In this document: piece after piece, positions 1 to 64,000 of the stretch
How the letters are laid out: each line of letters opens with the position of its first letter
How positions within the stretch are numbered: position 1 is the stretch's first letter
Assembly: GCA_026707325.1 (NCBI GenBank)
Contig: JAPOXA010000007.1
Span: 56,798 to 120,797 of the forward strand
Direction: 5' to 3'
Length of the DNA: 64,000 bases
Source of the DNA: Acidobacteriota bacterium
GTDB taxonomy: Bacteria; Acidobacteriota; Thermoanaerobaculia; Multivoradales; Multivoraceae
Made by a program: the position numbers and the translations under genes
Notes under the pieces: generated by a model
Seen by the model: only the letters and a program-made list of their open reading frames with translations
Database searches by the model: none
What the model was told of the DNA's origin: nothing

Positions 1-17
1 GTTGCCTTGAGCTTCAT
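1..17 (-). CDS. possible start of ExbD/TolR-like gene (truncated by window edge)
   Basis: ATG AAG CTC AAG GCA on minus strand directly after the ExbB/TolQ stop; ExbB-ExbD order expected; too short to verify. Confidence 0.25.
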
Positions 18-23
18 GTCGAT

Positions 24-689
24 CTAGCTGGCGTCGCCGCCGGACTCCGGCGGGATGCCGCTCCGCTCCATCTCGCCGAAGGTCTCGAGCAGCATGTTCG
101 CCGACGTCTCGATGTCGCGGACGAACTTGTTGATCCGGCTCATGAAGTAGTTGTAGGCGAGCTGCGTCGGAATGGCGACCGCCAGACCGCCGGCGGTCGT
201 GGTCAGCGCCTCCTTGATGCCGGTGGCGACTGCGCCGGGGTTCGACAGGCCCTGTGCCGCCAGGGCGTCGAAACCGGCCATCATGCCGGTCACCGTGCCG
301 AAGAACCCGAGCAGCGGGGCGACGTTGGCCGTCGTCGCCAGCACCGCGAGGCCGCGCTCGAGGCGGCCCATCTCGAACAGCGCCGCGTTCTCGATCGTCT
401 TCTCGACATCTTCCTTGGGCTGGCCGTACTTCATCAGGCCGGCCTTGAGAATCGAGGCGACCGGACCACGGTACTCCTCGCATACCTTGACCGCTTCACG
501 AATCGAGCGGTTCACTACCAGCGCCTTCCGCACCTTGGGGAGGAACTCGTGAACGTTGATCCGAGCCCGCCGCAGCGCAATCAGTCGCTCCACCACCACC
601 GCTGCCGCGATGACGGAGAAAGCGAGCAATGGCCACATGACGGGGCCGCCCTCGTTCATCAACTTCCAGAACGTGCCACCAATGTTCAC
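24..689 (-). CDS. MotA/TolQ/ExbB proton channel family protein
   Basis: Three-TM ExbB/TolQ architecture; ...LLGFFGTVTGMMAGFDALA...GIKEALTTTAGGLAVAIPTQLAYNYF motif. Confidence 0.92.
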   Translation of the reverse strand: MNIGGTFWKLMNEGGPVMWPLLAFSVIAAAVVVERLIALRRARINVHEFLPKVRKALVVNRSIREAVKVCEEYRGPVASILKAGLMKYGQPKEDVEKTIENAALFEMGRLERGLAVLATTANVAPLLGFFGTVTGMMAGFDALAAQGLSNPGAVATGIKEALTTTAGGLAVAIPTQLAYNYFMSRINKFVRDIETSANMLLETFGEMERSGIPPESGGDAS

Positions 690-860
690 CTAGCTACCTC
701 CTCAGGACTACGCCCGCCAACTACGGGTCTGGTTGAACCGCCCGCCAGGAGGCGGACGCGATTCTGGACATGCGGTGACCCCTACACCGGGAGGGGTGCC
801 TGGCTCACCTTGGAACGGTGGAGCAATATAGCACACGGGTTCGGCTTTGGAACCGCCCGA

Positions 861-1376
861 TCAACCACGTTCCGGCGACGCGGCGGCCGCCTTCACGACT
901 CGCTCCAGCGGCCGGCGGTGGAGGTAGCAGAGGGCGGCGGCCAGAGCGTCGGATGCGTCGGCGCTGCGCCGCACCGGCACTGGCCCCAGCAGCACGTCGA
1001 CCATGCGGGAGACCTGGGTCTTGTCGGCCCGGCCACTGCCGCAGACCGCGTGCTTGACCTCGGCCGGCGAGAACTCGCGGACGTCCAGGCCATGCCGCCC
1101 AAGCACGGACAGGATGACGCCCCGGGCCTGAGCCAGCGCGATCAGGGAGCGGCTGTTGCGCCCGTGAAAGAGGGACTCGAGCACCGCCGCCGCCGGCTGC
1201 CAGCGGTCGAGCGTCTCCTCGACGCCCTCCGCCAATCGCGCCATGCGCGCCGCCGGTGTCGGCTCGGAAGCGAGGGCGATCCGGCCCGCGTCCAGTTGGC
1301 GAACCCTCGACCCCTCCTGCTCCACCACGCCGAACCCCGTGTAGCGACTCCCGGGATCGATCCCGAGGACGATCAC
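861..1376 (-). CDS. ruvC: Holliday junction endodeoxyribonuclease RuvC
   Basis: MIVLGIDPGSRYTGFGVVE start region (GTG start inferred at 1376), FHGRNSRSLIALAQARGVIL; ORF track extends further upstream. Confidence 0.93.
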   Translation of the reverse strand: MIVLGIDPGSRYTGFGVVEQEGSRVRQLDAGRIALASEPTPAARMARLAEGVEETLDRWQPAAAVLESLFHGRNSRSLIALAQARGVILSVLGRHGLDVREFSPAEVKHAVCGSGRADKTQVSRMVDVLLGPVPVRRSADASDALAAALCYLHRRPLERVVKAAAASPERG

Positions 1377-1395
1377 GGCAACGCCACGGAGACGG

Positions 1396-2160
1396 TCAGG
1401 ACGCCAGCCGCTCGAGCAGTTCGTCGTCCAGGTCGAAGTTGGCCCAGACGTTCTGCACGTCGTCCTGATCCTCCAGCGCATCGATCAGGCGCATGAGCGG
1501 ACCCGCGCCCCCTTCGTCTACCTGGACCAGGTTCTGCGGTTCCATCGTCAGTTGCGCGACGGTCGCGGTCAGGCCGCGCTCCTCGATCGCATCCTTCGTC
1601 GCATGGAACGCCTCGACCGAGGTGTAGACGCTATAGCTCTCGTCCTCGACGGAGAAGTCCTCCGCCTCGAGTTCGAGGGCAAGCTCGACCAGCGCTTCCT
1701 CGTCCACGCCGGAGCCTTCGAGGGCAGCGCGATCGAAGGCGAAGAAGCCGCGACGATGGAACATCCAGGCGACGCAGCCGTTCTCGCCCAGGTTGCCGCC
1801 GTGCTTGGTGAACAGGTGCCGGACCTCCGAAACGGTCCGGTTCCGGTTGTCGGTGAGGGTCTCGACCAGCACCGCCACGCCGCCGGGGCCGTACCCCTCG
1901 TAGGTGACTTCCTCGTAGGACACGCCTTCGAGTTCTCCGGTGCCCTTCCTGATCGCCCTGTCGATGTTGTCTCCCGGCACGTTCTGCGCTTTCGCCTCCG
2001 ACAGGGCGTGACGGAGTCTCGGGTTGCCCGAGGGATCGCCCCCGCCGAGCCGGGCGGCCACCGACACCTCTTTCAGGATGCGAGTGAAGACCTTGCTGCG
2101 ACGGGCGTCCTGGGCCGCCTTCTTGTGCTTGATCGTGCTCCACTTGCTGTGACCGGACAT
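1396..2160 (-). CDS. yebC: YebC/PmpR family DNA-binding regulatory protein
   Basis: MSGHSKWSTIKHKKAAQDARRSKVFTRILKE N-terminus is diagnostic. Confidence 0.96.
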   Translation of the reverse strand: MSGHSKWSTIKHKKAAQDARRSKVFTRILKEVSVAARLGGGDPSGNPRLRHALSEAKAQNVPGDNIDRAIRKGTGELEGVSYEEVTYEGYGPGGVAVLVETLTDNRNRTVSEVRHLFTKHGGNLGENGCVAWMFHRRGFFAFDRAALEGSGVDEEALVELALELEAEDFSVEDESYSVYTSVEAFHATKDAIEERGLTATVAQLTMEPQNLVQVDEGGAGPLMRLIDALEDQDDVQNVWANFDLDDELLERLAS

Positions 2161-2174
2161 CGCTCGTTTATCTT

Positions 2175-3467
2175 ATGCTGCGCCGCCACGTGACCGGCGC
2201 GACCAAACCCTCGGCGAGCGAGATCCTCGACCGCCTCGAAGTCTGGGGACAGAAGCTCGGCCTCGACGCCACGCGGAGCCTGCTCGACGTGCTCGGCAGG
2301 CCGCAGCAGCGCGTGCCGGCGGTGCTGGTCGCGGGGACCAACGGCAAGGGTTCGACCAGCGCCGCGCTCGCCTCGATCCTGAGCGCCGCCGGCTTCCGCT
2401 GCGGCCTCTACACCTCGCCGCACCTCGAGCACGTCGAGGAGCGGCTCCGGATCGACGGCACGGCGATATCGGAGACCGAACTCGGGCACTGGCTCCGGCG
2501 TGTGCTGGACGCGGCCGGCGAGGCCCCGCCGACCTACTTCGAGAGCCTGACCGCGGCGGCCTGGCTGCACTTCGCCCATCACGGCGTGGACGCCGCGGTG
2601 TTCGAGGTCGGCCTGGGCGGTCGGCTCGACGCGACGAACGTCTCGGACCCCCTGCTCTCCGTGATCACCCAGGTAGCGCGTGACCACGCACACCAATTGG
2701 GCTGGACCCTGACCTCCATCGCCGGCGAGAAGGCCGGCGTGATGCGTCCCGGCCGCACCTGCCTGACCTGGCCCGGCCGGCCGGAGGTGGAGCGTGAGCT
2801 TCACCGCTGCGCGGCGGTCTGCGGCGCGCGTCTCGTCGACGCGAGCGTCGGTGCCGAGCTCGACCGTCTTCAGGCGCCACTGGCCGGCCGCCACCAGTTC
2901 GGCAACGTCGCGCTCGCGATTCGGGCCGCGGAGGAGTTCTGCGCCCTCGCCGAAAGCGAACTCCCCGCCGCAGCCGTGAGGAATGGCGTCGACGCACTGC
3001 GCTGGCCCGGCCGCCTGGAATGGGTCGATCTGGAGGCCCATGGGGCACGCCGCCGGGTGCTCTTCGATGCCGCCCACAACCCTGCCGGCGCGGCCGCGCT
3101 CCGCACCTACCTCGACGAGACCGGGCTCCGGTTCGATCTCCTCTACGGATCGCTCGCCGAGAAGGAGCCGGAACTGTGCCTTCCCGTACTGGCCGAGAAG
3201 GCGGATCGGGTCGCGCTGACGGCGTTCGACCACCCCAGGGCGGCGTCGCCTGAAACGCTGGCGCCGCTGCTGCCGGCAGGTCGCGCCGCCATCCATGAAG
3301 ACGCCTCGAACGCACTCGAACGCTGCCTCGCGGCACCGTCGAGTCCAGACCACGCCCTTGTCGTCACCGGCTCGTTGTACCTCGTCGGCGAGGTCCGATC
3401 GGCCCTGCGCGGCCGCTACAACGTACCTCCCGCCGCAAGGAAAGTGGTCACGGGCTTCCGGCCGTAG
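2175..3467 (+). CDS. folC: folylpolyglutamate synthase/dihydrofolate synthase
   Basis: VAGTNGKGSTSAALASIL, TSPHLEHVEERLRIDG, FDAAHNPAGAAAL motifs of FolC/Mur ligase family. Confidence 0.94.
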   Translation: MLRRHVTGATKPSASEILDRLEVWGQKLGLDATRSLLDVLGRPQQRVPAVLVAGTNGKGSTSAALASILSAAGFRCGLYTSPHLEHVEERLRIDGTAISETELGHWLRRVLDAAGEAPPTYFESLTAAAWLHFAHHGVDAAVFEVGLGGRLDATNVSDPLLSVITQVARDHAHQLGWTLTSIAGEKAGVMRPGRTCLTWPGRPEVERELHRCAAVCGARLVDASVGAELDRLQAPLAGRHQFGNVALAIRAAEEFCALAESELPAAAVRNGVDALRWPGRLEWVDLEAHGARRRVLFDAAHNPAGAAALRTYLDETGLRFDLLYGSLAEKEPELCLPVLAEKADRVALTAFDHPRAASPETLAPLLPAGRAAIHEDASNALERCLAAPSSPDHALVVTGSLYLVGEVRSALRGRYNVPPAARKVVTGFRP

Positions 3468-3906
3468 CCGGGTCAGCGCCGCTGTCGATCTTCGCGACGC
3501 GAGCGGTGTGGCGGTCGCCGTCGAAGGGCGTGTCGAGGAAGACCTCGAGGAGTTCGGTCGCCTGGCCGGCGCCGAGGACGCGGGCGCCGAGGGCCAGGAC
3601 GTTCGCGTCGTTGTGGGCGCGGGACATGCGCGCCGTGAAGCTGTCGGTGGGGTTGACGGCCCGGACGCCCGCGAAGCGATTCGCCGACATCGCCATGCCG
3701 ACTCCCGTGCCGCAGACGAGCAGTCCGCGGTCGGCCTCTCCGGCGGCGAGGGCGCGGGCGACCTGGGCCGCCTTGTCCGGATAGTCGACGGACCCGGAAC
3801 CGTCGGCGCCGAAGTCCACGAACTCGATGCCGCGCGCCCGCAGCACCTCGCCGAGCTGGTTCTTCAGCTCGACCCCGGCGTGATCCGCGCCGACCGCGAA
3901 CTTCAT
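3448..3906 (-). CDS. rpiB: ribose 5-phosphate isomerase B
   Basis: MKFAVGADHAGVELKNQL..., LLVCGTGVGMAMSANRFAGVRA. Confidence 0.94.
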   Translation of the reverse strand: MKFAVGADHAGVELKNQLGEVLRARGIEFVDFGADGSGSVDYPDKAAQVARALAAGEADRGLLVCGTGVGMAMSANRFAGVRAVNPTDSFTARMSRAHNDANVLALGARVLGAGQATELLEVFLDTPFDGDRHTARVAKIDSGADPATAGSP

Positions 3907-3914
3907 CCGCCGGG

Positions 3915-4151
3915 CTACTCCCCGGACTCCGTTTCCGGTTCCGGCTCGGGCGGCGCTGGCGACGCCTTGGTCTTCTTGCTCGACGCCTTCTTGCTCGACG
4001 CCTTCTTCCTGGACGCCTTGGCCTTGGTCCGCCGCACCTTCACCGCCCGCGGCGCCGCCTCCCGGGCCGCGGCCTCCTCGCGGCGGCGCTGCTTGAGGCG
4101 CTTCAGCCGGCGCTGGCGGCGACGACGGAGTTTGCGGTCCTTCTCTCTCAT
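3915..4151 (-). CDS. small very basic Lys/Arg-rich protein with tandem KKASS repeats and acidic/Pro tail
   Basis: MREKDRKLRRRRQRRLKRLKQRRREEAAAREAAPRAVKVRRTKAKASRKKASSKKASSKKTKASPAPPEPEPETESGE; overlaps purE stop by 4 nt. Confidence 0.55.
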   Translation of the reverse strand: MREKDRKLRRRRQRRLKRLKQRRREEAAAREAAPRAVKVRRTKAKASRKKASSKKASSKKTKASPAPPEPEPETESGE

Positions 4152-4657
4152 TCCTGGAGCGTAACCGCATCCTGCCGCACGCGCTCGTCCGCGGCGGCAA
4201 CGCGCTCGCCCATCCCGCCGCGGTAGCGCTGCAGCGCGGCGGCCAGATCCGGATCGCCGAGCGCCAGGATCTGGAGAGCCAGCAGGCCGGCGTTGTCGGC
4301 ACGGTTCACGCCCACGGTAGCGACCGGGATCCCGGGGGGCATCTGCACGATCGCCAGCAGAGCGTCCACACCGTTCAGCGGACCGCTCGCCACCGGGACG
4401 CCGACCACCGGCAGGGTCGTCGCGGCGGCCACGACGCCCGGAAGCGCGGCGGCAACGCCGGCGCCGGCGATCAGCACGCCGATGCCGCGTTCGGCCGCGC
4501 CTTCGGCCCACTCGGCCGTTTTCCGCGGGGTTCGGTGGGCCGAGAGAACCCGCGCCTCGCAGCCGACCCCGAAATCGGCGCAGACCTTCGCCGCCTTCTT
4601 CATCGTCGGCCAATCCGAGTCGCTGCCCATGACGATGCCCACTCTGATGTCGCTCAT
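4148..4657 (-). CDS. purE: 5-(carboxyamino)imidazole ribonucleotide mutase
   Basis: VGIVMGSDSDWPTMKKAA, SAHRTPRKTAEWA, GVPVASGPLNGVDALLAIVQMP. Confidence 0.96.
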   Translation of the reverse strand: MSDIRVGIVMGSDSDWPTMKKAAKVCADFGVGCEARVLSAHRTPRKTAEWAEGAAERGIGVLIAGAGVAAALPGVVAAATTLPVVGVPVASGPLNGVDALLAIVQMPPGIPVATVGVNRADNAGLLALQILALGDPDLAAALQRYRGGMGERVAAADERVRQDAVTLQE

Positions 4658-4720
4658 TCGCTCCTGATCTCCGGGTTGCTGCTGGTGATGTGTCGATGTG
4701 TCGTCCGTGACGCCGCTCGC

Positions 4721-6322
<1,602 letters not shown>

Positions 6323-6397
6323 ACCACAGGCGCGCAAGGGGAACCTCACGTACCGCCGGCGGCCGGTTCCGCACGAAGTACCCCTAGAATCCAGGCG

Positions 6398-7738
6398 ATG
6401 AGGTCGAACGCCAACGGTGCCGAGCAGCGGCCGCTGCTGACCTCCGACGTTGCCGCCCCGGCCGACGCCCTGACCCGACTGGTCGCCCGCGGAGACCAGG
6501 AGTTCGAGGCGTTCTTCGAGCGCGTCGAGAGCGTCGAGCTGCTGCCGAAGGGCGCTCCCAACCGTGTCCGGCTGAGGAAGGAACAGGGGCTCGCGGTGAG
6601 GAAGATCGAGAACGGGAGGAGCCGTCTGGCGGCGGCCGACACGATCTCGGGACCCGCCTTCGCCGCCTGCTGCGACCGGGTGGCGGGAACGACGCGGTCG
6701 ATCGGCACGACACCGCCGCGAATCAGGACCGGCAGGTGGCCGGCGCTGCGCCTGGCCCAGATCGAACAGGCGGAATCCAGGCTCACCCGCGCCGTGAACC
6801 GGCGGCGCGTCGGATTCCCGATGGAGATCACCGCGCGCCGTCATCGCCGGCAGGTACAGGTCATCCGCAGCCGGATGGCCGCGCCGCCGCAGTTCGAGGA
6901 GTACTTCAGCCTGCACGTGAAGACGCCGTGGGGCGTCTGGGGCGGTCTGCTGCCGTCGCTCGCGGCCGAGGACCTGGACCCGGTCGCCCTCTGCCTCGTC
7001 GACCGGCTGCGCTCGCGAGGCCTGCCGCCCCACCGGCCCGGTCCCGGCGTCATCGTCCTCGGGCCCAACGCCGCCGCGGTCCTGCTCCACGAAGTCGTCG
7101 CGCACGCGCTGGAGGCGGACACCCTGGCCCTCTCCGGCTCTCCGGACCAGGTTGTCGGGCTGAAGCTCGGTGGCCCCGAGCTCGACGTGGTCGACGATCC
7201 GCGTTCCGCGCCGCTGGCCTGCAAGCGCTCGAGCGACGACGAGGGCACGGCGACGATCAGCCGCTGGCTGCTCAGGCGCGGCCGGGTCCGGCAACCCCTG
7301 GCCGACCTTGCCTGGGCCGAGCGCTGCCCGAGCATGATCCCGGGCGCCGCCCGCCGGGCGAGCCGGCATCGGCTCCCCGGACCGCGCACCACCCACCTCG
7401 AACTGCTTCCCGGCGCCATTCCCGAGAGGGAGCTCTTCGCCGAGGCCGCGGGCGGCCTCTACATCGGCGAGTTCGACAGGGGCAATCTGGATCCCTTCGA
7501 CGGCCGGTGCGTGCTCCGGGCGCCGTGCGGCCGGCGAATCGGAGCGACCGGACCGCGTGACCACACGGGTCCGATCGAGATCCGGTCGCGGGCCGTCGAT
7601 CTTCTCGCGGCGGTCGCCGCGGTCGGGGATCGTCCGCTCGCGGGCGGCGCCGGTTGGTGCGCGAAGGACGGCGCACTGCTGCCGGTCTGGGCCCGCTGCC
7701 CGTCGGTCCGCCTCGAAGGACTGCAGGTGGCCGATTGA
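6398..7738 (+). CDS. TldD/PmbA-family protein, TldD-like member with HExxxH
   Basis: [14 protein letters not shown] matches the TldD metal-binding HExxxHxxxxD pattern; C-terminal [10 protein letters not shown] typical of TldD/PmbA. Confidence 0.75.
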
Positions 7739-9165
7739 AGTCCGCTCGGCTGCCCGGCACGCGGAGCCTCAAGCTGGCCTTGGGCGCGGTGCGCGAGCGG
7801 ACCGGCGCCGCCGGTGCCGAGCTCTACGTGAAGGTCGGACGGACCCGCCGGATAGAGATCGATCCCTGGACGACGCCCCCGCCCGCCGACCCGGACGACC
7901 TGCCTGCCCAGGTGTCCATCCTGGACGAGCGGGGGTGGGCGCTGCGCGCCGGAGGCGCCAACCGCGCCCTTTTTCTCGCCGACTCCGGGCCCCTCCCGGA
8001 GCCGAACGGATGGAAGCGCCTCAGCCGCCACTCCCTGCGGCCGGGCACCCTCAGGCTGCCGGCGCCATCCCCCGAAACCTCGCCCGGGACTACGCCGTCC
8101 GCGAGTGCCGGCGCGGGCGAACGCGAGCCGGACGACGAGGAAGCGGCCGGCCTGGCACTCCTGCAAGGCGTCCTGCGGCGTCTCGGCGAGCGCATGCCCG
8201 AGGCCCGTCTCATCCGGGGTCGGCTGGATTGCGGAGCCAGCGCCGCGGTGCTCGCCAGCACGACCGGCGTCACCGGACGGACCGCGCTGCGGCTCGCAAC
8301 GGTTGAACTGGACTTCGCCGCTTCACGGGACGGCCGTCTTGGACACTGCAGGCTCTACCGCGCGGCCTCGAACCTCCACCTGCTCAGCGCCGACTCCATC
8401 GCGAGCGAGATCGCGGAGCGTCTGACGCTGGTGACGGCCCCCGCTCCACCCTTCCTGCCGGCCGGCGAGGTCGCCGTGTCGCCGGCACTCGGCTGCTACC
8501 TGCTGGCCCTGCTCGCGCCTCTGCTGCGGGGGCGCAACGGCTGGCGGCGGCTGCGGAAACTCGGCGCCGACCGGCCGCTCGGGCCGCCGCAATTGCAGAT
8601 CGTGGACGACGGCGCCCTCGATGCGGGCTGGATGAGCGCGGCGCTGGACGACGAGGGCGTGCCGACCCGGGCCGTGGCCCTGGTACACGACGGCGAACCC
8701 GGCGAGCCCCTCCTGAGCTGGGAGGACGACGGCTGGTCGGGCTTCGCCGCCGCCGGCTGCCGGCGCAGGTCGGGATGGCGAGCGCTACCGGAACTCTGCC
8801 ACTCCCACCTCTACATCGCGGGCGGCTCCGAACCCGCGGAGTCGATCCGGACCGGCATCGTGCATGGCTGCTACCTGCTGGACAGGGTGCCCGACGGCCA
8901 GTGTCATGCGACGTTCGAACCCTCGACGAACGGCAGCGCAGGACGTCTGGGAGAGGGACACTTCAAAGTCGACGCGATCGGCCTGGTCATCCGTCGCGGC
9001 GCCGTCCTGGGCGAGGCCCCCAGGGTGAGGCTGACCGGCTCCGTGCGGCAACTGCTCCAGGGCATCCGCGCCATCGGCGACGATCTTCGCTTCCTGCCCG
9101 CGCCCGGGGCAGTCGGCGCTCCGACCCTGCTGCTGACCGGGCTGCAGGTCGAGGCGATCGGCTAG
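7735..9165 (+). CDS. TldD/PmbA-family protein, TldE(PmbA)-like member without HExxxH
   Basis: C-terminal [42 protein letters not shown]...[12 protein letters not shown]; inferred TTG start overlapping upstream TGA. Confidence 0.65.
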
Positions 9166-9180
9166 GTCGGACAGCATGGT

Positions 9181-9270
9181 CGCCGCTTCGCGGCGTTTTC
9201 TTCCGCGGGTCAGAAGACCCACGGTCACCTGCCTGCGGCGCAAGTTCACCGGGGGTCAGAAGACCCCCGG
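9181..9270. repeat. modular intergenic hairpin repeat, locus a (module A + two copies of module B)
   Basis: CGCCGCTTCGCGGCG 9181..9195; GCGGGTCAGAAGACCCAC 9205..9222; CCGGGGGTCAGAAGACCCCCGG 9249..9270. Confidence 0.85.
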
Positions 9271-9290
9271 CTACAGACCCGCGCACCCAG

Positions 9291-10544
9291 CTACGGGGCG
9301 GGGACCGGGTGGCGGCGGATCGTCGTCTCGAGCTGCGCGCTGCTGCGAGCGCTGGGCTGGAAACGTCCACCGCTGCCGCGGAAAGTCCCGGCCGCGGGAG
9401 GAGTCGACTGCCTGCCGCCGGGGCCGACCGGCGTTCCGAGCTGAACGCCGCCGCGGGAACCCCCGAGCGGGATCGCCTGTGCCGGAGCGCCGCCCGGCCG
9501 CGCACCGGTCACCATGGGAGCGGCTCCGAGCGTGCGCGTTCGCAGGTGATCCCGGGTGAAGACCCGCGGCCGCTCCCCGGTGCGCCCTGCGTCCGACTCA
9601 CGCTCAGAGTCGGCGGTTTGCAGCTTTGCGTCGCCGGCGTCCCAGTCCGTTTCGAGGGCCTGGAGGGGAGCGGCGCGGTCGAGCGGCCCGTTCAGGACAC
9701 GGTCGCTGGTGGCCGGCGCCGGCAAGCTCCCCGGCGACTGGATCACTCTTCTTATGCCGTCGGCGCGCGCGCCCTCGCCTCCGGGCACCCGGCTCGCTCT
9801 CCGGGGAAGATCCCCGTCCGGCTCGGACGTCTCTGTTGCCTCCGCCGCCTCGACGGCGCCGCCCGCGTCACCGGCCGCCGCTTCCTGCTCCACCCTCGGC
9901 AACAGCAGGCTGCTGATGCGGCCCGGTTGGGAGTAGGTGCGCGGCGGCAGGGTCTCGAGCCGGCTTCGGTCCGCCTTGAGGAGCACTTCGGTGGCGAACC
10001 GGTTGACCGCGAAGTGCGGGTTCACATCGGTGAAGGCGAGGCGCGTGTCCAGGCTCAGGGCGTGGACGTAGTGATCCACGGCAGCGGCCGCGTCTCCGTC
10101 GTCGTCCGCGATCCGGCCGAGCTGGTAATGCGCCCAGGCGTTCCCCGGATCGAGTTCGACCGCCGTCTCGAGGTGCGCCGAGGCCAGCTCACTGTCGCCG
10201 GTCGTGTACGCGAGCAGCGCCAGGTTGTAGTGCGCGGGCGCCCAGGCGCCGTCCGCCGCGATCGCGGCCAGGTAGTGCTCGAACGCCCCCTCGACATCCC
10301 CGCGCAGTTCCAGCAGGTTCGCCAGGTCGTTCAGCGCGCTCGCGCGATCCGCGGACCGGGTCTGCTCGCCGACCACCTTGCGCTGCGCCGCGATCGCCAG
10401 GTCGAGGTTCCGGACCTCCGCCGTCGCAGGCTCGACCGTCTGCGCCGCGCCCTCCGGAACACCGCCGACCGGCAGGCCCGGCCCGGCCATCAGCCAGGCC
10501 AGCGCCAGCACCATCGCTCTCGACATCGTCTTCATGGCAGTCAT
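9291..10544 (-). CDS. secreted/periplasmic TPR-repeat protein
   Basis: signal peptide plus repeated TPR pattern (APAHYNLALLAYTTGDSELASAHLETAVELDPGNAWAHYQLGRIADDDGD). Confidence 0.75.
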   Translation of the reverse strand: MTAMKTMSRAMVLALAWLMAGPGLPVGGVPEGAAQTVEPATAEVRNLDLAIAAQRKVVGEQTRSADRASALNDLANLLELRGDVEGAFEHYLAAIAADGAWAPAHYNLALLAYTTGDSELASAHLETAVELDPGNAWAHYQLGRIADDDGDAAAAVDHYVHALSLDTRLAFTDVNPHFAVNRFATEVLLKADRSRLETLPPRTYSQPGRISSLLLPRVEQEAAAGDAGGAVEAAEATETSEPDGDLPRRASRVPGGEGARADGIRRVIQSPGSLPAPATSDRVLNGPLDRAAPLQALETDWDAGDAKLQTADSERESDAGRTGERPRVFTRDHLRTRTLGAAPMVTGARPGGAPAQAIPLGGSRGGVQLGTPVGPGGRQSTPPAAGTFRGSGGRFQPSARSSAQLETTIRRHPVPAP

Positions 10545-10600
10545 GTGGCTCTTTCGCGCGGGGCGCGGGATCGGAGTTGGCGGATTAGGATCCGCAGGAC

Positions 10601-11938
10601 GTGAGTCAACTGCGACGACTACCTGCAGTCGGACATCTGCTGCAGGAGAGCCCGCTTGCCGAACTCACTGGATTATACGGAAGGGAAGCGCTGAGGGTCC
10701 AAGCGACCCGCGTTCTCGACGCGGTGAGGGCCGAGATCCGGACCGGAATCGAGGACGACGAACTGGCGGAGAGAGTCCGCGAGATCCCGGAACGCGTCCG
10801 CGCCGCTCTGGAGGCCGAGGCGCCGCCGCTCAGGCGCGTGCTCAACGCGACGGGCATCTTCCTCCACACCAACCTGGGCCGGGCGCCCCTGCCCCGCCAA
10901 GTCGTCGCCGATCTGGCGGATCGCCTCGACGCGTACTGCGACCTGGAGATGAGCCTCGAGACGGGGCGGCGCAGCGACCGCGGCAGGCGCGTCGAGAACC
11001 TCCTGCGCGCCCTCACCGGCGCCGAGGCGGCGCTGGTCGTCAACAACAACGCCGCCGCCCTGGCCCTGGCTCTCTCCAGCCTGGCGTCCGGCCGCGAGGT
11101 CCTGCTGTCCCGGGGCGAGATGGTCGAGATCGGCGGCTCGTTCCGGATTCCGGACATCCTCGAGGCGAGCGGCGCGCGCCTGGTCGAGGTCGGCACGACG
11201 AACCGCACCCGCATCGCCGACTACGAGCGTGCCCTCCGTCCGGGCGTCTCCCTGGTGCTCAAGGTGTACCCGAGCAACTACCGGATCCGGGGCTTCGTCG
11301 AAGAGGTCGACCCCGCGACGCTCGCCGACTTCGCCCACCGCCACGACCTCCCGCTCCTGGTCGACGAGGGCAGCGGCATGCTGCGAGCGGAGGCGACGCC
11401 CCGGCTCCTCCGCCACCAGAGCTTCCACGACCTGATCGAAGCCGGCTGCGACCTGGTCTGCGGCAGCGGCGACAAGCTCCTCGGCGGCCCTCAGGCGGGG
11501 CTGATCGCGGGTCGGGACTCGATCGTCGCGCGGCTCCGGCAGTCGCCCCTCTACCGGACGCTCCGGCCGGGAAGGCTGGTCCTGACCGCTCTGGACGCGG
11601 TGCTCCGGCGGCACCTCGCGGCGCGGCCCATGCCGATCGCGGCCCTGTGGCGCGACGACGAAGAGCATCGCCGCCGGGTCGAGGGGCTGGCCGTCCGGCT
11701 TGGCGGCGAGGCTGTGCGGGGCGGCGCCTACGTCGGCGGCGGTTCCGCGCCGGAGCAGGAGATCGAAGGCTGGGTGGTGGCCCTCGACGCCGCCGGCGAT
11801 GTCGCCGCCCGGCTCCGCCAGGGCGAGCCGCCGGTCGTCGGTTACCAGCGCGAGGGCCGCCTGTTCCTCGACCTGCGGACCGTGGACCCGCGGGACGACG
11901 AAGCGCTGGCGTGCGCGGTGGAACGAGCGTTGGGCTAG
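10601..11938 (+). CDS. selA: L-seryl-tRNA(Sec) selenium transferase
   Basis: RRVLNATGIFLHTNLGRAPL, VEVGTTNRTRIADYERA, GSGDKLLGGPQAGLIAGR PLP-lysine motif; GTG start. Confidence 0.95.
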   Translation: MSQLRRLPAVGHLLQESPLAELTGLYGREALRVQATRVLDAVRAEIRTGIEDDELAERVREIPERVRAALEAEAPPLRRVLNATGIFLHTNLGRAPLPRQVVADLADRLDAYCDLEMSLETGRRSDRGRRVENLLRALTGAEAALVVNNNAAALALALSSLASGREVLLSRGEMVEIGGSFRIPDILEASGARLVEVGTTNRTRIADYERALRPGVSLVLKVYPSNYRIRGFVEEVDPATLADFAHRHDLPLLVDEGSGMLRAEATPRLLRHQSFHDLIEAGCDLVCGSGDKLLGGPQAGLIAGRDSIVARLRQSPLYRTLRPGRLVLTALDAVLRRHLAARPMPIAALWRDDEEHRRRVEGLAVRLGGEAVRGGAYVGGGSAPEQEIEGWVVALDAAGDVAARLRQGEPPVVGYQREGRLFLDLRTVDPRDDEALACAVERALG

Positions 11939-11947
11939 CGACCATCT

Positions 11948-13471
11948 TCAGCCCCCGAACCAGTCCACCTCCACGTGGCACACTGGCAGCACCGCCAGCC
12001 GCAGCGGCGCGCCGCTCAGGCCCTCGGCCTCCAGCCGCACGCGGCTGCCGCCGAACCGGCATCGCCGCGGCATCGCCGCGCGGAGAGCCTCGACCTCGCG
12101 CTCCTCGCCGGGAGACAGCGGCACGCCGTAGCGCCCCGGATGGTCGACGTCGATCCGGGTCGGCGATCCGAAGTCCGTCGCCGGCCGTGGCGCGCCGGCA
12201 TCGACGACGAATGCCCGCGATCCGCCGCCGACGGCCTCGCCCGAACGAAGCCGGAGGGAGTACCGGCGCAGTTCGCCGACATCGGGACCGCTCGGTCTGA
12301 AGGTGAGGAACGTCAGCAGTCCGGCCACCGCGAGCGGCGGCGAGGCGAGTTCCTCCGCCCGGTCCAGGGCGAGCGACCAGGCCGCCTCCGCCGGCGCCGG
12401 TCCCTTGTCGGCGATGACGAAGAACCTGCCGGCGGCCGGTTCCTCCGGCGGCGCCCCGCCGAGCGGCGCGCCCGTGCCGAACGCCAGCAACAGCGCGCCG
12501 GTCTCCGGCACCGGCACCACCGCCGGCGGATGGCGGATCGGCAGGCCGCCGGTCTCGAACACCCGCCGCGGCGCCCAGGCGCTCGCCGCGACGCGGCCAC
12601 CCGCGAGTGGCGCGCCCGCCGAGACGTCGACGCGGTACAGGCTGCCGGCGAGCGTGCCGGCGTAGAGCCGGTCGGCCGTTCCGTCTCCGTCCAGGTCGGC
12701 AGCGGCCGGCGTCGCGGTGGCCGGCGCGTCGAGCCTCCGCTTGTAGAGCAGCGCGCCGGATTCGACTCCGACGATGTACAGCCAGTTGCCGACCTCGGCC
12801 GGCCGAGTCCGGTCGTACCCACCGCCGAACACCGCCGCCAGACCGTCGCCCTCGCCCACGTTCAGCCTGACGATTGCCGGCGGCGACAGCGGCTCTCCCA
12901 GATCGGGGGCGCCGTTGCCGTCGTCGTCGCTCGGGTCGACGAAGGACGAGAGCGGGTCCGGCCGCGGCGGCGCCGTCGCGGCCAGGTCCCATCGGTCCCG
13001 GCTGCCCGCCGGCCAGGGCGTCAGGTCCACCACCGCGGACACCGAGCGCCGGGGAGGCGGCAGACCATCCGAACGGCTCGGAGCGCTGGCGGTGGCGGAT
13101 ACGACGTGACTGACGCGCCTCAACCCGCCCATCGATCCCAGCGTTCCTTCCAGGTTCGTCATGCACAGGCGGCAGGGAGCGCTCGCCGCCGGAACGAAGC
13201 CGGATACCTCGACGACGACTTCCGCTCCGGGCGCACCACCGCCGAGCGTCCGGGCGGTAGGATCGACTGCGCCTGCCATCCCGCGCGCGACGCCGAGTTC
13301 CACGCCTCCGTCGGCAGCCGCCAGCAGCCGCGCCTGCACCTTCTGCTGGGCCGCGACCAGCATCCCGGTCTGCGTCGCCATCAGCAGCGCCAGACAGGAT
13401 CCACTCAACAGGAGCAGGATCAGCGTCACCAGCAGGGTCGAGCTGCCCTGAGCGGACGTCGACCTCTTCAA
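11948..13471 (-). CDS. type IV pilus protein: PilX-like N-terminus fused to PilY1-like beta-propeller
   Basis: N-terminal SSTLLVTLILLLLSGSCLALLMATQTGMLVAAQQKVQARLLAAADGGVELG; C-terminal ADLDGDGTADRLYAGTLAGSLYRVDV and IRHPPAVVPVPETGALLLAFGTGAPL PilY1-like motifs; inferred TTG start overlapping PilW stop. Confidence 0.7.
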   Translation of the reverse strand: MKRSTSAQGSSTLLVTLILLLLSGSCLALLMATQTGMLVAAQQKVQARLLAAADGGVELGVARGMAGAVDPTARTLGGGAPGAEVVVEVSGFVPAASAPCRLCMTNLEGTLGSMGGLRRVSHVVSATASAPSRSDGLPPPRRSVSAVVDLTPWPAGSRDRWDLAATAPPRPDPLSSFVDPSDDDGNGAPDLGEPLSPPAIVRLNVGEGDGLAAVFGGGYDRTRPAEVGNWLYIVGVESGALLYKRRLDAPATATPAAADLDGDGTADRLYAGTLAGSLYRVDVSAGAPLAGGRVAASAWAPRRVFETGGLPIRHPPAVVPVPETGALLLAFGTGAPLGGAPPEEPAAGRFFVIADKGPAPAEAAWSLALDRAEELASPPLAVAGLLTFLTFRPSGPDVGELRRYSLRLRSGEAVGGGSRAFVVDAGAPRPATDFGSPTRIDVDHPGRYGVPLSPGEEREVEALRAAMPRRCRFGGSRVRLEAEGLSGAPLRLAVLPVCHVEVDWFGG

Positions 13472-14463
13472 GGGAGGTTCCTCAGCCGGACGAAGGAAGA
13501 CGTCGTCCGCTCGACCCGCAACGCGACGGCGGCGGGTTCGCCGGCCCGGGCCGTGGTCGCCACGCTGGCGACGAAGGCCCCTCCGTCCACGGTCTGTTCT
13601 ACCGTCACCTCCAGGTCGATCAGGTCGTCGGCGATCGGCTGCAGCAGGTTGGAGTTCCGACGGCGCCAGGCGACTTCGGTCCCCGGGTACAGGCGGGCCA
13701 TCGCAAGCTGCGGCCCCTGCCTCGACCGCGGGTCGGGCGGCCGGATGTAGAAACGCCATTCCTCCAGCACGCCCACCCTTTCCACCACGCGCATGAGGTC
13801 CCCCGGCCAGGCGCCGCCACTCGACAGGCCCAGGTATGCGGCGGCGACCGGCCCGCGCCAGGCATCAGCATGGAAGTGGACTCTTAGTCGGCGCCCCCGT
13901 CCGCGGCCGCTGGCCGCGACCTCCGTGATCGGCACGACCGCGTGGACCGGAGCGACGCCGGAGATCAGGAGCAACGCGTCGTCGCCGGCTTCGCCCGCGT
14001 CCTGCAGCATCGAGAGCGGCTGGAGAACGCCGCCGGTCGTCTCGGCCGGCACCTCCACCCAGCCGCGCGCGGCGGCCGGGTCGACCTCCATGTCCTCGAC
14101 CCAGTAGAGAGGGCCGTTGATCACGCCCCGGACGACCAGCACGTCGGTGCCCTCGGCCGCAGTCAGGCCGCCGACCGGATGGCCGGGCGCCACGTCCTTC
14201 TCGACGAAGGCGGCGAGCTCCGGACGCGCCTCCCGGCCGGGCGACTGCCGCGCGATCCCGCCGCGCCCGGCCGCGCGCAGCCCGTGCCGCAACTCCCGGT
14301 GTGCCGCCTGCTGTGCCCGCTGCAGCGCCGAGTCGTCGAGTTGAGCGCGCGCCAGGTGCTGGTGGAGGCCGAACAGCGAGAGCGCGAACGCCGAAACGGC
14401 GACCGTGAGACCGAACGCGACCAGGGTCTCGATCAGGCTGGCGCCGGCGTCGGCCCTCTTCAT
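13468..14463 (-). CDS. PilW-like prepilin-type N-terminal methylation protein
   Basis: GASLIETLVAFGLTVAVSAFALSLFGLHQHLA class III signal; position after PilV. Confidence 0.78.
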   Translation of the reverse strand: MKRADAGASLIETLVAFGLTVAVSAFALSLFGLHQHLARAQLDDSALQRAQQAAHRELRHGLRAAGRGGIARQSPGREARPELAAFVEKDVAPGHPVGGLTAAEGTDVLVVRGVINGPLYWVEDMEVDPAAARGWVEVPAETTGGVLQPLSMLQDAGEAGDDALLLISGVAPVHAVVPITEVAASGRGRGRRLRVHFHADAWRGPVAAAYLGLSSGGAWPGDLMRVVERVGVLEEWRFYIRPPDPRSRQGPQLAMARLYPGTEVAWRRRNSNLLQPIADDLIDLEVTVEQTVDGGAFVASVATTARAGEPAAVALRVERTTSSFVRLRNLP

Positions 14464-14897
14464 GGCAGGCGCAAGGTGACGAGGCGCATCGTCCGTTCCC
14501 CGGCGGCCCGTCCCGCCCGCAGCGCGGTCACCTCGACCGTCACCTCGATGATCTCGACCGACTCGCCCGGCAGGCCCGGCTCGAGCACGGGCACCGATCG
14601 GACGAAGCGGCGGAACTGCGGCGCCTCAGCGCCGCAGTCTTCCTGCCAGGCCGCGACGGAGGGACACCAGACCTGTTCCTGGTCTCCCGCGCCGTCGATG
14701 CCCTCGATGGACGACCGGGCCATCTCGACGAGCATCTCGGCGCGGCGCGCCTCCAGGTTGTTCAGGCCGGATCGAACGAGAAGCGAGAGCACGGTCGTCG
14801 CGGTGAGGCCGAGCAGTGCGAAGGAGACGAGCGTCTCGACCAGGCTGAAGCCGGCTGTCCGCGGCGGAACGAGGCTGGCGCGGTGGATCCTGTTCAT
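14460..14897 (-). CDS. PilV-like minor prepilin
   Basis: AGFSLVETLVSFALLGLTATTVLSLLVRSG prepilin signal (GF[ST]LxE). Confidence 0.8.
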   Translation of the reverse strand: MNRIHRASLVPPRTAGFSLVETLVSFALLGLTATTVLSLLVRSGLNNLEARRAEMLVEMARSSIEGIDGAGDQEQVWCPSVAAWQEDCGAEAPQFRRFVRSVPVLEPGLPGESVEIIEVTVEVTALRAGRAAGERTMRLVTLRLP

Positions 14898-14927
14898 ACT
14901 GAACAGGACGGAAACGGACGCGTCGTC

Positions 14928-15716
14928 TTACAGCAGGGACGTGTAGGCGGCGATCAACCGCGGTCCGAAGAACAGCGACACGACGGCGCCCATCGCGAGA
15001 AAGACGCCGAAGGGGAGCCTGGAACTCCAGCCCAGCCGGCCGCGGACCATGAGCAGGAGGCCGGCGAGCGCGCCGATCAGTGACGCGAGGAAAAGCGTCA
15101 GCAGCGTCCCGCCGACGCCCAGAAACGCGCCGACCGCGGCGAGCATCTTCACGTCCCCGAGCCCCATGCCCCGTACCCGGCGAAGGAGGTACCAGAGTCC
15201 GATCAGCAGCAGCAGCGCTCCGGCCCCGACCGCGGCGCCGAACAGCGCGTCCCGCGGTGTCGTCCAGGACACCGCGAAGGATCCGGCCAGACCGAGCCCG
15301 ATTCCGCCATAGGTCAGCGGGTCGGGGAGCAGGAGGTGGCTCGCGTCGATGATCGCCAGCACCAGCATGAGGCTGCAGAAGACGGCGGCCAGAAGACCGT
15401 CGAACGTCGGCCCGAACACGAGCCAGGAGGCGAGCCAGAGGACACCGCTGCCCGCCTCGACCGCCGGGTAGCGCCACGCGATCGACTCGCCGCAGGTCCT
15501 GCAACGGCCGCGGAGAATCACGAAACTCAACAACGGCACGTTGTCGCGCGCGGCGATGCTGGCGCTGCAGTGGGGACAGCGCGACCGCGGCCGAACGATC
15601 GACTCGCCTCTCGGCAGCCGCCAGGCGACGACGTTGAGGAAGCTGCCGACGCACAGCCCGACCACCGTGGCGTACACCGCCCCGAAAACGATGGTCGCCG
15701 GCGCCGCTCCGGTCAT
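14928..15716 (-). CDS. pilD: prepilin peptidase (A24 family, PilD/GspO)
   Basis: GSFLNVVAWRLPRGESIVRPRSRCPHC, RGRCRTCGESI zinc-type cysteines, catalytic Asp regions AIIDAS and MGLGDVKMLAAVGAFLG. Confidence 0.94.
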   Translation of the reverse strand: MTGAAPATIVFGAVYATVVGLCVGSFLNVVAWRLPRGESIVRPRSRCPHCSASIAARDNVPLLSFVILRGRCRTCGESIAWRYPAVEAGSGVLWLASWLVFGPTFDGLLAAVFCSLMLVLAIIDASHLLLPDPLTYGGIGLGLAGSFAVSWTTPRDALFGAAVGAGALLLLIGLWYLLRRVRGMGLGDVKMLAAVGAFLGVGGTLLTLFLASLIGALAGLLLMVRGRLGWSSRLPFGVFLAMGAVVSLFFGPRLIAAYTSLL

Positions 15717-17242
15717 GGTTGCACGCCGCTGCCCCGAACCAGCCCGGCGACGACCCGTTTCATCATCTCGCAGCCGCGAAGGAAAGCGTCGACAGGTATC
15801 CGCTCGTCGAGCCCGTGGATCCCCCCGGCGTCCCCGCTGGCGACGACGAAGGGGGAGAAGCCGTAGGCGTCCACTCCGCGCCGCCGGAAGAAGCGCGAGT
15901 CCGTCGCACCGGCGATCACGGCCGGAGCCACCGGCGCGCGGACGCCGAGGAAACGCTCCAGCGTCCGGTAGACGTCGCTTTCCGTGCTCGACGCCGGGCT
16001 GGCGCCCGAGCGCAGAAGTTCCTCGACGTGGATGCCGGTACCCAGGACCGTATCGACCCGGCGGCGGAAGGCCTCGGCATCCGTGTCCGGCAGCAAACGG
16101 GCGTCGATGAGCGCCACAGCCTCGCCCGGCGCCACGTTGACCGGTCCCGCGCCATTGTCGATCCGGGTGATCTGCACCGTGTCGCGGAAGCTCGCCGACA
16201 TGCCGGGCAGCAGTACGCGGTCCAGACCGCCGACCCGCAGCCGCCGGTCGAGTTCCGCCTGCACCGCCTCGATCGGCTGATCGAAGACCTCGGCTAACTC
16301 TCCCGAGTGGAACGCAGCGAGGCCCCGGTAGGCCTCGTGCGCCGCAGCAGTGACCCGCCACGGGTGCTCCAGTTCGAGCACCCGGTTCAGCGCACGCAAC
16401 AGCCGGTGCGTGGGGCTCGCGGGGTTGAATCCCGAAGCGTGCCCTCCGCGTCCGGTGGCCGTGACGCGGAGCCAGAGCACCTGCTTCTGCGCCGTCTCGA
16501 TGCCCCACCACAGCAGGCGGTCCCCGGCCACCCGGTTGACGCCCGCTTCGTTCAACACTGCCACGGCATCATCGAACAACTCCCAGCGCTCCTCCAGCAA
16601 CCAGCCGACACCTTCGGCGCCGCCCGCCTCCTCGTCGGCGCTGGCTACGAAGACCAGGTCGCGGCGCCGCGGCTGACCGCTCTCCAGCACGTGGAGCATC
16701 GCGCCCAGATGGGCGATACCGAGACTCTTCGCGTCGAGTGCGCCGCGGCCCCAGATCTTCCCGTCGTGCATCGTTCCGCCGAACGGGGGCCGGCTCCAGC
16801 CCTCTCCCGCCGGGACCACGTCGACGTGATGCACCAGCACCAGGGCTCCGCCTCCGGCATCGGGGACGTTCGCCGGCAACCGCGCGTAGAGGTTGGCCCG
16901 GCCGCCTGGGCTGGTCAGCACCTGAACGTCGAGCTCGCCCTCCGGATCATGGCGCTCGATCAGCGAAGCCAGGTACTCGACGGCGGGCCGCTCGTCGCCC
17001 GGAGGATTGCTGGTGTCGAACGACAGGTAGGTCTGTAGCCAGGCGACTGGTCCCGCGCCGGCGAACGCCGGTCCCGCAGCCAGCAGGACGGCGGCTGACA
17101 AGAGCAGCCTGACACTGACCCGCCGAGCGCCGGGCGCTTCGGCCGGCGCGTTCTCCTGGCCGCCTGCGGCGGCAGCCGGCGGGGACGCCGGCGCACGCAG
17201 TGTGCGGCGCCGTCTTGACTGGGCACTTGTACGCGATTTCAC
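15713..17242 (-). CDS. M20 family metallopeptidase, exported
   Basis: LVHHVDVVPAG, WGRGALDAKSLGIAHLGAML, ASADEEAGGAEG; GTG start overlaps upstream TGA (GTGA); N-terminus partly encoded by a repeat element. Confidence 0.88.
   Translation of the reverse strand: MKSRTSAQSRRRRTLRAPASPPAAAAGGQENAPAEAPGARRVSVRLLLSAAVLLAAGPAFAGAGPVAWLQTYLSFDTSNPPGDERPAVEYLASLIERHDPEGELDVQVLTSPGGRANLYARLPANVPDAGGGALVLVHHVDVVPAGEGWSRPPFGGTMHDGKIWGRGALDAKSLGIAHLGAMLHVLESGQPRRRDLVFVASADEEAGGAEGVGWLLEERWELFDDAVAVLNEAGVNRVAGDRLLWWGIETAQKQVLWLRVTATGRGGHASGFNPASPTHRLLRALNRVLELEHPWRVTAAAHEAYRGLAAFHSGELAEVFDQPIEAVQAELDRRLRVGGLDRVLLPGMSASFRDTVQITRIDNGAGPVNVAPGEAVALIDARLLPDTDAEAFRRRVDTVLGTGIHVEELLRSGASPASSTESDVYRTLERFLGVRAPVAPAVIAGATDSRFFRRRGVDAYGFSPFVVASGDAGGIHGLDERIPVDAFLRGCEMMKRVVAGLVRGSGVQP
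17158..17202. repeat. modular hairpin repeat, locus e (A'-like hairpin + module C)
   Basis: GGCCGCCTGCGGCGG then CAGCCGGCGGGGACGCCGGCGCACGCAGTG 17173..17202. Confidence 0.65.
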
Positions 17243-18738
17243 CGGGCCGCCTCCGGCACTCCGCCTGAGGAGACGGTGGTCCGTCCGGTCCCGGCAATGG
17301 GCGGCAGGTCGAGAAGGTCCAGGACGACCTGCCGGTACAGATCGACACCGTCGATGAAGGCGGGCAGGGCGATCTTCTCGTTCGGGCCCGCCACGGTCAT
17401 CGAGTCGACGGCCAGGAAGCGGAAGGGCGTGAATCCGTAGGCGGCGATGCCGTGGAGCCGGAAGAAACGGGCGTCGTTCGCGTAGCGCGCCAGCAGGTAG
17501 GGACCGATCCGGTCCGGCTCGACGCCGGTGCGCCGGCGCAGCGAGTCGGTCAACCGCAGGTACGCCGGATGATCGAGGGAGCTGCCGTGCGCCGCTCCCC
17601 GCCGCTCGTGAATCCGAATCTCCACGCCGTCCAGCAGCCGGGCGGGGAGCAGCTCGGCCGCGGTCGCCTCGGCGTCCAGGCCGGGCAGCACGTGGAGGAC
17701 GATGCGCAGCCGGTAGCCGCCAGAGGAAGCGGCTTCGACGAAGAACGGGTGCGCCTCGTTGCGGAACAACGCCTTGAGCAGATCCGGCAGACCGTCGAAC
17801 AGTTTCGGCTCTTCGAGCACCCGCTGGGGCTCGGCCAGCGCCGCCCGGTAGTCCGGGTGCTGGCGCGACGGCCCGTAGGCCGCCGCGAACGCCGCCACCT
17901 CCGGCACCACCGCCACGGGTTTCGCGGTGCCGAGCGCCGCAAGCAGATCGACGCGCAGCCGCTCCAGCCGTTCCGCCGCCGGCGCCGTGGCCGTCACCTC
18001 CAGGAACTGCTTCTGGGCGAACGACGTGCCCCAGTACTTCACCTCGTTCGTCCAGGTCGCCTCCAGCACGCCGCCCTCGCCCAGCACCGCCCAGAAGCGC
18101 TCCGTGAGTTCCGGGCGGTGGGCGAGGATGTGGCGCGTCCCGAGGTCGCTGCCGGTCTCCTCGCTGCTCGTCGCGAGGAAGATCAGCGACCGGCTCGGCC
18201 GGCGGCCGGTCGCCGCCGTCCGCTCCGCGGCCGCCAGCATCGCGGCGAGCTGGGCCACCGTCACGCTCTTCATGTCGAACACGCCGCGGCCGACGATCCA
18301 TGGCGGCTCGATCCGCCCCTCGAAGGGCGACACGATCCACTCCTCCGGTCGCCGCACCGGGTCGACGTCCAGGTGGTTGTGGAGCACCAGCGCTTCGCGG
18401 CTCTCGCCTTCGAGGATCGCCCAGAGGTTCGCCCGGGCGCCCTCGTGCGCCTCGATCTCCACGGCAATGCCCGCCTCTTCGAGGATGCCGGCGAGGTAAC
18501 GCGCGGCGTCGATCTCGCGGCCCGTCTCCGGCGTCGTGTCGATGCGCACCAGGTCCTGAAGGCGCCGGACGTTCTCGTCCGCCTCGTAGTCGACGTCCTG
18601 CCAGCTCGTGTCGAAGGTCGGCGCCGGCGTACGCGGCCGGAAGACCACAGCGGCCACGACCAGGACGAGCAGCGTGCCGTACAGCGCGACACGGGCCGCC
18701 ACGGGGCGCCGCGCGTGCAGTTTCGCGCTGTTCGACAT
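17239..18738 (-). CDS. M20 family metallopeptidase, N-terminal TM anchor
   Basis: LVLHNHLDVDPV, VGRGVFDMKSVTVAQLAAMLAA, LATSSEETGSDLG. Confidence 0.88.
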   Translation of the reverse strand: MSNSAKLHARRPVAARVALYGTLLVLVVAAVVFRPRTPAPTFDTSWQDVDYEADENVRRLQDLVRIDTTPETGREIDAARYLAGILEEAGIAVEIEAHEGARANLWAILEGESREALVLHNHLDVDPVRRPEEWIVSPFEGRIEPPWIVGRGVFDMKSVTVAQLAAMLAAAERTAATGRRPSRSLIFLATSSEETGSDLGTRHILAHRPELTERFWAVLGEGGVLEATWTNEVKYWGTSFAQKQFLEVTATAPAAERLERLRVDLLAALGTAKPVAVVPEVAAFAAAYGPSRQHPDYRAALAEPQRVLEEPKLFDGLPDLLKALFRNEAHPFFVEAASSGGYRLRIVLHVLPGLDAEATAAELLPARLLDGVEIRIHERRGAAHGSSLDHPAYLRLTDSLRRRTGVEPDRIGPYLLARYANDARFFRLHGIAAYGFTPFRFLAVDSMTVAGPNEKIALPAFIDGVDLYRQVVLDLLDLPPIAGTGRTTVSSGGVPEAAR

Positions 18739-18815
18739 CAACCGGATCAGCTTAGCGCCTCCCACCTGAGCTGTACGCCACACCCATCCTTACGATTCTG
18801 AAGCTGCTACCGTCC

Positions 18816-19787
18816 ATGCCGCCACCAGTGCAGCTCTCCAACCACCAGCCGTTCCGCGGCATCGGAAGGGGCCTGCTGATCCTGCTCCTGCTGGGCACGG
18901 TCACCTTCGCCGCGCTCGGCTTCGTCGGCGACTTCGAGCAGATCCGCGATCTGATCCGGGACTTCAGTCTCACGACGCTGCTCGTCGTGCTGCTGCTGTC
19001 CGCCGTGAACTACTGGCTGCGCTTCGTTCGCTGGCAGATGTACCTGCGGCAACTCGACGTCCGCTTGCGCTGGACTCGCAGCCTCGCCATCTTCCTGACG
19101 GGCTTCCTGCTCGCGGTGACTCCGGGCAAGGCCGGCGAGCTCGCCAAGGCCTGGCTGGCGCGCGAGTTCGGCGGCGGGCGGGCCCGTCCGGTCATCGCCG
19201 TCGTCGTCACGGAACGGCTGCTCGACGTGCTGGCGGTCCTGCTGCTGCTCCTGTCGTCGGTCTTCGTCTTCACCGGCCAGCGCTCGTTCGTCGCGCCCAT
19301 CATCCTCGTCGCGGCCGGCGCGGTGGTCGCCGTGGCCTACGGCCCCGTCACGAGACGACTGCTGCCCGTGCTCGCGAAGAGCCGACTCGCGAGAGGGCGC
19401 GCCGCCGTGCTGATCGACATCCATCAGGCCTTCACGAAACTCGTGGAGCCCAGGATGCTGCTCCCGGGCCTCGCCCTGTCCACCGCGGCCTGGGCGGCCG
19501 AGGGGATCGGCTGTGCCCTCGTCGTCCGCCACTACGCGCCCTCGGTGCCCGTCCTGGCCTCGGTGTTCGACTACGCGGCCTCCAGCGTCGCGGGCGCCGC
19601 CTCGATGATCCCCGGCGGCCTGCTCGCCGCGGAGGGGTCGCTCGTCCTGCTGCTGGAGCGCCAGGGTGTGGCTCTCGACGCCGCGATGGCCTCGACCGTC
19701 ATCGTCCGCGCCGCCACCTTCTGGTTCGCGGTCGCGGTGGGCGTGCTGGCCATGCCCTGGGTGCTGTCGCTACTGCGCCGGCGCTGA
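18816..19787 (+). CDS. lysylphosphatidylglycerol synthase TM-domain/flippase-like (UPF0104/AglD) membrane protein
   Basis: multi-TM; NYWLRFVRWQMYLRQLD, FLLAVTPGKAGELAKAWLAREFGG motif. Confidence 0.85.
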   Translation: MPPPVQLSNHQPFRGIGRGLLILLLLGTVTFAALGFVGDFEQIRDLIRDFSLTTLLVVLLLSAVNYWLRFVRWQMYLRQLDVRLRWTRSLAIFLTGFLLAVTPGKAGELAKAWLAREFGGGRARPVIAVVVTERLLDVLAVLLLLLSSVFVFTGQRSFVAPIILVAAGAVVAVAYGPVTRRLLPVLAKSRLARGRAAVLIDIHQAFTKLVEPRMLLPGLALSTAAWAAEGIGCALVVRHYAPSVPVLASVFDYAASSVAGAASMIPGGLLAAEGSLVLLLERQGVALDAAMASTVIVRAATFWFAVAVGVLAMPWVLSLLRRR

Positions 19788-19794
19788 CCGGTTT

Positions 19795-20679
19795 CTACTG
19801 CGCCGGCCCCGGCAGGTAGACGATCGCGAAGACGGCCAGGGCGTAGAGCCCCACGTTCACCAGGAAGGGAACGTCGTACAGGAGTAGTTCCGTCGGATTC
19901 CGCTGCTTCGGATTCTCGGCCTGGTGGATCAGGTACAGGTAGCGGAAGATGCCGAACAGCACGAACGGAACCGTCCACACCAGGCCGTAGTCGCCGAAGC
20001 GCATGACGGTCTCGTCGGCGGTCGTGTAGAGGGCATAGGACAGCAGGGTCGACGCCGTCACGACGTTCATCATCTGGTCCAGGAACGCCGGGCTGTAGTG
20101 ATCGAGAACCGCCCGCTGCTCGCCCGCGTCGTCCGGGAGCAGCACGAGTTCGTGGCGGCGCTTGGAGAAGCCCAGAAACAGCGACAGGAAGACCGTGCAC
20201 AGCAGCAGCCAGGCGGAAACCGTGACGCCGACGGCGGTCGCTCCGACGACCACACGGATGACGTAGCCGCTCGCAAGGACCATCACGTCGACGATCACGA
20301 TCTCCTTCAACCACAGGCTGTAGAGCAGGTTCGCCAGCAGGTAGAGGCCGACCAGAAGCGCCGTCTCCCGGTTGAGCGTCCAGGCCGCGATCAGCGCGGC
20401 GGCGGCAAGCGCCGCGCCCGTCGCGGCGGCCGGCGCCGTGCCCAGGTCGCCGGACGCCACCGGCCGCAGCCGTTTCCGGGGGTGGCGGCGGTCCTGCTCG
20501 CGGTCGCGCAGGTCGTTGAACAGGTAGACGGCGCTGGCGGCGGCGCAGAACGCGGCGAAGGCAATCGCCGAAGCCTCCAGCGTGCCGCGATCCAGAAGGC
20601 TGCCGGCGAACGTCGCCGGCGCCAGGACGAAGACGTTCTTGCTCCACTGCGCCGGCCGCAGCGACCTGAAGAGCGGCAC
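19795..20679 (-). CDS. decaprenyl-phosphate phosphoribosyltransferase-like UbiA family prenyltransferase
   Basis: LRPAQWSKNVFVLAP, YLFNDLRDREQDRRHPRKRLRPVASG. Confidence 0.9.
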   Translation of the reverse strand: MPLFRSLRPAQWSKNVFVLAPATFAGSLLDRGTLEASAIAFAAFCAAASAVYLFNDLRDREQDRRHPRKRLRPVASGDLGTAPAAATGAALAAAALIAAWTLNRETALLVGLYLLANLLYSLWLKEIVIVDVMVLASGYVIRVVVGATAVGVTVSAWLLLCTVFLSLFLGFSKRRHELVLLPDDAGEQRAVLDHYSPAFLDQMMNVVTASTLLSYALYTTADETVMRFGDYGLVWTVPFVLFGIFRYLYLIHQAENPKQRNPTELLLYDVPFLVNVGLYALAVFAIVYLPGPAQ

Positions 20680-20686
20680 GAAGTTG

Positions 20687-22000
20687 TCAGCCGCGGCCGG
20701 AAACGGGGATGCCGAACTCGCGGAGGGTTCCCTCGAGCGTCGGCCGTCCTAGGCGCATCCGGTCGTCGGTCAGCAGGTAGGAGAAGAGGAAACCGCCGCC
20801 AAGCATGAGGATCCCGACCAGGAAGCAGTACATGACCGCACGGTCGGGGTAGCCGTCCTTGAGGTAGCCCAGGTAGACCGGACCGACGATTCCGGCGGCC
20901 GCCCACGCCGTGAGCACGGCGCCGTAGATCGAGGACATCTTGCGCGAACCGAACACGTCCAGGACGAAGGGCGGCATGGTGGCGAACCCGCCGCCGAAGC
21001 AGAGCAGCACATAGCAGACGAGTATCGAGAAGATCCACGGATTCGTCTCGGTCATCAGCACGCCGAACACGACCATCTGGCTCGCGAGGAGAATCCGGAA
21101 CACCTTCACCCGGCCGATGCGGTCCGACAGCAGGCCCCAGAACAGTCTCCCCACGCCGTTGCACAGCGAACTGATCGCGATCAGCGTGGCTCCGTACTCC
21201 GCCAGGGTCGCCGGCTCGAGCGAGGGGTCGGAAAGACCCCAGACCTCCTGGAGCAGCTCCGACTGGAAGCTGATCACCGTGATGCCGGCCGCGATGTTGA
21301 AGAAGAAGACGATCCACATGAACACGAACTGCTGGGAACCGAGGTAGGTCCTGACGGCCGTGTCGTCCTCCGCGGGCGCCGTCTCCGCGGCGGGCCCGGC
21401 GACGGACTTCACCAGATCCGAGGGAACGGGCGGATCGCTCAGCAGCAGGCTGCAGGGGATCAGGAGGCAGGCGAACGTGATGCCGAGCCAGAGGAACACC
21501 TCGGACAGGTCCTCGCCCGTGCGCAGCACCAGCAAGGGCGCCAGTCCCTTGCTGAGCAGGAAGGCGCCGACGCCGAAGCCCATGACGACGATCCCGGTGA
21601 CCAGTCCCTTGTGGTCTGGGAACCACTTGGCCACCGTCGCGACCGGCGTCACGTAGCCCAGACCGATGCCGGCGCCGCCGACCACCCCGTAGCCGAGGTA
21701 GAACAGCGGCAGCATGTCCAGGCGGAGTGCGGCTGCCGCGATCAGGTAGCCGCCCGAGAACAGGATGCTGCCGATCACGGCGAGCTTCCTGGGCCCCAGC
21801 CGGGGCAGCACCTGCCCGGCCCAGGCCGCGGACACGCCCAGGCTGAAGATCGTGATGCTGAACGCCCAGGCCGTCTGCGAGAAGGTCCACCCCGCCTGCC
21901 GGACCAGCATCGTCTGGAAGAAGCTCCAGGCGTACACCGTGCCGAAGCACAACTGGAGCGTCGTGCAGAGCAGCGCGATGACGGTTCTGGGGACCCGCAC
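20687..22000 (-). CDS. OFA-type MFS transporter (oxalate/formate antiporter-like)
   Basis: FGTVYAWSFFQTMLVRQAGWTFSQTAWAFSITIFSLG, GLGYVTPVATVAKWFPDHKGLVTGIVVMGFGVGAF. Confidence 0.85.
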   Translation of the reverse strand: MRVPRTVIALLCTTLQLCFGTVYAWSFFQTMLVRQAGWTFSQTAWAFSITIFSLGVSAAWAGQVLPRLGPRKLAVIGSILFSGGYLIAAAALRLDMLPLFYLGYGVVGGAGIGLGYVTPVATVAKWFPDHKGLVTGIVVMGFGVGAFLLSKGLAPLLVLRTGEDLSEVFLWLGITFACLLIPCSLLLSDPPVPSDLVKSVAGPAAETAPAEDDTAVRTYLGSQQFVFMWIVFFFNIAAGITVISFQSELLQEVWGLSDPSLEPATLAEYGATLIAISSLCNGVGRLFWGLLSDRIGRVKVFRILLASQMVVFGVLMTETNPWIFSILVCYVLLCFGGGFATMPPFVLDVFGSRKMSSIYGAVLTAWAAAGIVGPVYLGYLKDGYPDRAVMYCFLVGILMLGGGFLFSYLLTDDRMRLGRPTLEGTLREFGIPVSGRG

Positions 22001-22007
22001 GCCGGAG

Positions 22008-22748
22008 CTACTCCGTGCCGGAAACGCTCGCCGGCAGGCCGCGGCCGCCGCCCTGCCGCGACACGTGAAGGAACAGCCGCGCCAGGTGGCCCACCTCGTC
22101 GTCGCGCGCCAGGAGGTCGCGCTCGCCGAGCTCGTCGTTCTCCCCGTGCCTGGCCAGTTCCACCGCATAGGCGAGGAGTTCGCCCAGCGGCTTCGCGGCC
22201 AGGTTGACGAACCAGATCGACGCCAGCACCCCGAGGACGAGCATGACGCTGATCAGGTAGACCTGCTGGCCGATCGCCCGCTGGATCTTGAGAGCGACGA
22301 CGTCGAGATCCATGCCGACGTGCACGGTCCCGGCGACTCCGGCCAGGATCGGGCTGCCGACCTCGATGAAGTCGCCCATCCCCGGCAGGCTCCGTTCAAC
22401 CGGCGCCGTGTTGCTGTGTTCGCTCTCCAGGATCTCCTCGGGGATACCGGGCACGAAGGTATGTGCCAGGAACTCGCCCGTCTCGCTGGTGATGTAGATG
22501 TAGCGGATGCCCTGAACCTCGAGAAACTGGTCGACCAGCGACTGCAGCGTCGCGAGATTCTGGTTCAGGAGAATGCCGGCGCTCGAGTCGGCGATGGTCT
22601 TGGCGATGTTCTGGGTGTTGACCTCGTACTCCGCCGACAGCTCGGTGTCGACGGTGTAGATGCAGAGAATCGAGGTCGACAGGACGATCAGGCCGAAGAC
22701 GGCGAAGATGCCGAACCTCGTCCACTTGAACAGCCTGCGGATTCTCAT
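22008..22748 (-). CDS. membrane sensor-like protein: TM-periplasmic Cache-like domain-TM-HAMP, no output domain
   Basis: TM at N-terminus, GIRYIYITSETGEFLAHTF, second TM, HAMP-like KPLGELLAYAVELARHGENDELGERDLLARDDEVGHLARLF. Confidence 0.65.
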   Translation of the reverse strand: MRIRRLFKWTRFGIFAVFGLIVLSTSILCIYTVDTELSAEYEVNTQNIAKTIADSSAGILLNQNLATLQSLVDQFLEVQGIRYIYITSETGEFLAHTFVPGIPEEILESEHSNTAPVERSLPGMGDFIEVGSPILAGVAGTVHVGMDLDVVALKIQRAIGQQVYLISVMLVLGVLASIWFVNLAAKPLGELLAYAVELARHGENDELGERDLLARDDEVGHLARLFLHVSRQGGGRGLPASVSGTE

Positions 22749-22749
22749 C

Positions 22750-24168
22750 TCAGCCGAACCTGGCGCCCCAGTCGTCGAGCGGGACGAACCGGCCGTCCTC
22801 GACGACGGTGTGGTAGACGCTCTGGAGTCCCTGACGCCGGTCGGGGCCGAAGGACACGCGCTCGCTGATCCCGAGGTCGAAGTCCTCGATCGAGAAGACC
22901 GCCTCCTCCAGTCCCGCACGGTCCGGATTCGGTCCCAACCGCCGCAGAATCTCCCCCATCAGCTTGGCGTTCAGGAACCCCTCGAGGCTGCCGAAGCTGT
23001 GGGGGAACGGCGCGTACTCCTCCTGCACCAGGTCGGCCGGCACCTGGGGGTCGTAGCGCGCCATCAGGTCCCGGTACTCCTGTACCGCCGGGATCGACGT
23101 GTCCTCGTAACTCGGAACCACCTGGGAGTTGATCAACTGCCGGGTGTATCTCTCGGCGTCGTCCTGCCCCTCGGTCAGAAGCTTCAGCATGTTCTCGCTG
23201 CCGACGAAGGAGAGGTTGGCGATCGGCACGTCGAGTCCGAGGTCGACGGCGTCGCGGGCGAACGCGGCGCAGGCGGCGTAGGCGCCGATGCAGATGACCG
23301 CATCCGGCGAAACGCCCTGCAGGATCTCGACCTGCTTCCTCATGCTGCCGGTGAACTTCTCGCCGCGGCTGTAGGTCGCCTCGCCCGCGAGCCGCTCGCC
23401 GTGCTTGTCCAGAGCCGCCCGCACGCCAGCCCAGCCGCTCCGGCCGTAGGCGTCGATCTGGTAGAAGACGGCGATTCGCCGCCTGCCGATCTGCACCAGG
23501 TTGTCCACCAGCCCCGCCGTCTCCTGGTTGTAGGAAGCACGGAGGTTGAAGGCGAACTCGCCGTAGGGCGGCTCCCGTTGGGGCTGGGCGCCGGTGAACG
23601 GGAAAAACAGGAAGATACTCTCGTCCTGGAACTTCTTCAGGATCGGCAGGACCCGGGTCACGGTCGGCGTCCCGACGTAGCCGAACAGGAGGAACACCTT
23701 GTCCTCCAGCATCAGCCTCATGGTGTTCTGGACGCACGGATCCGGCTGATAGCCGTCGTCGTACAACTTCAGGCTGACCCTTCGGCCCTCGACGCCGCCG
23801 TTCTCGTTCACGTTGTTGAAGTACGCCATGGCGCCGCGGTAGAGCTCCGTGCCGAGCCCCCTGGACGGACCTGAGAAGGCGGCCGACACCCCGAGAACGA
23901 TCTCTTCGTCCGTGGCGCCCCGACCTTCCGCCAGGTCCGACGACTCGGCCTCCGAGCCTCCGGACTCCTGCCCGCGCCCCGCAGCCAACGACGACACCGT
24001 GAAGGGAGCAACGAGCAGCGCGGCCAAGCCGGACCGCATCACGGACTTCCTGGTGACCAGGGGACCCCAGTTGCCGTTGGGCGAAGCTTCCGGTCCGAGA
24101 CTGCATTGCACGATAAGTCCTCCTGTTCCGTTGGCCTGGTCAGACACTATCGCCATTCGCCGCACCAC
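22750..24168 (-). CDS. ABC-type branched-chain amino acid/urea-like substrate-binding protein (Peripla_BP_6)
   Basis: EEIVLGVSAAFSGPSRGLGTELYRGAMAYFNNVNENGGVEGRRVSLKLYDDGYQP. Confidence 0.88.
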   Translation of the reverse strand: MVRRMAIVSDQANGTGGLIVQCSLGPEASPNGNWGPLVTRKSVMRSGLAALLVAPFTVSSLAAGRGQESGGSEAESSDLAEGRGATDEEIVLGVSAAFSGPSRGLGTELYRGAMAYFNNVNENGGVEGRRVSLKLYDDGYQPDPCVQNTMRLMLEDKVFLLFGYVGTPTVTRVLPILKKFQDESIFLFFPFTGAQPQREPPYGEFAFNLRASYNQETAGLVDNLVQIGRRRIAVFYQIDAYGRSGWAGVRAALDKHGERLAGEATYSRGEKFTGSMRKQVEILQGVSPDAVICIGAYAACAAFARDAVDLGLDVPIANLSFVGSENMLKLLTEGQDDAERYTRQLINSQVVPSYEDTSIPAVQEYRDLMARYDPQVPADLVQEEYAPFPHSFGSLEGFLNAKLMGEILRRLGPNPDRAGLEEAVFSIEDFDLGISERVSFGPDRRQGLQSVYHTVVEDGRFVPLDDWGARFG

Positions 24169-24202
24169 CGGATCGTCGGACCGCTAGGATGCGCCTTCTG
24201 GC

Positions 24203-25741
24203 ATGAAGAACGGCCTGAAGAAGGTACTCGTCGCGAACCGCGGCGAGATCGCGGTGCGGGTGATCCGGGCGCTCCGCGAACGCGGCATCGTCTCGGTCGC
24301 CGTCTACTCGGAGGCGGACCGCGACGGTCTGGCCGTGCAGATGGCGGACGAGGCCCACTGCATCGGCCCCGCGCCCTCGATCGAGAGCTACCTTCAGGCC
24401 GGGAGAATCGTCGACCTCGCCGCGTCCATCGGCGCCGACGCGATCCACCCCGGCTACGGCTTCCTGTCCGAGAACGCCGGGTTCGCGCGCCTCTGCGAGG
24501 AACGCGACATTGCCTTCATCGGACCGCCCTCCGCGGCGATCGCCGCGATGGGCTCGAAGATCCAAAGCCGGCGCCTGATGACCGCGGCCGGCGTACCCAT
24601 CGTGCCGGGCGGCACCGATCCTCTGGCCTCCGCGGAAGCGGCCCGCGAAGCGGCAGCCGAGATCGGCTATCCGGTGATGCTCAAGGCCTCCGCCGGCGGC
24701 GGCGGCAAGGGCATGCGGCTGGTACGGGAGGAAAGCGAACTCGAAGCGGCCTTCCGGGGCGCGACCTCGGAGGCCGGCGCCAGCTTCGATGACGCCTCGG
24801 TCTACATCGAGCGCTTCGTCGAGCGGCCCCGCCACGTCGAGATCCAGATCCTCGGCGACCGGCACGGACGGATCGTCTCCCTGGGCGAACGGGAGTGCTC
24901 TCTGCAACGACGGCATCAGAAGGTGGTCGAGGAGGCGCCGTCGCCCGTCGTTGACGCGGACCTCCGCCGCCGCATGGGCGAAGCGGCGATCCGCGCCGCG
25001 GCCGCCGTGAACTACGTCGGCGCGGGCACGGTGGAGTTCCTGCTCGATCCCGGGGGAGAGTTCTACTTCCTGGAGATGAACACGAGGATCCAGGTCGAGC
25101 ATCCGGTGACCGAACTGGTCACCGGCATCGACATCGTCGCCGCCCAGCTCGACATCGCGGCCGGCGAACCGTTGCCGGAGGCGCTGGCGAACGGCCTGGA
25201 GCCTCGCGGACACGCGGTCGAGGTCCGGCTCTACGCGGAGGATCCGTTCCGCAACTTCGCTCCTTCGCCCGGCCGGATCGAACTGCTCCAACTGCCGGAG
25301 GGCCCGGGCGTCCGCAACGACTGCGGCGTGTACGAGGGCTCGGAGGTGACGATCCACTACGACCCCATGCTGGCCAAGTTGATCGTCTGGGGGCGTGACC
25401 GGCGCGATGCTCTGGCCCGGCTCAGGCGGGCCCTCGCTGAGACCCGGGTGGAGGGCATCCGCACCAACCTGCCCCTCTTCGAGCAACTGCTCGAGGACGA
25501 GGACTTCACGACAGGCAACATGGACATCTCGATGCTCGATCGCAAGCTCGAGAACGGCGAGTTGCGGCCGGTCGGGCCGGACGACGACGCCCTGGAGACC
25601 GACCTTCCCGTCCTCGCCGCCGTCCTTGCCCACCTGAAACGGGCCGAGGCGAACGGAACCGCGGCCGGCGGCGGCGCCCCGCAGTCGAACTGGCAGCTCG
25701 CGGCGCGCCGCGACGCCCGGAGAGGCACGACATGGAACTGA
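24203..25741 (+). CDS. accC: acetyl/propionyl-CoA carboxylase biotin carboxylase subunit
   Basis: KVLVANRGEIAVRVIRALRERG, IHPGYGFLSENAGFARLCE, KASAGGGGKGMRLV, FLEMNTRIQVEHPVTE. Confidence 0.95.
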   Translation: MKNGLKKVLVANRGEIAVRVIRALRERGIVSVAVYSEADRDGLAVQMADEAHCIGPAPSIESYLQAGRIVDLAASIGADAIHPGYGFLSENAGFARLCEERDIAFIGPPSAAIAAMGSKIQSRRLMTAAGVPIVPGGTDPLASAEAAREAAAEIGYPVMLKASAGGGGKGMRLVREESELEAAFRGATSEAGASFDDASVYIERFVERPRHVEIQILGDRHGRIVSLGERECSLQRRHQKVVEEAPSPVVDADLRRRMGEAAIRAAAAVNYVGAGTVEFLLDPGGEFYFLEMNTRIQVEHPVTELVTGIDIVAAQLDIAAGEPLPEALANGLEPRGHAVEVRLYAEDPFRNFAPSPGRIELLQLPEGPGVRNDCGVYEGSEVTIHYDPMLAKLIVWGRDRRDALARLRRALAETRVEGIRTNLPLFEQLLEDEDFTTGNMDISMLDRKLENGELRPVGPDDDALETDLPVLAAVLAHLKRAEANGTAAGGGAPQSNWQLAARRDARRGTTWN

Positions 25742-26241
25742 TCGTCGCCCGCTCCGCGGGCGAGGTCCGCGTCGAGGTCCGAGCCGAGGCGAACGGCCAC
25801 TGGACCGTCGCCGTCGACGACCGCGAGTACCGGGTCGACGCCGCGACCCTGGGACGGCCGGACGTCCTGAGCCTGATCGTCGACGGGCGTCAGGCGACGC
25901 AGAGCGTCCGCTCGCTCGGCAACGGCGTCTACGATGTCGACGGCGTCGAGTTGAAGGTGATCAACCCCCGCTCGCGGGCTCTCGGCGAGGCGGCGCAGCA
26001 GGGAGCCGCCGGCACGTTCGAGGCGACCGCCTACATGCCCGGCCGCGTCGTGGCCGTGCTCGCGGCCGAGGGCGACGAGGTGACCTCGGGACAGGGCGTC
26101 GTCGTGCTCGAAGCGATGAAGATGGAGAACGAGATCCAGTCGGAGATCGACGGACGGCTCGAGCAGCTCCTCGTCGAGGTCGGCCAGACGGTCGACGGCG
26201 GCCAGCCGCTCTTCGTCGTCGCCGCCGGCAACGACGCCTAA
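25732..26241 (+). CDS. biotin carboxyl carrier protein (biotin/lipoyl domain)
   Basis: VVVLEAMKMENEIQSEIDGRLEQLLVEVGQTVDGGQPLFVV biotinylation motif. Confidence 0.92.
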   Translation: MELIVARSAGEVRVEVRAEANGHWTVAVDDREYRVDAATLGRPDVLSLIVDGRQATQSVRSLGNGVYDVDGVELKVINPRSRALGEAAQQGAAGTFEATAYMPGRVVAVLAAEGDEVTSGQGVVVLEAMKMENEIQSEIDGRLEQLLVEVGQTVDGGQPLFVVAAGNDA

Positions 26242-26912
26242 CTCGCCTCGCGCACCAGCACCTTCGACGCGGCCGGGAAGCCCAGGCTGAACTCGCGCGC
26301 GCCGGAAACCACCGCAACGCTGCCAGCAGTCTCGTCCCTCGCCGCCACCTCGACCTGGCTGCCCGGCGCCAGCCCTTCGCGCTCCGCGAAGCGCAGGAAC
26401 TCGGCGTTCTGGTCCGTCACGCGGACCACCTCGACGACCTGGTTCAGGGCGCACTTCAGGAGGCTCGGATGATCCACGAGTTCGATGTGACCGTCGGCGC
26501 TCGGAATCGGATCGCCGTGGGGATCCACGGAGGGATGGCCGAGCATCTCGTCCATCCGCTCGATCATCCGCCCGGAAACGGAGTGTTCGAGCAGTTCGGC
26601 CTCCGAGTGGACCTCACTCCAGTCGAAGCCCATCACATTGACCAGGAAGAGCTCGATCAGGCGATGCCGCCTGAGCACGTGAGTCGCCAGCTTGCGGCCC
26701 GCCGGCAGGAGCCGGACGCCGCTGTACGGTTCGTAGACGATCAGCCCGGACTCGGCCAGGGTCTTCATCATCGCCGTGACCGAGGCGGGAGCCACCTTGA
26801 GGCGCGCCGCGATCCGCCCCATCGGTACGAGTTCCGCACCCTCCAACCGGGCTTCGTGCTCCGCCAGGAAGATGCACTTCAGGTAGTCCTCGACGGTGCT
26901 ACTGGTGCGCAT
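26238..26912 (-). CDS. DtxR/MntR family metal-dependent transcriptional regulator
   Basis: VEDYLKCIFLAEHEA, RLKVAPASVTAMMKTLAESGLIVYEPYSGVRLLPAGRKLATHVLRRHRLIELFL, C-terminal FeoA/SH3-like domain. Confidence 0.92.
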   Translation of the reverse strand: MRTSSTVEDYLKCIFLAEHEARLEGAELVPMGRIAARLKVAPASVTAMMKTLAESGLIVYEPYSGVRLLPAGRKLATHVLRRHRLIELFLVNVMGFDWSEVHSEAELLEHSVSGRMIERMDEMLGHPSVDPHGDPIPSADGHIELVDHPSLLKCALNQVVEVVRVTDQNAEFLRFAEREGLAPGSQVEVAARDETAGSVAVVSGAREFSLGFPAASKVLVREAS

Positions 26913-27759
26913 CTTCCACCTCGGCCGGGCTCACGAGTGTACCGGCGGCCTCCGCCTCGCCGCCCGGGTGGCGGAGCACCGACTCGAGGAGGCCGGGCCG
27001 GCGCCCGTCGATGATGAGCGATTCGACGCCGCGCTGAGCCAGCCTCCAGGCGGTCGCCAGGCGGTGCTCCATGCCGCCGGTGACATCGACCGCCGGTGAA
27101 CTTCCGGCGGCCTCGGACGCTGTCCCGATGTTCGCCGCGTCGATGCGGGGAACGAGCCGCCCGGCGTCGTCCAGGACGCCGGCCGTGGCGCCGAGCCACA
27201 CCGCCCGCCGCACGTCGATGCCGAGCGGAGGGAGGGCGCCGGCAAGGAACTCGAACACCGTCTCCGTCGACGCGATCGAGGCCCCGCGCGTCCGGTCCAC
27301 GACGACGTCGCCCATCGTGACCGGGACCAGGCCGAGTCGCAGGGCTTCCGCCAACGGTTGGGGCGGCGGACCGCCGGGCTCTCCGTCGGTCGCCACCAGG
27401 AACGCGGACGGCAGTTGCGAGTACGCCGGCACGCCGGCCGCGATCAGGCGGGAAACGACCTGGCGGTGAAGTTCCTGGGCCGCGGCCTGCGTGCGCGCGA
27501 TGCCCATCCGGTCCGTCGCTGAGCCGAGCCGCCGGCCGCCGGCGCCTCCCGCCAGACCGGCGGCGCGGGCCTCCGGGTGTCCGAAGGAACCGCTGCCGTG
27601 ACCGATCACGAGGCCGCCCCCCGACCACCCGGCAGCGATCTCGGCCGCCAGCCGCCGCAGGTGTTCCTTCGCGACCGTGCGCGGTTTCGTCTTGTCCGTG
27701 ATCAGGCTGCCGCCGAGCTTGACCAGGGTGACGCTCAACGGCCTCGATCCGGCCGCCAT
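26899..27759 (-). CDS. isopentenyl phosphate kinase (amino acid kinase family)
   Basis: VTLVKLGGSLITDKTKPRTVAKEHLRRLA...LVIGHGSGSFGHPEARA; VTGGMEHRLATAWRLAQRGVESLIIDG; adjacent mevalonate genes. Confidence 0.88.
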   Translation of the reverse strand: MAAGSRPLSVTLVKLGGSLITDKTKPRTVAKEHLRRLAAEIAAGWSGGGLVIGHGSGSFGHPEARAAGLAGGAGGRRLGSATDRMGIARTQAAAQELHRQVVSRLIAAGVPAYSQLPSAFLVATDGEPGGPPPQPLAEALRLGLVPVTMGDVVVDRTRGASIASTETVFEFLAGALPPLGIDVRRAVWLGATAGVLDDAGRLVPRIDAANIGTASEAAGSSPAVDVTGGMEHRLATAWRLAQRGVESLIIDGRRPGLLESVLRHPGGEAEAAGTLVSPAEVEDAHQ

Positions 27760-27761
27760 GG

Positions 27762-28814
27762 TCAGAGTTCAGCTCCGCTGCGCCAGTGAGGCGAACCGCC
27801 GGTGCGGTCGCGCAACACGCGCTGAACGCTGCCGAGTTCCCCGAGCCGCGACGCCACCCGCGATTCGCCGCCCGGCTGGCAGATCACGTGGACGTTCGCG
27901 CCGGCGTCCATCGTCGCGTAGGCGGCCACGCCGTCCGCGCGCAGCTCGCGGACCGCGGCCAGCACCTCGATCGTCCCCGGCGACCAGTAGTAGACCGGCG
28001 GCCGCGAGGACATCGCGATGAGGTGCAGGTCGATCCCCTCCTCCTCGACCGGGGAGCCCAGCGCCTCGAAGTCTCTCTGCCGCAGCGCGTTCCGCACCCG
28101 CTCCAGCCTGCCCCCGAGCCCGGCCAGGCGTGGCGCGAAGTAGGGACTGGTCACGGCGAGACGATGCCCGTCCCGCGACGACACCTTCTTGGCCGCGGTC
28201 TCGACCACCGCGACCACGTCGCAGAGCGGCCAGGTGTCCTCGTCCAGGACCTGGACCGCGGCGTTGCTCTCCCCGTCCGGCCACTCAACGTACCCGCCGT
28301 AGGCCGAGCGCGCGGCCGAGCCGGAACCGCTGCTCCGCGACAGGGCGGACAGCATCCGCGGCGGCAGGTCGAAGCCCATGGCGGCCGCGACAGCCAGCGT
28401 CAAGGCCGTAAACCCGGAAGCCGACGAGGCGATGCCCGCCGCGCTCGGAAAGGTGTTGCCCGTCGCGATCCGGAAACCGCCGGAGTACGACGCGGCGGTT
28501 CCCTGCGACCACTCGCGCAGCCGGTCCAGGTGCCGCCGCGTGCGCTCGACGAAGGACGGCGGCGCTTCCGCGGAAGCCGCGGAACGGCCGGCGGCCGGGT
28601 CCTCCACCCAGACGATCTCGTCTTCCTTGCCGTCGCCCAGCGGCGACGCGGAGCAGATCGACCGGCAGGCGTCCAGCGTCATCGACAGCGAGCGGTTGAA
28701 CGGCACCGGCGTCTCGAGATCGCGGGCGCCCCAGTACTTGATGAAAGCGATGTTCGAGGGCGCCTCGGCGGTCACGGGGCCAGGCTCATGAGCCGGTTCC
28801 AACGCGGTGTTCAT
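27762..28814 (-). CDS. mevalonate-pathway decarboxylase (diphosphomevalonate or phosphomevalonate decarboxylase)
   Basis: APSNIAFIKYWGARD, FPSAAGIASSASGFTAL, SGSGSAARSAYGGYVEW, MDAGANVHVI; GHMP kinase superfamily. Confidence 0.92.
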   Translation of the reverse strand: MNTALEPAHEPGPVTAEAPSNIAFIKYWGARDLETPVPFNRSLSMTLDACRSICSASPLGDGKEDEIVWVEDPAAGRSAASAEAPPSFVERTRRHLDRLREWSQGTAASYSGGFRIATGNTFPSAAGIASSASGFTALTLAVAAAMGFDLPPRMLSALSRSSGSGSAARSAYGGYVEWPDGESNAAVQVLDEDTWPLCDVVAVVETAAKKVSSRDGHRLAVTSPYFAPRLAGLGGRLERVRNALRQRDFEALGSPVEEEGIDLHLIAMSSRPPVYYWSPGTIEVLAAVRELRADGVAAYATMDAGANVHVICQPGGESRVASRLGELGSVQRVLRDRTGGSPHWRSGAEL

Positions 28815-28825
28815 CGGCCCGGAGC

Positions 28826-29980
28826 CTACAGTCGATCGGCCCCCCGACCCTCGAACCTCAGGCCGCCGGCGCCGATCGCCACGTCCACGGGCTCGAGGTC
28901 CGAGAGTCCATCGACGGTCCCGGCCGGCCGGCCGGCGAGCATGCAGATCAGGGCGCCCGCCGACTCGCCGGCAAGGGCGCCGGCTCCGGAGATCTTCGCC
29001 GCCCCCCCGGCAGCTTCCACCGACGCGATCCGGCGCGCGACCGCAGGCGGCACGACGCCAAGTTCGACCAGGGCGCAATGACCCTCGGCGATGGCCGCCG
29101 CCGCATCCCGCGGCCCGCCATCCTGGAGCGCCGCGCGGAAGGACTCCACCGCCGCCTCGATGCGGTCGAACACGGCGGCTGTCCGCTCAGGTTCCTCGTC
29201 GTAGCGCCGGCGCACCGCCGTGACCACCGCGCCCGTGGTCTGGCCGGGCGTCCCGCTGTCGAGGATCTCGACCGCACCGGAAAGCCACTCCGGCCGCGGC
29301 AGGTCGTCGAATCGCAACTCGTCGCCCACTCGACGAACGAGCAGGACGCCACCGCGGAGCACCGTGCCGCTGTCGATCCCCGACGGGAAACCGTGCTGCC
29401 GCCGCTCGACCTCGAGTGCCGCCGCCTCGATCGCAACCAGCTCGTCCTCGGCCACGTCGCTTCCGTGACCCGGAACCGGTCGCGTCGCGCCGGCTAGCGA
29501 CCGCACCGCCGCCACGACTCCGATCGCCGCCGCCGCCGAACTGCCCAGGCCAGCGCCGACTGGAACTCCAGACCGCAGCCGCAACTCAAGATCCTGTCCG
29601 GTCAAGTTCGACGCCGCCAGCGCCGGCAGGGACGCTAACGCCTCTCCCACCGCGATCCGGACAAGAGCACTCAGTTCGTCCGCCGGCCGAAAAGACGCCT
29701 CACGCCGACGGAAAGCCTGCCACCGCCGGCGCGCCCGCGCCGTGAACTCGTCGATAGCCCCCCACGAGTGCTCCTCGTCAATGCCGAGGTCGGGCAAGTC
29801 AAGTCTGACCCGGCCGCTCTCCTCCTTGCCGGCCGGCAGCTTCAGGTTCCCCTCGACAGCCAGCCGACACCCCACCGCCGCCACCACCGCCGACCTTCCA
29901 TAAACGGCCGCATGCTCCCCCATCAGGATCACCTTGCCCGGCACGCTCAACCGCACCGCGGCCACCACATCCCCGGTCAT
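28826..29980 (-). CDS. mvk: mevalonate kinase
   Basis: VPGKVILMGEHAAVYGRSAVVAAV, GVPVGAGLGSSAAAAIGVVAA, KISGAGA GHMP motifs. Confidence 0.9.
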   Translation of the reverse strand: MTGDVVAAVRLSVPGKVILMGEHAAVYGRSAVVAAVGCRLAVEGNLKLPAGKEESGRVRLDLPDLGIDEEHSWGAIDEFTARARRRWQAFRRREASFRPADELSALVRIAVGEALASLPALAASNLTGQDLELRLRSGVPVGAGLGSSAAAAIGVVAAVRSLAGATRPVPGHGSDVAEDELVAIEAAALEVERRQHGFPSGIDSGTVLRGGVLLVRRVGDELRFDDLPRPEWLSGAVEILDSGTPGQTTGAVVTAVRRRYDEEPERTAAVFDRIEAAVESFRAALQDGGPRDAAAAIAEGHCALVELGVVPPAVARRIASVEAAGGAAKISGAGALAGESAGALICMLAGRPAGTVDGLSDLEPVDVAIGAGGLRFEGRGADRL

Positions 29981-30234
29981 CGAGCGACCCGAAAGCCCGA
30001 AGCCGTCCTGACGGTCTCGCTCGCCATGGCTCGGGAGATGTTAACGAGACGCCGCCTCGGTCCCGTGAGCACGCCGGCCTCGGGCGCCCCGCGCCAAGTG
30101 CGCAAAGTGGACCAGACGCGGAAAGGCCAGACGCCGAAAGAAACTCCGCCTATTCCGGGTCGAGGTGGTCGGCTGCTCTTCGTTTGGCGGCAAGCAGCAC
30201 GCCGTCCCTGCATGCCACGGACTTGGCGTTTCTC

Positions 30235-30342
30235 TCAGCTACTCTCCTGGTCCGCGAACTTCCGCTCCTCGGCGATCGATGGCGCCGCCAAGACGCAAGC
30301 CACAACGACCGCGCATCTCAATGACTTCCGCATGTCCTGCAT
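30235..30342 (-). CDS. putative small exported peptide (35 aa)
   Basis: hand-read ORF MQDMRKSLRCAVVVACVLAAPSIAEERKFADQESS; preceded by GAAAGGAG Shine-Dalgarno-like sequence; signal-peptide-like; not in supplied track. Confidence 0.35.
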   Translation of the reverse strand: MQDMRKSLRCAVVVACVLAAPSIAEERKFADQESS

Positions 30343-30376
30343 GTGTGGACTCCTTTCTCGGAACTGCGCCGGAGGC

Positions 30377-32721
30377 TCACCGAGACACTCGGCTTTCGCT
30401 CCATGGCGTCACATCAACTTGTTCACAATCGTGTTCGGACAGGCAGCACGTCCACCTTCCCGGCGCCAACGCGCCGATCACGTACTCATTGTCTTCTACG
30501 TCTATCTGCCAGACGCCGTCTATCGCCCTGAGATGTGCCGTGTCCCACCGAACGCCGCCGGGCGACGTGAGCGTCCCGCTGCCGGTCACGGGCGCCCGCA
30601 AGCTACCGCTCAGATCCGGGAGCACGATCTCGATCGGGCCTTGTTCAAGGTCGAAACGCCACCCGGCCATCCCCATCCCCCGTTTCCGCACGAGAACTTC
30701 CAACTGTGGAGCGCCCGACGGCAGCCAGAGATTCGCGGTTCCATCCGCCCGTGTCTTGCCGCCAACGGCGGCCCGATGCGCGCCGACCGTGCCGACCGGT
30801 CTGGCGAACACCTGGGCGCCATCTATAGGGAGGCCGCCCGGCGAGAGCACCGACAGAGAGACGCGTTCCTGCTCCTCCATGTGCAAGTCCGCCTCCGTCA
30901 TCTTCGCCGACTTGCTCACGTTCGCGACGATCCATGGAGAACGTAACTCCTCGCTGTCAGCCCGAGCAGTTGCTCTTACTTCGAAATCTCCTTCGGGGAT
31001 CCCCGCAATCGAGAACCGGCCCTCCACATCCGAGGTTGCCCGCCAACTGGCGGGCAGGCGGGGGTCCCGCTGCTCAAGCTCGCCAGTCGGCACTCTCACG
31101 CTGACGTGGGCGCCGGCGACGACCTCATGAACTCCGGTTGTCGGGGAGTAACGGAACACCCGGCCCTCGATGCCTCCCGCGGCTAACTCGATCTTCACGC
31201 GGGCAATGCCGTCGCCCTCCACGTCGACCTCGATCACACCGGCCTCGCGAAGGGGATGAGGCGTGAAGCCGCCCCAATCGCCCGTTTCCCACTCGCCTTC
31301 GCACGGGTCGCAATGCGACGGCGCCGGGCTGACTTCAACGAACCAGTGCCCGGCGCGAGGCAACCAACCCCCGAAACGCCCGTCTTCGCCGCTGCGAAGG
31401 GCCGTCCGCTCGACCCCCCAGGCGCCCCCGAACCAGACCATGGCGTCGGCCAAAGCTCCTCGACCCTGCCGGATCTCTCCCTGGATCGGCACAGCATCCA
31501 GTTCAACGATCACGCGATCGTCCCCGAAGAACTCGACAGGCTCACGCCCCAGCCGGTTGCCGAAGCGATCGCCAATGTGGAGCTCATACGATCCCGGAGG
31601 CACGTTGCGCCAAATCCACTCGCCCGAGCCGGGATCGCGCGAAGGCGCTCCCACCATCCGCCCCCGGCGGTACACGCCGCCGTCCTCGGAACGGCCCACC
31701 GGTTGCAGCCTCAGGCTCAACTCGTCACCCCTTACGAAGGACTGGGTCAGAACGGACACCGCCAAGCGGGTTCTTGACGGGTAGAGATCGCCCAGGTCGA
31801 CCGCGTCATACAGAGATCCGAGGGACGCGCTCCAGGTATCCGCCGAGCTGACCCGACCCATCTCGTAGTCGCCGGGATGGAGGCCTTCAAACCGAACGAC
31901 GTTCGAGTTGTCGGTCCAGACCAACCGAGCGAACTCGGAGCTGGCGTCCATGCGGCGAAGGAAGAAGCGGCTGCTTCCCCCGTCGTCGCGCTGAAAGCGC
32001 CCGGCGACGACCCCGCCGCGAACCGCTTCGACGACACCGAAGTCCGCGCGATCCGAGACGGTCGCAGCCGACCTTCGAAACGGAATGAACGGTCCCAGAA
32101 GCACTTCCAGATCCGTCCAGAGACCGCGCGCGAAGGGACAGTTGACGCGCACCCATCGTTCGTCCGGGGCTCTCTCGATCTCACATCGTCCGCGGTAGTT
32201 CCCCGGATCGAAGGGAGGCGCCGCTGCCACTGAAGGACCATGAACTCCGTCGACGCGGCCGACGATACCGACATGGTCTTCGCTCAGCAGTGCGACGCCG
32301 CGGTCAGCGCCCCGCAGTTCAAGCCGTACCGTACCGGCGGGAACCAGAACGAGAGCCACCTCGCTCCGGTCCGCAAGCACCATTGCCGCTGGCCCCCACC
32401 AACTTCCGCGCTTGCCACTACCTCCCATGGCGATCCCGCGGCAGTTAGCGGTACGGTCGCGCGGAGATCGACGATGGGAGCGCTTCCAGTAGCAACGCTG
32501 ACGCTGGAGAGCGGCGTCCGCGTCGCGGCGTCGAGGAACTCCACGGCAACTTCAGCCGGGATTCGATCATCCTCCGTTCCCCTGAACTCGACGTGAGCGA
32601 CCAACTCCACCGTTTCGGGCACTTGCGCCTCAACCGCTACGGCGCCGACGAACAGGCCCGCCAGCAGGAACGCGCCCAGGCTGGCGCGCCGGGAATCTCG
32701 CACGATGCGGCTTCCTTCCAT
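30377..32721 (-). pseudogene. secreted carboxypeptidase-regulatory-like/Ig-fold repeat protein split by an apparent frameshift near 32420
   Basis: ORF 32284..32832 supplies start plus signal peptide (MEGSRIVRDSRRASLGAFLLAGLFVGAVAVEAQ); ORF 30377..32428 supplies the body with VEGRFSIAGIPEGDFEVRATA-type domains; frames meet at a GGTGGGGGCC tract. Confidence 0.55.
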
Positions 32722-32723
32722 GC

Positions 32724-32867
32724 TCAATACTCCGGCGCACCCCAGTCGCACGACCCTCCGGACTCGCACGTGACCGTGCGCTTCACCAGCCGCCCCTCTT
32801 CGTCGAACTCGAGCACGACCGTCCTGTAGCACCAGAAGTCGTTGCCAGGTTGTCTACCTGAAGAACG
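32724..32867 (-). pseudogene. orphan C-terminal coding fragment without an evident start
   Basis: hand-read frame ...GNDFWCYRTVVLEFDEEGRLVKRTVTCESGGSCDWGAPEY* opening after an in-frame TAG, ending 2 nt before the ATG of the downstream gene. Confidence 0.3.
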
Positions 32868-33063
32868 CTAGCGACTCTGGATGGCGATGTCCGGCCAGAA
32901 GTTAGCGAGTTTTGGCCATTCTTTGGCAAGACCGGCCAGATCCGTACCAGCGGGCGGGTCAGCGCACCTCAAGGGAGCCAGGCGAAGCTCCAGGACGGCA
33001 CTCGCAGGCGAGGCCGAAGCCCTCAGGCCTGCCGCAGCCCGTTGGAGCTACGCCGAATCGAGG

Positions 33064-34341
33064 TCAAACCCCGCTTGCGGCGCCGGAGCGGCCCAGCCGC
33101 TCGTGGGCACGCGCCAGGTCGCGCGACGTGAACGCCGCGGTCAGGGAGAGTTCGCCGGCGAGGACGACGGCGCCGACGATCTCGGCCAGCCGTCGCACCG
33201 CCGCGCCCGGCCGCTCCGCGTCTGGCCGCACGCCCATCACCGCGAGCGCCTCGCGCTGGGTGTCGAGACCGGTGCCGCCGCCGATCGCCGCCAGCGGGCA
33301 ATCGGGCATGTAGACCGAGGCGTAGACCGAGCCGTCTTCCCGCGCCTCGAACGAGGCAACGCCCATCGCGCCCTCGACGACGTGGGCGAGATCCTGGCCG
33401 CAGGCGACGAAGACCGCCGCCAGCACGTTCGCGAACTGCGCGTTGAAGGCGAGGGCGCCGGCCGCCACGGAACCGAGCAGGTTCTTGCGGTAGGCCACGT
33501 CCTGGAGCGCATTCGCCTCCGACTTGAGGACCTTGCGCACGGTCGTCTCGTCCAGCACGACCTCGGCGTGAATCCGCTTGCCGCGGCCGAGCTGGTAATT
33601 GACCGCGGAGGGTTTCTTGTCGACGCAGTAGTTGCCGGACAGCGCGACGCACTGGACGCCGGTCTCCGGCTCGATCAGTTCGGACACGAGGCGGTCGCAG
33701 GCGATGGTCACCATGTTCATGCCCATCGCGTCACCGGTCCCGAAGCGGAACCGAAGGAACACGGTGCTGCCGACCACCGACGGTCGAATGTCGCGAAGTT
33801 CCAGGAAGCGGCTTGTCTCCTGCGCCTTGGCGCGAATCCTCTCCTCGTTGGCTTCCAGCCACTCGAGCAGCCGCCGGGTGTCCTCGATCCCCGTCGTGCG
33901 GAAGACCGGCGCCCGGGTCATGCCCACGTCCTCGACGAAGACGGTGGCGCCGCCCGCCGCCGTGATCGCGCGACAGCCGCGGTTCACGCTGGCAAGCAGC
34001 GCCCCCTCGGTGGTCGCCATCGGCACGCAGACCGTGCCGTCGATCTCGCTCCCCCGTACGTGAACCGGCCCGGCGACGCCCATCGGCACCTGGGCGGCGC
34101 CGATGAAGTTCTCGCAGTTCTGAGTGGACGCCCGTTCGCCGTCCAGCGCGTAGCTGCCGATCGCCGTGAGCGGACCGCTGCCCGTCGCCAGGTCCAGAGC
34201 ACGGCGACGCACCGCGGCCTGCCCCGCCGCGTCGAGGCCCGGCGGCGGCCTGTGGAAGCCGCGCTCCGAACCGGCGATCTCGGCCGCCGCGGCCTCGAGT
34301 TCGGGGGCCAGTTCCGAGCCGGAATCCAGCCGATCAGCCAT
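33064..34341 (-). CDS. hydroxymethylglutaryl-CoA reductase, class I-like
   Basis: ENFIGAAQVPMGVAGPVHV, MATTEGALLASVNRGCRAI, GTGDAMGMNMV. Confidence 0.94.
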   Translation of the reverse strand: MADRLDSGSELAPELEAAAAEIAGSERGFHRPPPGLDAAGQAAVRRRALDLATGSGPLTAIGSYALDGERASTQNCENFIGAAQVPMGVAGPVHVRGSEIDGTVCVPMATTEGALLASVNRGCRAITAAGGATVFVEDVGMTRAPVFRTTGIEDTRRLLEWLEANEERIRAKAQETSRFLELRDIRPSVVGSTVFLRFRFGTGDAMGMNMVTIACDRLVSELIEPETGVQCVALSGNYCVDKKPSAVNYQLGRGKRIHAEVVLDETTVRKVLKSEANALQDVAYRKNLLGSVAAGALAFNAQFANVLAAVFVACGQDLAHVVEGAMGVASFEAREDGSVYASVYMPDCPLAAIGGGTGLDTQREALAVMGVRPDAERPGAAVRRLAEIVGAVVLAGELSLTAAFTSRDLARAHERLGRSGAASGV

Positions 34342-35377
34342 CGCCGGTCTCCTTCACCAGCGGCACGCGGCGCAGCGCCGCCAGGTCCGCGGCGCCGGTG
34401 CAGAACATGCAGGTGCGCAGTTCGAAGGCCGTGCGGGAGATCCGGTCGACCACGGCAGCGGTCGACCTGTTGGCCGCTTCGAGGAACGGGAACGCCATGC
34501 CGGCGATGTCGGCGCCGAGCGCGAGCGCCTTCGCCGCGTCGACGCCGGAGCGGATGCCGCCGCTGCCGATGACCCGGACGCCGGGAACCGCCGCCAACTG
34601 GCGGATCGACTCCGGCGTCGGCAGCCCCCAGTCGGCGAAGCGCTCGCCGAGCGCCACCTCGTCGGCCCGGGCCGCCTCGATCCGCGCCCAGCTCGTGCCT
34701 CCCACTCCCGCGGTGTCCAGGATCCGTACGCCGACGTTGGCAAGCTCGCGGCCTACCGCGGCCGAGATGCCGCAGCCGATCTCCTTGACCACCACCGGCA
34801 CGTCGAGCGCCTCGACCACGCGGGCGATCTTCGGCAGCAGTCCGCGGAAGTTCAGTTGGCCTTCCGGCTGCAGCGCCTCCTGCAGGGCGTTGAGGTGCAG
34901 CACCAGGGCGTCCGCCCCGACCATGTCGACCGCCACGCGGCACTCGTCGATGCCGTAGCCGTAGTTCAGTTGCACCGCGCCCAGGTTGGCCAGGATCGGC
35001 ACGCTGGGGGCGAACTCCCGCACCCGGAAGCTCGCCGCCGTCTCCGGGTCGTCGATCGCCTTGCGCTGCGACCCGACCCCGAGGGCGACCCTCCCCGCCT
35101 CCGCCGCCTCGGCCAGACGGCGATTGATCTCCTCCGCGGCGCCCGTCCCCCCCGTCATGCAGGAGATGAGCAGGGGCGCCTTGAGTTCCCGTCCCAGGAA
35201 GTCGCCGCCGATCCGCACGTCCTCGAAATCGATCTCCGGCAGCGCCCGATGCTCGAACCGGTAATCGTCGAAGTAGCTGCGCTCGACCTGCATGCGCCGA
35301 TCCAGCGCCAGCCGGATGTGCTCCGCCTTGCGATCCCGCTCGCCCTCCGCCGCCGCCAGCAGCGGACGGGTACTCAC
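34334..35377 (-). CDS. fni: type 2 isopentenyl-diphosphate delta-isomerase
   Basis: RKAEHIRLAL, PLLISCMTGGT, LGVGSQRKAIDDPE, IGSGGIRSGVDAAKALALGADIAGMAFPFL. Confidence 0.95.
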   Translation of the reverse strand: MSTRPLLAAAEGERDRKAEHIRLALDRRMQVERSYFDDYRFEHRALPEIDFEDVRIGGDFLGRELKAPLLISCMTGGTGAAEEINRRLAEAAEAGRVALGVGSQRKAIDDPETAASFRVREFAPSVPILANLGAVQLNYGYGIDECRVAVDMVGADALVLHLNALQEALQPEGQLNFRGLLPKIARVVEALDVPVVVKEIGCGISAAVGRELANVGVRILDTAGVGGTSWARIEAARADEVALGERFADWGLPTPESIRQLAAVPGVRVIGSGGIRSGVDAAKALALGADIAGMAFPFLEAANRSTAAVVDRISRTAFELRTCMFCTGAADLAALRRVPLVKETGDG

Positions 35378-35469
35378 GCGACCGCTCCGATCTTGCGGCT
35401 ACACATGCGCGGCACTGTACCGGAACTCGCGTAAGTGAAGCGTTCACGGTCGGATGCGGCTTCGGTGAC

Positions 35470-35654
35470 ACCCGCCCGCAGCGGGTCCGGGGGAGGGGTG
35501 CCCAGGGGGTCGGAGGCACGCGACTTCCTCCGCCGACCCAGTCACCGACGCCGCCACGAAGCGCAGCCGACAACAGCGAGCCCACCCTTCCCATCCTCTC
35601 CCCGAGGGCGAGCGTCCCCTGGCACCCCTCCGCCCGGTCCCGTCGCGGGCGGGT
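35470..35654. repeat. dispersed intergenic element, copy B: imperfect ~39 bp terminal inverted repeat
   Basis: ACCCGCCCGCAGCGGGTCCGGGGGAGGGGTGCCCAGGGG ... CCCCTGGCACCCCTCCGCCCGGTCCCGTCGCGGGCGGGT; interior homologous to copy A at 58013..58192. Confidence 0.75.
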
Positions 35655-35684
35655 GGTACCGACGTCGCTACGCCGACACGCGGC

Positions 35685-36734
35685 TCAGCCGCCGATGCGG
35701 AACATCTCGACGCGCTGGGGAGCCGGCTGCAGGCCGGCGCGCAGGCGTTCGGCGCGGACCTCGGAGTAGCGGTCTTCGCGCTGGCGCCAGTGGGCGGCAA
35801 GAAAGGCGAGCAGCTCTTCATCGGTCGCGCCGGCACGGAGGCGGTCGCGAAGCGACGGGCCGGTGTCGGCGAAGAGGCAGGTGTAGAGACGGCCGTCGGA
35901 GGAGAGGCGGGCTCTGGCGCAGTCGCCGCAGAATGGGCGGCTGATGGAGGGGATGACCCCGAACTCGACGCCGTCGTCGAGGTAGCGGAAACGCTCGGCG
36001 ACGTCGCTGGGCTGGGCGCGGTCGACGGGTTCGAAGGCCCAACGTTCGGCGATGCGGTCGGCGATCCCGGAGGCGGTGACGACCTGGTCGAGGCTCCAGT
36101 CGTTGACGGTACCGACGTCCATGAACTCGATGAAGCGGACGATGTGGCCGCGTTCCTTGAAGTAGCTCGCGATGTCGGCGACTTCGTCCTCGTTCGTGCC
36201 CTTCATGACGACGGTGTTGATCTTGATCGGGCCGAGGCCGGCGTCGGCAGCGGCGTCGATCCCTTCGAGCACCTGGCCGACGCCGTGGCCGAGGCCGGTG
36301 ACGCGGCCGAAGACGTCGTCGTGGAGGGACTCGACGCTGACCGTCACACGGTTGAGGCCGGCGTCGGCAAGCGCCTGCGCCTTGGCCCCGAGCAGGGCGC
36401 CGTTGGTGGTCAGGGCCAGGTCCTCCACTCCCGGCACGGCGGCCAGAATCCGGACGAGTTCCTCGATGTCCCGCCGCAGCAGCGGCTCGCCTCCGGTCAA
36501 CCGCAGTTTACGGACACCGAGTTGCACGAACAGTCGAACCAGGCGTTCAATCTCCTCGAACGTCATCAACTGCTGCCTGGACAGGAACTTGTACTCCCGG
36601 TCCGCCGGCATGCAGAACGTGCAGCGGAAGTTGCAGCGGTCGATGACCGAGATGCGCAAGTCGCGCACCGGCCGGCCGAGGCGGTCGATGACCGCGAGAG
36701 GCGAGGCGCCGCCGTTCGTGGAGTCGAGAGACAT
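35685..36734 (-). CDS. moaA: GTP 3',8-cyclase MoaA
   Basis: RISVIDRCNFRCTFCMP radical SAM CxxxCxxC, LRLTGGEPLLR, second cluster CGDCARARLSSDGRLYTCLF, terminal IGG. Confidence 0.97.
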   Translation of the reverse strand: MSLDSTNGGASPLAVIDRLGRPVRDLRISVIDRCNFRCTFCMPADREYKFLSRQQLMTFEEIERLVRLFVQLGVRKLRLTGGEPLLRRDIEELVRILAAVPGVEDLALTTNGALLGAKAQALADAGLNRVTVSVESLHDDVFGRVTGLGHGVGQVLEGIDAAADAGLGPIKINTVVMKGTNEDEVADIASYFKERGHIVRFIEFMDVGTVNDWSLDQVVTASGIADRIAERWAFEPVDRAQPSDVAERFRYLDDGVEFGVIPSISRPFCGDCARARLSSDGRLYTCLFADTGPSLRDRLRAGATDEELLAFLAAHWRQREDRYSEVRAERLRAGLQPAPQRVEMFRIGG

Positions 36735-36765
36735 GAACGGACAATGCTACGCGAGCCCGCGTGGT

Positions 36766-36840
36766 CGCCGCTTCGCGGCGCGTCGGCGGGTCAGAAGACC
36801 CGCGGCCACAGCCGGCGAGGGCGCCGGCGCACCCGGTGGG
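36766..36840. repeat. modular intergenic hairpin repeat, locus b (modules A, B, C)
   Basis: CGCCGCTTCGCGGCG 36766..36780; GCGGGTCAGAAGACCCGC 36786..36803; CAGCCGGCGAGGGCGCCGGCGCACCCGGTGGG 36809..36840. Confidence 0.85.
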
Positions 36841-36845
36841 TCCCG

Positions 36846-37781
36846 CTAACGCTCGTCGCGCAGCCAGTTGTCGATCAGACGGCGGGCGATGGAGAACGGC
36901 GGCGGTAGCCGCACCTCGCGGGCCCGCAGCGCGTACTCCAGTTCGGCGCGGGTCGCCCACACGGCCTGCTCCAGCTCTTCCGTGTCCACCCGCACGTCGC
37001 CGCCGGGCGACGTCGCATAGAAACCGAGCATGATCGAGGTCGGGAACGGCCAGGGCTGGGAGGAGTGATAACGGACCGAGTCCACCGCGATGCCGGTCTC
37101 CTCCAGGACCTCGCGGGCAACCGCGCTCTCCAGGCTCTCGCCGGGCTCGACGAAGCCGGCGAGGGCCGAGAACATGCCCGGCGGCCAGGAGGCCTGGCGG
37201 CCGAGCAGGCAGGACCCGTCTTCCGCCGCGGCACCGGTGTGAACGAGCATGATGACGGCCGGGTCGGTGCGCGGGAAGTGCTCCGCCCCGCAGCCCGTAC
37301 ACACGCGGAGGTGGCCCGCCTGCCGGCTCGCCGTGGCGGCGCCGCACTGGCCGCAGAAACGGTGGCGGCGATGCCAGGTGGCCATGGCGCGGGCATAGGC
37401 GAGCAGGTTGCCGCCCTGACCGCTCATCGCGGCGCCCACCTGCCGCAGTTCGACGAAACGGCCGGCCCCGCGCAGCGGACCGGCGAGGGGATCCTCGCGG
37501 TCGGACAGGTCGACCGAGAAGTAAGCCACGCCTTCCGCTTCCCCCAGGAACACGACCTCCTCCGCCTGCTCGACGAGCCCCCTGGCCTCGACCGCGGGCA
37601 CCACTCCCGGCGCCGGCCCCTGGTCCCCGGCGTGCGCGTCGAAGACCAGACTGCGCTCGCGCCAGACCGCGGTCAACCGGCTGTTCGGATCCGCCAGTCT
37701 CCGCGCCAGCCAGTCGGCGTCGCCGCGCCGCTCCGAACGCCGGTCGACCGCCGGTTCGGCCAGTGCGTTGTGGGACCTCAT
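36846..37781 (-). CDS. nudC: NAD(+) diphosphatase (Nudix)
   Basis: FCGQCGAATASRQAGHLRVCTGC zinc ribbon; GFVEPGESLESAVAREVLEETGI Nudix box; start chosen at MRSHN to avoid overlap (ORF track opens at 37847). Confidence 0.92.
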   Translation of the reverse strand: MRSHNALAEPAVDRRSERRGDADWLARRLADPNSRLTAVWRERSLVFDAHAGDQGPAPGVVPAVEARGLVEQAEEVVFLGEAEGVAYFSVDLSDREDPLAGPLRGAGRFVELRQVGAAMSGQGGNLLAYARAMATWHRRHRFCGQCGAATASRQAGHLRVCTGCGAEHFPRTDPAVIMLVHTGAAAEDGSCLLGRQASWPPGMFSALAGFVEPGESLESAVAREVLEETGIAVDSVRYHSSQPWPFPTSIMLGFYATSPGGDVRVDTEELEQAVWATRAELEYALRAREVRLPPPFSIARRLIDNWLRDER

Positions 37782-37824
37782 GAGGCCCAGGTCGAGCCCG
37801 GAGTGGGGGCGGTCCCCCGGCCGG

Positions 37825-38391
37825 TCAGGATCCCCCGCCGGCTTCAAGCAGTTCGAGGACAGCCTCCTCGAACTCCGCGTAGAGCATCCGTCCGAGATGA
37901 ACGTTGGTCAGTTCGCCGCCGCGGTCGAAGAACATCGTCGTCGGCAGCGCACCGGGCCACTCCGGATCGAACGACATGACGAAATCGACCGAGTTTTCGC
38001 CAGCCGTCGCCAGGTAGGAAACGAGCCCCGGCGCCCGCTTGGCGAAGAACGGCCGCACCCGGTCCTCGAGCTTCTCCGGATCGTCCATCGAGACGGCGAG
38101 CACCACGAGTCCGCGGTCGGCGTAGCGCTCCTGCAGAAGATCGAGCTCGGGCAGCTCCTGGAGGCAGGGGATGCACCAAGTGGCCCAGTAGTTGACCACG
38201 ACGACCTGGCCGCGGTGGTGTTCGAGCACGGCGCGGAACTGGTCCGCGGTCGCCGGATGGATCGTGTCGGGATCGAGCAGATGATCCACGGCCGCCGCAT
38301 CGTCGGCGAGGACAGGCGGCGCGACGACAAGCAGCCCAACAACCAGAACCGAAGCCGAAACGACAGTCGCGGCCAGTGTCTTGACGGTCAA
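37825..38391 (-). CDS. TlpA-like thioredoxin-family protein, exported
   Basis: signal peptide; VVVNYWATWCIPCLQELPELDLL CxxC. Confidence 0.9.
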   Translation of the reverse strand: MTVKTLAATVVSASVLVVGLLVVAPPVLADDAAAVDHLLDPDTIHPATADQFRAVLEHHRGQVVVVNYWATWCIPCLQELPELDLLQERYADRGLVVLAVSMDDPEKLEDRVRPFFAKRAPGLVSYLATAGENSVDFVMSFDPEWPGALPTTMFFDRGGELTNVHLGRMLYAEFEEAVLELLEAGGGS

Positions 38392-38490
38392 TCCGAAACC
38401 CTCCTGTTCCCGCGACGATCGACTCGAAAGCGCCGGCCGCCGTGTGTTCCGCAGTATAGACCTGCTGCCGCCGCCGGCACTTCCGGATGC

Positions 38491-38516
38491 CAGCGAGGGC
38501 GCCGGCGCACGCAGTG
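38491..38516. repeat. modular repeat, locus f (module C only)
   Basis: CAGCGAGGGCGCCGGCGCACGCAGTG, cf. loci b and e. Confidence 0.65.
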
Positions 38517-38548
38517 CAACGACGCGGGCGCACCCCGTTCCGCGCCGC

Positions 38549-39451
38549 TCAGCCGAGTGCGCGGTAGGTCGCGCCGCTGCACTCGACCCGGCCGGCGCGC
38601 TGGAGACGGTCGAGGTGCAACTGCATGCTCCACCGCTCCGCCTTCGCGATGCCGTCCCCCTCGTCGTGCGGGCGGTAGACGAAGCGGTGGGCGACGATGT
38701 CGTCCATCGTCCGGGGCTCCCGCACGTACTCGAGCAGCCGCCGCTCGCGGTCGGCGATGCGAGCGACGTAGCGGTCCAGACGAGCGAGGAACGCGTCCCG
38801 GTCGGGGAGCAGGCCGATGTGGTGGCCGGTGACGTAGTGCCTGGCCTCGATATCGCGCACCAGTTCGAGCGAACGCTCGAACGCTTCCAGGTCGGACCAG
38901 GCGTCGCCGTAGTACGGGCCGAAACCGGTCAGGTCGATATCGCCCAGGAACAGGACGCCGTCCGGCTCGATCAGCAGAGCGCAGTGGCCGCGGGTATGAC
39001 CGGGCGTGTGGATCACCCGCACCGACACGCCGCCGCCGAGATCGAACAGGTCGCCGTCCCGGAACGGCACGGCGTCGGGCCGGGGCTCGTAGAAGAACGT
39101 CGTCTTCAGGAAGTGGCCGTACTCCTCATGGCGCTCCGGTTCGACGCCGAAGATGCTCAGAAAGCCGTCGAAGTCGAGCAGGCCGGGCAGATCCTCCTCG
39201 TGGACGTACACCGGCGCGTCCCGAAACAGGGGCAGCGCGGCCGTGTGGTCCTCGTGACAGTGGCTGAGCAGGACGAGGTCGACGGCGGGCAGGGCGCTCC
39301 GGCCGCGGGCGCGGACCCCGAGCGACGGATCGACGAGCATCGTCGACTCGGCACCCTCGATCAGCAGGGCGTTGTTGTCGGGGTACTTCCCGCCGCCGGC
39401 GCCGAACAGAATGGTCGCGGCGCCGATGCGGCGGTCTTCGAGTTCGGTCAC
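38549..39451 (-). CDS. MBL-fold metallo-hydrolase
   Basis: LLSHCHEDHTAALP (HxHxDH-type), VRVIHTPGHTRGHCALLI. Confidence 0.88.
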   Translation of the reverse strand: MTELEDRRIGAATILFGAGGGKYPDNNALLIEGAESTMLVDPSLGVRARGRSALPAVDLVLLSHCHEDHTAALPLFRDAPVYVHEEDLPGLLDFDGFLSIFGVEPERHEEYGHFLKTTFFYEPRPDAVPFRDGDLFDLGGGVSVRVIHTPGHTRGHCALLIEPDGVLFLGDIDLTGFGPYYGDAWSDLEAFERSLELVRDIEARHYVTGHHIGLLPDRDAFLARLDRYVARIADRERRLLEYVREPRTMDDIVAHRFVYRPHDEGDGIAKAERWSMQLHLDRLQRAGRVECSGATYRALG

Positions 39452-39452
39452 C

Positions 39453-40823
39453 TCAGCCGGCCGACGCCTCGGCGCCCGTCACCCGGGGAACCTGCCAGCC
39501 GTTGTGGTACTCGGCCAGGAGCATCGCGTTCGCCTCGTCGTCGCCTTTGAAGCGGCCGGCCTCCTGATCCCAGTAGACCCGCCGGCCGGTGCGGAAGGCG
39601 ATGTTGCCGAGGTGCGCGTTCACGGCGACGAGAGCGCCGACGTCCGCGTTGCAGCGCGGCTGTTCCCGGGTCTTCATGCACTCGATGAAGTCCTCGGTGT
39701 GCTGGGCCAGGCCCCGCTGGCTCCGCGACGCCGTCCGGTCCGGAATGGCGGGCGTCTTGTAGAACCTCCTGCCGTTCTCGCGGCCGACTTCGGGAAGCAC
39801 CTCCCAGCCGCTACGGTCGATCACCAGGGTGCCCTTGTTGCCGACGAAGGACACGCCGTGCCCGCGCTGGTGCGGACCGAGCGCGATCCCCAGGGCGTGC
39901 TCCCAGATCATCGTGAAGTCGTCGAACTCGTAGACCGCCTGCTGGGTGTCCGGGGTTTCGATCGGGGCGTCCGGATAGCCGAACGGTCCGCCCAGCGACA
40001 TGACGGACTTCGGCGCGGTCGCCTTCATGCCCATCAGCACCATGTCGATCAGGTGAACGCCCCAGTCCGTCATCAGGCCGCCCGCGTAGTCCCAGTACCA
40101 GCGGAAGTTCCAGTGGAAGCGGTTCTCGTTGAAGGGCCGCTTCGGCGCCGGGCCGAGCCACATGTCGTAGTCGACGCCCTTGGGCGGCTTCGAGTCCGGC
40201 ACGTGCACCGGCGCGTCCCATCCCATGTAGGCCCAGGCCTTGGCGGTGCGGACCTGCCCGAGTTCGCCGGACCAGAGGTACTCCATCGCGTCCTGCCAGT
40301 GCTTGCCCGAGCGCTGCCACTGACCGACCTGGACCACCCGGCCGTAGGCCCTGGCGGCCTGCTGCATGATGCGGACCTCCTCGATCGAGTTCGCCATCGG
40401 CTTCTCGACGTAGACGTCCTTCCCCGCCTCGCAGGCGTCCACCATGATCTTGCAGTGCCAGTGGTCCGGGGTGGCGATGATCACCGCGTCGAGCTCGTCG
40501 TCCTCGAGCAGCTTGCGGTAGTCGGTGTAGGCGTCCGGCTTGCTGTCGGTCAGCTCGGTGAAGCCCTCGACCGCGCGGTCGAGGACGTTCCGGTCCACGT
40601 CGCAGAGCGCCGCGCACTCGACGCCGTCGATGTCGAGCATCGAGCCCATGTTGCTCGAACCCATGCCCCTCACGCCGATCGCGCCGACCCGGATGCGGTC
40701 GCTCGGGGCCACCGCCTTCCGGCGCGCCGGTGCCGCCAGCGCCGCGCCCGCCGTACCGAACCCGGCAGCGGCCGCGCCGAGACCGCCCATGCCATGAAGA
40801 AAGGAACGCCTGGTCGTCGTCAT
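39453..40823 (-). CDS. Gfo/Idh/MocA family oxidoreductase with TAT signal
   Basis: TTTRRSFLHGMGGLGAAAAGFG Tat motif; IRVGAIGVRGMGSSNM Rossmann; VEKPMANSIEE. Confidence 0.93.
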   Translation of the reverse strand: MTTTRRSFLHGMGGLGAAAAGFGTAGAALAAPARRKAVAPSDRIRVGAIGVRGMGSSNMGSMLDIDGVECAALCDVDRNVLDRAVEGFTELTDSKPDAYTDYRKLLEDDELDAVIIATPDHWHCKIMVDACEAGKDVYVEKPMANSIEEVRIMQQAARAYGRVVQVGQWQRSGKHWQDAMEYLWSGELGQVRTAKAWAYMGWDAPVHVPDSKPPKGVDYDMWLGPAPKRPFNENRFHWNFRWYWDYAGGLMTDWGVHLIDMVLMGMKATAPKSVMSLGGPFGYPDAPIETPDTQQAVYEFDDFTMIWEHALGIALGPHQRGHGVSFVGNKGTLVIDRSGWEVLPEVGRENGRRFYKTPAIPDRTASRSQRGLAQHTEDFIECMKTREQPRCNADVGALVAVNAHLGNIAFRTGRRVYWDQEAGRFKGDDEANAMLLAEYHNGWQVPRVTGAEASAG

Positions 40824-40877
40824 CGTCTCGCTCCCCGCTGGAAATCCCCAGTGACCCTGATGCCTGTACACTGCGCC

Positions 40878-42134
40878 ATGCAGACCGCGCATGATACCGA
40901 CTTGAACGCACCGCTCTCCCGCGCCGATCTCATCGGCAGGCTTCCGAAGACCGACCTTCACGTTCACCTCGACGGTTCGCTCCGGCTCGACACCCTGATC
41001 GAGCTGGCGCGCGACGCCAGGCTCGAACTTCCTTCGCAGACACCGGAGGGTCTGCTGGAACTCGTCTTCAAGGAGCGCTACGACGACCTTGAGGACTACC
41101 TCCGCACGTTCTCCTACACCGCGCCGGCTTTGTGCACCGCCGAGGCTCTGGAACGGGCCGCCTACGAGCTTGGCGCCGACAACCTGGCCGAGAACGTCTG
41201 CTACGTGGAGGTGCGCCTGGCGCCGCAGCTCCACACCGGGCCCGATCTCGACATCGCCGGCGTGCTGGCCGCGGTCGACCGTGGGCTCGCCCGCGTCCAG
41301 CGCGAGCACGAAGCGACCGAAAGCGTACGGAGCGGCGGCGAGCCGCCCTTCCGCTACGGGATCATCGCCTGCGCCCTGCGCATGTTCGGCCCCGGCCACA
41401 GCCCCTACTACCGGGGGCTCTTCACGGCGCTCCACGGCTGGACCAGACCGGAGATCCATGCCGCCGCCTCGCTTTCGCTGGCCCGCTCGGTCGTCGAGGC
41501 GCGTGACCGGCTCGGACTGCCCGTCGTCGCCTTCGACCTCGCCGGCGCCGAGGCGGGCAACCCGGCCGCCGTGCACCGCGACGCCTTCCTGTACGCGCAG
41601 CAGCACTTCCTGAAGAAGACGATCCACGCCGGCGAGGCCTACGGGCCGGAGAGCATCTTCCAGGCCATCACCCTGCTCCAGGCCGACCGCATCGGCCACG
41701 GCACCCATCTCTACGCCGCCGACCGGCTCCGCCGCGACAATCCGGACTCGGCGGCGGCCAGGGACCCGGAGCGCTACATCCGCAACCTGGCCCAGTACAT
41801 CAGCGACCGGCGGATCACCCTCGAGGTCTGCATCACGTCGAACCTGCAGAGCATCCAGCGCCTCGAGAGATTCTCGGACCACCCCTTCGGCCGGATGATC
41901 GAGGATCGGCTCTCGGTCACCCTGTGCACCGACAACCGCCTGATGTCCCGCACCACCGTGACCAGGGAGATCGCCCTGGCCTGCGAGGCCTTCGACCTGT
42001 CGCTCGATGACCTGCGCAACGTGATCATCTACGGCTTCAAGCGCAGCTTCTACCCCGGCAGCTACATCGAGAAGCGGGCCTACGTGCGGCGGGTGATCGA
42101 CTACTACGACGAGGTGGTCGCGGCGGAGACCTAA
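40878..42134 (+). CDS. adenosine deaminase family protein
   Basis: KTDLHVHLDGSLRLDTLIELA, TIHAGEAYG, RIGHGTHLY, LCTDNRLMSRTTVTREI. Confidence 0.9.
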   Translation: MQTAHDTDLNAPLSRADLIGRLPKTDLHVHLDGSLRLDTLIELARDARLELPSQTPEGLLELVFKERYDDLEDYLRTFSYTAPALCTAEALERAAYELGADNLAENVCYVEVRLAPQLHTGPDLDIAGVLAAVDRGLARVQREHEATESVRSGGEPPFRYGIIACALRMFGPGHSPYYRGLFTALHGWTRPEIHAAASLSLARSVVEARDRLGLPVVAFDLAGAEAGNPAAVHRDAFLYAQQHFLKKTIHAGEAYGPESIFQAITLLQADRIGHGTHLYAADRLRRDNPDSAAARDPERYIRNLAQYISDRRITLEVCITSNLQSIQRLERFSDHPFGRMIEDRLSVTLCTDNRLMSRTTVTREIALACEAFDLSLDDLRNVIIYGFKRSFYPGSYIEKRAYVRRVIDYYDEVVAAET

Positions 42135-42415
42135 CCCGCCGCGGCCAACCGCGCCTGGCGCTGCCGCCAACGCTCACGCGCCTTCTCCGCTTCGGCCTCA
42201 CGGTTGCGCGGCGGCGCAGTCGTCGTCAGCTCCCGGAGCAGCCGGGCAGTCGCGTCGGCGACGGCGTCCACCGCCTGCTCGAAGGCGGCCTCGTTGGCGC
42301 GCGACGGCTTCGTCGAACCGCTGACCTTGCGCACGTACTGGAGCGCTGCTGCGCGCACTTCCTCTTCGCTCGCGGGCGGCTCGAAGTTATAGAGGACGCG
42401 GATGTTCCTGCACAT
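42131..42415 (-). CDS. DUF2277 family protein
   Basis: MCRNIRVLYNFEPPASEEEVRAAALQYVRKVSGSTKPSRANEAAFEQAV. Confidence 0.85.
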   Translation of the reverse strand: MCRNIRVLYNFEPPASEEEVRAAALQYVRKVSGSTKPSRANEAAFEQAVDAVADATARLLRELTTTAPPRNREAEAEKARERWRQRQARLAAAG

Positions 42416-42426
42416 GGCGGTCTCCT

Positions 42427-43059
42427 TCAGCGGGCGGCGTCGCTCGCGTTCGCGTACGTGGGCCAGTCCGGTTCGTACTCGGTGCTCTGGTCGCCCCAGG
42501 CGGTCCAGCGTTCCGAGTGGCGGCCGCGGGCGAAGAGCTCGAGGTACGGGCCCGGGCTGCACGCTTCGATGATGTCGTAGAGCTCGTCCGGCTTGCGGGA
42601 GTGCTCCCGCTTGCGGGTACGGATGATGTTGACCTGCCGGCGGCCGGGGGCGAGGGTGCGCAGCTTGCCGCGGACGCCGAAGAGCACGAGTTCCGTCGTG
42701 TTGCGGAAGTAGAAGCCGACGCCGCGGCCGTCGGGGCCGCCGTCCTTGCGCACCTTGTGCCAGACCAGGTTCGTCTTGTAGGTGAAACCCCAGCGCTTCA
42801 TGACGTCGAGGCCTTCCTGGAGAAGGGCGTTGGGCACCCAGAGATAGAGGTGAGCCGCTTCGGCGCAGGCGGGGGCCACCGGGATCGCGGCGATCTCGGC
42901 CCGCGAGAGGGTCGCGTAGCGGCTGAGGCGATGGTGTTCGGGAGCCACCTTGCCCGTGCGGTTCGTGAACTGCCAGGGCGGATCGGCGAGGACGGTGCCG
43001 AAGGCGCTGTTGGCGTGGGCGCGTTCGAAGTCGGCGGCGGCCGTCAGGCGGGGCGGCAT
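42427..43059 (-). CDS. MT-A70 family adenine methyltransferase
   Basis: VLADPPWQFTNRTGKVAPEHHRLSRYATLSRAEIAAIPV DPPW motif, KTNLVWHKVRKDG, HSRKPDELYDIIEACSPGPYLELFARG. Confidence 0.92.
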   Translation of the reverse strand: MPPRLTAAADFERAHANSAFGTVLADPPWQFTNRTGKVAPEHHRLSRYATLSRAEIAAIPVAPACAEAAHLYLWVPNALLQEGLDVMKRWGFTYKTNLVWHKVRKDGGPDGRGVGFYFRNTTELVLFGVRGKLRTLAPGRRQVNIIRTRKREHSRKPDELYDIIEACSPGPYLELFARGRHSERWTAWGDQSTEYEPDWPTYANASDAAR

Positions 43060-43063
43060 GGCG

Positions 43064-44809
43064 TCATCGTAGCGCCGTGTACCGCATGAGGAGCCAGGTG
43101 TCCGGGTCGATGCGGAGCCGCTCAGGTCGGGCTGGGACGAGCAGCGAGGTGGCCGCTCGCTCGCCTTCGACGTCGACGCGGCCGCGGACGGTGCGGCCGT
43201 CGTCGAGCACGGCTTCCACGTCCAGCGGCAGGCGGTAGATCGTCGGACCGAGCTGCGCCACCGCCAGTTCGACAGTCGATGTCGCTTCGTCGAACCGCCA
43301 TACGATCTCGAGCTCCGGCACGCCGGGCCGGCGCAGCCATTGATCGAAGAACCACGCCAGCCGCCGTCCCGAAACCTCCTCCATCACCGCGGCGAAGTCC
43401 GCGGTCGAGGCGTTCCGGTCGCGGAAGCGCTCGTAGTACGTCCGCATCCCCTTCCAGAACGTGCCGTCGCCGACCTCGCCCCGGAGCATGTGCAGCACCC
43501 AGGCCGCCTTCTGGTACACGTTCGGGCTGAGCAGGCGCCGCGGGTCGGGCACGGACTCCGGCACGATGACCGAGTCCGGCGCCTCTGCCACGTACGCGAG
43601 CACCCGCTCCCGGGCCGCGTCCATCTGGCCCATGAAGCGCCCGCGACCGTACGTCCAGTCGAGGTAGCAGGCGGTCAGGTAGGTCGCTAGGCCCTCGCTG
43701 AGCCACACATGGGGCCAGTCGGTCTCGGTCACGGAGTCGCCGAACCACTGGTGGGCGATCTCGTGCGCGATCAGGGTCTCGATCCCGCTTCGACTATGGA
43801 TCGCGTCCTCGTCGTAGAACACGTTGCCGGCGTTCTCCAGGCCGCCCCAGCGGGTCGTCGTCTGCACGTTGGCGAGCTTGGCGTACGGGTAGTCCCCGAG
43901 CCGTCGCTCGAAGCTCCCCAGGACGCGCGGCCCCGGAGCGAACGCCCGCAGGCCGACTTCACGATCCTGGGGGTAGACCCAGATCTCCACGGGCACATCG
44001 TTGACCTCGGCCTGCCGGTGCCGGGCGAAACGCGCGACGCCGACCGCCATCACCTTGGTGGCGATCGGGGCCCGACTGCGCCACTCGGTGCGCCGCATGC
44101 CTTCGCCCAGGTCGACCGCCTCGACGAAGGCGCCGGTGGCCACGACCTGATAGTGCGCCGGCGCCGTGACAACGAAGGCAACGGTCGCCTTGTCCGACGG
44201 ATGATCGACCACCGGCAGCCAGTGGTGAGCCCGATCCGGCCAGTTGTCGGCGAAGAAGGTCCGCTCGCCGTGGCGGTTCGTGCCGATCGTGAAGCCGTCG
44301 GCGGGAACGCCGCGATAGCGGATCTCGATGCGGCGCTGTTCGCCGGCAGCAGCCTCGCGGTCCAGCGTCACGAGGAGCCGGTCGTCCTGCTGCCGGAACC
44401 TGAGAGCCGTTCCGGACGCCGGCCCCGTGGATGAATCGGCCAGCGTCGCCGAGGAGACCACCATGCCGCCGGCCGGGCGGCCGTCGCCGGCCTTCCCGCC
44501 GGCTTCCAGACCGCTGTCCGCGGCCGGGTCGTCGAGATCGAACTCGACCTCGCCGACAGGGCGAAGAAGGCGAAAGACGATCGTTGCGAGGCCCTCGATC
44601 TCGTCCGTCCGGTCCGAGAGGTCGAGTTCGAAGCGGTAGTCGAGAACGTCGATTGACGCTCCGGGCCGCTGCGCTTGGGTGGGCGCAGACAAGGCCGCGG
44701 TCGCCGCCGCGGACAAGGCGGCGGCGACCGTTAGCGGCAGAATTGTCGCCGCTTCGCGGCGCGCGTTCCCGGCCGCCTTCGGCGGCAGCGGGTCAGAAGA
44801 CCCGCGCAC
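43064..44809 (-). CDS. M1 family aminopeptidase, exported
   Basis: LIAHEIAHQWFGDSVTETDWPHVWLSEGLATYL HExxH-E zinc motif; start uncertain, inferred GTG at 44809 lies in the repeat region. Confidence 0.85.
   Translation of the reverse strand: MRGSSDPLPPKAAGNARREAATILPLTVAAALSAAATAALSAPTQAQRPGASIDVLDYRFELDLSDRTDEIEGLATIVFRLLRPVGEVEFDLDDPAADSGLEAGGKAGDGRPAGGMVVSSATLADSSTGPASGTALRFRQQDDRLLVTLDREAAAGEQRRIEIRYRGVPADGFTIGTNRHGERTFFADNWPDRAHHWLPVVDHPSDKATVAFVVTAPAHYQVVATGAFVEAVDLGEGMRRTEWRSRAPIATKVMAVGVARFARHRQAEVNDVPVEIWVYPQDREVGLRAFAPGPRVLGSFERRLGDYPYAKLANVQTTTRWGGLENAGNVFYDEDAIHSRSGIETLIAHEIAHQWFGDSVTETDWPHVWLSEGLATYLTACYLDWTYGRGRFMGQMDAARERVLAYVAEAPDSVIVPESVPDPRRLLSPNVYQKAAWVLHMLRGEVGDGTFWKGMRTYYERFRDRNASTADFAAVMEEVSGRRLAWFFDQWLRRPGVPELEIVWRFDEATSTVELAVAQLGPTIYRLPLDVEAVLDDGRTVRGRVDVEGERAATSLLVPARPERLRIDPDTWLLMRYTALR
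44747..44805. repeat. modular hairpin repeat, locus c (modules A, A', B)
   Basis: CGCCGCTTCGCGGCG 44747..44761; GCCGCCTTCGGCGGC 44772..44786; GCGGGTCAGAAGACCCGC 44788..44805. Confidence 0.85.
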
Positions 44810-44825
44810 CCTGCCGGCGTCAGTC

Positions 44826-45437
44826 TCAGTCGTTGAGGAACTTGTAGACGAGCGCCGCCACCGCGCCGCCGACCAGCGGACCCACGCCGTAGAGCGCCAG
44901 AGTGTTGGCGTCGAAGCCACCGCCCGTGATCGCCTCCATGACCTGAGGACCGAGACCAACTGCGGGATTGAATGCACCACCGGATACACCAGCGCCCGTG
45001 TACAGGGCAGCCGAGAGTGTAAAGCCGATCGCCAGGCCGCCGACCGGGTTGCCGGCCGATCGCGAGGACATCATGTTCAGGACGACGGTCACGAGAGCGA
45101 AGGCGAGCAGCGCCTCGGCCACGACGCCGTGCATGAGCGGATGCTCGGTCGGCATCGGCGCCGTGCTGCCGCCCATCAGGTAGCTGTGGACGAGCCAACC
45201 AAGGCAGGCGCCGACGAGCTGGGCCACCATGTACTGGACCATGTCGGCCACGCCGAGCTTGCCGCGCATCCATGCGGCCAGGCTCACTGCCGGGTTGAAG
45301 TGTCCGCCGGACAGGTGTCCGCCGCTGTAGACCATCACCGCCAACATCAGACCGACGGCGATGGGGTTGTTCCCGCTGAAGGCCACGGCCATCATCAAGA
45401 ACAGCGTGCCGATGCACTCCATGAGCAGCTTGCGCAT
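44826..45437 (-). CDS. MIP/aquaporin family channel
   Basis: two NPA motifs HFNPAVSLAAWMRG and FNPAVGLGPQ; six TM. Confidence 0.93.
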   Translation of the reverse strand: MRKLLMECIGTLFLMMAVAFSGNNPIAVGLMLAVMVYSGGHLSGGHFNPAVSLAAWMRGKLGVADMVQYMVAQLVGACLGWLVHSYLMGGSTAPMPTEHPLMHGVVAEALLAFALVTVVLNMMSSRSAGNPVGGLAIGFTLSAALYTGAGVSGGAFNPAVGLGPQVMEAITGGGFDANTLALYGVGPLVGGAVAALVYKFLND

Positions 45438-45568
45438 GTGCCTTTCCTCCCTTGGTTTCTGCTTCTGCCTCTTCCTCCTTGTTTACGCTCAGCCGGAGAC
45501 CAAGCGGCGGCGTTTCCCTAACGATGTTAGCCTCCGGTCATCGTCGCCGGACCATGGAATTTTCCTGA

Positions 45569-46705
<1,137 letters not shown>

Positions 46706-46735
46706 CAGCGCAGGGAACTGGCCGCCGCTGGGTGC

Positions 46736-46769
46736 GCGGGTCTTCTGACCCGCTGCCGCCGAAGGCGGC
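46736..46769. repeat. modular hairpin repeat, locus d (inverted orientation, modules B, A')
   Basis: GCGGGTCTTCTGACCCGC 46736..46753; GCCGCCGAAGGCGGC 46755..46769; reverse complement matches locus c over about 41 nt. Confidence 0.85.
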
Positions 46770-46829
46770 CAGAGACACGCGCCGGCCACCAGGCCGGCTC
46801 CGTTTGGCGCGGCGGCCCCTGCCTCGGCC

Positions 46830-47354
46830 TCAGTCCTGGGCGATCGGGTTCAGGACCATCGTCATCTGACGGCCCTCCAGCCCGGAGCGGGTCTCCACCT
46901 CGCCGACGCCCTCGATCGCGTCGCTCACCTTGTCCAGGATGGCGATGCCGAGTTCGGGCCTGCGGAGCTGCCGGTAGCGGAAGAAGATCGTCACCTTGAC
47001 CTTCTTGCCCTCGCGGAGGAAGCGGAGCGCGCGGTCGGTCTTGATCTGGTAGTCGTGCGGGTCGATCGTCGGCCGGTACTTGACCTCCTTCAGATCGATC
47101 GTCGCCGCCTTCTTCCGCGACTCGCGCTTCTTCTTGTCGCGCTCGAACTTGACCTTGCCCCAGTCCATGACCCGAACCACGGGCGGGTCCGCGTTGGGAC
47201 CGACCTCGACGAGATCGAGCCGAGCGTCCTGGGCCCTCCTCTTCGCGTCCTCCAGGGGAACGACGCCCACCTGGGCGCCGTTCTGATCGATGAGCCGTAC
47301 CGGGGTCTTCCGGATCCGGTGGTTGATGCGCGGCTCGTTTGATGGGCGTGCGAT
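46830..47354 (-). CDS. infC: translation initiation factor IF-3, apparent ATC start
   Basis: hand extension upstream of the track ORF: IARPSNEPRINHRIRKTPVRLIDQNGAQVGVVPLEDAKRRAQ...; perfect AGGAGG (47362..47367) 7 nt before ATC. Confidence 0.9.
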   Translation of the reverse strand: MARPSNEPRINHRIRKTPVRLIDQNGAQVGVVPLEDAKRRAQDARLDLVEVGPNADPPVVRVMDWGKVKFERDKKKRESRKKAATIDLKEVKYRPTIDPHDYQIKTDRALRFLREGKKVKVTIFFRYRQLRRPELGIAILDKVSDAIEGVGEVETRSGLEGRQMTMVLNPIAQD

Positions 47355-47515
47355 CTCGAGGCCTCCTGTACTGCTTCCTACCGGCGCGGGCCGGAACGGA
47401 CGGCTACCTTAGCCGCTTCCCGTCCGCGAGTGTGTGCGGATCCAGTCTGTTGAACGGGCACGGCCGCGGCCGCAACGCGGCCCTCGCGACCCGTCCTCAC
47501 GAACGGGTACTCACG

Positions 47516-48418
47516 TCAACCGGCCACGGCCCGTTTCGCCGGGGCGCTGGCGGCCCGTCGAACCCGCTTCTTCTTCGTCGCCTTGCGCTGTGTCGCCTTC
47601 TTGGCCGGCTTGGACTCGGCGGTTGCATCCACCTCCGCCTCGCCGTTCTTCGACAGGCTCGCCTTCAACGCCTCCATCAGGTCGATGATCTGCGCCTGCG
47701 GCGCCTCCGTCTCGTCGTCCGCGAGTTCGCGGCCGTCGATCTTGCTCTGGATGGCGTCCCAGAGCCGCTTGCGCACCTCGTCCGTGTACTGGTCCGGCTT
47801 GAAGTCATCCGACGCGATCTGCTCGATCAACTGCACGGCGAGTTCCACTTCGCCCGGCTTGAGTTCCGCCTCCTCGCCGAGCGGCACCTCGTCGAACGAC
47901 TTCAGCTCGTCTTCGTACTTCAACTGCTGCATCAGGAGACCGGAACCGTAGGGACGCAGCATGACCAGGTACTGCTTGCCGCGGGCCGCGTGCTTGGCCA
48001 GCGCCGAACGGCCCGTCTTGCGCATCGCCTCGCTGAGGAGGCGATAGGCGCGTTCGCCGCCCTTCTCCGGGCCGAGGTAGTACGACTTCTCGAAGTAGAT
48101 CGGTTCGACCTCCGTGAGCGGCACGAACTCGGTGATCTCGATCGCCGGCGACGCCTTCTCCTGGAGTTCCTTGATCTCCTCGTCGCTGAAGGTGACGTAC
48201 TGGCCCTTGCCGAACTCGTAGCCCTTGATCGTCTCCTTGCGCTCGACAACGTCGCCGGTGCGAGGGTTGATCAACTGCTGCTTGACCCGCGAGTTGTCGC
48301 TCGGGTCGAGCATGTTGAAGCGCACCGTGCCGGAGGTCTCCGACGTGGAGTACAGGCGGACCGGAATCGAGACCAGGCCGAAGGAGACGGTGCCACCGCC
48401 AACCGTACGAGCAGGCAT
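47516..48418 (-). CDS. ku: non-homologous end joining protein Ku
   Basis: GGGTVSFGLVSIPVRLYSTSE, GRSALAKHAARGKQYLVMLRPYGSGLLMQQL; basic C-terminal tail. Confidence 0.96.
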   Translation of the reverse strand: MPARTVGGGTVSFGLVSIPVRLYSTSETSGTVRFNMLDPSDNSRVKQQLINPRTGDVVERKETIKGYEFGKGQYVTFSDEEIKELQEKASPAIEITEFVPLTEVEPIYFEKSYYLGPEKGGERAYRLLSEAMRKTGRSALAKHAARGKQYLVMLRPYGSGLLMQQLKYEDELKSFDEVPLGEEAELKPGEVELAVQLIEQIASDDFKPDQYTDEVRKRLWDAIQSKIDGRELADDETEAPQAQIIDLMEALKASLSKNGEAEVDATAESKPAKKATQRKATKKKRVRRAASAPAKRAVAG

Positions 48419-48457
48419 AGATGGCGGATTCTAGCACCGGAAGCCATTTCGCGGGGC

Positions 48458-51067
48458 ATGGAGCCGGTCTGTGAGAATGCGGGCCTCATGCCGCACGGCA
48501 ATCTGGAGGCCTACCGCCGCAAGCGTTCGAGCGAGGCGACGCCCGAGCCGATGGGCTCTCGAGCCGCGGCCGGCGGCGGGCGCTTCGTCGTCCAGAAGCA
48601 CGCCGCCCGGAGGGTCCACTTCGACCTGCGGCTGGAGCTCGAGGGCACGCTCAAGTCCTGGGCGGTGCCGCGCGGCCCCAGCCTCGACCCCGAGGTCAAG
48701 CGGCTCGCGGTGGCCACCGAGGACCATCCGCTGGAGTACGCCGACTTCGAAGGGTCCATCCCCGCCGGCAACTACGGCGCCGGCGCGATGATCGTCTGGG
48801 ACAGCGGGCGCTGGGTCCCGCTCGAGGACCCGGTGGCCGGGATGGAGAGCGGCAAGCTCCTGTTCGAGCTGCACGGCTACAAGCTGCGCGGCGTATGGAC
48901 CCTGTTCCGCACGGGCGGCCGGCGACAGACCGACGATGGCAGCCAGTGGCTGCTGATGAAGAAGCCGGACGCGGCGGCGCACCCGCGGGAGGAGGAAGGC
49001 GGCGACGAGGACGGGTTGCCGCCCGAGTCCGTGCTGTCGGGCTTGACCGTCGAGGAGCTTCGGGACGGATGCGACCGGATCGAAGAGGTGCGGACCGGGA
49101 TCGAAGCGTCCGATGCGCCGCGCCGGCTGGTGGACCCGCGCTCGCTGCCACTGATGCTCGCGACAGCCGCTGACCGGCCATTCTCGCGCGCTGGCTGGAT
49201 CTACGAGCTGAAGTACGACGGCTACCGTCTGGTCGCCGCCAAGGAAGGCGGCAGCGTCTTCCTCCGCTACCGGCGCGGCGGCGACGTCACGACGCTCTAC
49301 CCGGAGCTGGCCCGCGCCCTGCGCCGCCTGCCGGTGGAATCGTTGGTGCTCGACGGCGAGGTCACCGTCCTCGACGGCGGCGGCCGGCCCAGCTTCGCCA
49401 GGCTGCAGACGCGCGCCCTGCTCAATCGTCCGGTCGATATCGAACAGGCCTCGGTACGCCAGCCGGCAACGCTGTTCGCCTTCGACCTCGTTTCGTTCGA
49501 GGGCCGCGACCTGCGGCCGCTGCCCCTGCTTGAGCGCAAGGGCTGGCTGGCTCAGGTTCTGCCGCCCGCCGGACCGCTCCGCTACTCGGACCACATCGAG
49601 GAACGGGGCGAGGCGTTCTTCGAACAGGCGGTCGCGATGGGACTCGAGGGCACCATGGCGAAGGACGGCGCGTCGCGCTACACAGGCCGCCGGTCGTCGT
49701 CCTGGGTCAAGCTGCGCGCCGAGCGGACGGGGGACTTCGCCATCGTCGGCATGTCGCCGCCCAAGGGCAGCCGGGTCGGCCTGGGCTCGCTCCACCTGGC
49801 GGTCTGGAACGCCGAGGCCGGCGGCCTGGTCTACGCCGGTCGTGTCGGCACCGGATTCAGCGACGCGGACCTGACGCACCTGGCGGAGCTCCTGTCGGCG
49901 CGCCAACGCGAGGATCCTCCCTGCCACGCGCCGGTCGGCGAGGATGGAGCGGCCGGGAACGAGCTGACCGACGGCCACCTGATGGGCGGCCGCATCGAGG
50001 ACCAGACCTGGGTCGAGCCGGACGACGGGTCCATCTGCGAGGTCCGGTACAAGGAGTGGACTCCCCACGGCATGCTCCGGCATCCCGTCTTCCTCCGCCT
50101 GCGTGACGACAAACCGCTCGAGGACTGCGTCCGACGCGCCGCGCCCCGCGGCGTGGAAGCCGCCCAGCCGGCGCCGGCGAAACGGCAGGTCGAAGTCACG
50201 AACGAGTCCAAGGTGTTCTGGCCGGACGAGGGCTACACGAAAGGCGACCTGATCGACTTCTACGCCGCCATCTCACCGGCGATGCAGCCCTACCTCTCCG
50301 ACCGCCCGCTGGTGATGACCCGTTACCCCGACGGGATCGAGGGCAAGTCCTTCTTCCAGAAGAACGCGCCCGACTTCGCGCCCGACTGGCTGCACACGGT
50401 CAGGCTGACCAGCCCGCGGACCGGCAAGGACGTCGAGTACTTCGTCTGCCAGAACCGGGAGAGCCTGGTCTACGTGGCCAACTTGGCCGCGATCGTCCTC
50501 CACGTCTGGTCCAGCCGGCTGCACCAGCTCGGCCAGCCCGACTGGTGCATCCTCGACCTCGACCCGAAGGACGCGCCCTTCGGCGACGTGGTCGAGATCG
50601 CCCTCGCCATCCGCCGTCTGTGCCGGAAGATCGACCTGCCCAGTTTCGTCAAGACGAGCGGCTCGAGCGGTCTGCATGTGCTGCTGCCGCTAGGCGGCGC
50701 CTGCACCTGGGAACAGTCCCGCAGCCTCGGACAACTGATCGCCCAGATCATCTGTCGGCAACTGCCCGAGATCGCCACCGTCACCCGCAATCCCGAACGC
50801 CGCGGCGGCAGGGTCTACATCGACTTCGTCCAGAACGGCCGCGGCCGCCTGCTCGTCGCCCCGTTCAGCGTCCGTCCCCTGCCGGCAGCGCCCGTGTCGA
50901 CGCCTCTGCGCTGGTCCGAAGTCAAGCCCGGCCTCGATCTCCGCGACCACAACATCCGCACCGTGCCGGAACGGCTCAGGAAGCTGAAGGCCGACCCGCT
51001 CCGTGGCGTCCTGACGGAGACGCCCGACCTGCTGGCCGCGCTGCGCCGGCTGAGCGAGCTGGTTTAG
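48458..51067 (+). CDS. ligD: multidomain ATP-dependent DNA ligase LigD (PE-LIG-POL order)
   Basis: phosphoesterase VQKHAARRVHFDLRLELEGTLKSWAVPRGPS; ligase YELKYDGYRLVAAKEG; polymerase SKVFWPDEGYTKGDLIDFYAAI, WCILDLDP; alternative ATG at 48488. Confidence 0.95.
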   Translation: MEPVCENAGLMPHGNLEAYRRKRSSEATPEPMGSRAAAGGGRFVVQKHAARRVHFDLRLELEGTLKSWAVPRGPSLDPEVKRLAVATEDHPLEYADFEGSIPAGNYGAGAMIVWDSGRWVPLEDPVAGMESGKLLFELHGYKLRGVWTLFRTGGRRQTDDGSQWLLMKKPDAAAHPREEEGGDEDGLPPESVLSGLTVEELRDGCDRIEEVRTGIEASDAPRRLVDPRSLPLMLATAADRPFSRAGWIYELKYDGYRLVAAKEGGSVFLRYRRGGDVTTLYPELARALRRLPVESLVLDGEVTVLDGGGRPSFARLQTRALLNRPVDIEQASVRQPATLFAFDLVSFEGRDLRPLPLLERKGWLAQVLPPAGPLRYSDHIEERGEAFFEQAVAMGLEGTMAKDGASRYTGRRSSSWVKLRAERTGDFAIVGMSPPKGSRVGLGSLHLAVWNAEAGGLVYAGRVGTGFSDADLTHLAELLSARQREDPPCHAPVGEDGAAGNELTDGHLMGGRIEDQTWVEPDDGSICEVRYKEWTPHGMLRHPVFLRLRDDKPLEDCVRRAAPRGVEAAQPAPAKRQVEVTNESKVFWPDEGYTKGDLIDFYAAISPAMQPYLSDRPLVMTRYPDGIEGKSFFQKNAPDFAPDWLHTVRLTSPRTGKDVEYFVCQNRESLVYVANLAAIVLHVWSSRLHQLGQPDWCILDLDPKDAPFGDVVEIALAIRRLCRKIDLPSFVKTSGSSGLHVLLPLGGACTWEQSRSLGQLIAQIICRQLPEIATVTRNPERRGGRVYIDFVQNGRGRLLVAPFSVRPLPAAPVSTPLRWSEVKPGLDLRDHNIRTVPERLRKLKADPLRGVLTETPDLLAALRRLSELV

Positions 51068-51071
51068 AGCG

Positions 51072-54000
51072 TCAGAACTGGAGCCGAAGACCCGCGCGTA
51101 CGCGGCGGCTGGTCTGGAAGGCGGCGGGAAGCGACTCGCGCAGGTCCGGCCTTGCCCCCTGCGTTGCCGCGGCGGCGAGCAGATCGGTCCGGTCCGGACC
51201 GACGAGGACCGGGTCGAGCCAGGCGAGCGGCCAGAGCTGGTTCGCGGCGTCCTGGTCGAAGACGTTGAGGGCCTCGGCGAAGAGGGACAGCCGCCGGTCG
51301 TCCGAGCGCAGCGGCACACGATAGGTCAAGGACAGGTCCGCGCGCTTGAGATCGGCACTCTTGACTGGTGCGTCACGGCCGCTCGGCAGGGGAGTCAGCC
51401 CCGTGCTGAGGATACGGCCGGCTTCGTCGGCCCGGACGGTCAGGGCCCGCGGCACGTAGGCGGCGCCCGCGCGGAAGCGGTACACCAGAGCCATCAGCCA
51501 GCGTTCGCCCGGCGACAGGACGAGCCAGCCGGAAAGCTGGTGCTCGCGGTCGAGGCTCAGGCGGCGGCTGTCGTCCGTCACGTCGAAGACGTCGCAGGGC
51601 ACGGGCGAGGAGCAGAGGTCGAGCCCGGCCAGGACCGGATGGGCGCCAGGCAGAGTTCCCGCCTCAAGTCCGAGTCCGCCGGCCTCGTGATTGCCGGTCA
51701 GCCGACTCAGGAGGTACGAGAAGTGGATCCTCCAGGACGGGCTGAAGCCGACATTCGCGTTGAACTCGGCGCCCCACCAGTCCTGTTCGAGCTGGGGGAG
51801 TTCACTGCCGGCGCCCCGGCCGGGGGTCAGCAGCGTCGGGGCGATCTCGCCGGCGACCACCAGCGGCATGAGACGGATGCCGTCCCGCAGCCGGCGCCGG
51901 GAGACGCGCGCCGAAACCACAACGTCGGGCAGGAACTGATAGCCCGTCCCCAACTGGATCTCGCGCACGCGAGCTGGACGGAGGTCAGGATCCGCCGTTG
52001 CCCTCGCGAAGTCGAGGCGTGCGCCGCTGAACCCCCCGGTACCCTCCAGTACCGCGACCGCGTCGAGGTCGGAGCGCCCGGCCCGCGGCCGGAAGACGTC
52101 GACGTGCCACCAGGCGGCGCCGCCGTAGACCTTCCATCTGCCACGGCCGGCGACGTCCCAGACAAACGCGAGCCGCGGCTCCGTGCGGTCCTCGAACTCG
52201 AGGTCGAGGGGGCCCGCCTCTTCCTCTTCGGCGCGCAGTCCAGCGTGCAGGGTCAGGTGCCTCTTGAAGGCTCCACCCACGCGCCAGGCGTCCTGCACGT
52301 AGAGGGCGCGCTTCTCCTGGCGGAGGCCGGCTGTGCCAAGCGGTCCACCGCTCCAGGCGTCGACCACTCCGCCCGGAAACCGCAGCATCCGTCCGAAACC
52401 CCCTGAGCGGAGGAGTTCGAGGCTGCTCCGGGAATCCTGAATGCCGATCTCCAGCGTATGGTCAAAGAGGAAGAACGACGGCTCGATCGCCCAGTTCCGG
52501 CGTTCCGCGGCGCGGCGGACCCGGCCCGCCGGCGCGGCCTCGTACCAACCCGCCGGCCGCCCGGGGGCGGGCGCCCCGAAGTACAGGCCAGCGTGCTGCC
52601 AGGGGTCGCCGTCCTCGATGAGGTCGGATCGACCGCCGAACACGCGCAACCACAGGCGGTCGGTGACCCCCCACTCGACGTTGAGGCTGGTCGTCTGCCT
52701 TCGCGACCGGTCGTTCCCGGTTCCGTCCAGCGACGGAAGGACCTGCAACGCGGGCCTTCTGCCGTCGAGGTCGCCGGAGCCGGCATGGTGCTTGAGGGTC
52801 AGGTTGCTGGCCGAACCGGCCCACCAGTCGAGCTTGCCGACCGACTGCTCGATCGTCTCGTCCCAGGTCATCGGCGCACCCGCGCCGAACAGGCTCTCCG
52901 TACCGCGGGTGCGGTTTCTCGAGTAGCCGCCGAACGCACGGGCCCGCTTGTCCCGCAGCGGGCCGCCGGCAAAGACGGTCGCCTCGTCGCCCTCGATGCG
53001 TCTCCGGTCCCTGCCGCCGGCCGGCGATTCTCCGGCGGCGAACAGGCGCAGGGCGAGCCGCTCGCCGTTGTCGAGCGGTTCGACCGTCGACCAGCCGCCG
53101 TTCACCCGCCAGTTCGTCCCCCCCGAGCGCGTGACCAGGTCGATGTGGGGACCGGCCATCGTCGCCGCCAGTTCCATCGTCCAAACGCGCACCTGATCCA
53201 CCCAGCGCGGATCGATGGCGGCCGACCCCGGTTCGCGTAGCGCGCTCTCCTGCCCGTCGATCCGGTAGACGGCAAAGCCGGGCGGCCAGCCGTTGACCGC
53301 GACGTCCGGGTCCAGGGCATCGAGGCCGGACGCCAAGTCCAGGTTGAGGGCAGCGACGGCGCCCGGCAACTGCCGCAGGTCGTCGCCCGCGAGCACGTTT
53401 CCGTCGCTGCCCGTGACGACGTCGAGCAATGGCGAGGAAACGAGGTCAAGCGCCGACTCGCTGCCGGCCCTCATGTGGAAGTCGACCCGCAGCACGCCGC
53501 CCGCGACCAGGATCAGGTTCTCGACGACGGAGGTCGCGTAGCCGTCCAGGGTCGCCTCGACGTAGTAGTCGCCGGGGGGCAGGCCCGGCGCCCGGAAACT
53601 GCCGCCGCGACCGGCGCGAACGGTCTGGGTGCTGTGCAACTGGTCGCCGGTGATCCTGATCTCGGCGCCTGGCAACGGAACGTCGGTCGCGGCGTCGCGC
53701 ACCTGGCCGTTGATCTCGCCGTTCAGACCGGCGGAAGCCGGCCGCGGCCAGAGAAGAGCCATGCCGGCGAGCGCCACAACGAGCACGGTCGACACCGCCG
53801 GCGCCGCCGACAGTCGACTCGGTTCGCGTTTCGGCAGGAGCAGGGAAGCACAGGCGGACGCGAGGCCGACGACGGCGCCAGCCTGCAGCACCGAGGCCAG
53901 TTCGAAACGATCGGCGAGTCCTCCGATTCCCCAGGTAGCGAGCCCGCCCGTCGCGAACAGGAAACCGAGTGCCGTTCCCGAAGCCAGACCCCGGCGCCAA

Positions 54001-55001
54001 GGCAGCAGTTCCTGGGCCATGACGATCAGGATGGAGTGCGACGCCCCGAGCAACGCTCCGCACGGCAGGACGACGGCGAAGATGAGGCTCCCGGAGCCCG
54101 GCACCAAGGCTAGCAGCAGGGAACCCAGGAGCGTGGTCAGGAAGACGACCGGCCGGCGTCCCCAGCGATCGGCCCAGGCCCCCGCCAGCACCGCCGTGAC
54201 GGCGCCCCCGAGCAGGAACAGCCCGCTGGCGAGCCCCTGAGCCGAGGAGCTGTAACCCTGCTGGCTCAACAGGAGAGGCAGGAACGCCATCGTTCCGAAC
54301 ATGGCCCAGGAACGGCTGGCGAACACCAGAGCCAGGAGAGCGATGACGCCGCCGCGCACCGGTCGCCGCCGGCTGGCCGGCGTTTCCGCCGCAGCGGGCA
54401 GAGTCTCATCGGCCGACCGCACCTGGCCGGGCAGGCGATGGAGCCGGCGCGGGCCCATCGCGAACGCCATGAAGACCGGCACGGGCAACGCCAGGAACAC
54501 GAGCCAGTAGATTCCGTTGAGACCCGCCCGGTCGAGAGCCAGGCCCGCCAGAAGCGGCCCGGTGGTGAGCCCGAGCTGACCGCAGAAGAAGAAGATGGCC
54601 GTGAACGTGGCCGAACGGGCGAGGTTCACCGTACTGGAGTGCATGACTCCCAGCGGGTGAAAGGCGCCCGAAGCAACCGCCGCGAGCGCGAACGGGACGA
54701 GGAACAGGAGGAACCTCCCCGTGGCGGCGGCCGCATAGACCGCCAGCGCCATGCAGGCCAGGTTGAAGGCGACGCTGAACGGTCCGAGGAAACGGCTGCC
54801 GACCCGATCGACCAGCCAGCCGAACGCCGGCTGGGTCGTGCCGGCCAGGACCTGGAACAGTCCCACCGCAAGCCCTATCTGGGCGGCGCTGAGACCGAGC
54901 GGCGCCTGGAGGAAGGCCAGCAGCACCGGCCCCATGCTGTTGAAGATGTCGATCCCGAGGTGACCCACCGTCACCGCGGCGAAGATGCGCCGGCCGTTCA
55001 C
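51072..55001 (-). CDS. fusion: MFS transporter (N-term) + signal-peptide-like segment + carboxypeptidase-regulatory domain + TonB-dependent-receptor-like barrel
   Basis: single 1309-codon ORF; MFS GHLGIDIFNSMGPVLLAFLQAPLGLSAAQIGLAVGLFQ...; VSTVLVVALAGMALLWPRPASAG; GLNGEINGQVRDAATDVPLPGAEIRITG; plug-like and barrel region ending VRAGLRLQF. Confidence 0.75.
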   Translation of the reverse strand: MNGRRIFAAVTVGHLGIDIFNSMGPVLLAFLQAPLGLSAAQIGLAVGLFQVLAGTTQPAFGWLVDRVGSRFLGPFSVAFNLACMALAVYAAAATGRFLLFLVPFALAAVASGAFHPLGVMHSSTVNLARSATFTAIFFFCGQLGLTTGPLLAGLALDRAGLNGIYWLVFLALPVPVFMAFAMGPRRLHRLPGQVRSADETLPAAAETPASRRRPVRGGVIALLALVFASRSWAMFGTMAFLPLLLSQQGYSSSAQGLASGLFLLGGAVTAVLAGAWADRWGRRPVVFLTTLLGSLLLALVPGSGSLIFAVVLPCGALLGASHSILIVMAQELLPWRRGLASGTALGFLFATGGLATWGIGGLADRFELASVLQAGAVVGLASACASLLLPKREPSRLSAAPAVSTVLVVALAGMALLWPRPASAGLNGEINGQVRDAATDVPLPGAEIRITGDQLHSTQTVRAGRGGSFRAPGLPPGDYYVEATLDGYATSVVENLILVAGGVLRVDFHMRAGSESALDLVSSPLLDVVTGSDGNVLAGDDLRQLPGAVAALNLDLASGLDALDPDVAVNGWPPGFAVYRIDGQESALREPGSAAIDPRWVDQVRVWTMELAATMAGPHIDLVTRSGGTNWRVNGGWSTVEPLDNGERLALRLFAAGESPAGGRDRRRIEGDEATVFAGGPLRDKRARAFGGYSRNRTRGTESLFGAGAPMTWDETIEQSVGKLDWWAGSASNLTLKHHAGSGDLDGRRPALQVLPSLDGTGNDRSRRQTTSLNVEWGVTDRLWLRVFGGRSDLIEDGDPWQHAGLYFGAPAPGRPAGWYEAAPAGRVRRAAERRNWAIEPSFFLFDHTLEIGIQDSRSSLELLRSGGFGRMLRFPGGVVDAWSGGPLGTAGLRQEKRALYVQDAWRVGGAFKRHLTLHAGLRAEEEEAGPLDLEFEDRTEPRLAFVWDVAGRGRWKVYGGAAWWHVDVFRPRAGRSDLDAVAVLEGTGGFSGARLDFARATADPDLRPARVREIQLGTGYQFLPDVVVSARVSRRRLRDGIRLMPLVVAGEIAPTLLTPGRGAGSELPQLEQDWWGAEFNANVGFSPSWRIHFSYLLSRLTGNHEAGGLGLEAGTLPGAHPVLAGLDLCSSPVPCDVFDVTDDSRRLSLDREHQLSGWLVLSPGERWLMALVYRFRAGAAYVPRALTVRADEAGRILSTGLTPLPSGRDAPVKSADLKRADLSLTYRVPLRSDDRRLSLFAEALNVFDQDAANQLWPLAWLDPVLVGPDRTDLLAAAATQGARPDLRESLPAAFQTSRRVRAGLRLQF

Positions 55002-55011
55002 CTGCGGCCCC

Positions 55012-56790
55012 TCAGTCGGCGTCGCCGGGCGCGTCTCCCCGCGACGCGCTGGCGCCGCCGCCTCGCCGCGGGTCGGCCACGCCGAGCAGGCTCGCCCCCT
55101 CCACCAGAATGGCGGACACGTCGCCGCTCAAGCCGCGCTCGAACACCTCGTGGCCCCTGGCCGCCAGACCCTCGAGCGTCTCGGCAGCAAGGCCGCCCTC
55201 CTCGTAGAAAACCTGGTCCGGCCACGCCTGGTGGTGCACTCGCGGGCTCTCGACCGCCCGCTGCAGGCCCATCCCGTGGTCGATCACGTTCGAGACGACG
55301 TGGTACACGGTCGTGATGATCGTCGGTCCCCCCGGCGTACCGACGACCATCTTCAGCTCGCCCTCCGGGTCGAGGACGATGCTCGGCGCCATCGACGACA
55401 GCATCCGTTTGCCGGGCGCGATCGCGTTGTTCTCGCCTTCGACCAGGCCGAACTGGTTCGGCTGGCCCGGCGACGCGGCGAAGTCGTCCATCTCGTTGTT
55501 CAGCAGGAACCCGGCGCCGGTGACCGTCACCGCGTTGCCGAAGCCGCTGTTGATCGTCGTCGTGACCGAGGCCGCGTTGCCCCAGCGGTCGACCACCGAG
55601 TAGTGGGTCGTCTCCGTGCCTTCCGCGGGCGGCGCCACTTCCACCGGCGGCAGGGGCGTAGCCCGTTCGGGATCGATCCGTGCGCGCAGCCCGTCCGCGT
55701 AGTCCTGGGACTCGAACTGCGCCCGCGGAATGTCGACGAAATCCGGGTCGCCGAGCAGCGTGTTCCGGTCGCGGAACGCGAGGCGCATCGTCTCGGCCTC
55801 CAGGTGAATCAACTCGGCGCTGCCGAACGGCGGCAGGGGATCCCAGCCTTCCAGCACGTTCAGAATCAGGCCCAGGGTCAGACCGCCCGAAGAAACCGGC
55901 GGCATTGAGTGGATCGTGTGACCGCGGTACTCGACGTCGACCGCGTCCCGCCAGACCGGCGCGTACTCCTCGAGGTCCTGGTGCGACATGAGACCGCCAC
56001 CCCGCTCCATCTCGGCGACGATCAGGTCGGCGACGGGGCCGCGGTAGAAGCCGTCCGGCCCCTGCTCCGCGATCGCCGTCAGCGTCGCGGCGAGGTCGGG
56101 CTGGGCCAGGATCGCGCCCGGCGCCGGCGCCTCGCCGTCGACCAGAAACTGCATGGCGCTTGCCGGGAACCGGTTCAGCCTCGGCGCCGCCGATTCGAGG
56201 CTCCACGATCGCACCTCGTCGACCTCGTGGCCGCGCGCCAGCTCGATCGCGGGCGCCACCAGGTCGCCCCAGGGCAGGCTGCCGTGCTCCCGGTGCATCT
56301 CCCACAGCCCGGCCACCGAGCCCGGAACGCCAGCCGCGAGGTGGCCGATCACCGCGCTCTCGGCGACCTTGCCGTCGGCGTCCAGGAACATGTTCCGAGT
56401 GGCCGCGGCCGGTGCCTTCTCACGGTAGTCGAGCGCGCGGACCTCGCCGTCGTTCGATCGATAGACCAGAAAGCCGCCGCCGCCGATGTTGCCTGCCGCC
56501 GGCAGGACCGCGCTGAGAGCGAAACCGACCGCAACGGCCGCGTCGATCGCGTTGCCGCCCCGTTCCAGGATCGCGGCGCCGGCGTCGGAAGCAAGGCCGT
56601 GGCCGCTGACCACCATGCCCGCCTCGCCCCGGGCCACATCCGCGCTGCCGTGGAGCGGCCAGGACGCAGCCGCTTGCGGCGGGGCTTCCGGACCCCGACA
56701 GGCCGACCCGATGAGCAGGAGCGGGACGAGCAGCCAACTCACCGCGCGGGGGACCCGCGGGCGCCAGGCGGTGGTCGCGGGCCGGCTCAT
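55012..56790 (-). CDS. ggt: gamma-glutamyltransferase, lipoprotein-like signal
   Basis: AGMVVSGHGLASDAGAAILERGGNAIDAAVAVGFALSAVLPAAGNIGGGGFLVYR; TTHYSVVDRWGNAASVTTTIN; lipobox LLIGSAC. Confidence 0.95.
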   Translation of the reverse strand: MSRPATTAWRPRVPRAVSWLLVPLLLIGSACRGPEAPPQAAASWPLHGSADVARGEAGMVVSGHGLASDAGAAILERGGNAIDAAVAVGFALSAVLPAAGNIGGGGFLVYRSNDGEVRALDYREKAPAAATRNMFLDADGKVAESAVIGHLAAGVPGSVAGLWEMHREHGSLPWGDLVAPAIELARGHEVDEVRSWSLESAAPRLNRFPASAMQFLVDGEAPAPGAILAQPDLAATLTAIAEQGPDGFYRGPVADLIVAEMERGGGLMSHQDLEEYAPVWRDAVDVEYRGHTIHSMPPVSSGGLTLGLILNVLEGWDPLPPFGSAELIHLEAETMRLAFRDRNTLLGDPDFVDIPRAQFESQDYADGLRARIDPERATPLPPVEVAPPAEGTETTHYSVVDRWGNAASVTTTINSGFGNAVTVTGAGFLLNNEMDDFAASPGQPNQFGLVEGENNAIAPGKRMLSSMAPSIVLDPEGELKMVVGTPGGPTIITTVYHVVSNVIDHGMGLQRAVESPRVHHQAWPDQVFYEEGGLAAETLEGLAARGHEVFERGLSGDVSAILVEGASLLGVADPRRGGGASASRGDAPGDAD

Positions 56791-56892
56791 GGCGGCGTTC
56801 ACGGTATCAGAGCACCCTGGGTCGGCGGGGATGCCCGCGCGTCCTGAGGGGACGGATACGCTTGTGGCGTTTCCCCACCCAGGAGCCGACTC

Positions 56893-58002
56893 ATGAAGAC
56901 GAGCCTCCCCGAGCTGACGATCGGCATCGAAGAGGAGTACCAGATCATCGATCCCGAAACCCGGGAGTTGAAGCCCTTCATCCAGAAGTTCCTGGAACAG
57001 GGTCAGATCGTGCTCCAGGAGCAGATCAAGGCGGAGCAGTTGCAGTGCCAGGTCGAGGTCGGCAGCGAGGTCTGCCGTTCGATCGACGAGGCCCGCCACG
57101 AACTCGTCCGTCTCCGCCGGTCGATCGCCCAACTGGCATCGAGAAACGGCCTCCGCATCGCGGCCGCCAGCACCCATCCGTTCTCCTCGTGGCAGGAGCA
57201 GGACGTCACGGAGGCGCAGCGCTACATCAAGCTGCAGGAGAACTTCGGAGACGTGGCCCGGCGGATGCTGATCTTCGGCATGCACGTCCACATCGGCGTA
57301 CCGGACGAGGCCCTCCGCATCGACGTGATGGACCAGTCGCTCTACTTCCTGCCCCACCTGCTGGCCCTGTCCACCAGTTCGCCGCTCTGGCAAGGGCGGG
57401 ACACCGGGCTCAAGTCCTACCGCTCGGTGGTCTTCGAGAGCCTCCCCCGCACCGGTCTGCCGCCGTCGCTGCGGTCCTACGCCGAGTACGAGCGTCTCGT
57501 GAACGTCCTGGTTCAGACGAAGTGCATCGAGGAACCGACGCAGATCTGGTGGGACGTGCGGCCGCACCCGAAGTTCCCGACGATCGAGTTCCGGGTCTTC
57601 GACGTCTGCACGAAGATCGACGAGGCGCTGTGCCTGACCGCCCTGCTGATGGCCATCGTCGGCAAGCTGATTCGCCTCCGCCACGACAACCAGGCCTGGC
57701 GCCGCTATCCCCGCCACCTCCTCTATGAGAACAAGTGGCGGGCGATGCGCTACGGCATCGACGGCAAGCTGATCGACTTCGGCAAGGGCGAGGAGGTGCC
57801 GCTCCGCTTCCTGACCCTGGAACTGCTCGACTTCGTCGACGACGTGCTGGACGACCTGAAGATCCGCAAGGAAGTCGAGTACGTCCATCACATCCTCGCC
57901 GAAGGCACCAGCGCCGACCGCCAGATCGCCCGCGCCGAAGGGGGCAACCTCCACGCTGTCGTCGACGGCCTGATCGAAGAGACTCGCGAAGGCTGCGACT
58001 AG
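56893..58002 (+). CDS. carboxylate-amine ligase, glutamate-cysteine ligase family 2 (YbdK/GCS2)
   Basis: ELTIGIEEEYQIIDPETRELKPF, FGMHVHIGVPD, WWDVRPHPKFPTIEFRVFDVCT. Confidence 0.95.
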   Translation: MKTSLPELTIGIEEEYQIIDPETRELKPFIQKFLEQGQIVLQEQIKAEQLQCQVEVGSEVCRSIDEARHELVRLRRSIAQLASRNGLRIAAASTHPFSSWQEQDVTEAQRYIKLQENFGDVARRMLIFGMHVHIGVPDEALRIDVMDQSLYFLPHLLALSTSSPLWQGRDTGLKSYRSVVFESLPRTGLPPSLRSYAEYERLVNVLVQTKCIEEPTQIWWDVRPHPKFPTIEFRVFDVCTKIDEALCLTALLMAIVGKLIRLRHDNQAWRRYPRHLLYENKWRAMRYGIDGKLIDFGKGEEVPLRFLTLELLDFVDDVLDDLKIRKEVEYVHHILAEGTSADRQIARAEGGNLHAVVDGLIEETREGCD

Positions 58003-58012
58003 CGAGTCACCC

Positions 58013-58192
58013 GTCTGCTCCGGGGTCCAAAGGGGAGGGTCCCAGCGGACGCTCGCGCTCCCTGAGTGGATGGGAGGTTGGCGCTCGCTGCGGTCGGCTG
58101 CGCTCCGGTTGGGTGTCGGTTCATGCAAACACGCCGGCCGTCGCTTGCCGACAGCCTCGCTGGGACCCTCCCCTTTGGACCCCGGAGCAGAC
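58013..58192. repeat. dispersed intergenic element, copy A: perfect 35 bp terminal inverted repeat, 110 bp interior
   Basis: 58013..58047 GTCTGCTCCGGGGTCCAAAGGGGAGGGTCCCAGCG is the exact reverse complement of 58158..58192. Confidence 0.92.
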
Positions 58193-58228
58193 TGGACCGC
58201 GTCGGACTGCGTCGCGTGGCAACAGCGG

Positions 58229-59353
58229 TCAGGCCCGTGTTCCGAGGCGCCGGCACGGAAACAAGGCCGCGAAGACGCCAAGGAGGATTGCGGTCAGAAG
58301 CAGGGAAGGCGCTAGGAAGCGGGGCCAGATCCAAATGCGGCTGCCGCCCGCGGGGCTTTCGTAGGTCGGGACGGGGACGGCGCCTTCCTGCCGCAGGCGC
58401 TGGACCCTGTCCGCGGGAAAGGCGTGGCGCAGGTCGCCGTCGGGATTCCGGACTTCTTCCAGCACGGCCGGGTAGTAGCGGTTGAGGATCGCCTGCTCGG
58501 CTGCGGCGGTCGGCCAGTCTTCGGCGTCGAAGGCTTCGTTGCGGGCCTGGACGTGCCAAGCGGCCTCGGACAGGAAGTGGTCCTCGACCTGCCAGGGCTG
58601 GAAGGGCGGCGTCGGCGGTGGTCTCGCGGGCCAGCGGGCGCGGCGGTTCTCGTTCAGGCTCTCGAGCCGGTCGGCGCTGTAGTAGCTGCGGAAGCTCCCG
58701 AGGCTGGGATCGACGATCCGGTGGCCGAGGTTCGTGAGGTCCACGAGGCCAACCGACGCCACGGCGAGAACGACCCACAGGACGGCAATCGCGCGGCGTT
58801 CGGTCGGGCTGGGCGCCTCGATGTCGAATCCGAACAGGCCCAGCCCGAAGACGACGCCGCAGCCGGCGGCCGAGGTGTTCAGCACGCAATCGTAGAAGTC
58901 GCCCGCGCGGACCCAGACCAGCCACTGGATGAACTCGTCGGCGAGCCCGACGAGCGAGGTCAGAACGGCGGCAGAAAACGCCGCCGCGATGGCCGATCGG
59001 CCGCCCCGGAGGAAGGCCCGGTAGAGCAGCAGAGCGACCACTCCGTAGAGAACCAGGTGCATCCGCTCGAGGGCGGACTCTTCGGGGCGTCCGCGGGCGA
59101 GTGCTGTCGCCTGCACGGCCGCCCACAGCAGACCGAGCGCCATCGCGGTCCAGTTCTTCCACCGCAGGCGTGGTGCCGAACGGACCACCCAAACGACGAA
59201 GGCGGCCACGGCGCCCCAGAACAGGATCGTCGGCACGATCACGAGGAGCGAACGGTCCACCTCCTCCTGAATCCACCGGGTCAGCCGACCCAGGAAGGGC
59301 GCCGAACCGACGATCCACAGGGCGATCAGAGCAGGTGCCGCAAACCGGCGCAT
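58229..59353 (-). CDS. VanZ-like membrane protein of unknown function
   Basis: multi-TM; LVGLADEFIQWLVWVRAGDFYDCVLNTSAAGCGVVFG resembles VanZ. Confidence 0.65.
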   Translation of the reverse strand: MRRFAAPALIALWIVGSAPFLGRLTRWIQEEVDRSLLVIVPTILFWGAVAAFVVWVVRSAPRLRWKNWTAMALGLLWAAVQATALARGRPEESALERMHLVLYGVVALLLYRAFLRGGRSAIAAAFSAAVLTSLVGLADEFIQWLVWVRAGDFYDCVLNTSAAGCGVVFGLGLFGFDIEAPSPTERRAIAVLWVVLAVASVGLVDLTNLGHRIVDPSLGSFRSYYSADRLESLNENRRARWPARPPPTPPFQPWQVEDHFLSEAAWHVQARNEAFDAEDWPTAAAEQAILNRYYPAVLEEVRNPDGDLRHAFPADRVQRLRQEGAVPVPTYESPAGGSRIWIWPRFLAPSLLLTAILLGVFAALFPCRRLGTRA

Positions 59354-59423
59354 TGGTGGGGAGACGCTAACAGCCTGAGGACGACACGGGTGTAGGCTCA
59401 CGGCAGGAGGCAGGAGGGAACAC

Positions 59424-60497
59424 ATGGCAGAGCCAGCGCGAATCGACGTTCACACCGCGGAAGGAGCCCCGCATCGTCGTCCCGTCTCGGCGAACAGCGG
59501 CGGCGACCTGAGAGAGGCGCTCGACGACTTCCTCGAGCTGAAGGAGATGGTCGCGGCCCAGGAGGGAGATCGTGCCCTGCACGATCAGCCGCAGATGGTG
59601 AGTCGCTTCTACGATGTCGTCACGAAGTTCTATGAGTACGGCTGGGGGCAGTCGTTCCATTTCTCCCCACGACGGTCCGGCGAGAGCCTCCGAGACGCCG
59701 TCCGCCGTCACGAGATCAGCATCGGCGAACTCCTGGCTCTGCGGCCGGGAACGAAGGTCGCCGACATCGGATGCGGTGTCGCCGGGCCGCTGGTCACGAT
59801 CGCGAACTCCGCCGGCGCAAGCATCACGGGGATCAACCTCAACGCGTACCAGATCGCGAGAGGCCAGCGATCGCTGCGCCGCGCCGGCCTTCAGGAAACA
59901 TGCGGTTTCCTGCTCGCCAGCTTCATGGACGTGCCCGTCGACGACGGCTACTTCGATGCCGCCTATTCGTTCGAATCCACTTGCCACGCACCCGACAAGA
60001 CCCTGTGTTTCAAGGAGCTCTATCGGCTGCTCAGGCCGGGAGGCGAGCTTGCCCTGATCGACTGGTGCCTGACCGAAGACTTCGACGAGCACGACCCGGT
60101 CCATCGCGACATTCGGGACCGACTCGAGTTCGGAAACGCGACGCCCAACCTGCTCATGACCTCCAGCCAACTCGACCTCGTTCGAGCCGTCGGTTTCGAG
60201 ATTCTCTCGAGCCGTGACCAGGCACTCGAGTGCGATCCGAACACTCCCTGGTACCGCTCGCTGCAGGGGCGCGACCTTTCGCTCGCGTCACTCGGGCGGA
60301 TCCCCGCCGGCCGGTGGTTCACGGCCACGGCGACGAGCCTGCTGGAGCTGCTCCGCATCGCACCCTCCGGCACCGGAGAGGCCGCCCGGATCCTCAACGT
60401 GGCCGCCGACGCTCTCGTCGAGGCCGGCGTGGCGGGGATCTTCACGCCGTCCTTCCTGATCCACGCGCGCAAACCGGACGGCTCCGTCTCTTCATAG
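59424..60497 (+). CDS. sterol 24-C-methyltransferase-like SAM-dependent methyltransferase
   Basis: FYEYGWGQSFHFSPR (SMT region I), VADIGCGVAGPLVTIANSAGASITGINLNAYQIARG, SFESTCHAPDK, IDWCLTEDFDEHDPVHRDI. Confidence 0.85.
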   Translation: MAEPARIDVHTAEGAPHRRPVSANSGGDLREALDDFLELKEMVAAQEGDRALHDQPQMVSRFYDVVTKFYEYGWGQSFHFSPRRSGESLRDAVRRHEISIGELLALRPGTKVADIGCGVAGPLVTIANSAGASITGINLNAYQIARGQRSLRRAGLQETCGFLLASFMDVPVDDGYFDAAYSFESTCHAPDKTLCFKELYRLLRPGGELALIDWCLTEDFDEHDPVHRDIRDRLEFGNATPNLLMTSSQLDLVRAVGFEILSSRDQALECDPNTPWYRSLQGRDLSLASLGRIPAGRWFTATATSLLELLRIAPSGTGEAARILNVAADALVEAGVAGIFTPSFLIHARKPDGSVSS

Positions 60498-60513
60498 CGG
60501 TTGGAGGTCCATC

Positions 60514-61668
60514 GTGGGCTTCAGGACTCGCCGTTCAAGGCGCCGCGAACCCCAGACATCGGACGACCTACGTCTCGCCAGCTATCCCCATCCCTATCCG
60601 GACGGCTGGTACCGGCTGATGACCTCGAAGTCGCTCCGGCGCGGGCAGATCCGCTACTTCGAATGTCTCGGACGCGCCCTGGTCGTCTGGCGCAGCGAAG
60701 ACTCGGACGACGTGCATGCGATGCAGGCGTTCTGCCCCCACCTCGGCGCGAACCTCCGGCATGGCCGCGTCCGCGAGGACCGCATCGAGTGCCCGTTCCA
60801 CAACTGGCAGTTCACGGGCGACGGCCGGGCGGCCTGCGTGCCCTACAGCGACAGCGTACCGACCCGCGTCGCGACCGAGAGCTTTCCGGTACAGGACGTG
60901 CATGGGCAGATCTTCATGTATCACCGAAGCGACGGCGCCAAACAGCAGGCCGGCGACGAGGTGCCGTATCCCGTGCCGCGGCTGCCGGAGATCGACGACG
61001 GGAGGTTCGTCTTCCGGGGGCACTACGACGCCGGCCGCGTCCACATGCACATCATCGAGTTCGTCGAGAACGCAGTCGACTTTGCCCACTTCATGTACAT
61101 CCACGAACGGATGAACGTTCCCTGGACGCAGATCCCGGTCCCCGGTGTAGCGATCGAACACATCCCCGGCGTCGAGTTCCCCGAGGACCGGCCGTGGACG
61201 ATGCACTTCCTCGACGAGGCCGTGCTCAAGTTCCGCGGCCGTCCTCTCGAACGGACACGGACAAGGGCTCGGGCCACGTTCACCGGCGCCGCCAGCATCG
61301 TGAACTTCAGGTTCTTCATTCCCGATACCGGCGAGATCGACCTCTGTCAGACCCACCTTCCGATCTCGCCTCTAGAGCAGCAGGTCGACTTCCACTGGTT
61401 CGCCGACCGAAGGGTCCCGCGGCTGCTGGCCTGGTACGTCGTCGGCAACTGGATCTCCCAGTGGCGCCACGACATCCAGATCTGGGAGAACAAGACCTAT
61501 CTCGACCACCCGACCCTCTGCCGGGACGACGGACCCGTGGTCCGCATGCGACGCTGGTACCGGCAGTTCTTTCCGGACCCGCAACCGCCGGGGAAGCCGC
61601 CCGGAATGCCGCGGCGGGAACCGAGCGAGCGTGCTGAAGGCCGGCTGGTCGGTGCAGCCTCCAACTGA
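60514..61668 (+). CDS. Rieske [2Fe-2S] aromatic-ring-type oxygenase resembling sterol (DAF-36/Neverland/SdmA-like) oxygenases
   Basis: CPHLGANLRHG...CPFHNWQFTGDG Rieske ligands; ENAVDFAHFMYIH mononuclear Fe site; IQIWENKTYLDHPTLCRDDGPVVRMRRWYRQFFPDP; GTG start with GGAGG upstream. Confidence 0.82.
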   Translation: MGFRTRRSRRREPQTSDDLRLASYPHPYPDGWYRLMTSKSLRRGQIRYFECLGRALVVWRSEDSDDVHAMQAFCPHLGANLRHGRVREDRIECPFHNWQFTGDGRAACVPYSDSVPTRVATESFPVQDVHGQIFMYHRSDGAKQQAGDEVPYPVPRLPEIDDGRFVFRGHYDAGRVHMHIIEFVENAVDFAHFMYIHERMNVPWTQIPVPGVAIEHIPGVEFPEDRPWTMHFLDEAVLKFRGRPLERTRTRARATFTGAASIVNFRFFIPDTGEIDLCQTHLPISPLEQQVDFHWFADRRVPRLLAWYVVGNWISQWRHDIQIWENKTYLDHPTLCRDDGPVVRMRRWYRQFFPDPQPPGKPPGMPRREPSERAEGRLVGAASN

Positions 61669-62794
61669 CGTGCCGCGTTTTCTGACAGCGGCCCTGGGCA
61701 TCCTGCTGGCCGGCATGACAGCACCGGCACCGGCCGCCGATCCGGAGTCCAACCCGGTGATCCGCATCGAGCGCTGGATCGAGGGCGGCGCCCGGGTCGA
61801 CTGGTCCCGCCAGGGCGAATGGCTGGCCTACGACAAGGCCGGAGCGGACGGTCGCTACGACGTCTACATCACCTCCACGGACCTCCTGGCCGAGCGCTGC
61901 CTGACGTGCGACATGTACGCGTTGCGCAAGGACAACGTGCTCAATCCGGTCTGGCACCCCACCGGAGAGCGGCTGATCGTCCAGGTCCAGAGGCATCCGA
62001 AGCGGCTCAAGTTCGTCGCCGACCCCCTGCAGCTCCTGACCCCCGACCGGGCCCTGCACGGCGAGTTCTACGACATCGACCGCCAGGGGAAGAGCTTCAC
62101 GATGCTGACCCGCTTCACCGCCAGCGGCACGGCGGCGCTCGACCCCCACTTCTCCTTCGACGGCGAGCGTCTGCTTTGGAGCGAGCGGATCAAGGCGCGC
62201 AAGGGGCGTTACGGCGCCTGGCAGCTTCGCAGTGCCCGGTTCCAGGTCAACCGAGTCGGCACCGCGCAGTTGAAGAAGATCAGGTCCCACGCCGCGCCCG
62301 CCGACGCGCTGATCGTGCCCCAGGGTTACACGCCCGACGACCGCGGCGCCCTGGTCGCGGGGAACCTGGAACCCGGGCAGCCGCCGGACGCGCTCGACCT
62401 CTACCGGCTGCGCTTCGACGGCGGCGAGCCCGAACGCCTCACCCACTCCCGCGGCGGCGCCGAGGAGTTCGCGCGCCTGTCGCCCGCGGGCCGCCACGTC
62501 GCCTTCACGTCCAACGCCGAGATCCGTGGCACGGAGCCCGACCAGACGGTGCCGCCCAGCGTCCGCCGCGAACTCTGGCTGATGGACGCGGACGGCTCGA
62601 ACAAGCGCCGGCTGACCTTCTTCAACGACCCGACCTCGGACCACAGCCTGGGCCACACCTACATCGGCGACCTGGCCTGGAGTCCAGGAGGCGACCAGAT
62701 TGCCCTCCACGTCCTCTGGGGCGGCAGCCGCAATGGTGACCGCCCGCGCGAAGCGCTCTACCGTATCCACCTCGACCCATCGTTCCGGCGCTGA
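61631..62794 (+). CDS. secreted TolB/PD40-type beta-propeller protein
   Basis: signal peptide; repeated PD40 motifs (LNPVWHPTGERLIVQVQ, ALDPHFSFDGERLLWSE, FARLSPAGRHVAFTSN, IGDLAWSPGGDQIALHV). Confidence 0.8.
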   Translation: MLKAGWSVQPPTDVPRFLTAALGILLAGMTAPAPAADPESNPVIRIERWIEGGARVDWSRQGEWLAYDKAGADGRYDVYITSTDLLAERCLTCDMYALRKDNVLNPVWHPTGERLIVQVQRHPKRLKFVADPLQLLTPDRALHGEFYDIDRQGKSFTMLTRFTASGTAALDPHFSFDGERLLWSERIKARKGRYGAWQLRSARFQVNRVGTAQLKKIRSHAAPADALIVPQGYTPDDRGALVAGNLEPGQPPDALDLYRLRFDGGEPERLTHSRGGAEEFARLSPAGRHVAFTSNAEIRGTEPDQTVPPSVRRELWLMDADGSNKRRLTFFNDPTSDHSLGHTYIGDLAWSPGGDQIALHVLWGGSRNGDRPREALYRIHLDPSFRR

Positions 62795-62835
62795 AGCCGC
62801 CGCAACCGATACCTACGCAAACCGAGGAAACCCGC

Positions 62836-64000
62836 ATGAGAACACGTTCCGGCTTGTTCACGGTCGTCCTTTCGCTGGCCCTCGTCCCGCAGGCCCGCCC
62901 CGCCGCGGCACAGGACGACCCCCACGTCTTCCGCGGCGCCCGGCTGCTGCCGATCACAGGGGAGCCGATCGACAACGGTGTCCTCGTCGTCCAGGGCGGC
63001 AGGATCACCGATGTCGGCGGTGCCGACACGCGCACGCCCCGCGGCGCCGTCGAGCACGACGTCAGCGGCAAGGTGCTGATGCCCGGGCTCGTCGACACCC
63101 ACTCCCACATCGGCTCGGTCTCCGGCGGCGACCGCTCCTCACCGCTGCATCCCGACGTGCGCAATCTCGACTCGATCGACATCGCCTCCGACAGCATCTG
63201 GCGTGCCCGCGCCGGCGGCATCACGACGGTCAACATCATGTCGGGATCGGGCCACCTCATGTCCGGGCAGACCGTCTACGTCAAGCTCCGCGACGGCGCC
63301 CGAACGATCGAGGACTGGCTCTTCTGCGACGATCCCCTGAACGGCATCTGCGGCGGCCTGAAGATGGCGAACGGCACGAACTCGATCGGCTCGCCGCCGT
63401 TCCCGGGCACCCGCGCCAAGTCCGCGGCCCTGGTCCGCAACCTCTACCACGAGGCTGTGGAGTACCGCGACAAGATGGCCGCCGCCGAGGCCGAGGGGAA
63501 CGCCGAAGGCGGCGACGGGCCGGCGAAGCGCGACCTGCGGATGGAGGCCCTGGTCGAGGTGCTCGACGGCAGGAGGATCGTCCAGCACCACACCCACCGC
63601 CACAACGACATCGCCACCGTCCTGCGACTCAAGGAGGAGTTCGGGTTCCGGGTCGTCGCCCAGCACGGGACCGAGTCCTGGAAGGTCGCCGAGGAACTCG
63701 CAGCCGCGGACGTGCCGGTGTCCATCACCTGGATCGACACGCCGGGCGGCAAGGAAGAGACGATGGGCTGGAACATGGAGATGGGAGCGATCCTGGAGCA
63801 GGCAGGCGTCGACGTCAGCTTCAACACGGACGACTCAGTGACCGATTCGCGCCTCCTCGCCCGGGGCGCCGCGATCGCGGTGCGCTACGGCATGTCGCGC
63901 GAGAAGGCGATCGAGGGGCTGACCCTCGCCCCGGCGCGGGCGCTCGGGCTCGAGGACCGGATCGGCTCGCTCGAGGCCGGCAAGGACGCCGACTTCGTCA
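62836..64000 (+). CDS. amidohydrolase family protein, exported (runs off window)
   Basis: hand-read: MRTRSGLFTVVLSLALVPQARPAAAQ signal; GKVLMPGLVDTHSHIGS, GITTVNIMSGSGHLMSGQ, ITWIDTPGGKEETMGWNMEMGAILEQAGVDVSFNTDD. Confidence 0.9.
   Translation, partial: MRTRSGLFTVVLSLALVPQARPAAAQDDPHVFRGARLLPITGEPIDNGVLVVQGGRITDVGGADTRTPRGAVEHDVSGKVLMPGLVDTHSHIGSVSGGDRSSPLHPDVRNLDSIDIASDSIWRARAGGITTVNIMSGSGHLMSGQTVYVKLRDGARTIEDWLFCDDPLNGICGGLKMANGTNSIGSPPFPGTRAKSAALVRNLYHEAVEYRDKMAAAEAEGNAEGGDGPAKRDLRMEALVEVLDGRRIVQHHTHRHNDIATVLRLKEEFGFRVVAQHGTESWKVAEELAAADVPVSITWIDTPGGKEETMGWNMEMGAILEQAGVDVSFNTDDSVTDSRLLARGAAIAVRYGMSREKAIEGLTLAPARALGLEDRIGSLEAGKDADFV

Follow-up and report, generated by a model that had tools for sequence, protein, structure and literature searches.

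Steranes alkylated at C-24 serve as tracers of early animals and algae. Sterol 24-C-methyltransferases (SMTs) that are active in vitro have been described from uncultured bacteria (Brown et al. 2023, PMC10070321), and one Chlamydiae MAG encodes an active SMT but no other sterol synthesis genes (PMC10070321). In Ircinia, the genes SMT1/ERG6, ERG24, LSS, and CYP51 are enriched in bacterial MAGs (Kelly et al. 2022, PMC9531527), and a sponge metagenome yielded a cluster that unites an epoxidase-oxidosqualene cyclase (OSC) fusion, a sterol reductase, a Rieske protein, and an SMT (PMC7074536). Sponge-associated chlamydiae likewise carry sterol reductases (PMC9666466). A further system, in Capsaspora, converts external cholesterol by means of a Rieske C7-desaturase, a P450, and an SMT (PMC4967820).

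The locus described here lies in a 64,000-nucleotide stretch of DNA from an Acidobacteriota genome (the stretch is referred to as the window and the genome as G000). It comprises the following features:

59412..59417, plus strand: Shine-Dalgarno-like AGGAGG upstream of SMT1 (sequence reading)
59424..60497, plus strand: SMT1, a sterol 24-C-methyltransferase family protein of 357 aa (PF08498, identity to reference SMTs, tree, genus orthologues)
60503..60508, plus strand: Shine-Dalgarno-like GGAGGT in the 16-nt gap, upstream of the GTG start of the Rieske gene (sequence reading)
60514..61668, plus strand: KshA-type Rieske oxygenase of 384 aa with a GTG start (PF00355, PF19298, PDB KshA 4qdf)

Both open reading frames are real at the positions given by the first-pass annotation, and all motifs quoted there are found in the sequence. 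Chance ORFs were ruled out by the Pfam matches and by genus-wide orthologues, which are under purifying selection (dN/dS of 0.06-0.33 in most pairs, and 0.46 in one pair with very low dS). The 16-nt spacing and the Shine-Dalgarno-like sequence before each frame make it likely that the two genes form an operon; the surrounding genes in the window are unrelated. The nearest records that bear a name are MAGs labeled Holophagales, Thermoanaerobaculia, or Acidobacteria bacterium. The MAG prefixes RHO and CO would stand for Rhopaloeides odorabile and Coscinoderma matthewsi, which were sampled together with Ircinia ramosa (PMC8163846). On the basis of these names and of that sponge list, rather than of stated hosts, the genus is apparently sponge-associated.

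The methyltransferase belongs to the SMT family, in agreement with the first-pass annotation. Its C-terminal Sterol_MT_C domain (PF08498) scores 67.6 bits against a cut-off of 21.7 (1e-18, Pfam) and accompanies a SAM-methyltransferase domain (Methyltransf_11, 66.1 bits). The PF08498 match is specific, being present in 15 of 396 Acidobacteriota genomes, which represent 3 of 210 genera, and in none of 14 control genomes. Comparisons with the reference SMTs used for identities, tree, and alignment (Erg6, AtSMT1, and AtSMT2) are to be taken as leads: SMT1 shares 36-39% identity with them over about 300 aligned aa, with 39.5% over 337 aa to Arabidopsis SMT1, 38% to Arabidopsis SMT2, and 36% to yeast Erg6. 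The first value resembles the 40% identity between the two Arabidopsis proteins. In a maximum-likelihood tree, SMT1 falls among the SMTs, and all SMTs are separated from generic methyltransferases by a branch of moderate support (88/66). A generic small-molecule methyltransferase was excluded by the Sterol_MT_C domain and the full-length SMT similarity, as generic enzymes of related genomes match only a core of 110-190 aa, at about 33% identity. The characteristic motifs of SMT1 are located as follows:

aa 70: region I, YEYGWGQSFHF
aa 116: SAM motif, GCGVAGP
aa 184: ESTCHAP
aa 212: IDWC block
aa 340: C-terminal FTPSF

In the alignment with the reference SMTs, regions I-III (YEYGWG..FHF, the SAM motif, and E.TCHAP) are conserved together with the catalytic acidic and aromatic residues. 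SMT1 keeps Erg6 residues Y81, E82, W85, H90, F91, H107, E108, D125, C128, D189, Y192, E195, and H199, and departs from Erg6 in region IV (Y223 to I and E224 to D) and at D152, which is replaced by A. A structure model of SMT1 (pLDDT 73.5) matches only generic small-molecule and terpene methyltransferases. It is uninformative on the substrate, because a sequence search of the PDB found no eukaryotic-type sterol methyltransferase. PHROGs likewise gives generic methyltransferase matches only. From the family assignment and the conserved motifs, we infer that SMT1 probably adds a carbon to C-24 of a sterol.

Comparison of the window with its orthologues (L049-L067) showed that SMT1 and the adjacent Rieske oxygenase each exist in two allele classes, with 72-80% identity between classes and mostly 80-99% within them. 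In region IV, the YEW motif reads IDW in the window protein, so that two of three positions differ, and TEW in class b, which additionally alters H107 or E108. All four combinations of SMT1 and Rieske allele classes are found among the genomes, a sign of recombination between the two adjoining genes, and the classes perhaps reflect differing substrate preferences. Related sequences also occur outside the genus. A Gemmatimonadetes MAG contains a stretch of 77 residues that is 68% identical to SMT1, in an ORF that is elsewhere out-of-frame (L068 6023-6547), which we regard as an SMT1 that has decayed or been misassembled; this MAG belongs to a different phylum. A genome from another genus of the same family (G023, L033) contains a partial SMT with 47% identity to SMT1, whose region IV, ASYEWCLT, is closer to the eukaryotic form.

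The second protein of the pair contains a Rieske domain (PF00355, 7e-22) and a KshA_C domain (PF19298, 2e-23; both Pfam), and aligns over residues 21-358 with the KshA structure 4qdf (1e-40, PDB). Its [2Fe-2S] ligands (C74-x-H76 and C93-x2-H96) and its mononuclear-iron motif (N186-x2-D189-x2-H192-x4-H197, with D320 in HDIQIW) are in place, and the metal ligands are invariant across both Rieske paralogues. Judged by its sequence, the protein is a complete KshA-type oxygenase and not an SdmA-type enzyme. An SdmA identity, a type named in the first-pass annotation, was rejected, as the protein reaches 52.6 bits against the NF052579 (NCBIfam) cut-off of 600, and the true SdmA of this genome lies on another contig, C12. 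The tail motif that had been likened to DAF-36/Neverland is indeed present, but the alignment with 4qdf shows that this likeness is equally typical of KshA. PHROGs returned nothing for the window Rieske, and no reductase gene adjoins it.

A search of the remaining genome for squalene epoxidase and OSC, which the first-pass annotation had advised, recovered two pairs of these genes along with CYP51, SdmA, and a sterol reductase. G000 (5.1 Mb, 97% complete) contains four cyclase-family genes: two encode the squalene-hopene cyclase motif DDTA, and the other two the OSC motif DCTAE. The DCTAE proteins score 734-758 bits for TIGR03463, which is below the curated cut-off of 851, whereas the hopene cyclases reach roughly 230 bits. 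A squalene epoxidase gene adjoins each of the two OSC genes, both of which lie on contigs other than that of the window. On contig C12, the gene order is OSC (6e-131 to human lanosterol synthase), squalene epoxidase, CYP51 (9e-99, PDB), and SdmA (386 bits against the NF052579 cut-off of 600), while an ERG24-type sterol reductase is encoded on contig C3. With these genes, G000 probably can make sterols de novo.

The C12 genes (L011 1696-13631) have as neighbors a relaxase, a DUF772 transposase domain, a cytosine methylase, and an ApaLI-like nuclease. This neighborhood suggests a mobile sterol-synthesis cluster. Contig C12 might represent a plasmid or have been misbinned from another strain, but G013 has the same four genes clustered on a contig of 236 kb, on which its ERG24 gene is found as well. 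The second OSC-epoxidase pair of G000 is located on contig C171, and its OSC is 83% identical to the C12 copy. In G018, squalene epoxidase and OSC are fused in a single 1162-aa ORF, which adjoins two AcrB-like RND pump genes (L168, contig C22, 8076-17887). A further G000 locus on contig C103 (L013 6051-11201) contains a squalene-hopene cyclase gene followed by a GPP34-cytochrome P450 fusion and a sulfotransferase, and looks like a sulfated-triterpenoid cluster. A homologous fusion adjoins SMT2, a paralogue of SMT1 (L053 7823-9847).

Across the genus, the tailoring genes (SMT1, Rieske, and ERG4/ERG24) are core, and squalene epoxidase and OSC are accessory. Of the 21 genomes, 18 have an SMT1 orthologue, which is adjoined by the Rieske gene in 17, G009 being the exception. 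Full-length ERG4/ERG24 reductases also occur in 18 of the 21 genomes when both paralogues are counted; the ERG24a copies score 245-255 bits and match a delta-14 sterol reductase in the PDB (4e-65). Squalene epoxidase and OSC are restricted to three genomes of the genus (G000, G013, and G018), so that 3 of the 18 SMT1-bearing genomes have both and 15 lack them. This absence is not an assembly artefact, because both genes are also missing from G009 (near-closed, 3 contigs, 98% complete), G014 (7 contigs, 96%), and G004 (20 contigs, 98%). G009 nevertheless keeps SMT1, SMT2, and two ERG4/ERG24 reductases. An EBP sterol isomerase, which would have been extra support for the pathway, was not found in the genus. 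Two members, G015 and G019, lack SMT1, SMT2, and ERG4/ERG24.

The association between SMT and sterol reductase extends to the phylum. Among 396 Acidobacteriota genomes, full-length ERG4/ERG24 (short C-terminal matches being excluded from the count) is present in 14 of 15 genomes with an SMT and in none of the other 381, and the overlap holds when collapsed to genera (p = 1.4e-4). An independent genus of another family, represented by G255, also combines SMT and ERG4/ERG24 and lacks an OSC (best TIGR03463 match, 57 bits). OSC is otherwise found in one genome, G174, which has no SMT. Squalene-hopene-type cyclases are common across the phylum in genomes without ERG4/ERG24 or SMT.

About ten genomes of the genus additionally encode SMT2, which shares about 35% identity with SMT1. 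The SMT2 cluster contains an RND pump, the GPP34-P450 fusion, an FAD oxidase, and another KshA-type Rieske oxygenase. The presence of an SMT together with a KshA-type Rieske at two separate loci strengthens the functional link between these families. The gene for the second ERG4/ERG24 reductase comes after two genes of benzoyl-CoA epoxidation, boxC and boxB (841 and 832 bits; L164 in G009, 4879-9307). This order is repeated in L166 and L171 and appears to form an operon.

We consider it fairly probable that the pair is an operon for sterol tailoring in a sponge-associated genus of Acidobacteriota; it would act mostly on sterols that the sponge supplies, and de novo synthesis would be an accessory trait. 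A sterol whose side chain has a delta-24 or delta-24(28) double bond would receive a carbon at C-24 from SMT1, with S-adenosylmethionine as the donor, the KshA-type Rieske enzyme would hydroxylate or desaturate the ring system, and the ERG4/ERG24-type reductase, encoded elsewhere in the genome, would reduce one double bond; the nature of the substrate, the positions modified, and the order of these steps are proposed from gene content. As SMTs need a side-chain double bond, the expected substrates are desmosterol or 24-methylene sterols and not cholesterol. Most genus members would depend on an external substrate, most simply of sponge origin, because they lack squalene epoxidase and OSC, while G000 and two relatives may additionally draw on their own lanosterol-type pathway. 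Two independent sterol-specific families occur together and the presence of the synthesis genes varies, which makes tailoring of acquired sterols the simplest explanation. Precedents for such use of acquired sterols are Capsaspora (PMC4967820), the Chlamydiae MAG with an active SMT (PMC10070321), and the reductases of sponge-associated chlamydiae (PMC9666466). The earlier suggestion that the organism makes or remodels sterols, possibly those of a host, was thus a good reading: synthesis genes were found, and the genus-wide pattern favors remodeling. Counted against acquired-sterol tailoring are the departures of SMT1 from characterized SMTs in region IV (Y223 and E224) and at D152, the further change of H107 or E108 in allele class b, the inactivity of some bacterial SMT homologues on desmosterol (PMC10070321), the lack of an EBP isomerase in the genus, and the fact that we identified no system dedicated to sterol uptake. 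The stricter proposal that the core pathway of the whole genus takes up, alkylates, oxidizes, and reduces host sterols and makes none is tentative, and we regard it as somewhat doubtful.

The pair could instead serve a de novo pathway of the organism itself, in which squalene is converted to lanosterol, demethylated by CYP51 and SdmA, and alkylated in the side chain by SMT1. G000 does encode two epoxidase/OSC pairs, CYP51, SdmA, and an ERG24-type reductase, but the first two steps are missing from 15 of 18 SMT1-bearing genomes, its cyclase genes reside on other contigs, one of them with a relaxase and a transposase domain as neighbors, and SMT1 and the Rieske gene sit among unrelated genes. 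We therefore consider this explanation unlikely.

The substrate might also be an isoprenoid other than a sterol. The triterpene methyltransferases of Botryococcus belong to the SMT family and methylate isoprenoids with isolated double bonds, and SMT1 could similarly act on squalene, a carotenoid, a quinone tail, or a triterpene derived from a squalene-hopene cyclase, with the Rieske enzyme oxidizing the product. The divergent region IV of SMT1, the one to three squalene-hopene-type cyclases of nearly all genus members, and the clustering of SMT2 with a GPP34-P450 fusion, a homologue of which comes after a squalene-hopene cyclase gene, are consistent with such a role. It is the full-length ERG4/ERG24 that tracks SMT across the phylum, however, while squalene-hopene-type cyclases are widespread without either, and a non-sterol substrate appears quite unlikely. 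Finally, the KshA_C domain and the full-length KshA match would fit a catabolic 3-ketosteroid 9-alpha-hydroxylase and a pair engaged in steroid degradation, and steroid degraders as well as divergent KshA clusters have been reported from sponges (PMC5790920). The degraders in that study are Actinobacteria and Proteobacteria only, side-chain methylation is anabolic and an odd partner for ring cleavage, and no further degradation gene was seen beside the pair, which renders this role very improbable.

A defined lineage with core tailoring and accessory synthesis leads to the prediction that symbionts modify the sterols of their host and do not provide them, and it cautions that a bacterial SMT gene does not imply sterol synthesis. 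If the genus indeed takes up and tailors host sterols without making any, the unusual side chains of some sponge sterols could result from synthesis by the host and tailoring by bacteria together, and some 24-alkylated sterane biomarkers would record symbiosis. The relevance to sterane biomarkers noted in the first-pass annotation had already been raised by Brown et al. 2023 (PMC10070321).

Bacterial SMTs and sterol genes in MAGs of sponge symbionts have been published before; what is new is the decoupling from synthesis and the conserved pairing with a Rieske oxygenase. In the collection of papers searched, none was found on the decoupling of tailoring and synthesis in this genus or on an SMT-KshA pair. 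SMT1 is homologous over its full length to eukaryotic SMTs (Erg6 and plant SMT1/SMT2) and has regions I-III and the C-terminal Sterol_MT_C domain in common with them, but differs from them in region IV (IDW instead of YEW) and in the replaced D152. The SMTs of Brown et al. (PMC10070321) were defined by at least 30% identity to yeast Erg6 and E <1e-50; SMT1, at 36% to Erg6, falls within these limits, and the sponge-symbiont setting is common to both. The putative enzymes described here belong to a defined Acidobacteriota genus in which SMT1 is core (18 of 21 genomes), partnered by a KshA-type Rieske, and mostly cyclase-free. The window Rieske resembles KshA (PDB 4qdf and 2zyl) in its Rieske and KshA_C domains, all metal ligands, and the C-terminal NK..D.P.L..DDGPV..RRWY.QF motif, but KshA is only a distant full-length match, and the window protein partners an SMT instead of degradation genes. 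For the Ircinia symbionts (PMC9531527), SMT1/ERG6, ERG24, LSS, and CYP51 were reported too, with scattered genes and horizontal transfer noted as well; their ERG24-CYP51-LSS clusters were read as synthesis, whereas in the present genus the SMT-Rieske pair and ERG24 are retained even where LSS and epoxidase are missing. The closest functional parallel, likened by function, is provided by the DAF-36/Neverland C7-desaturases as found in Capsaspora (PMC4967820), where a Rieske enzyme, an SMT, and a P450 act on an acquired sterol.
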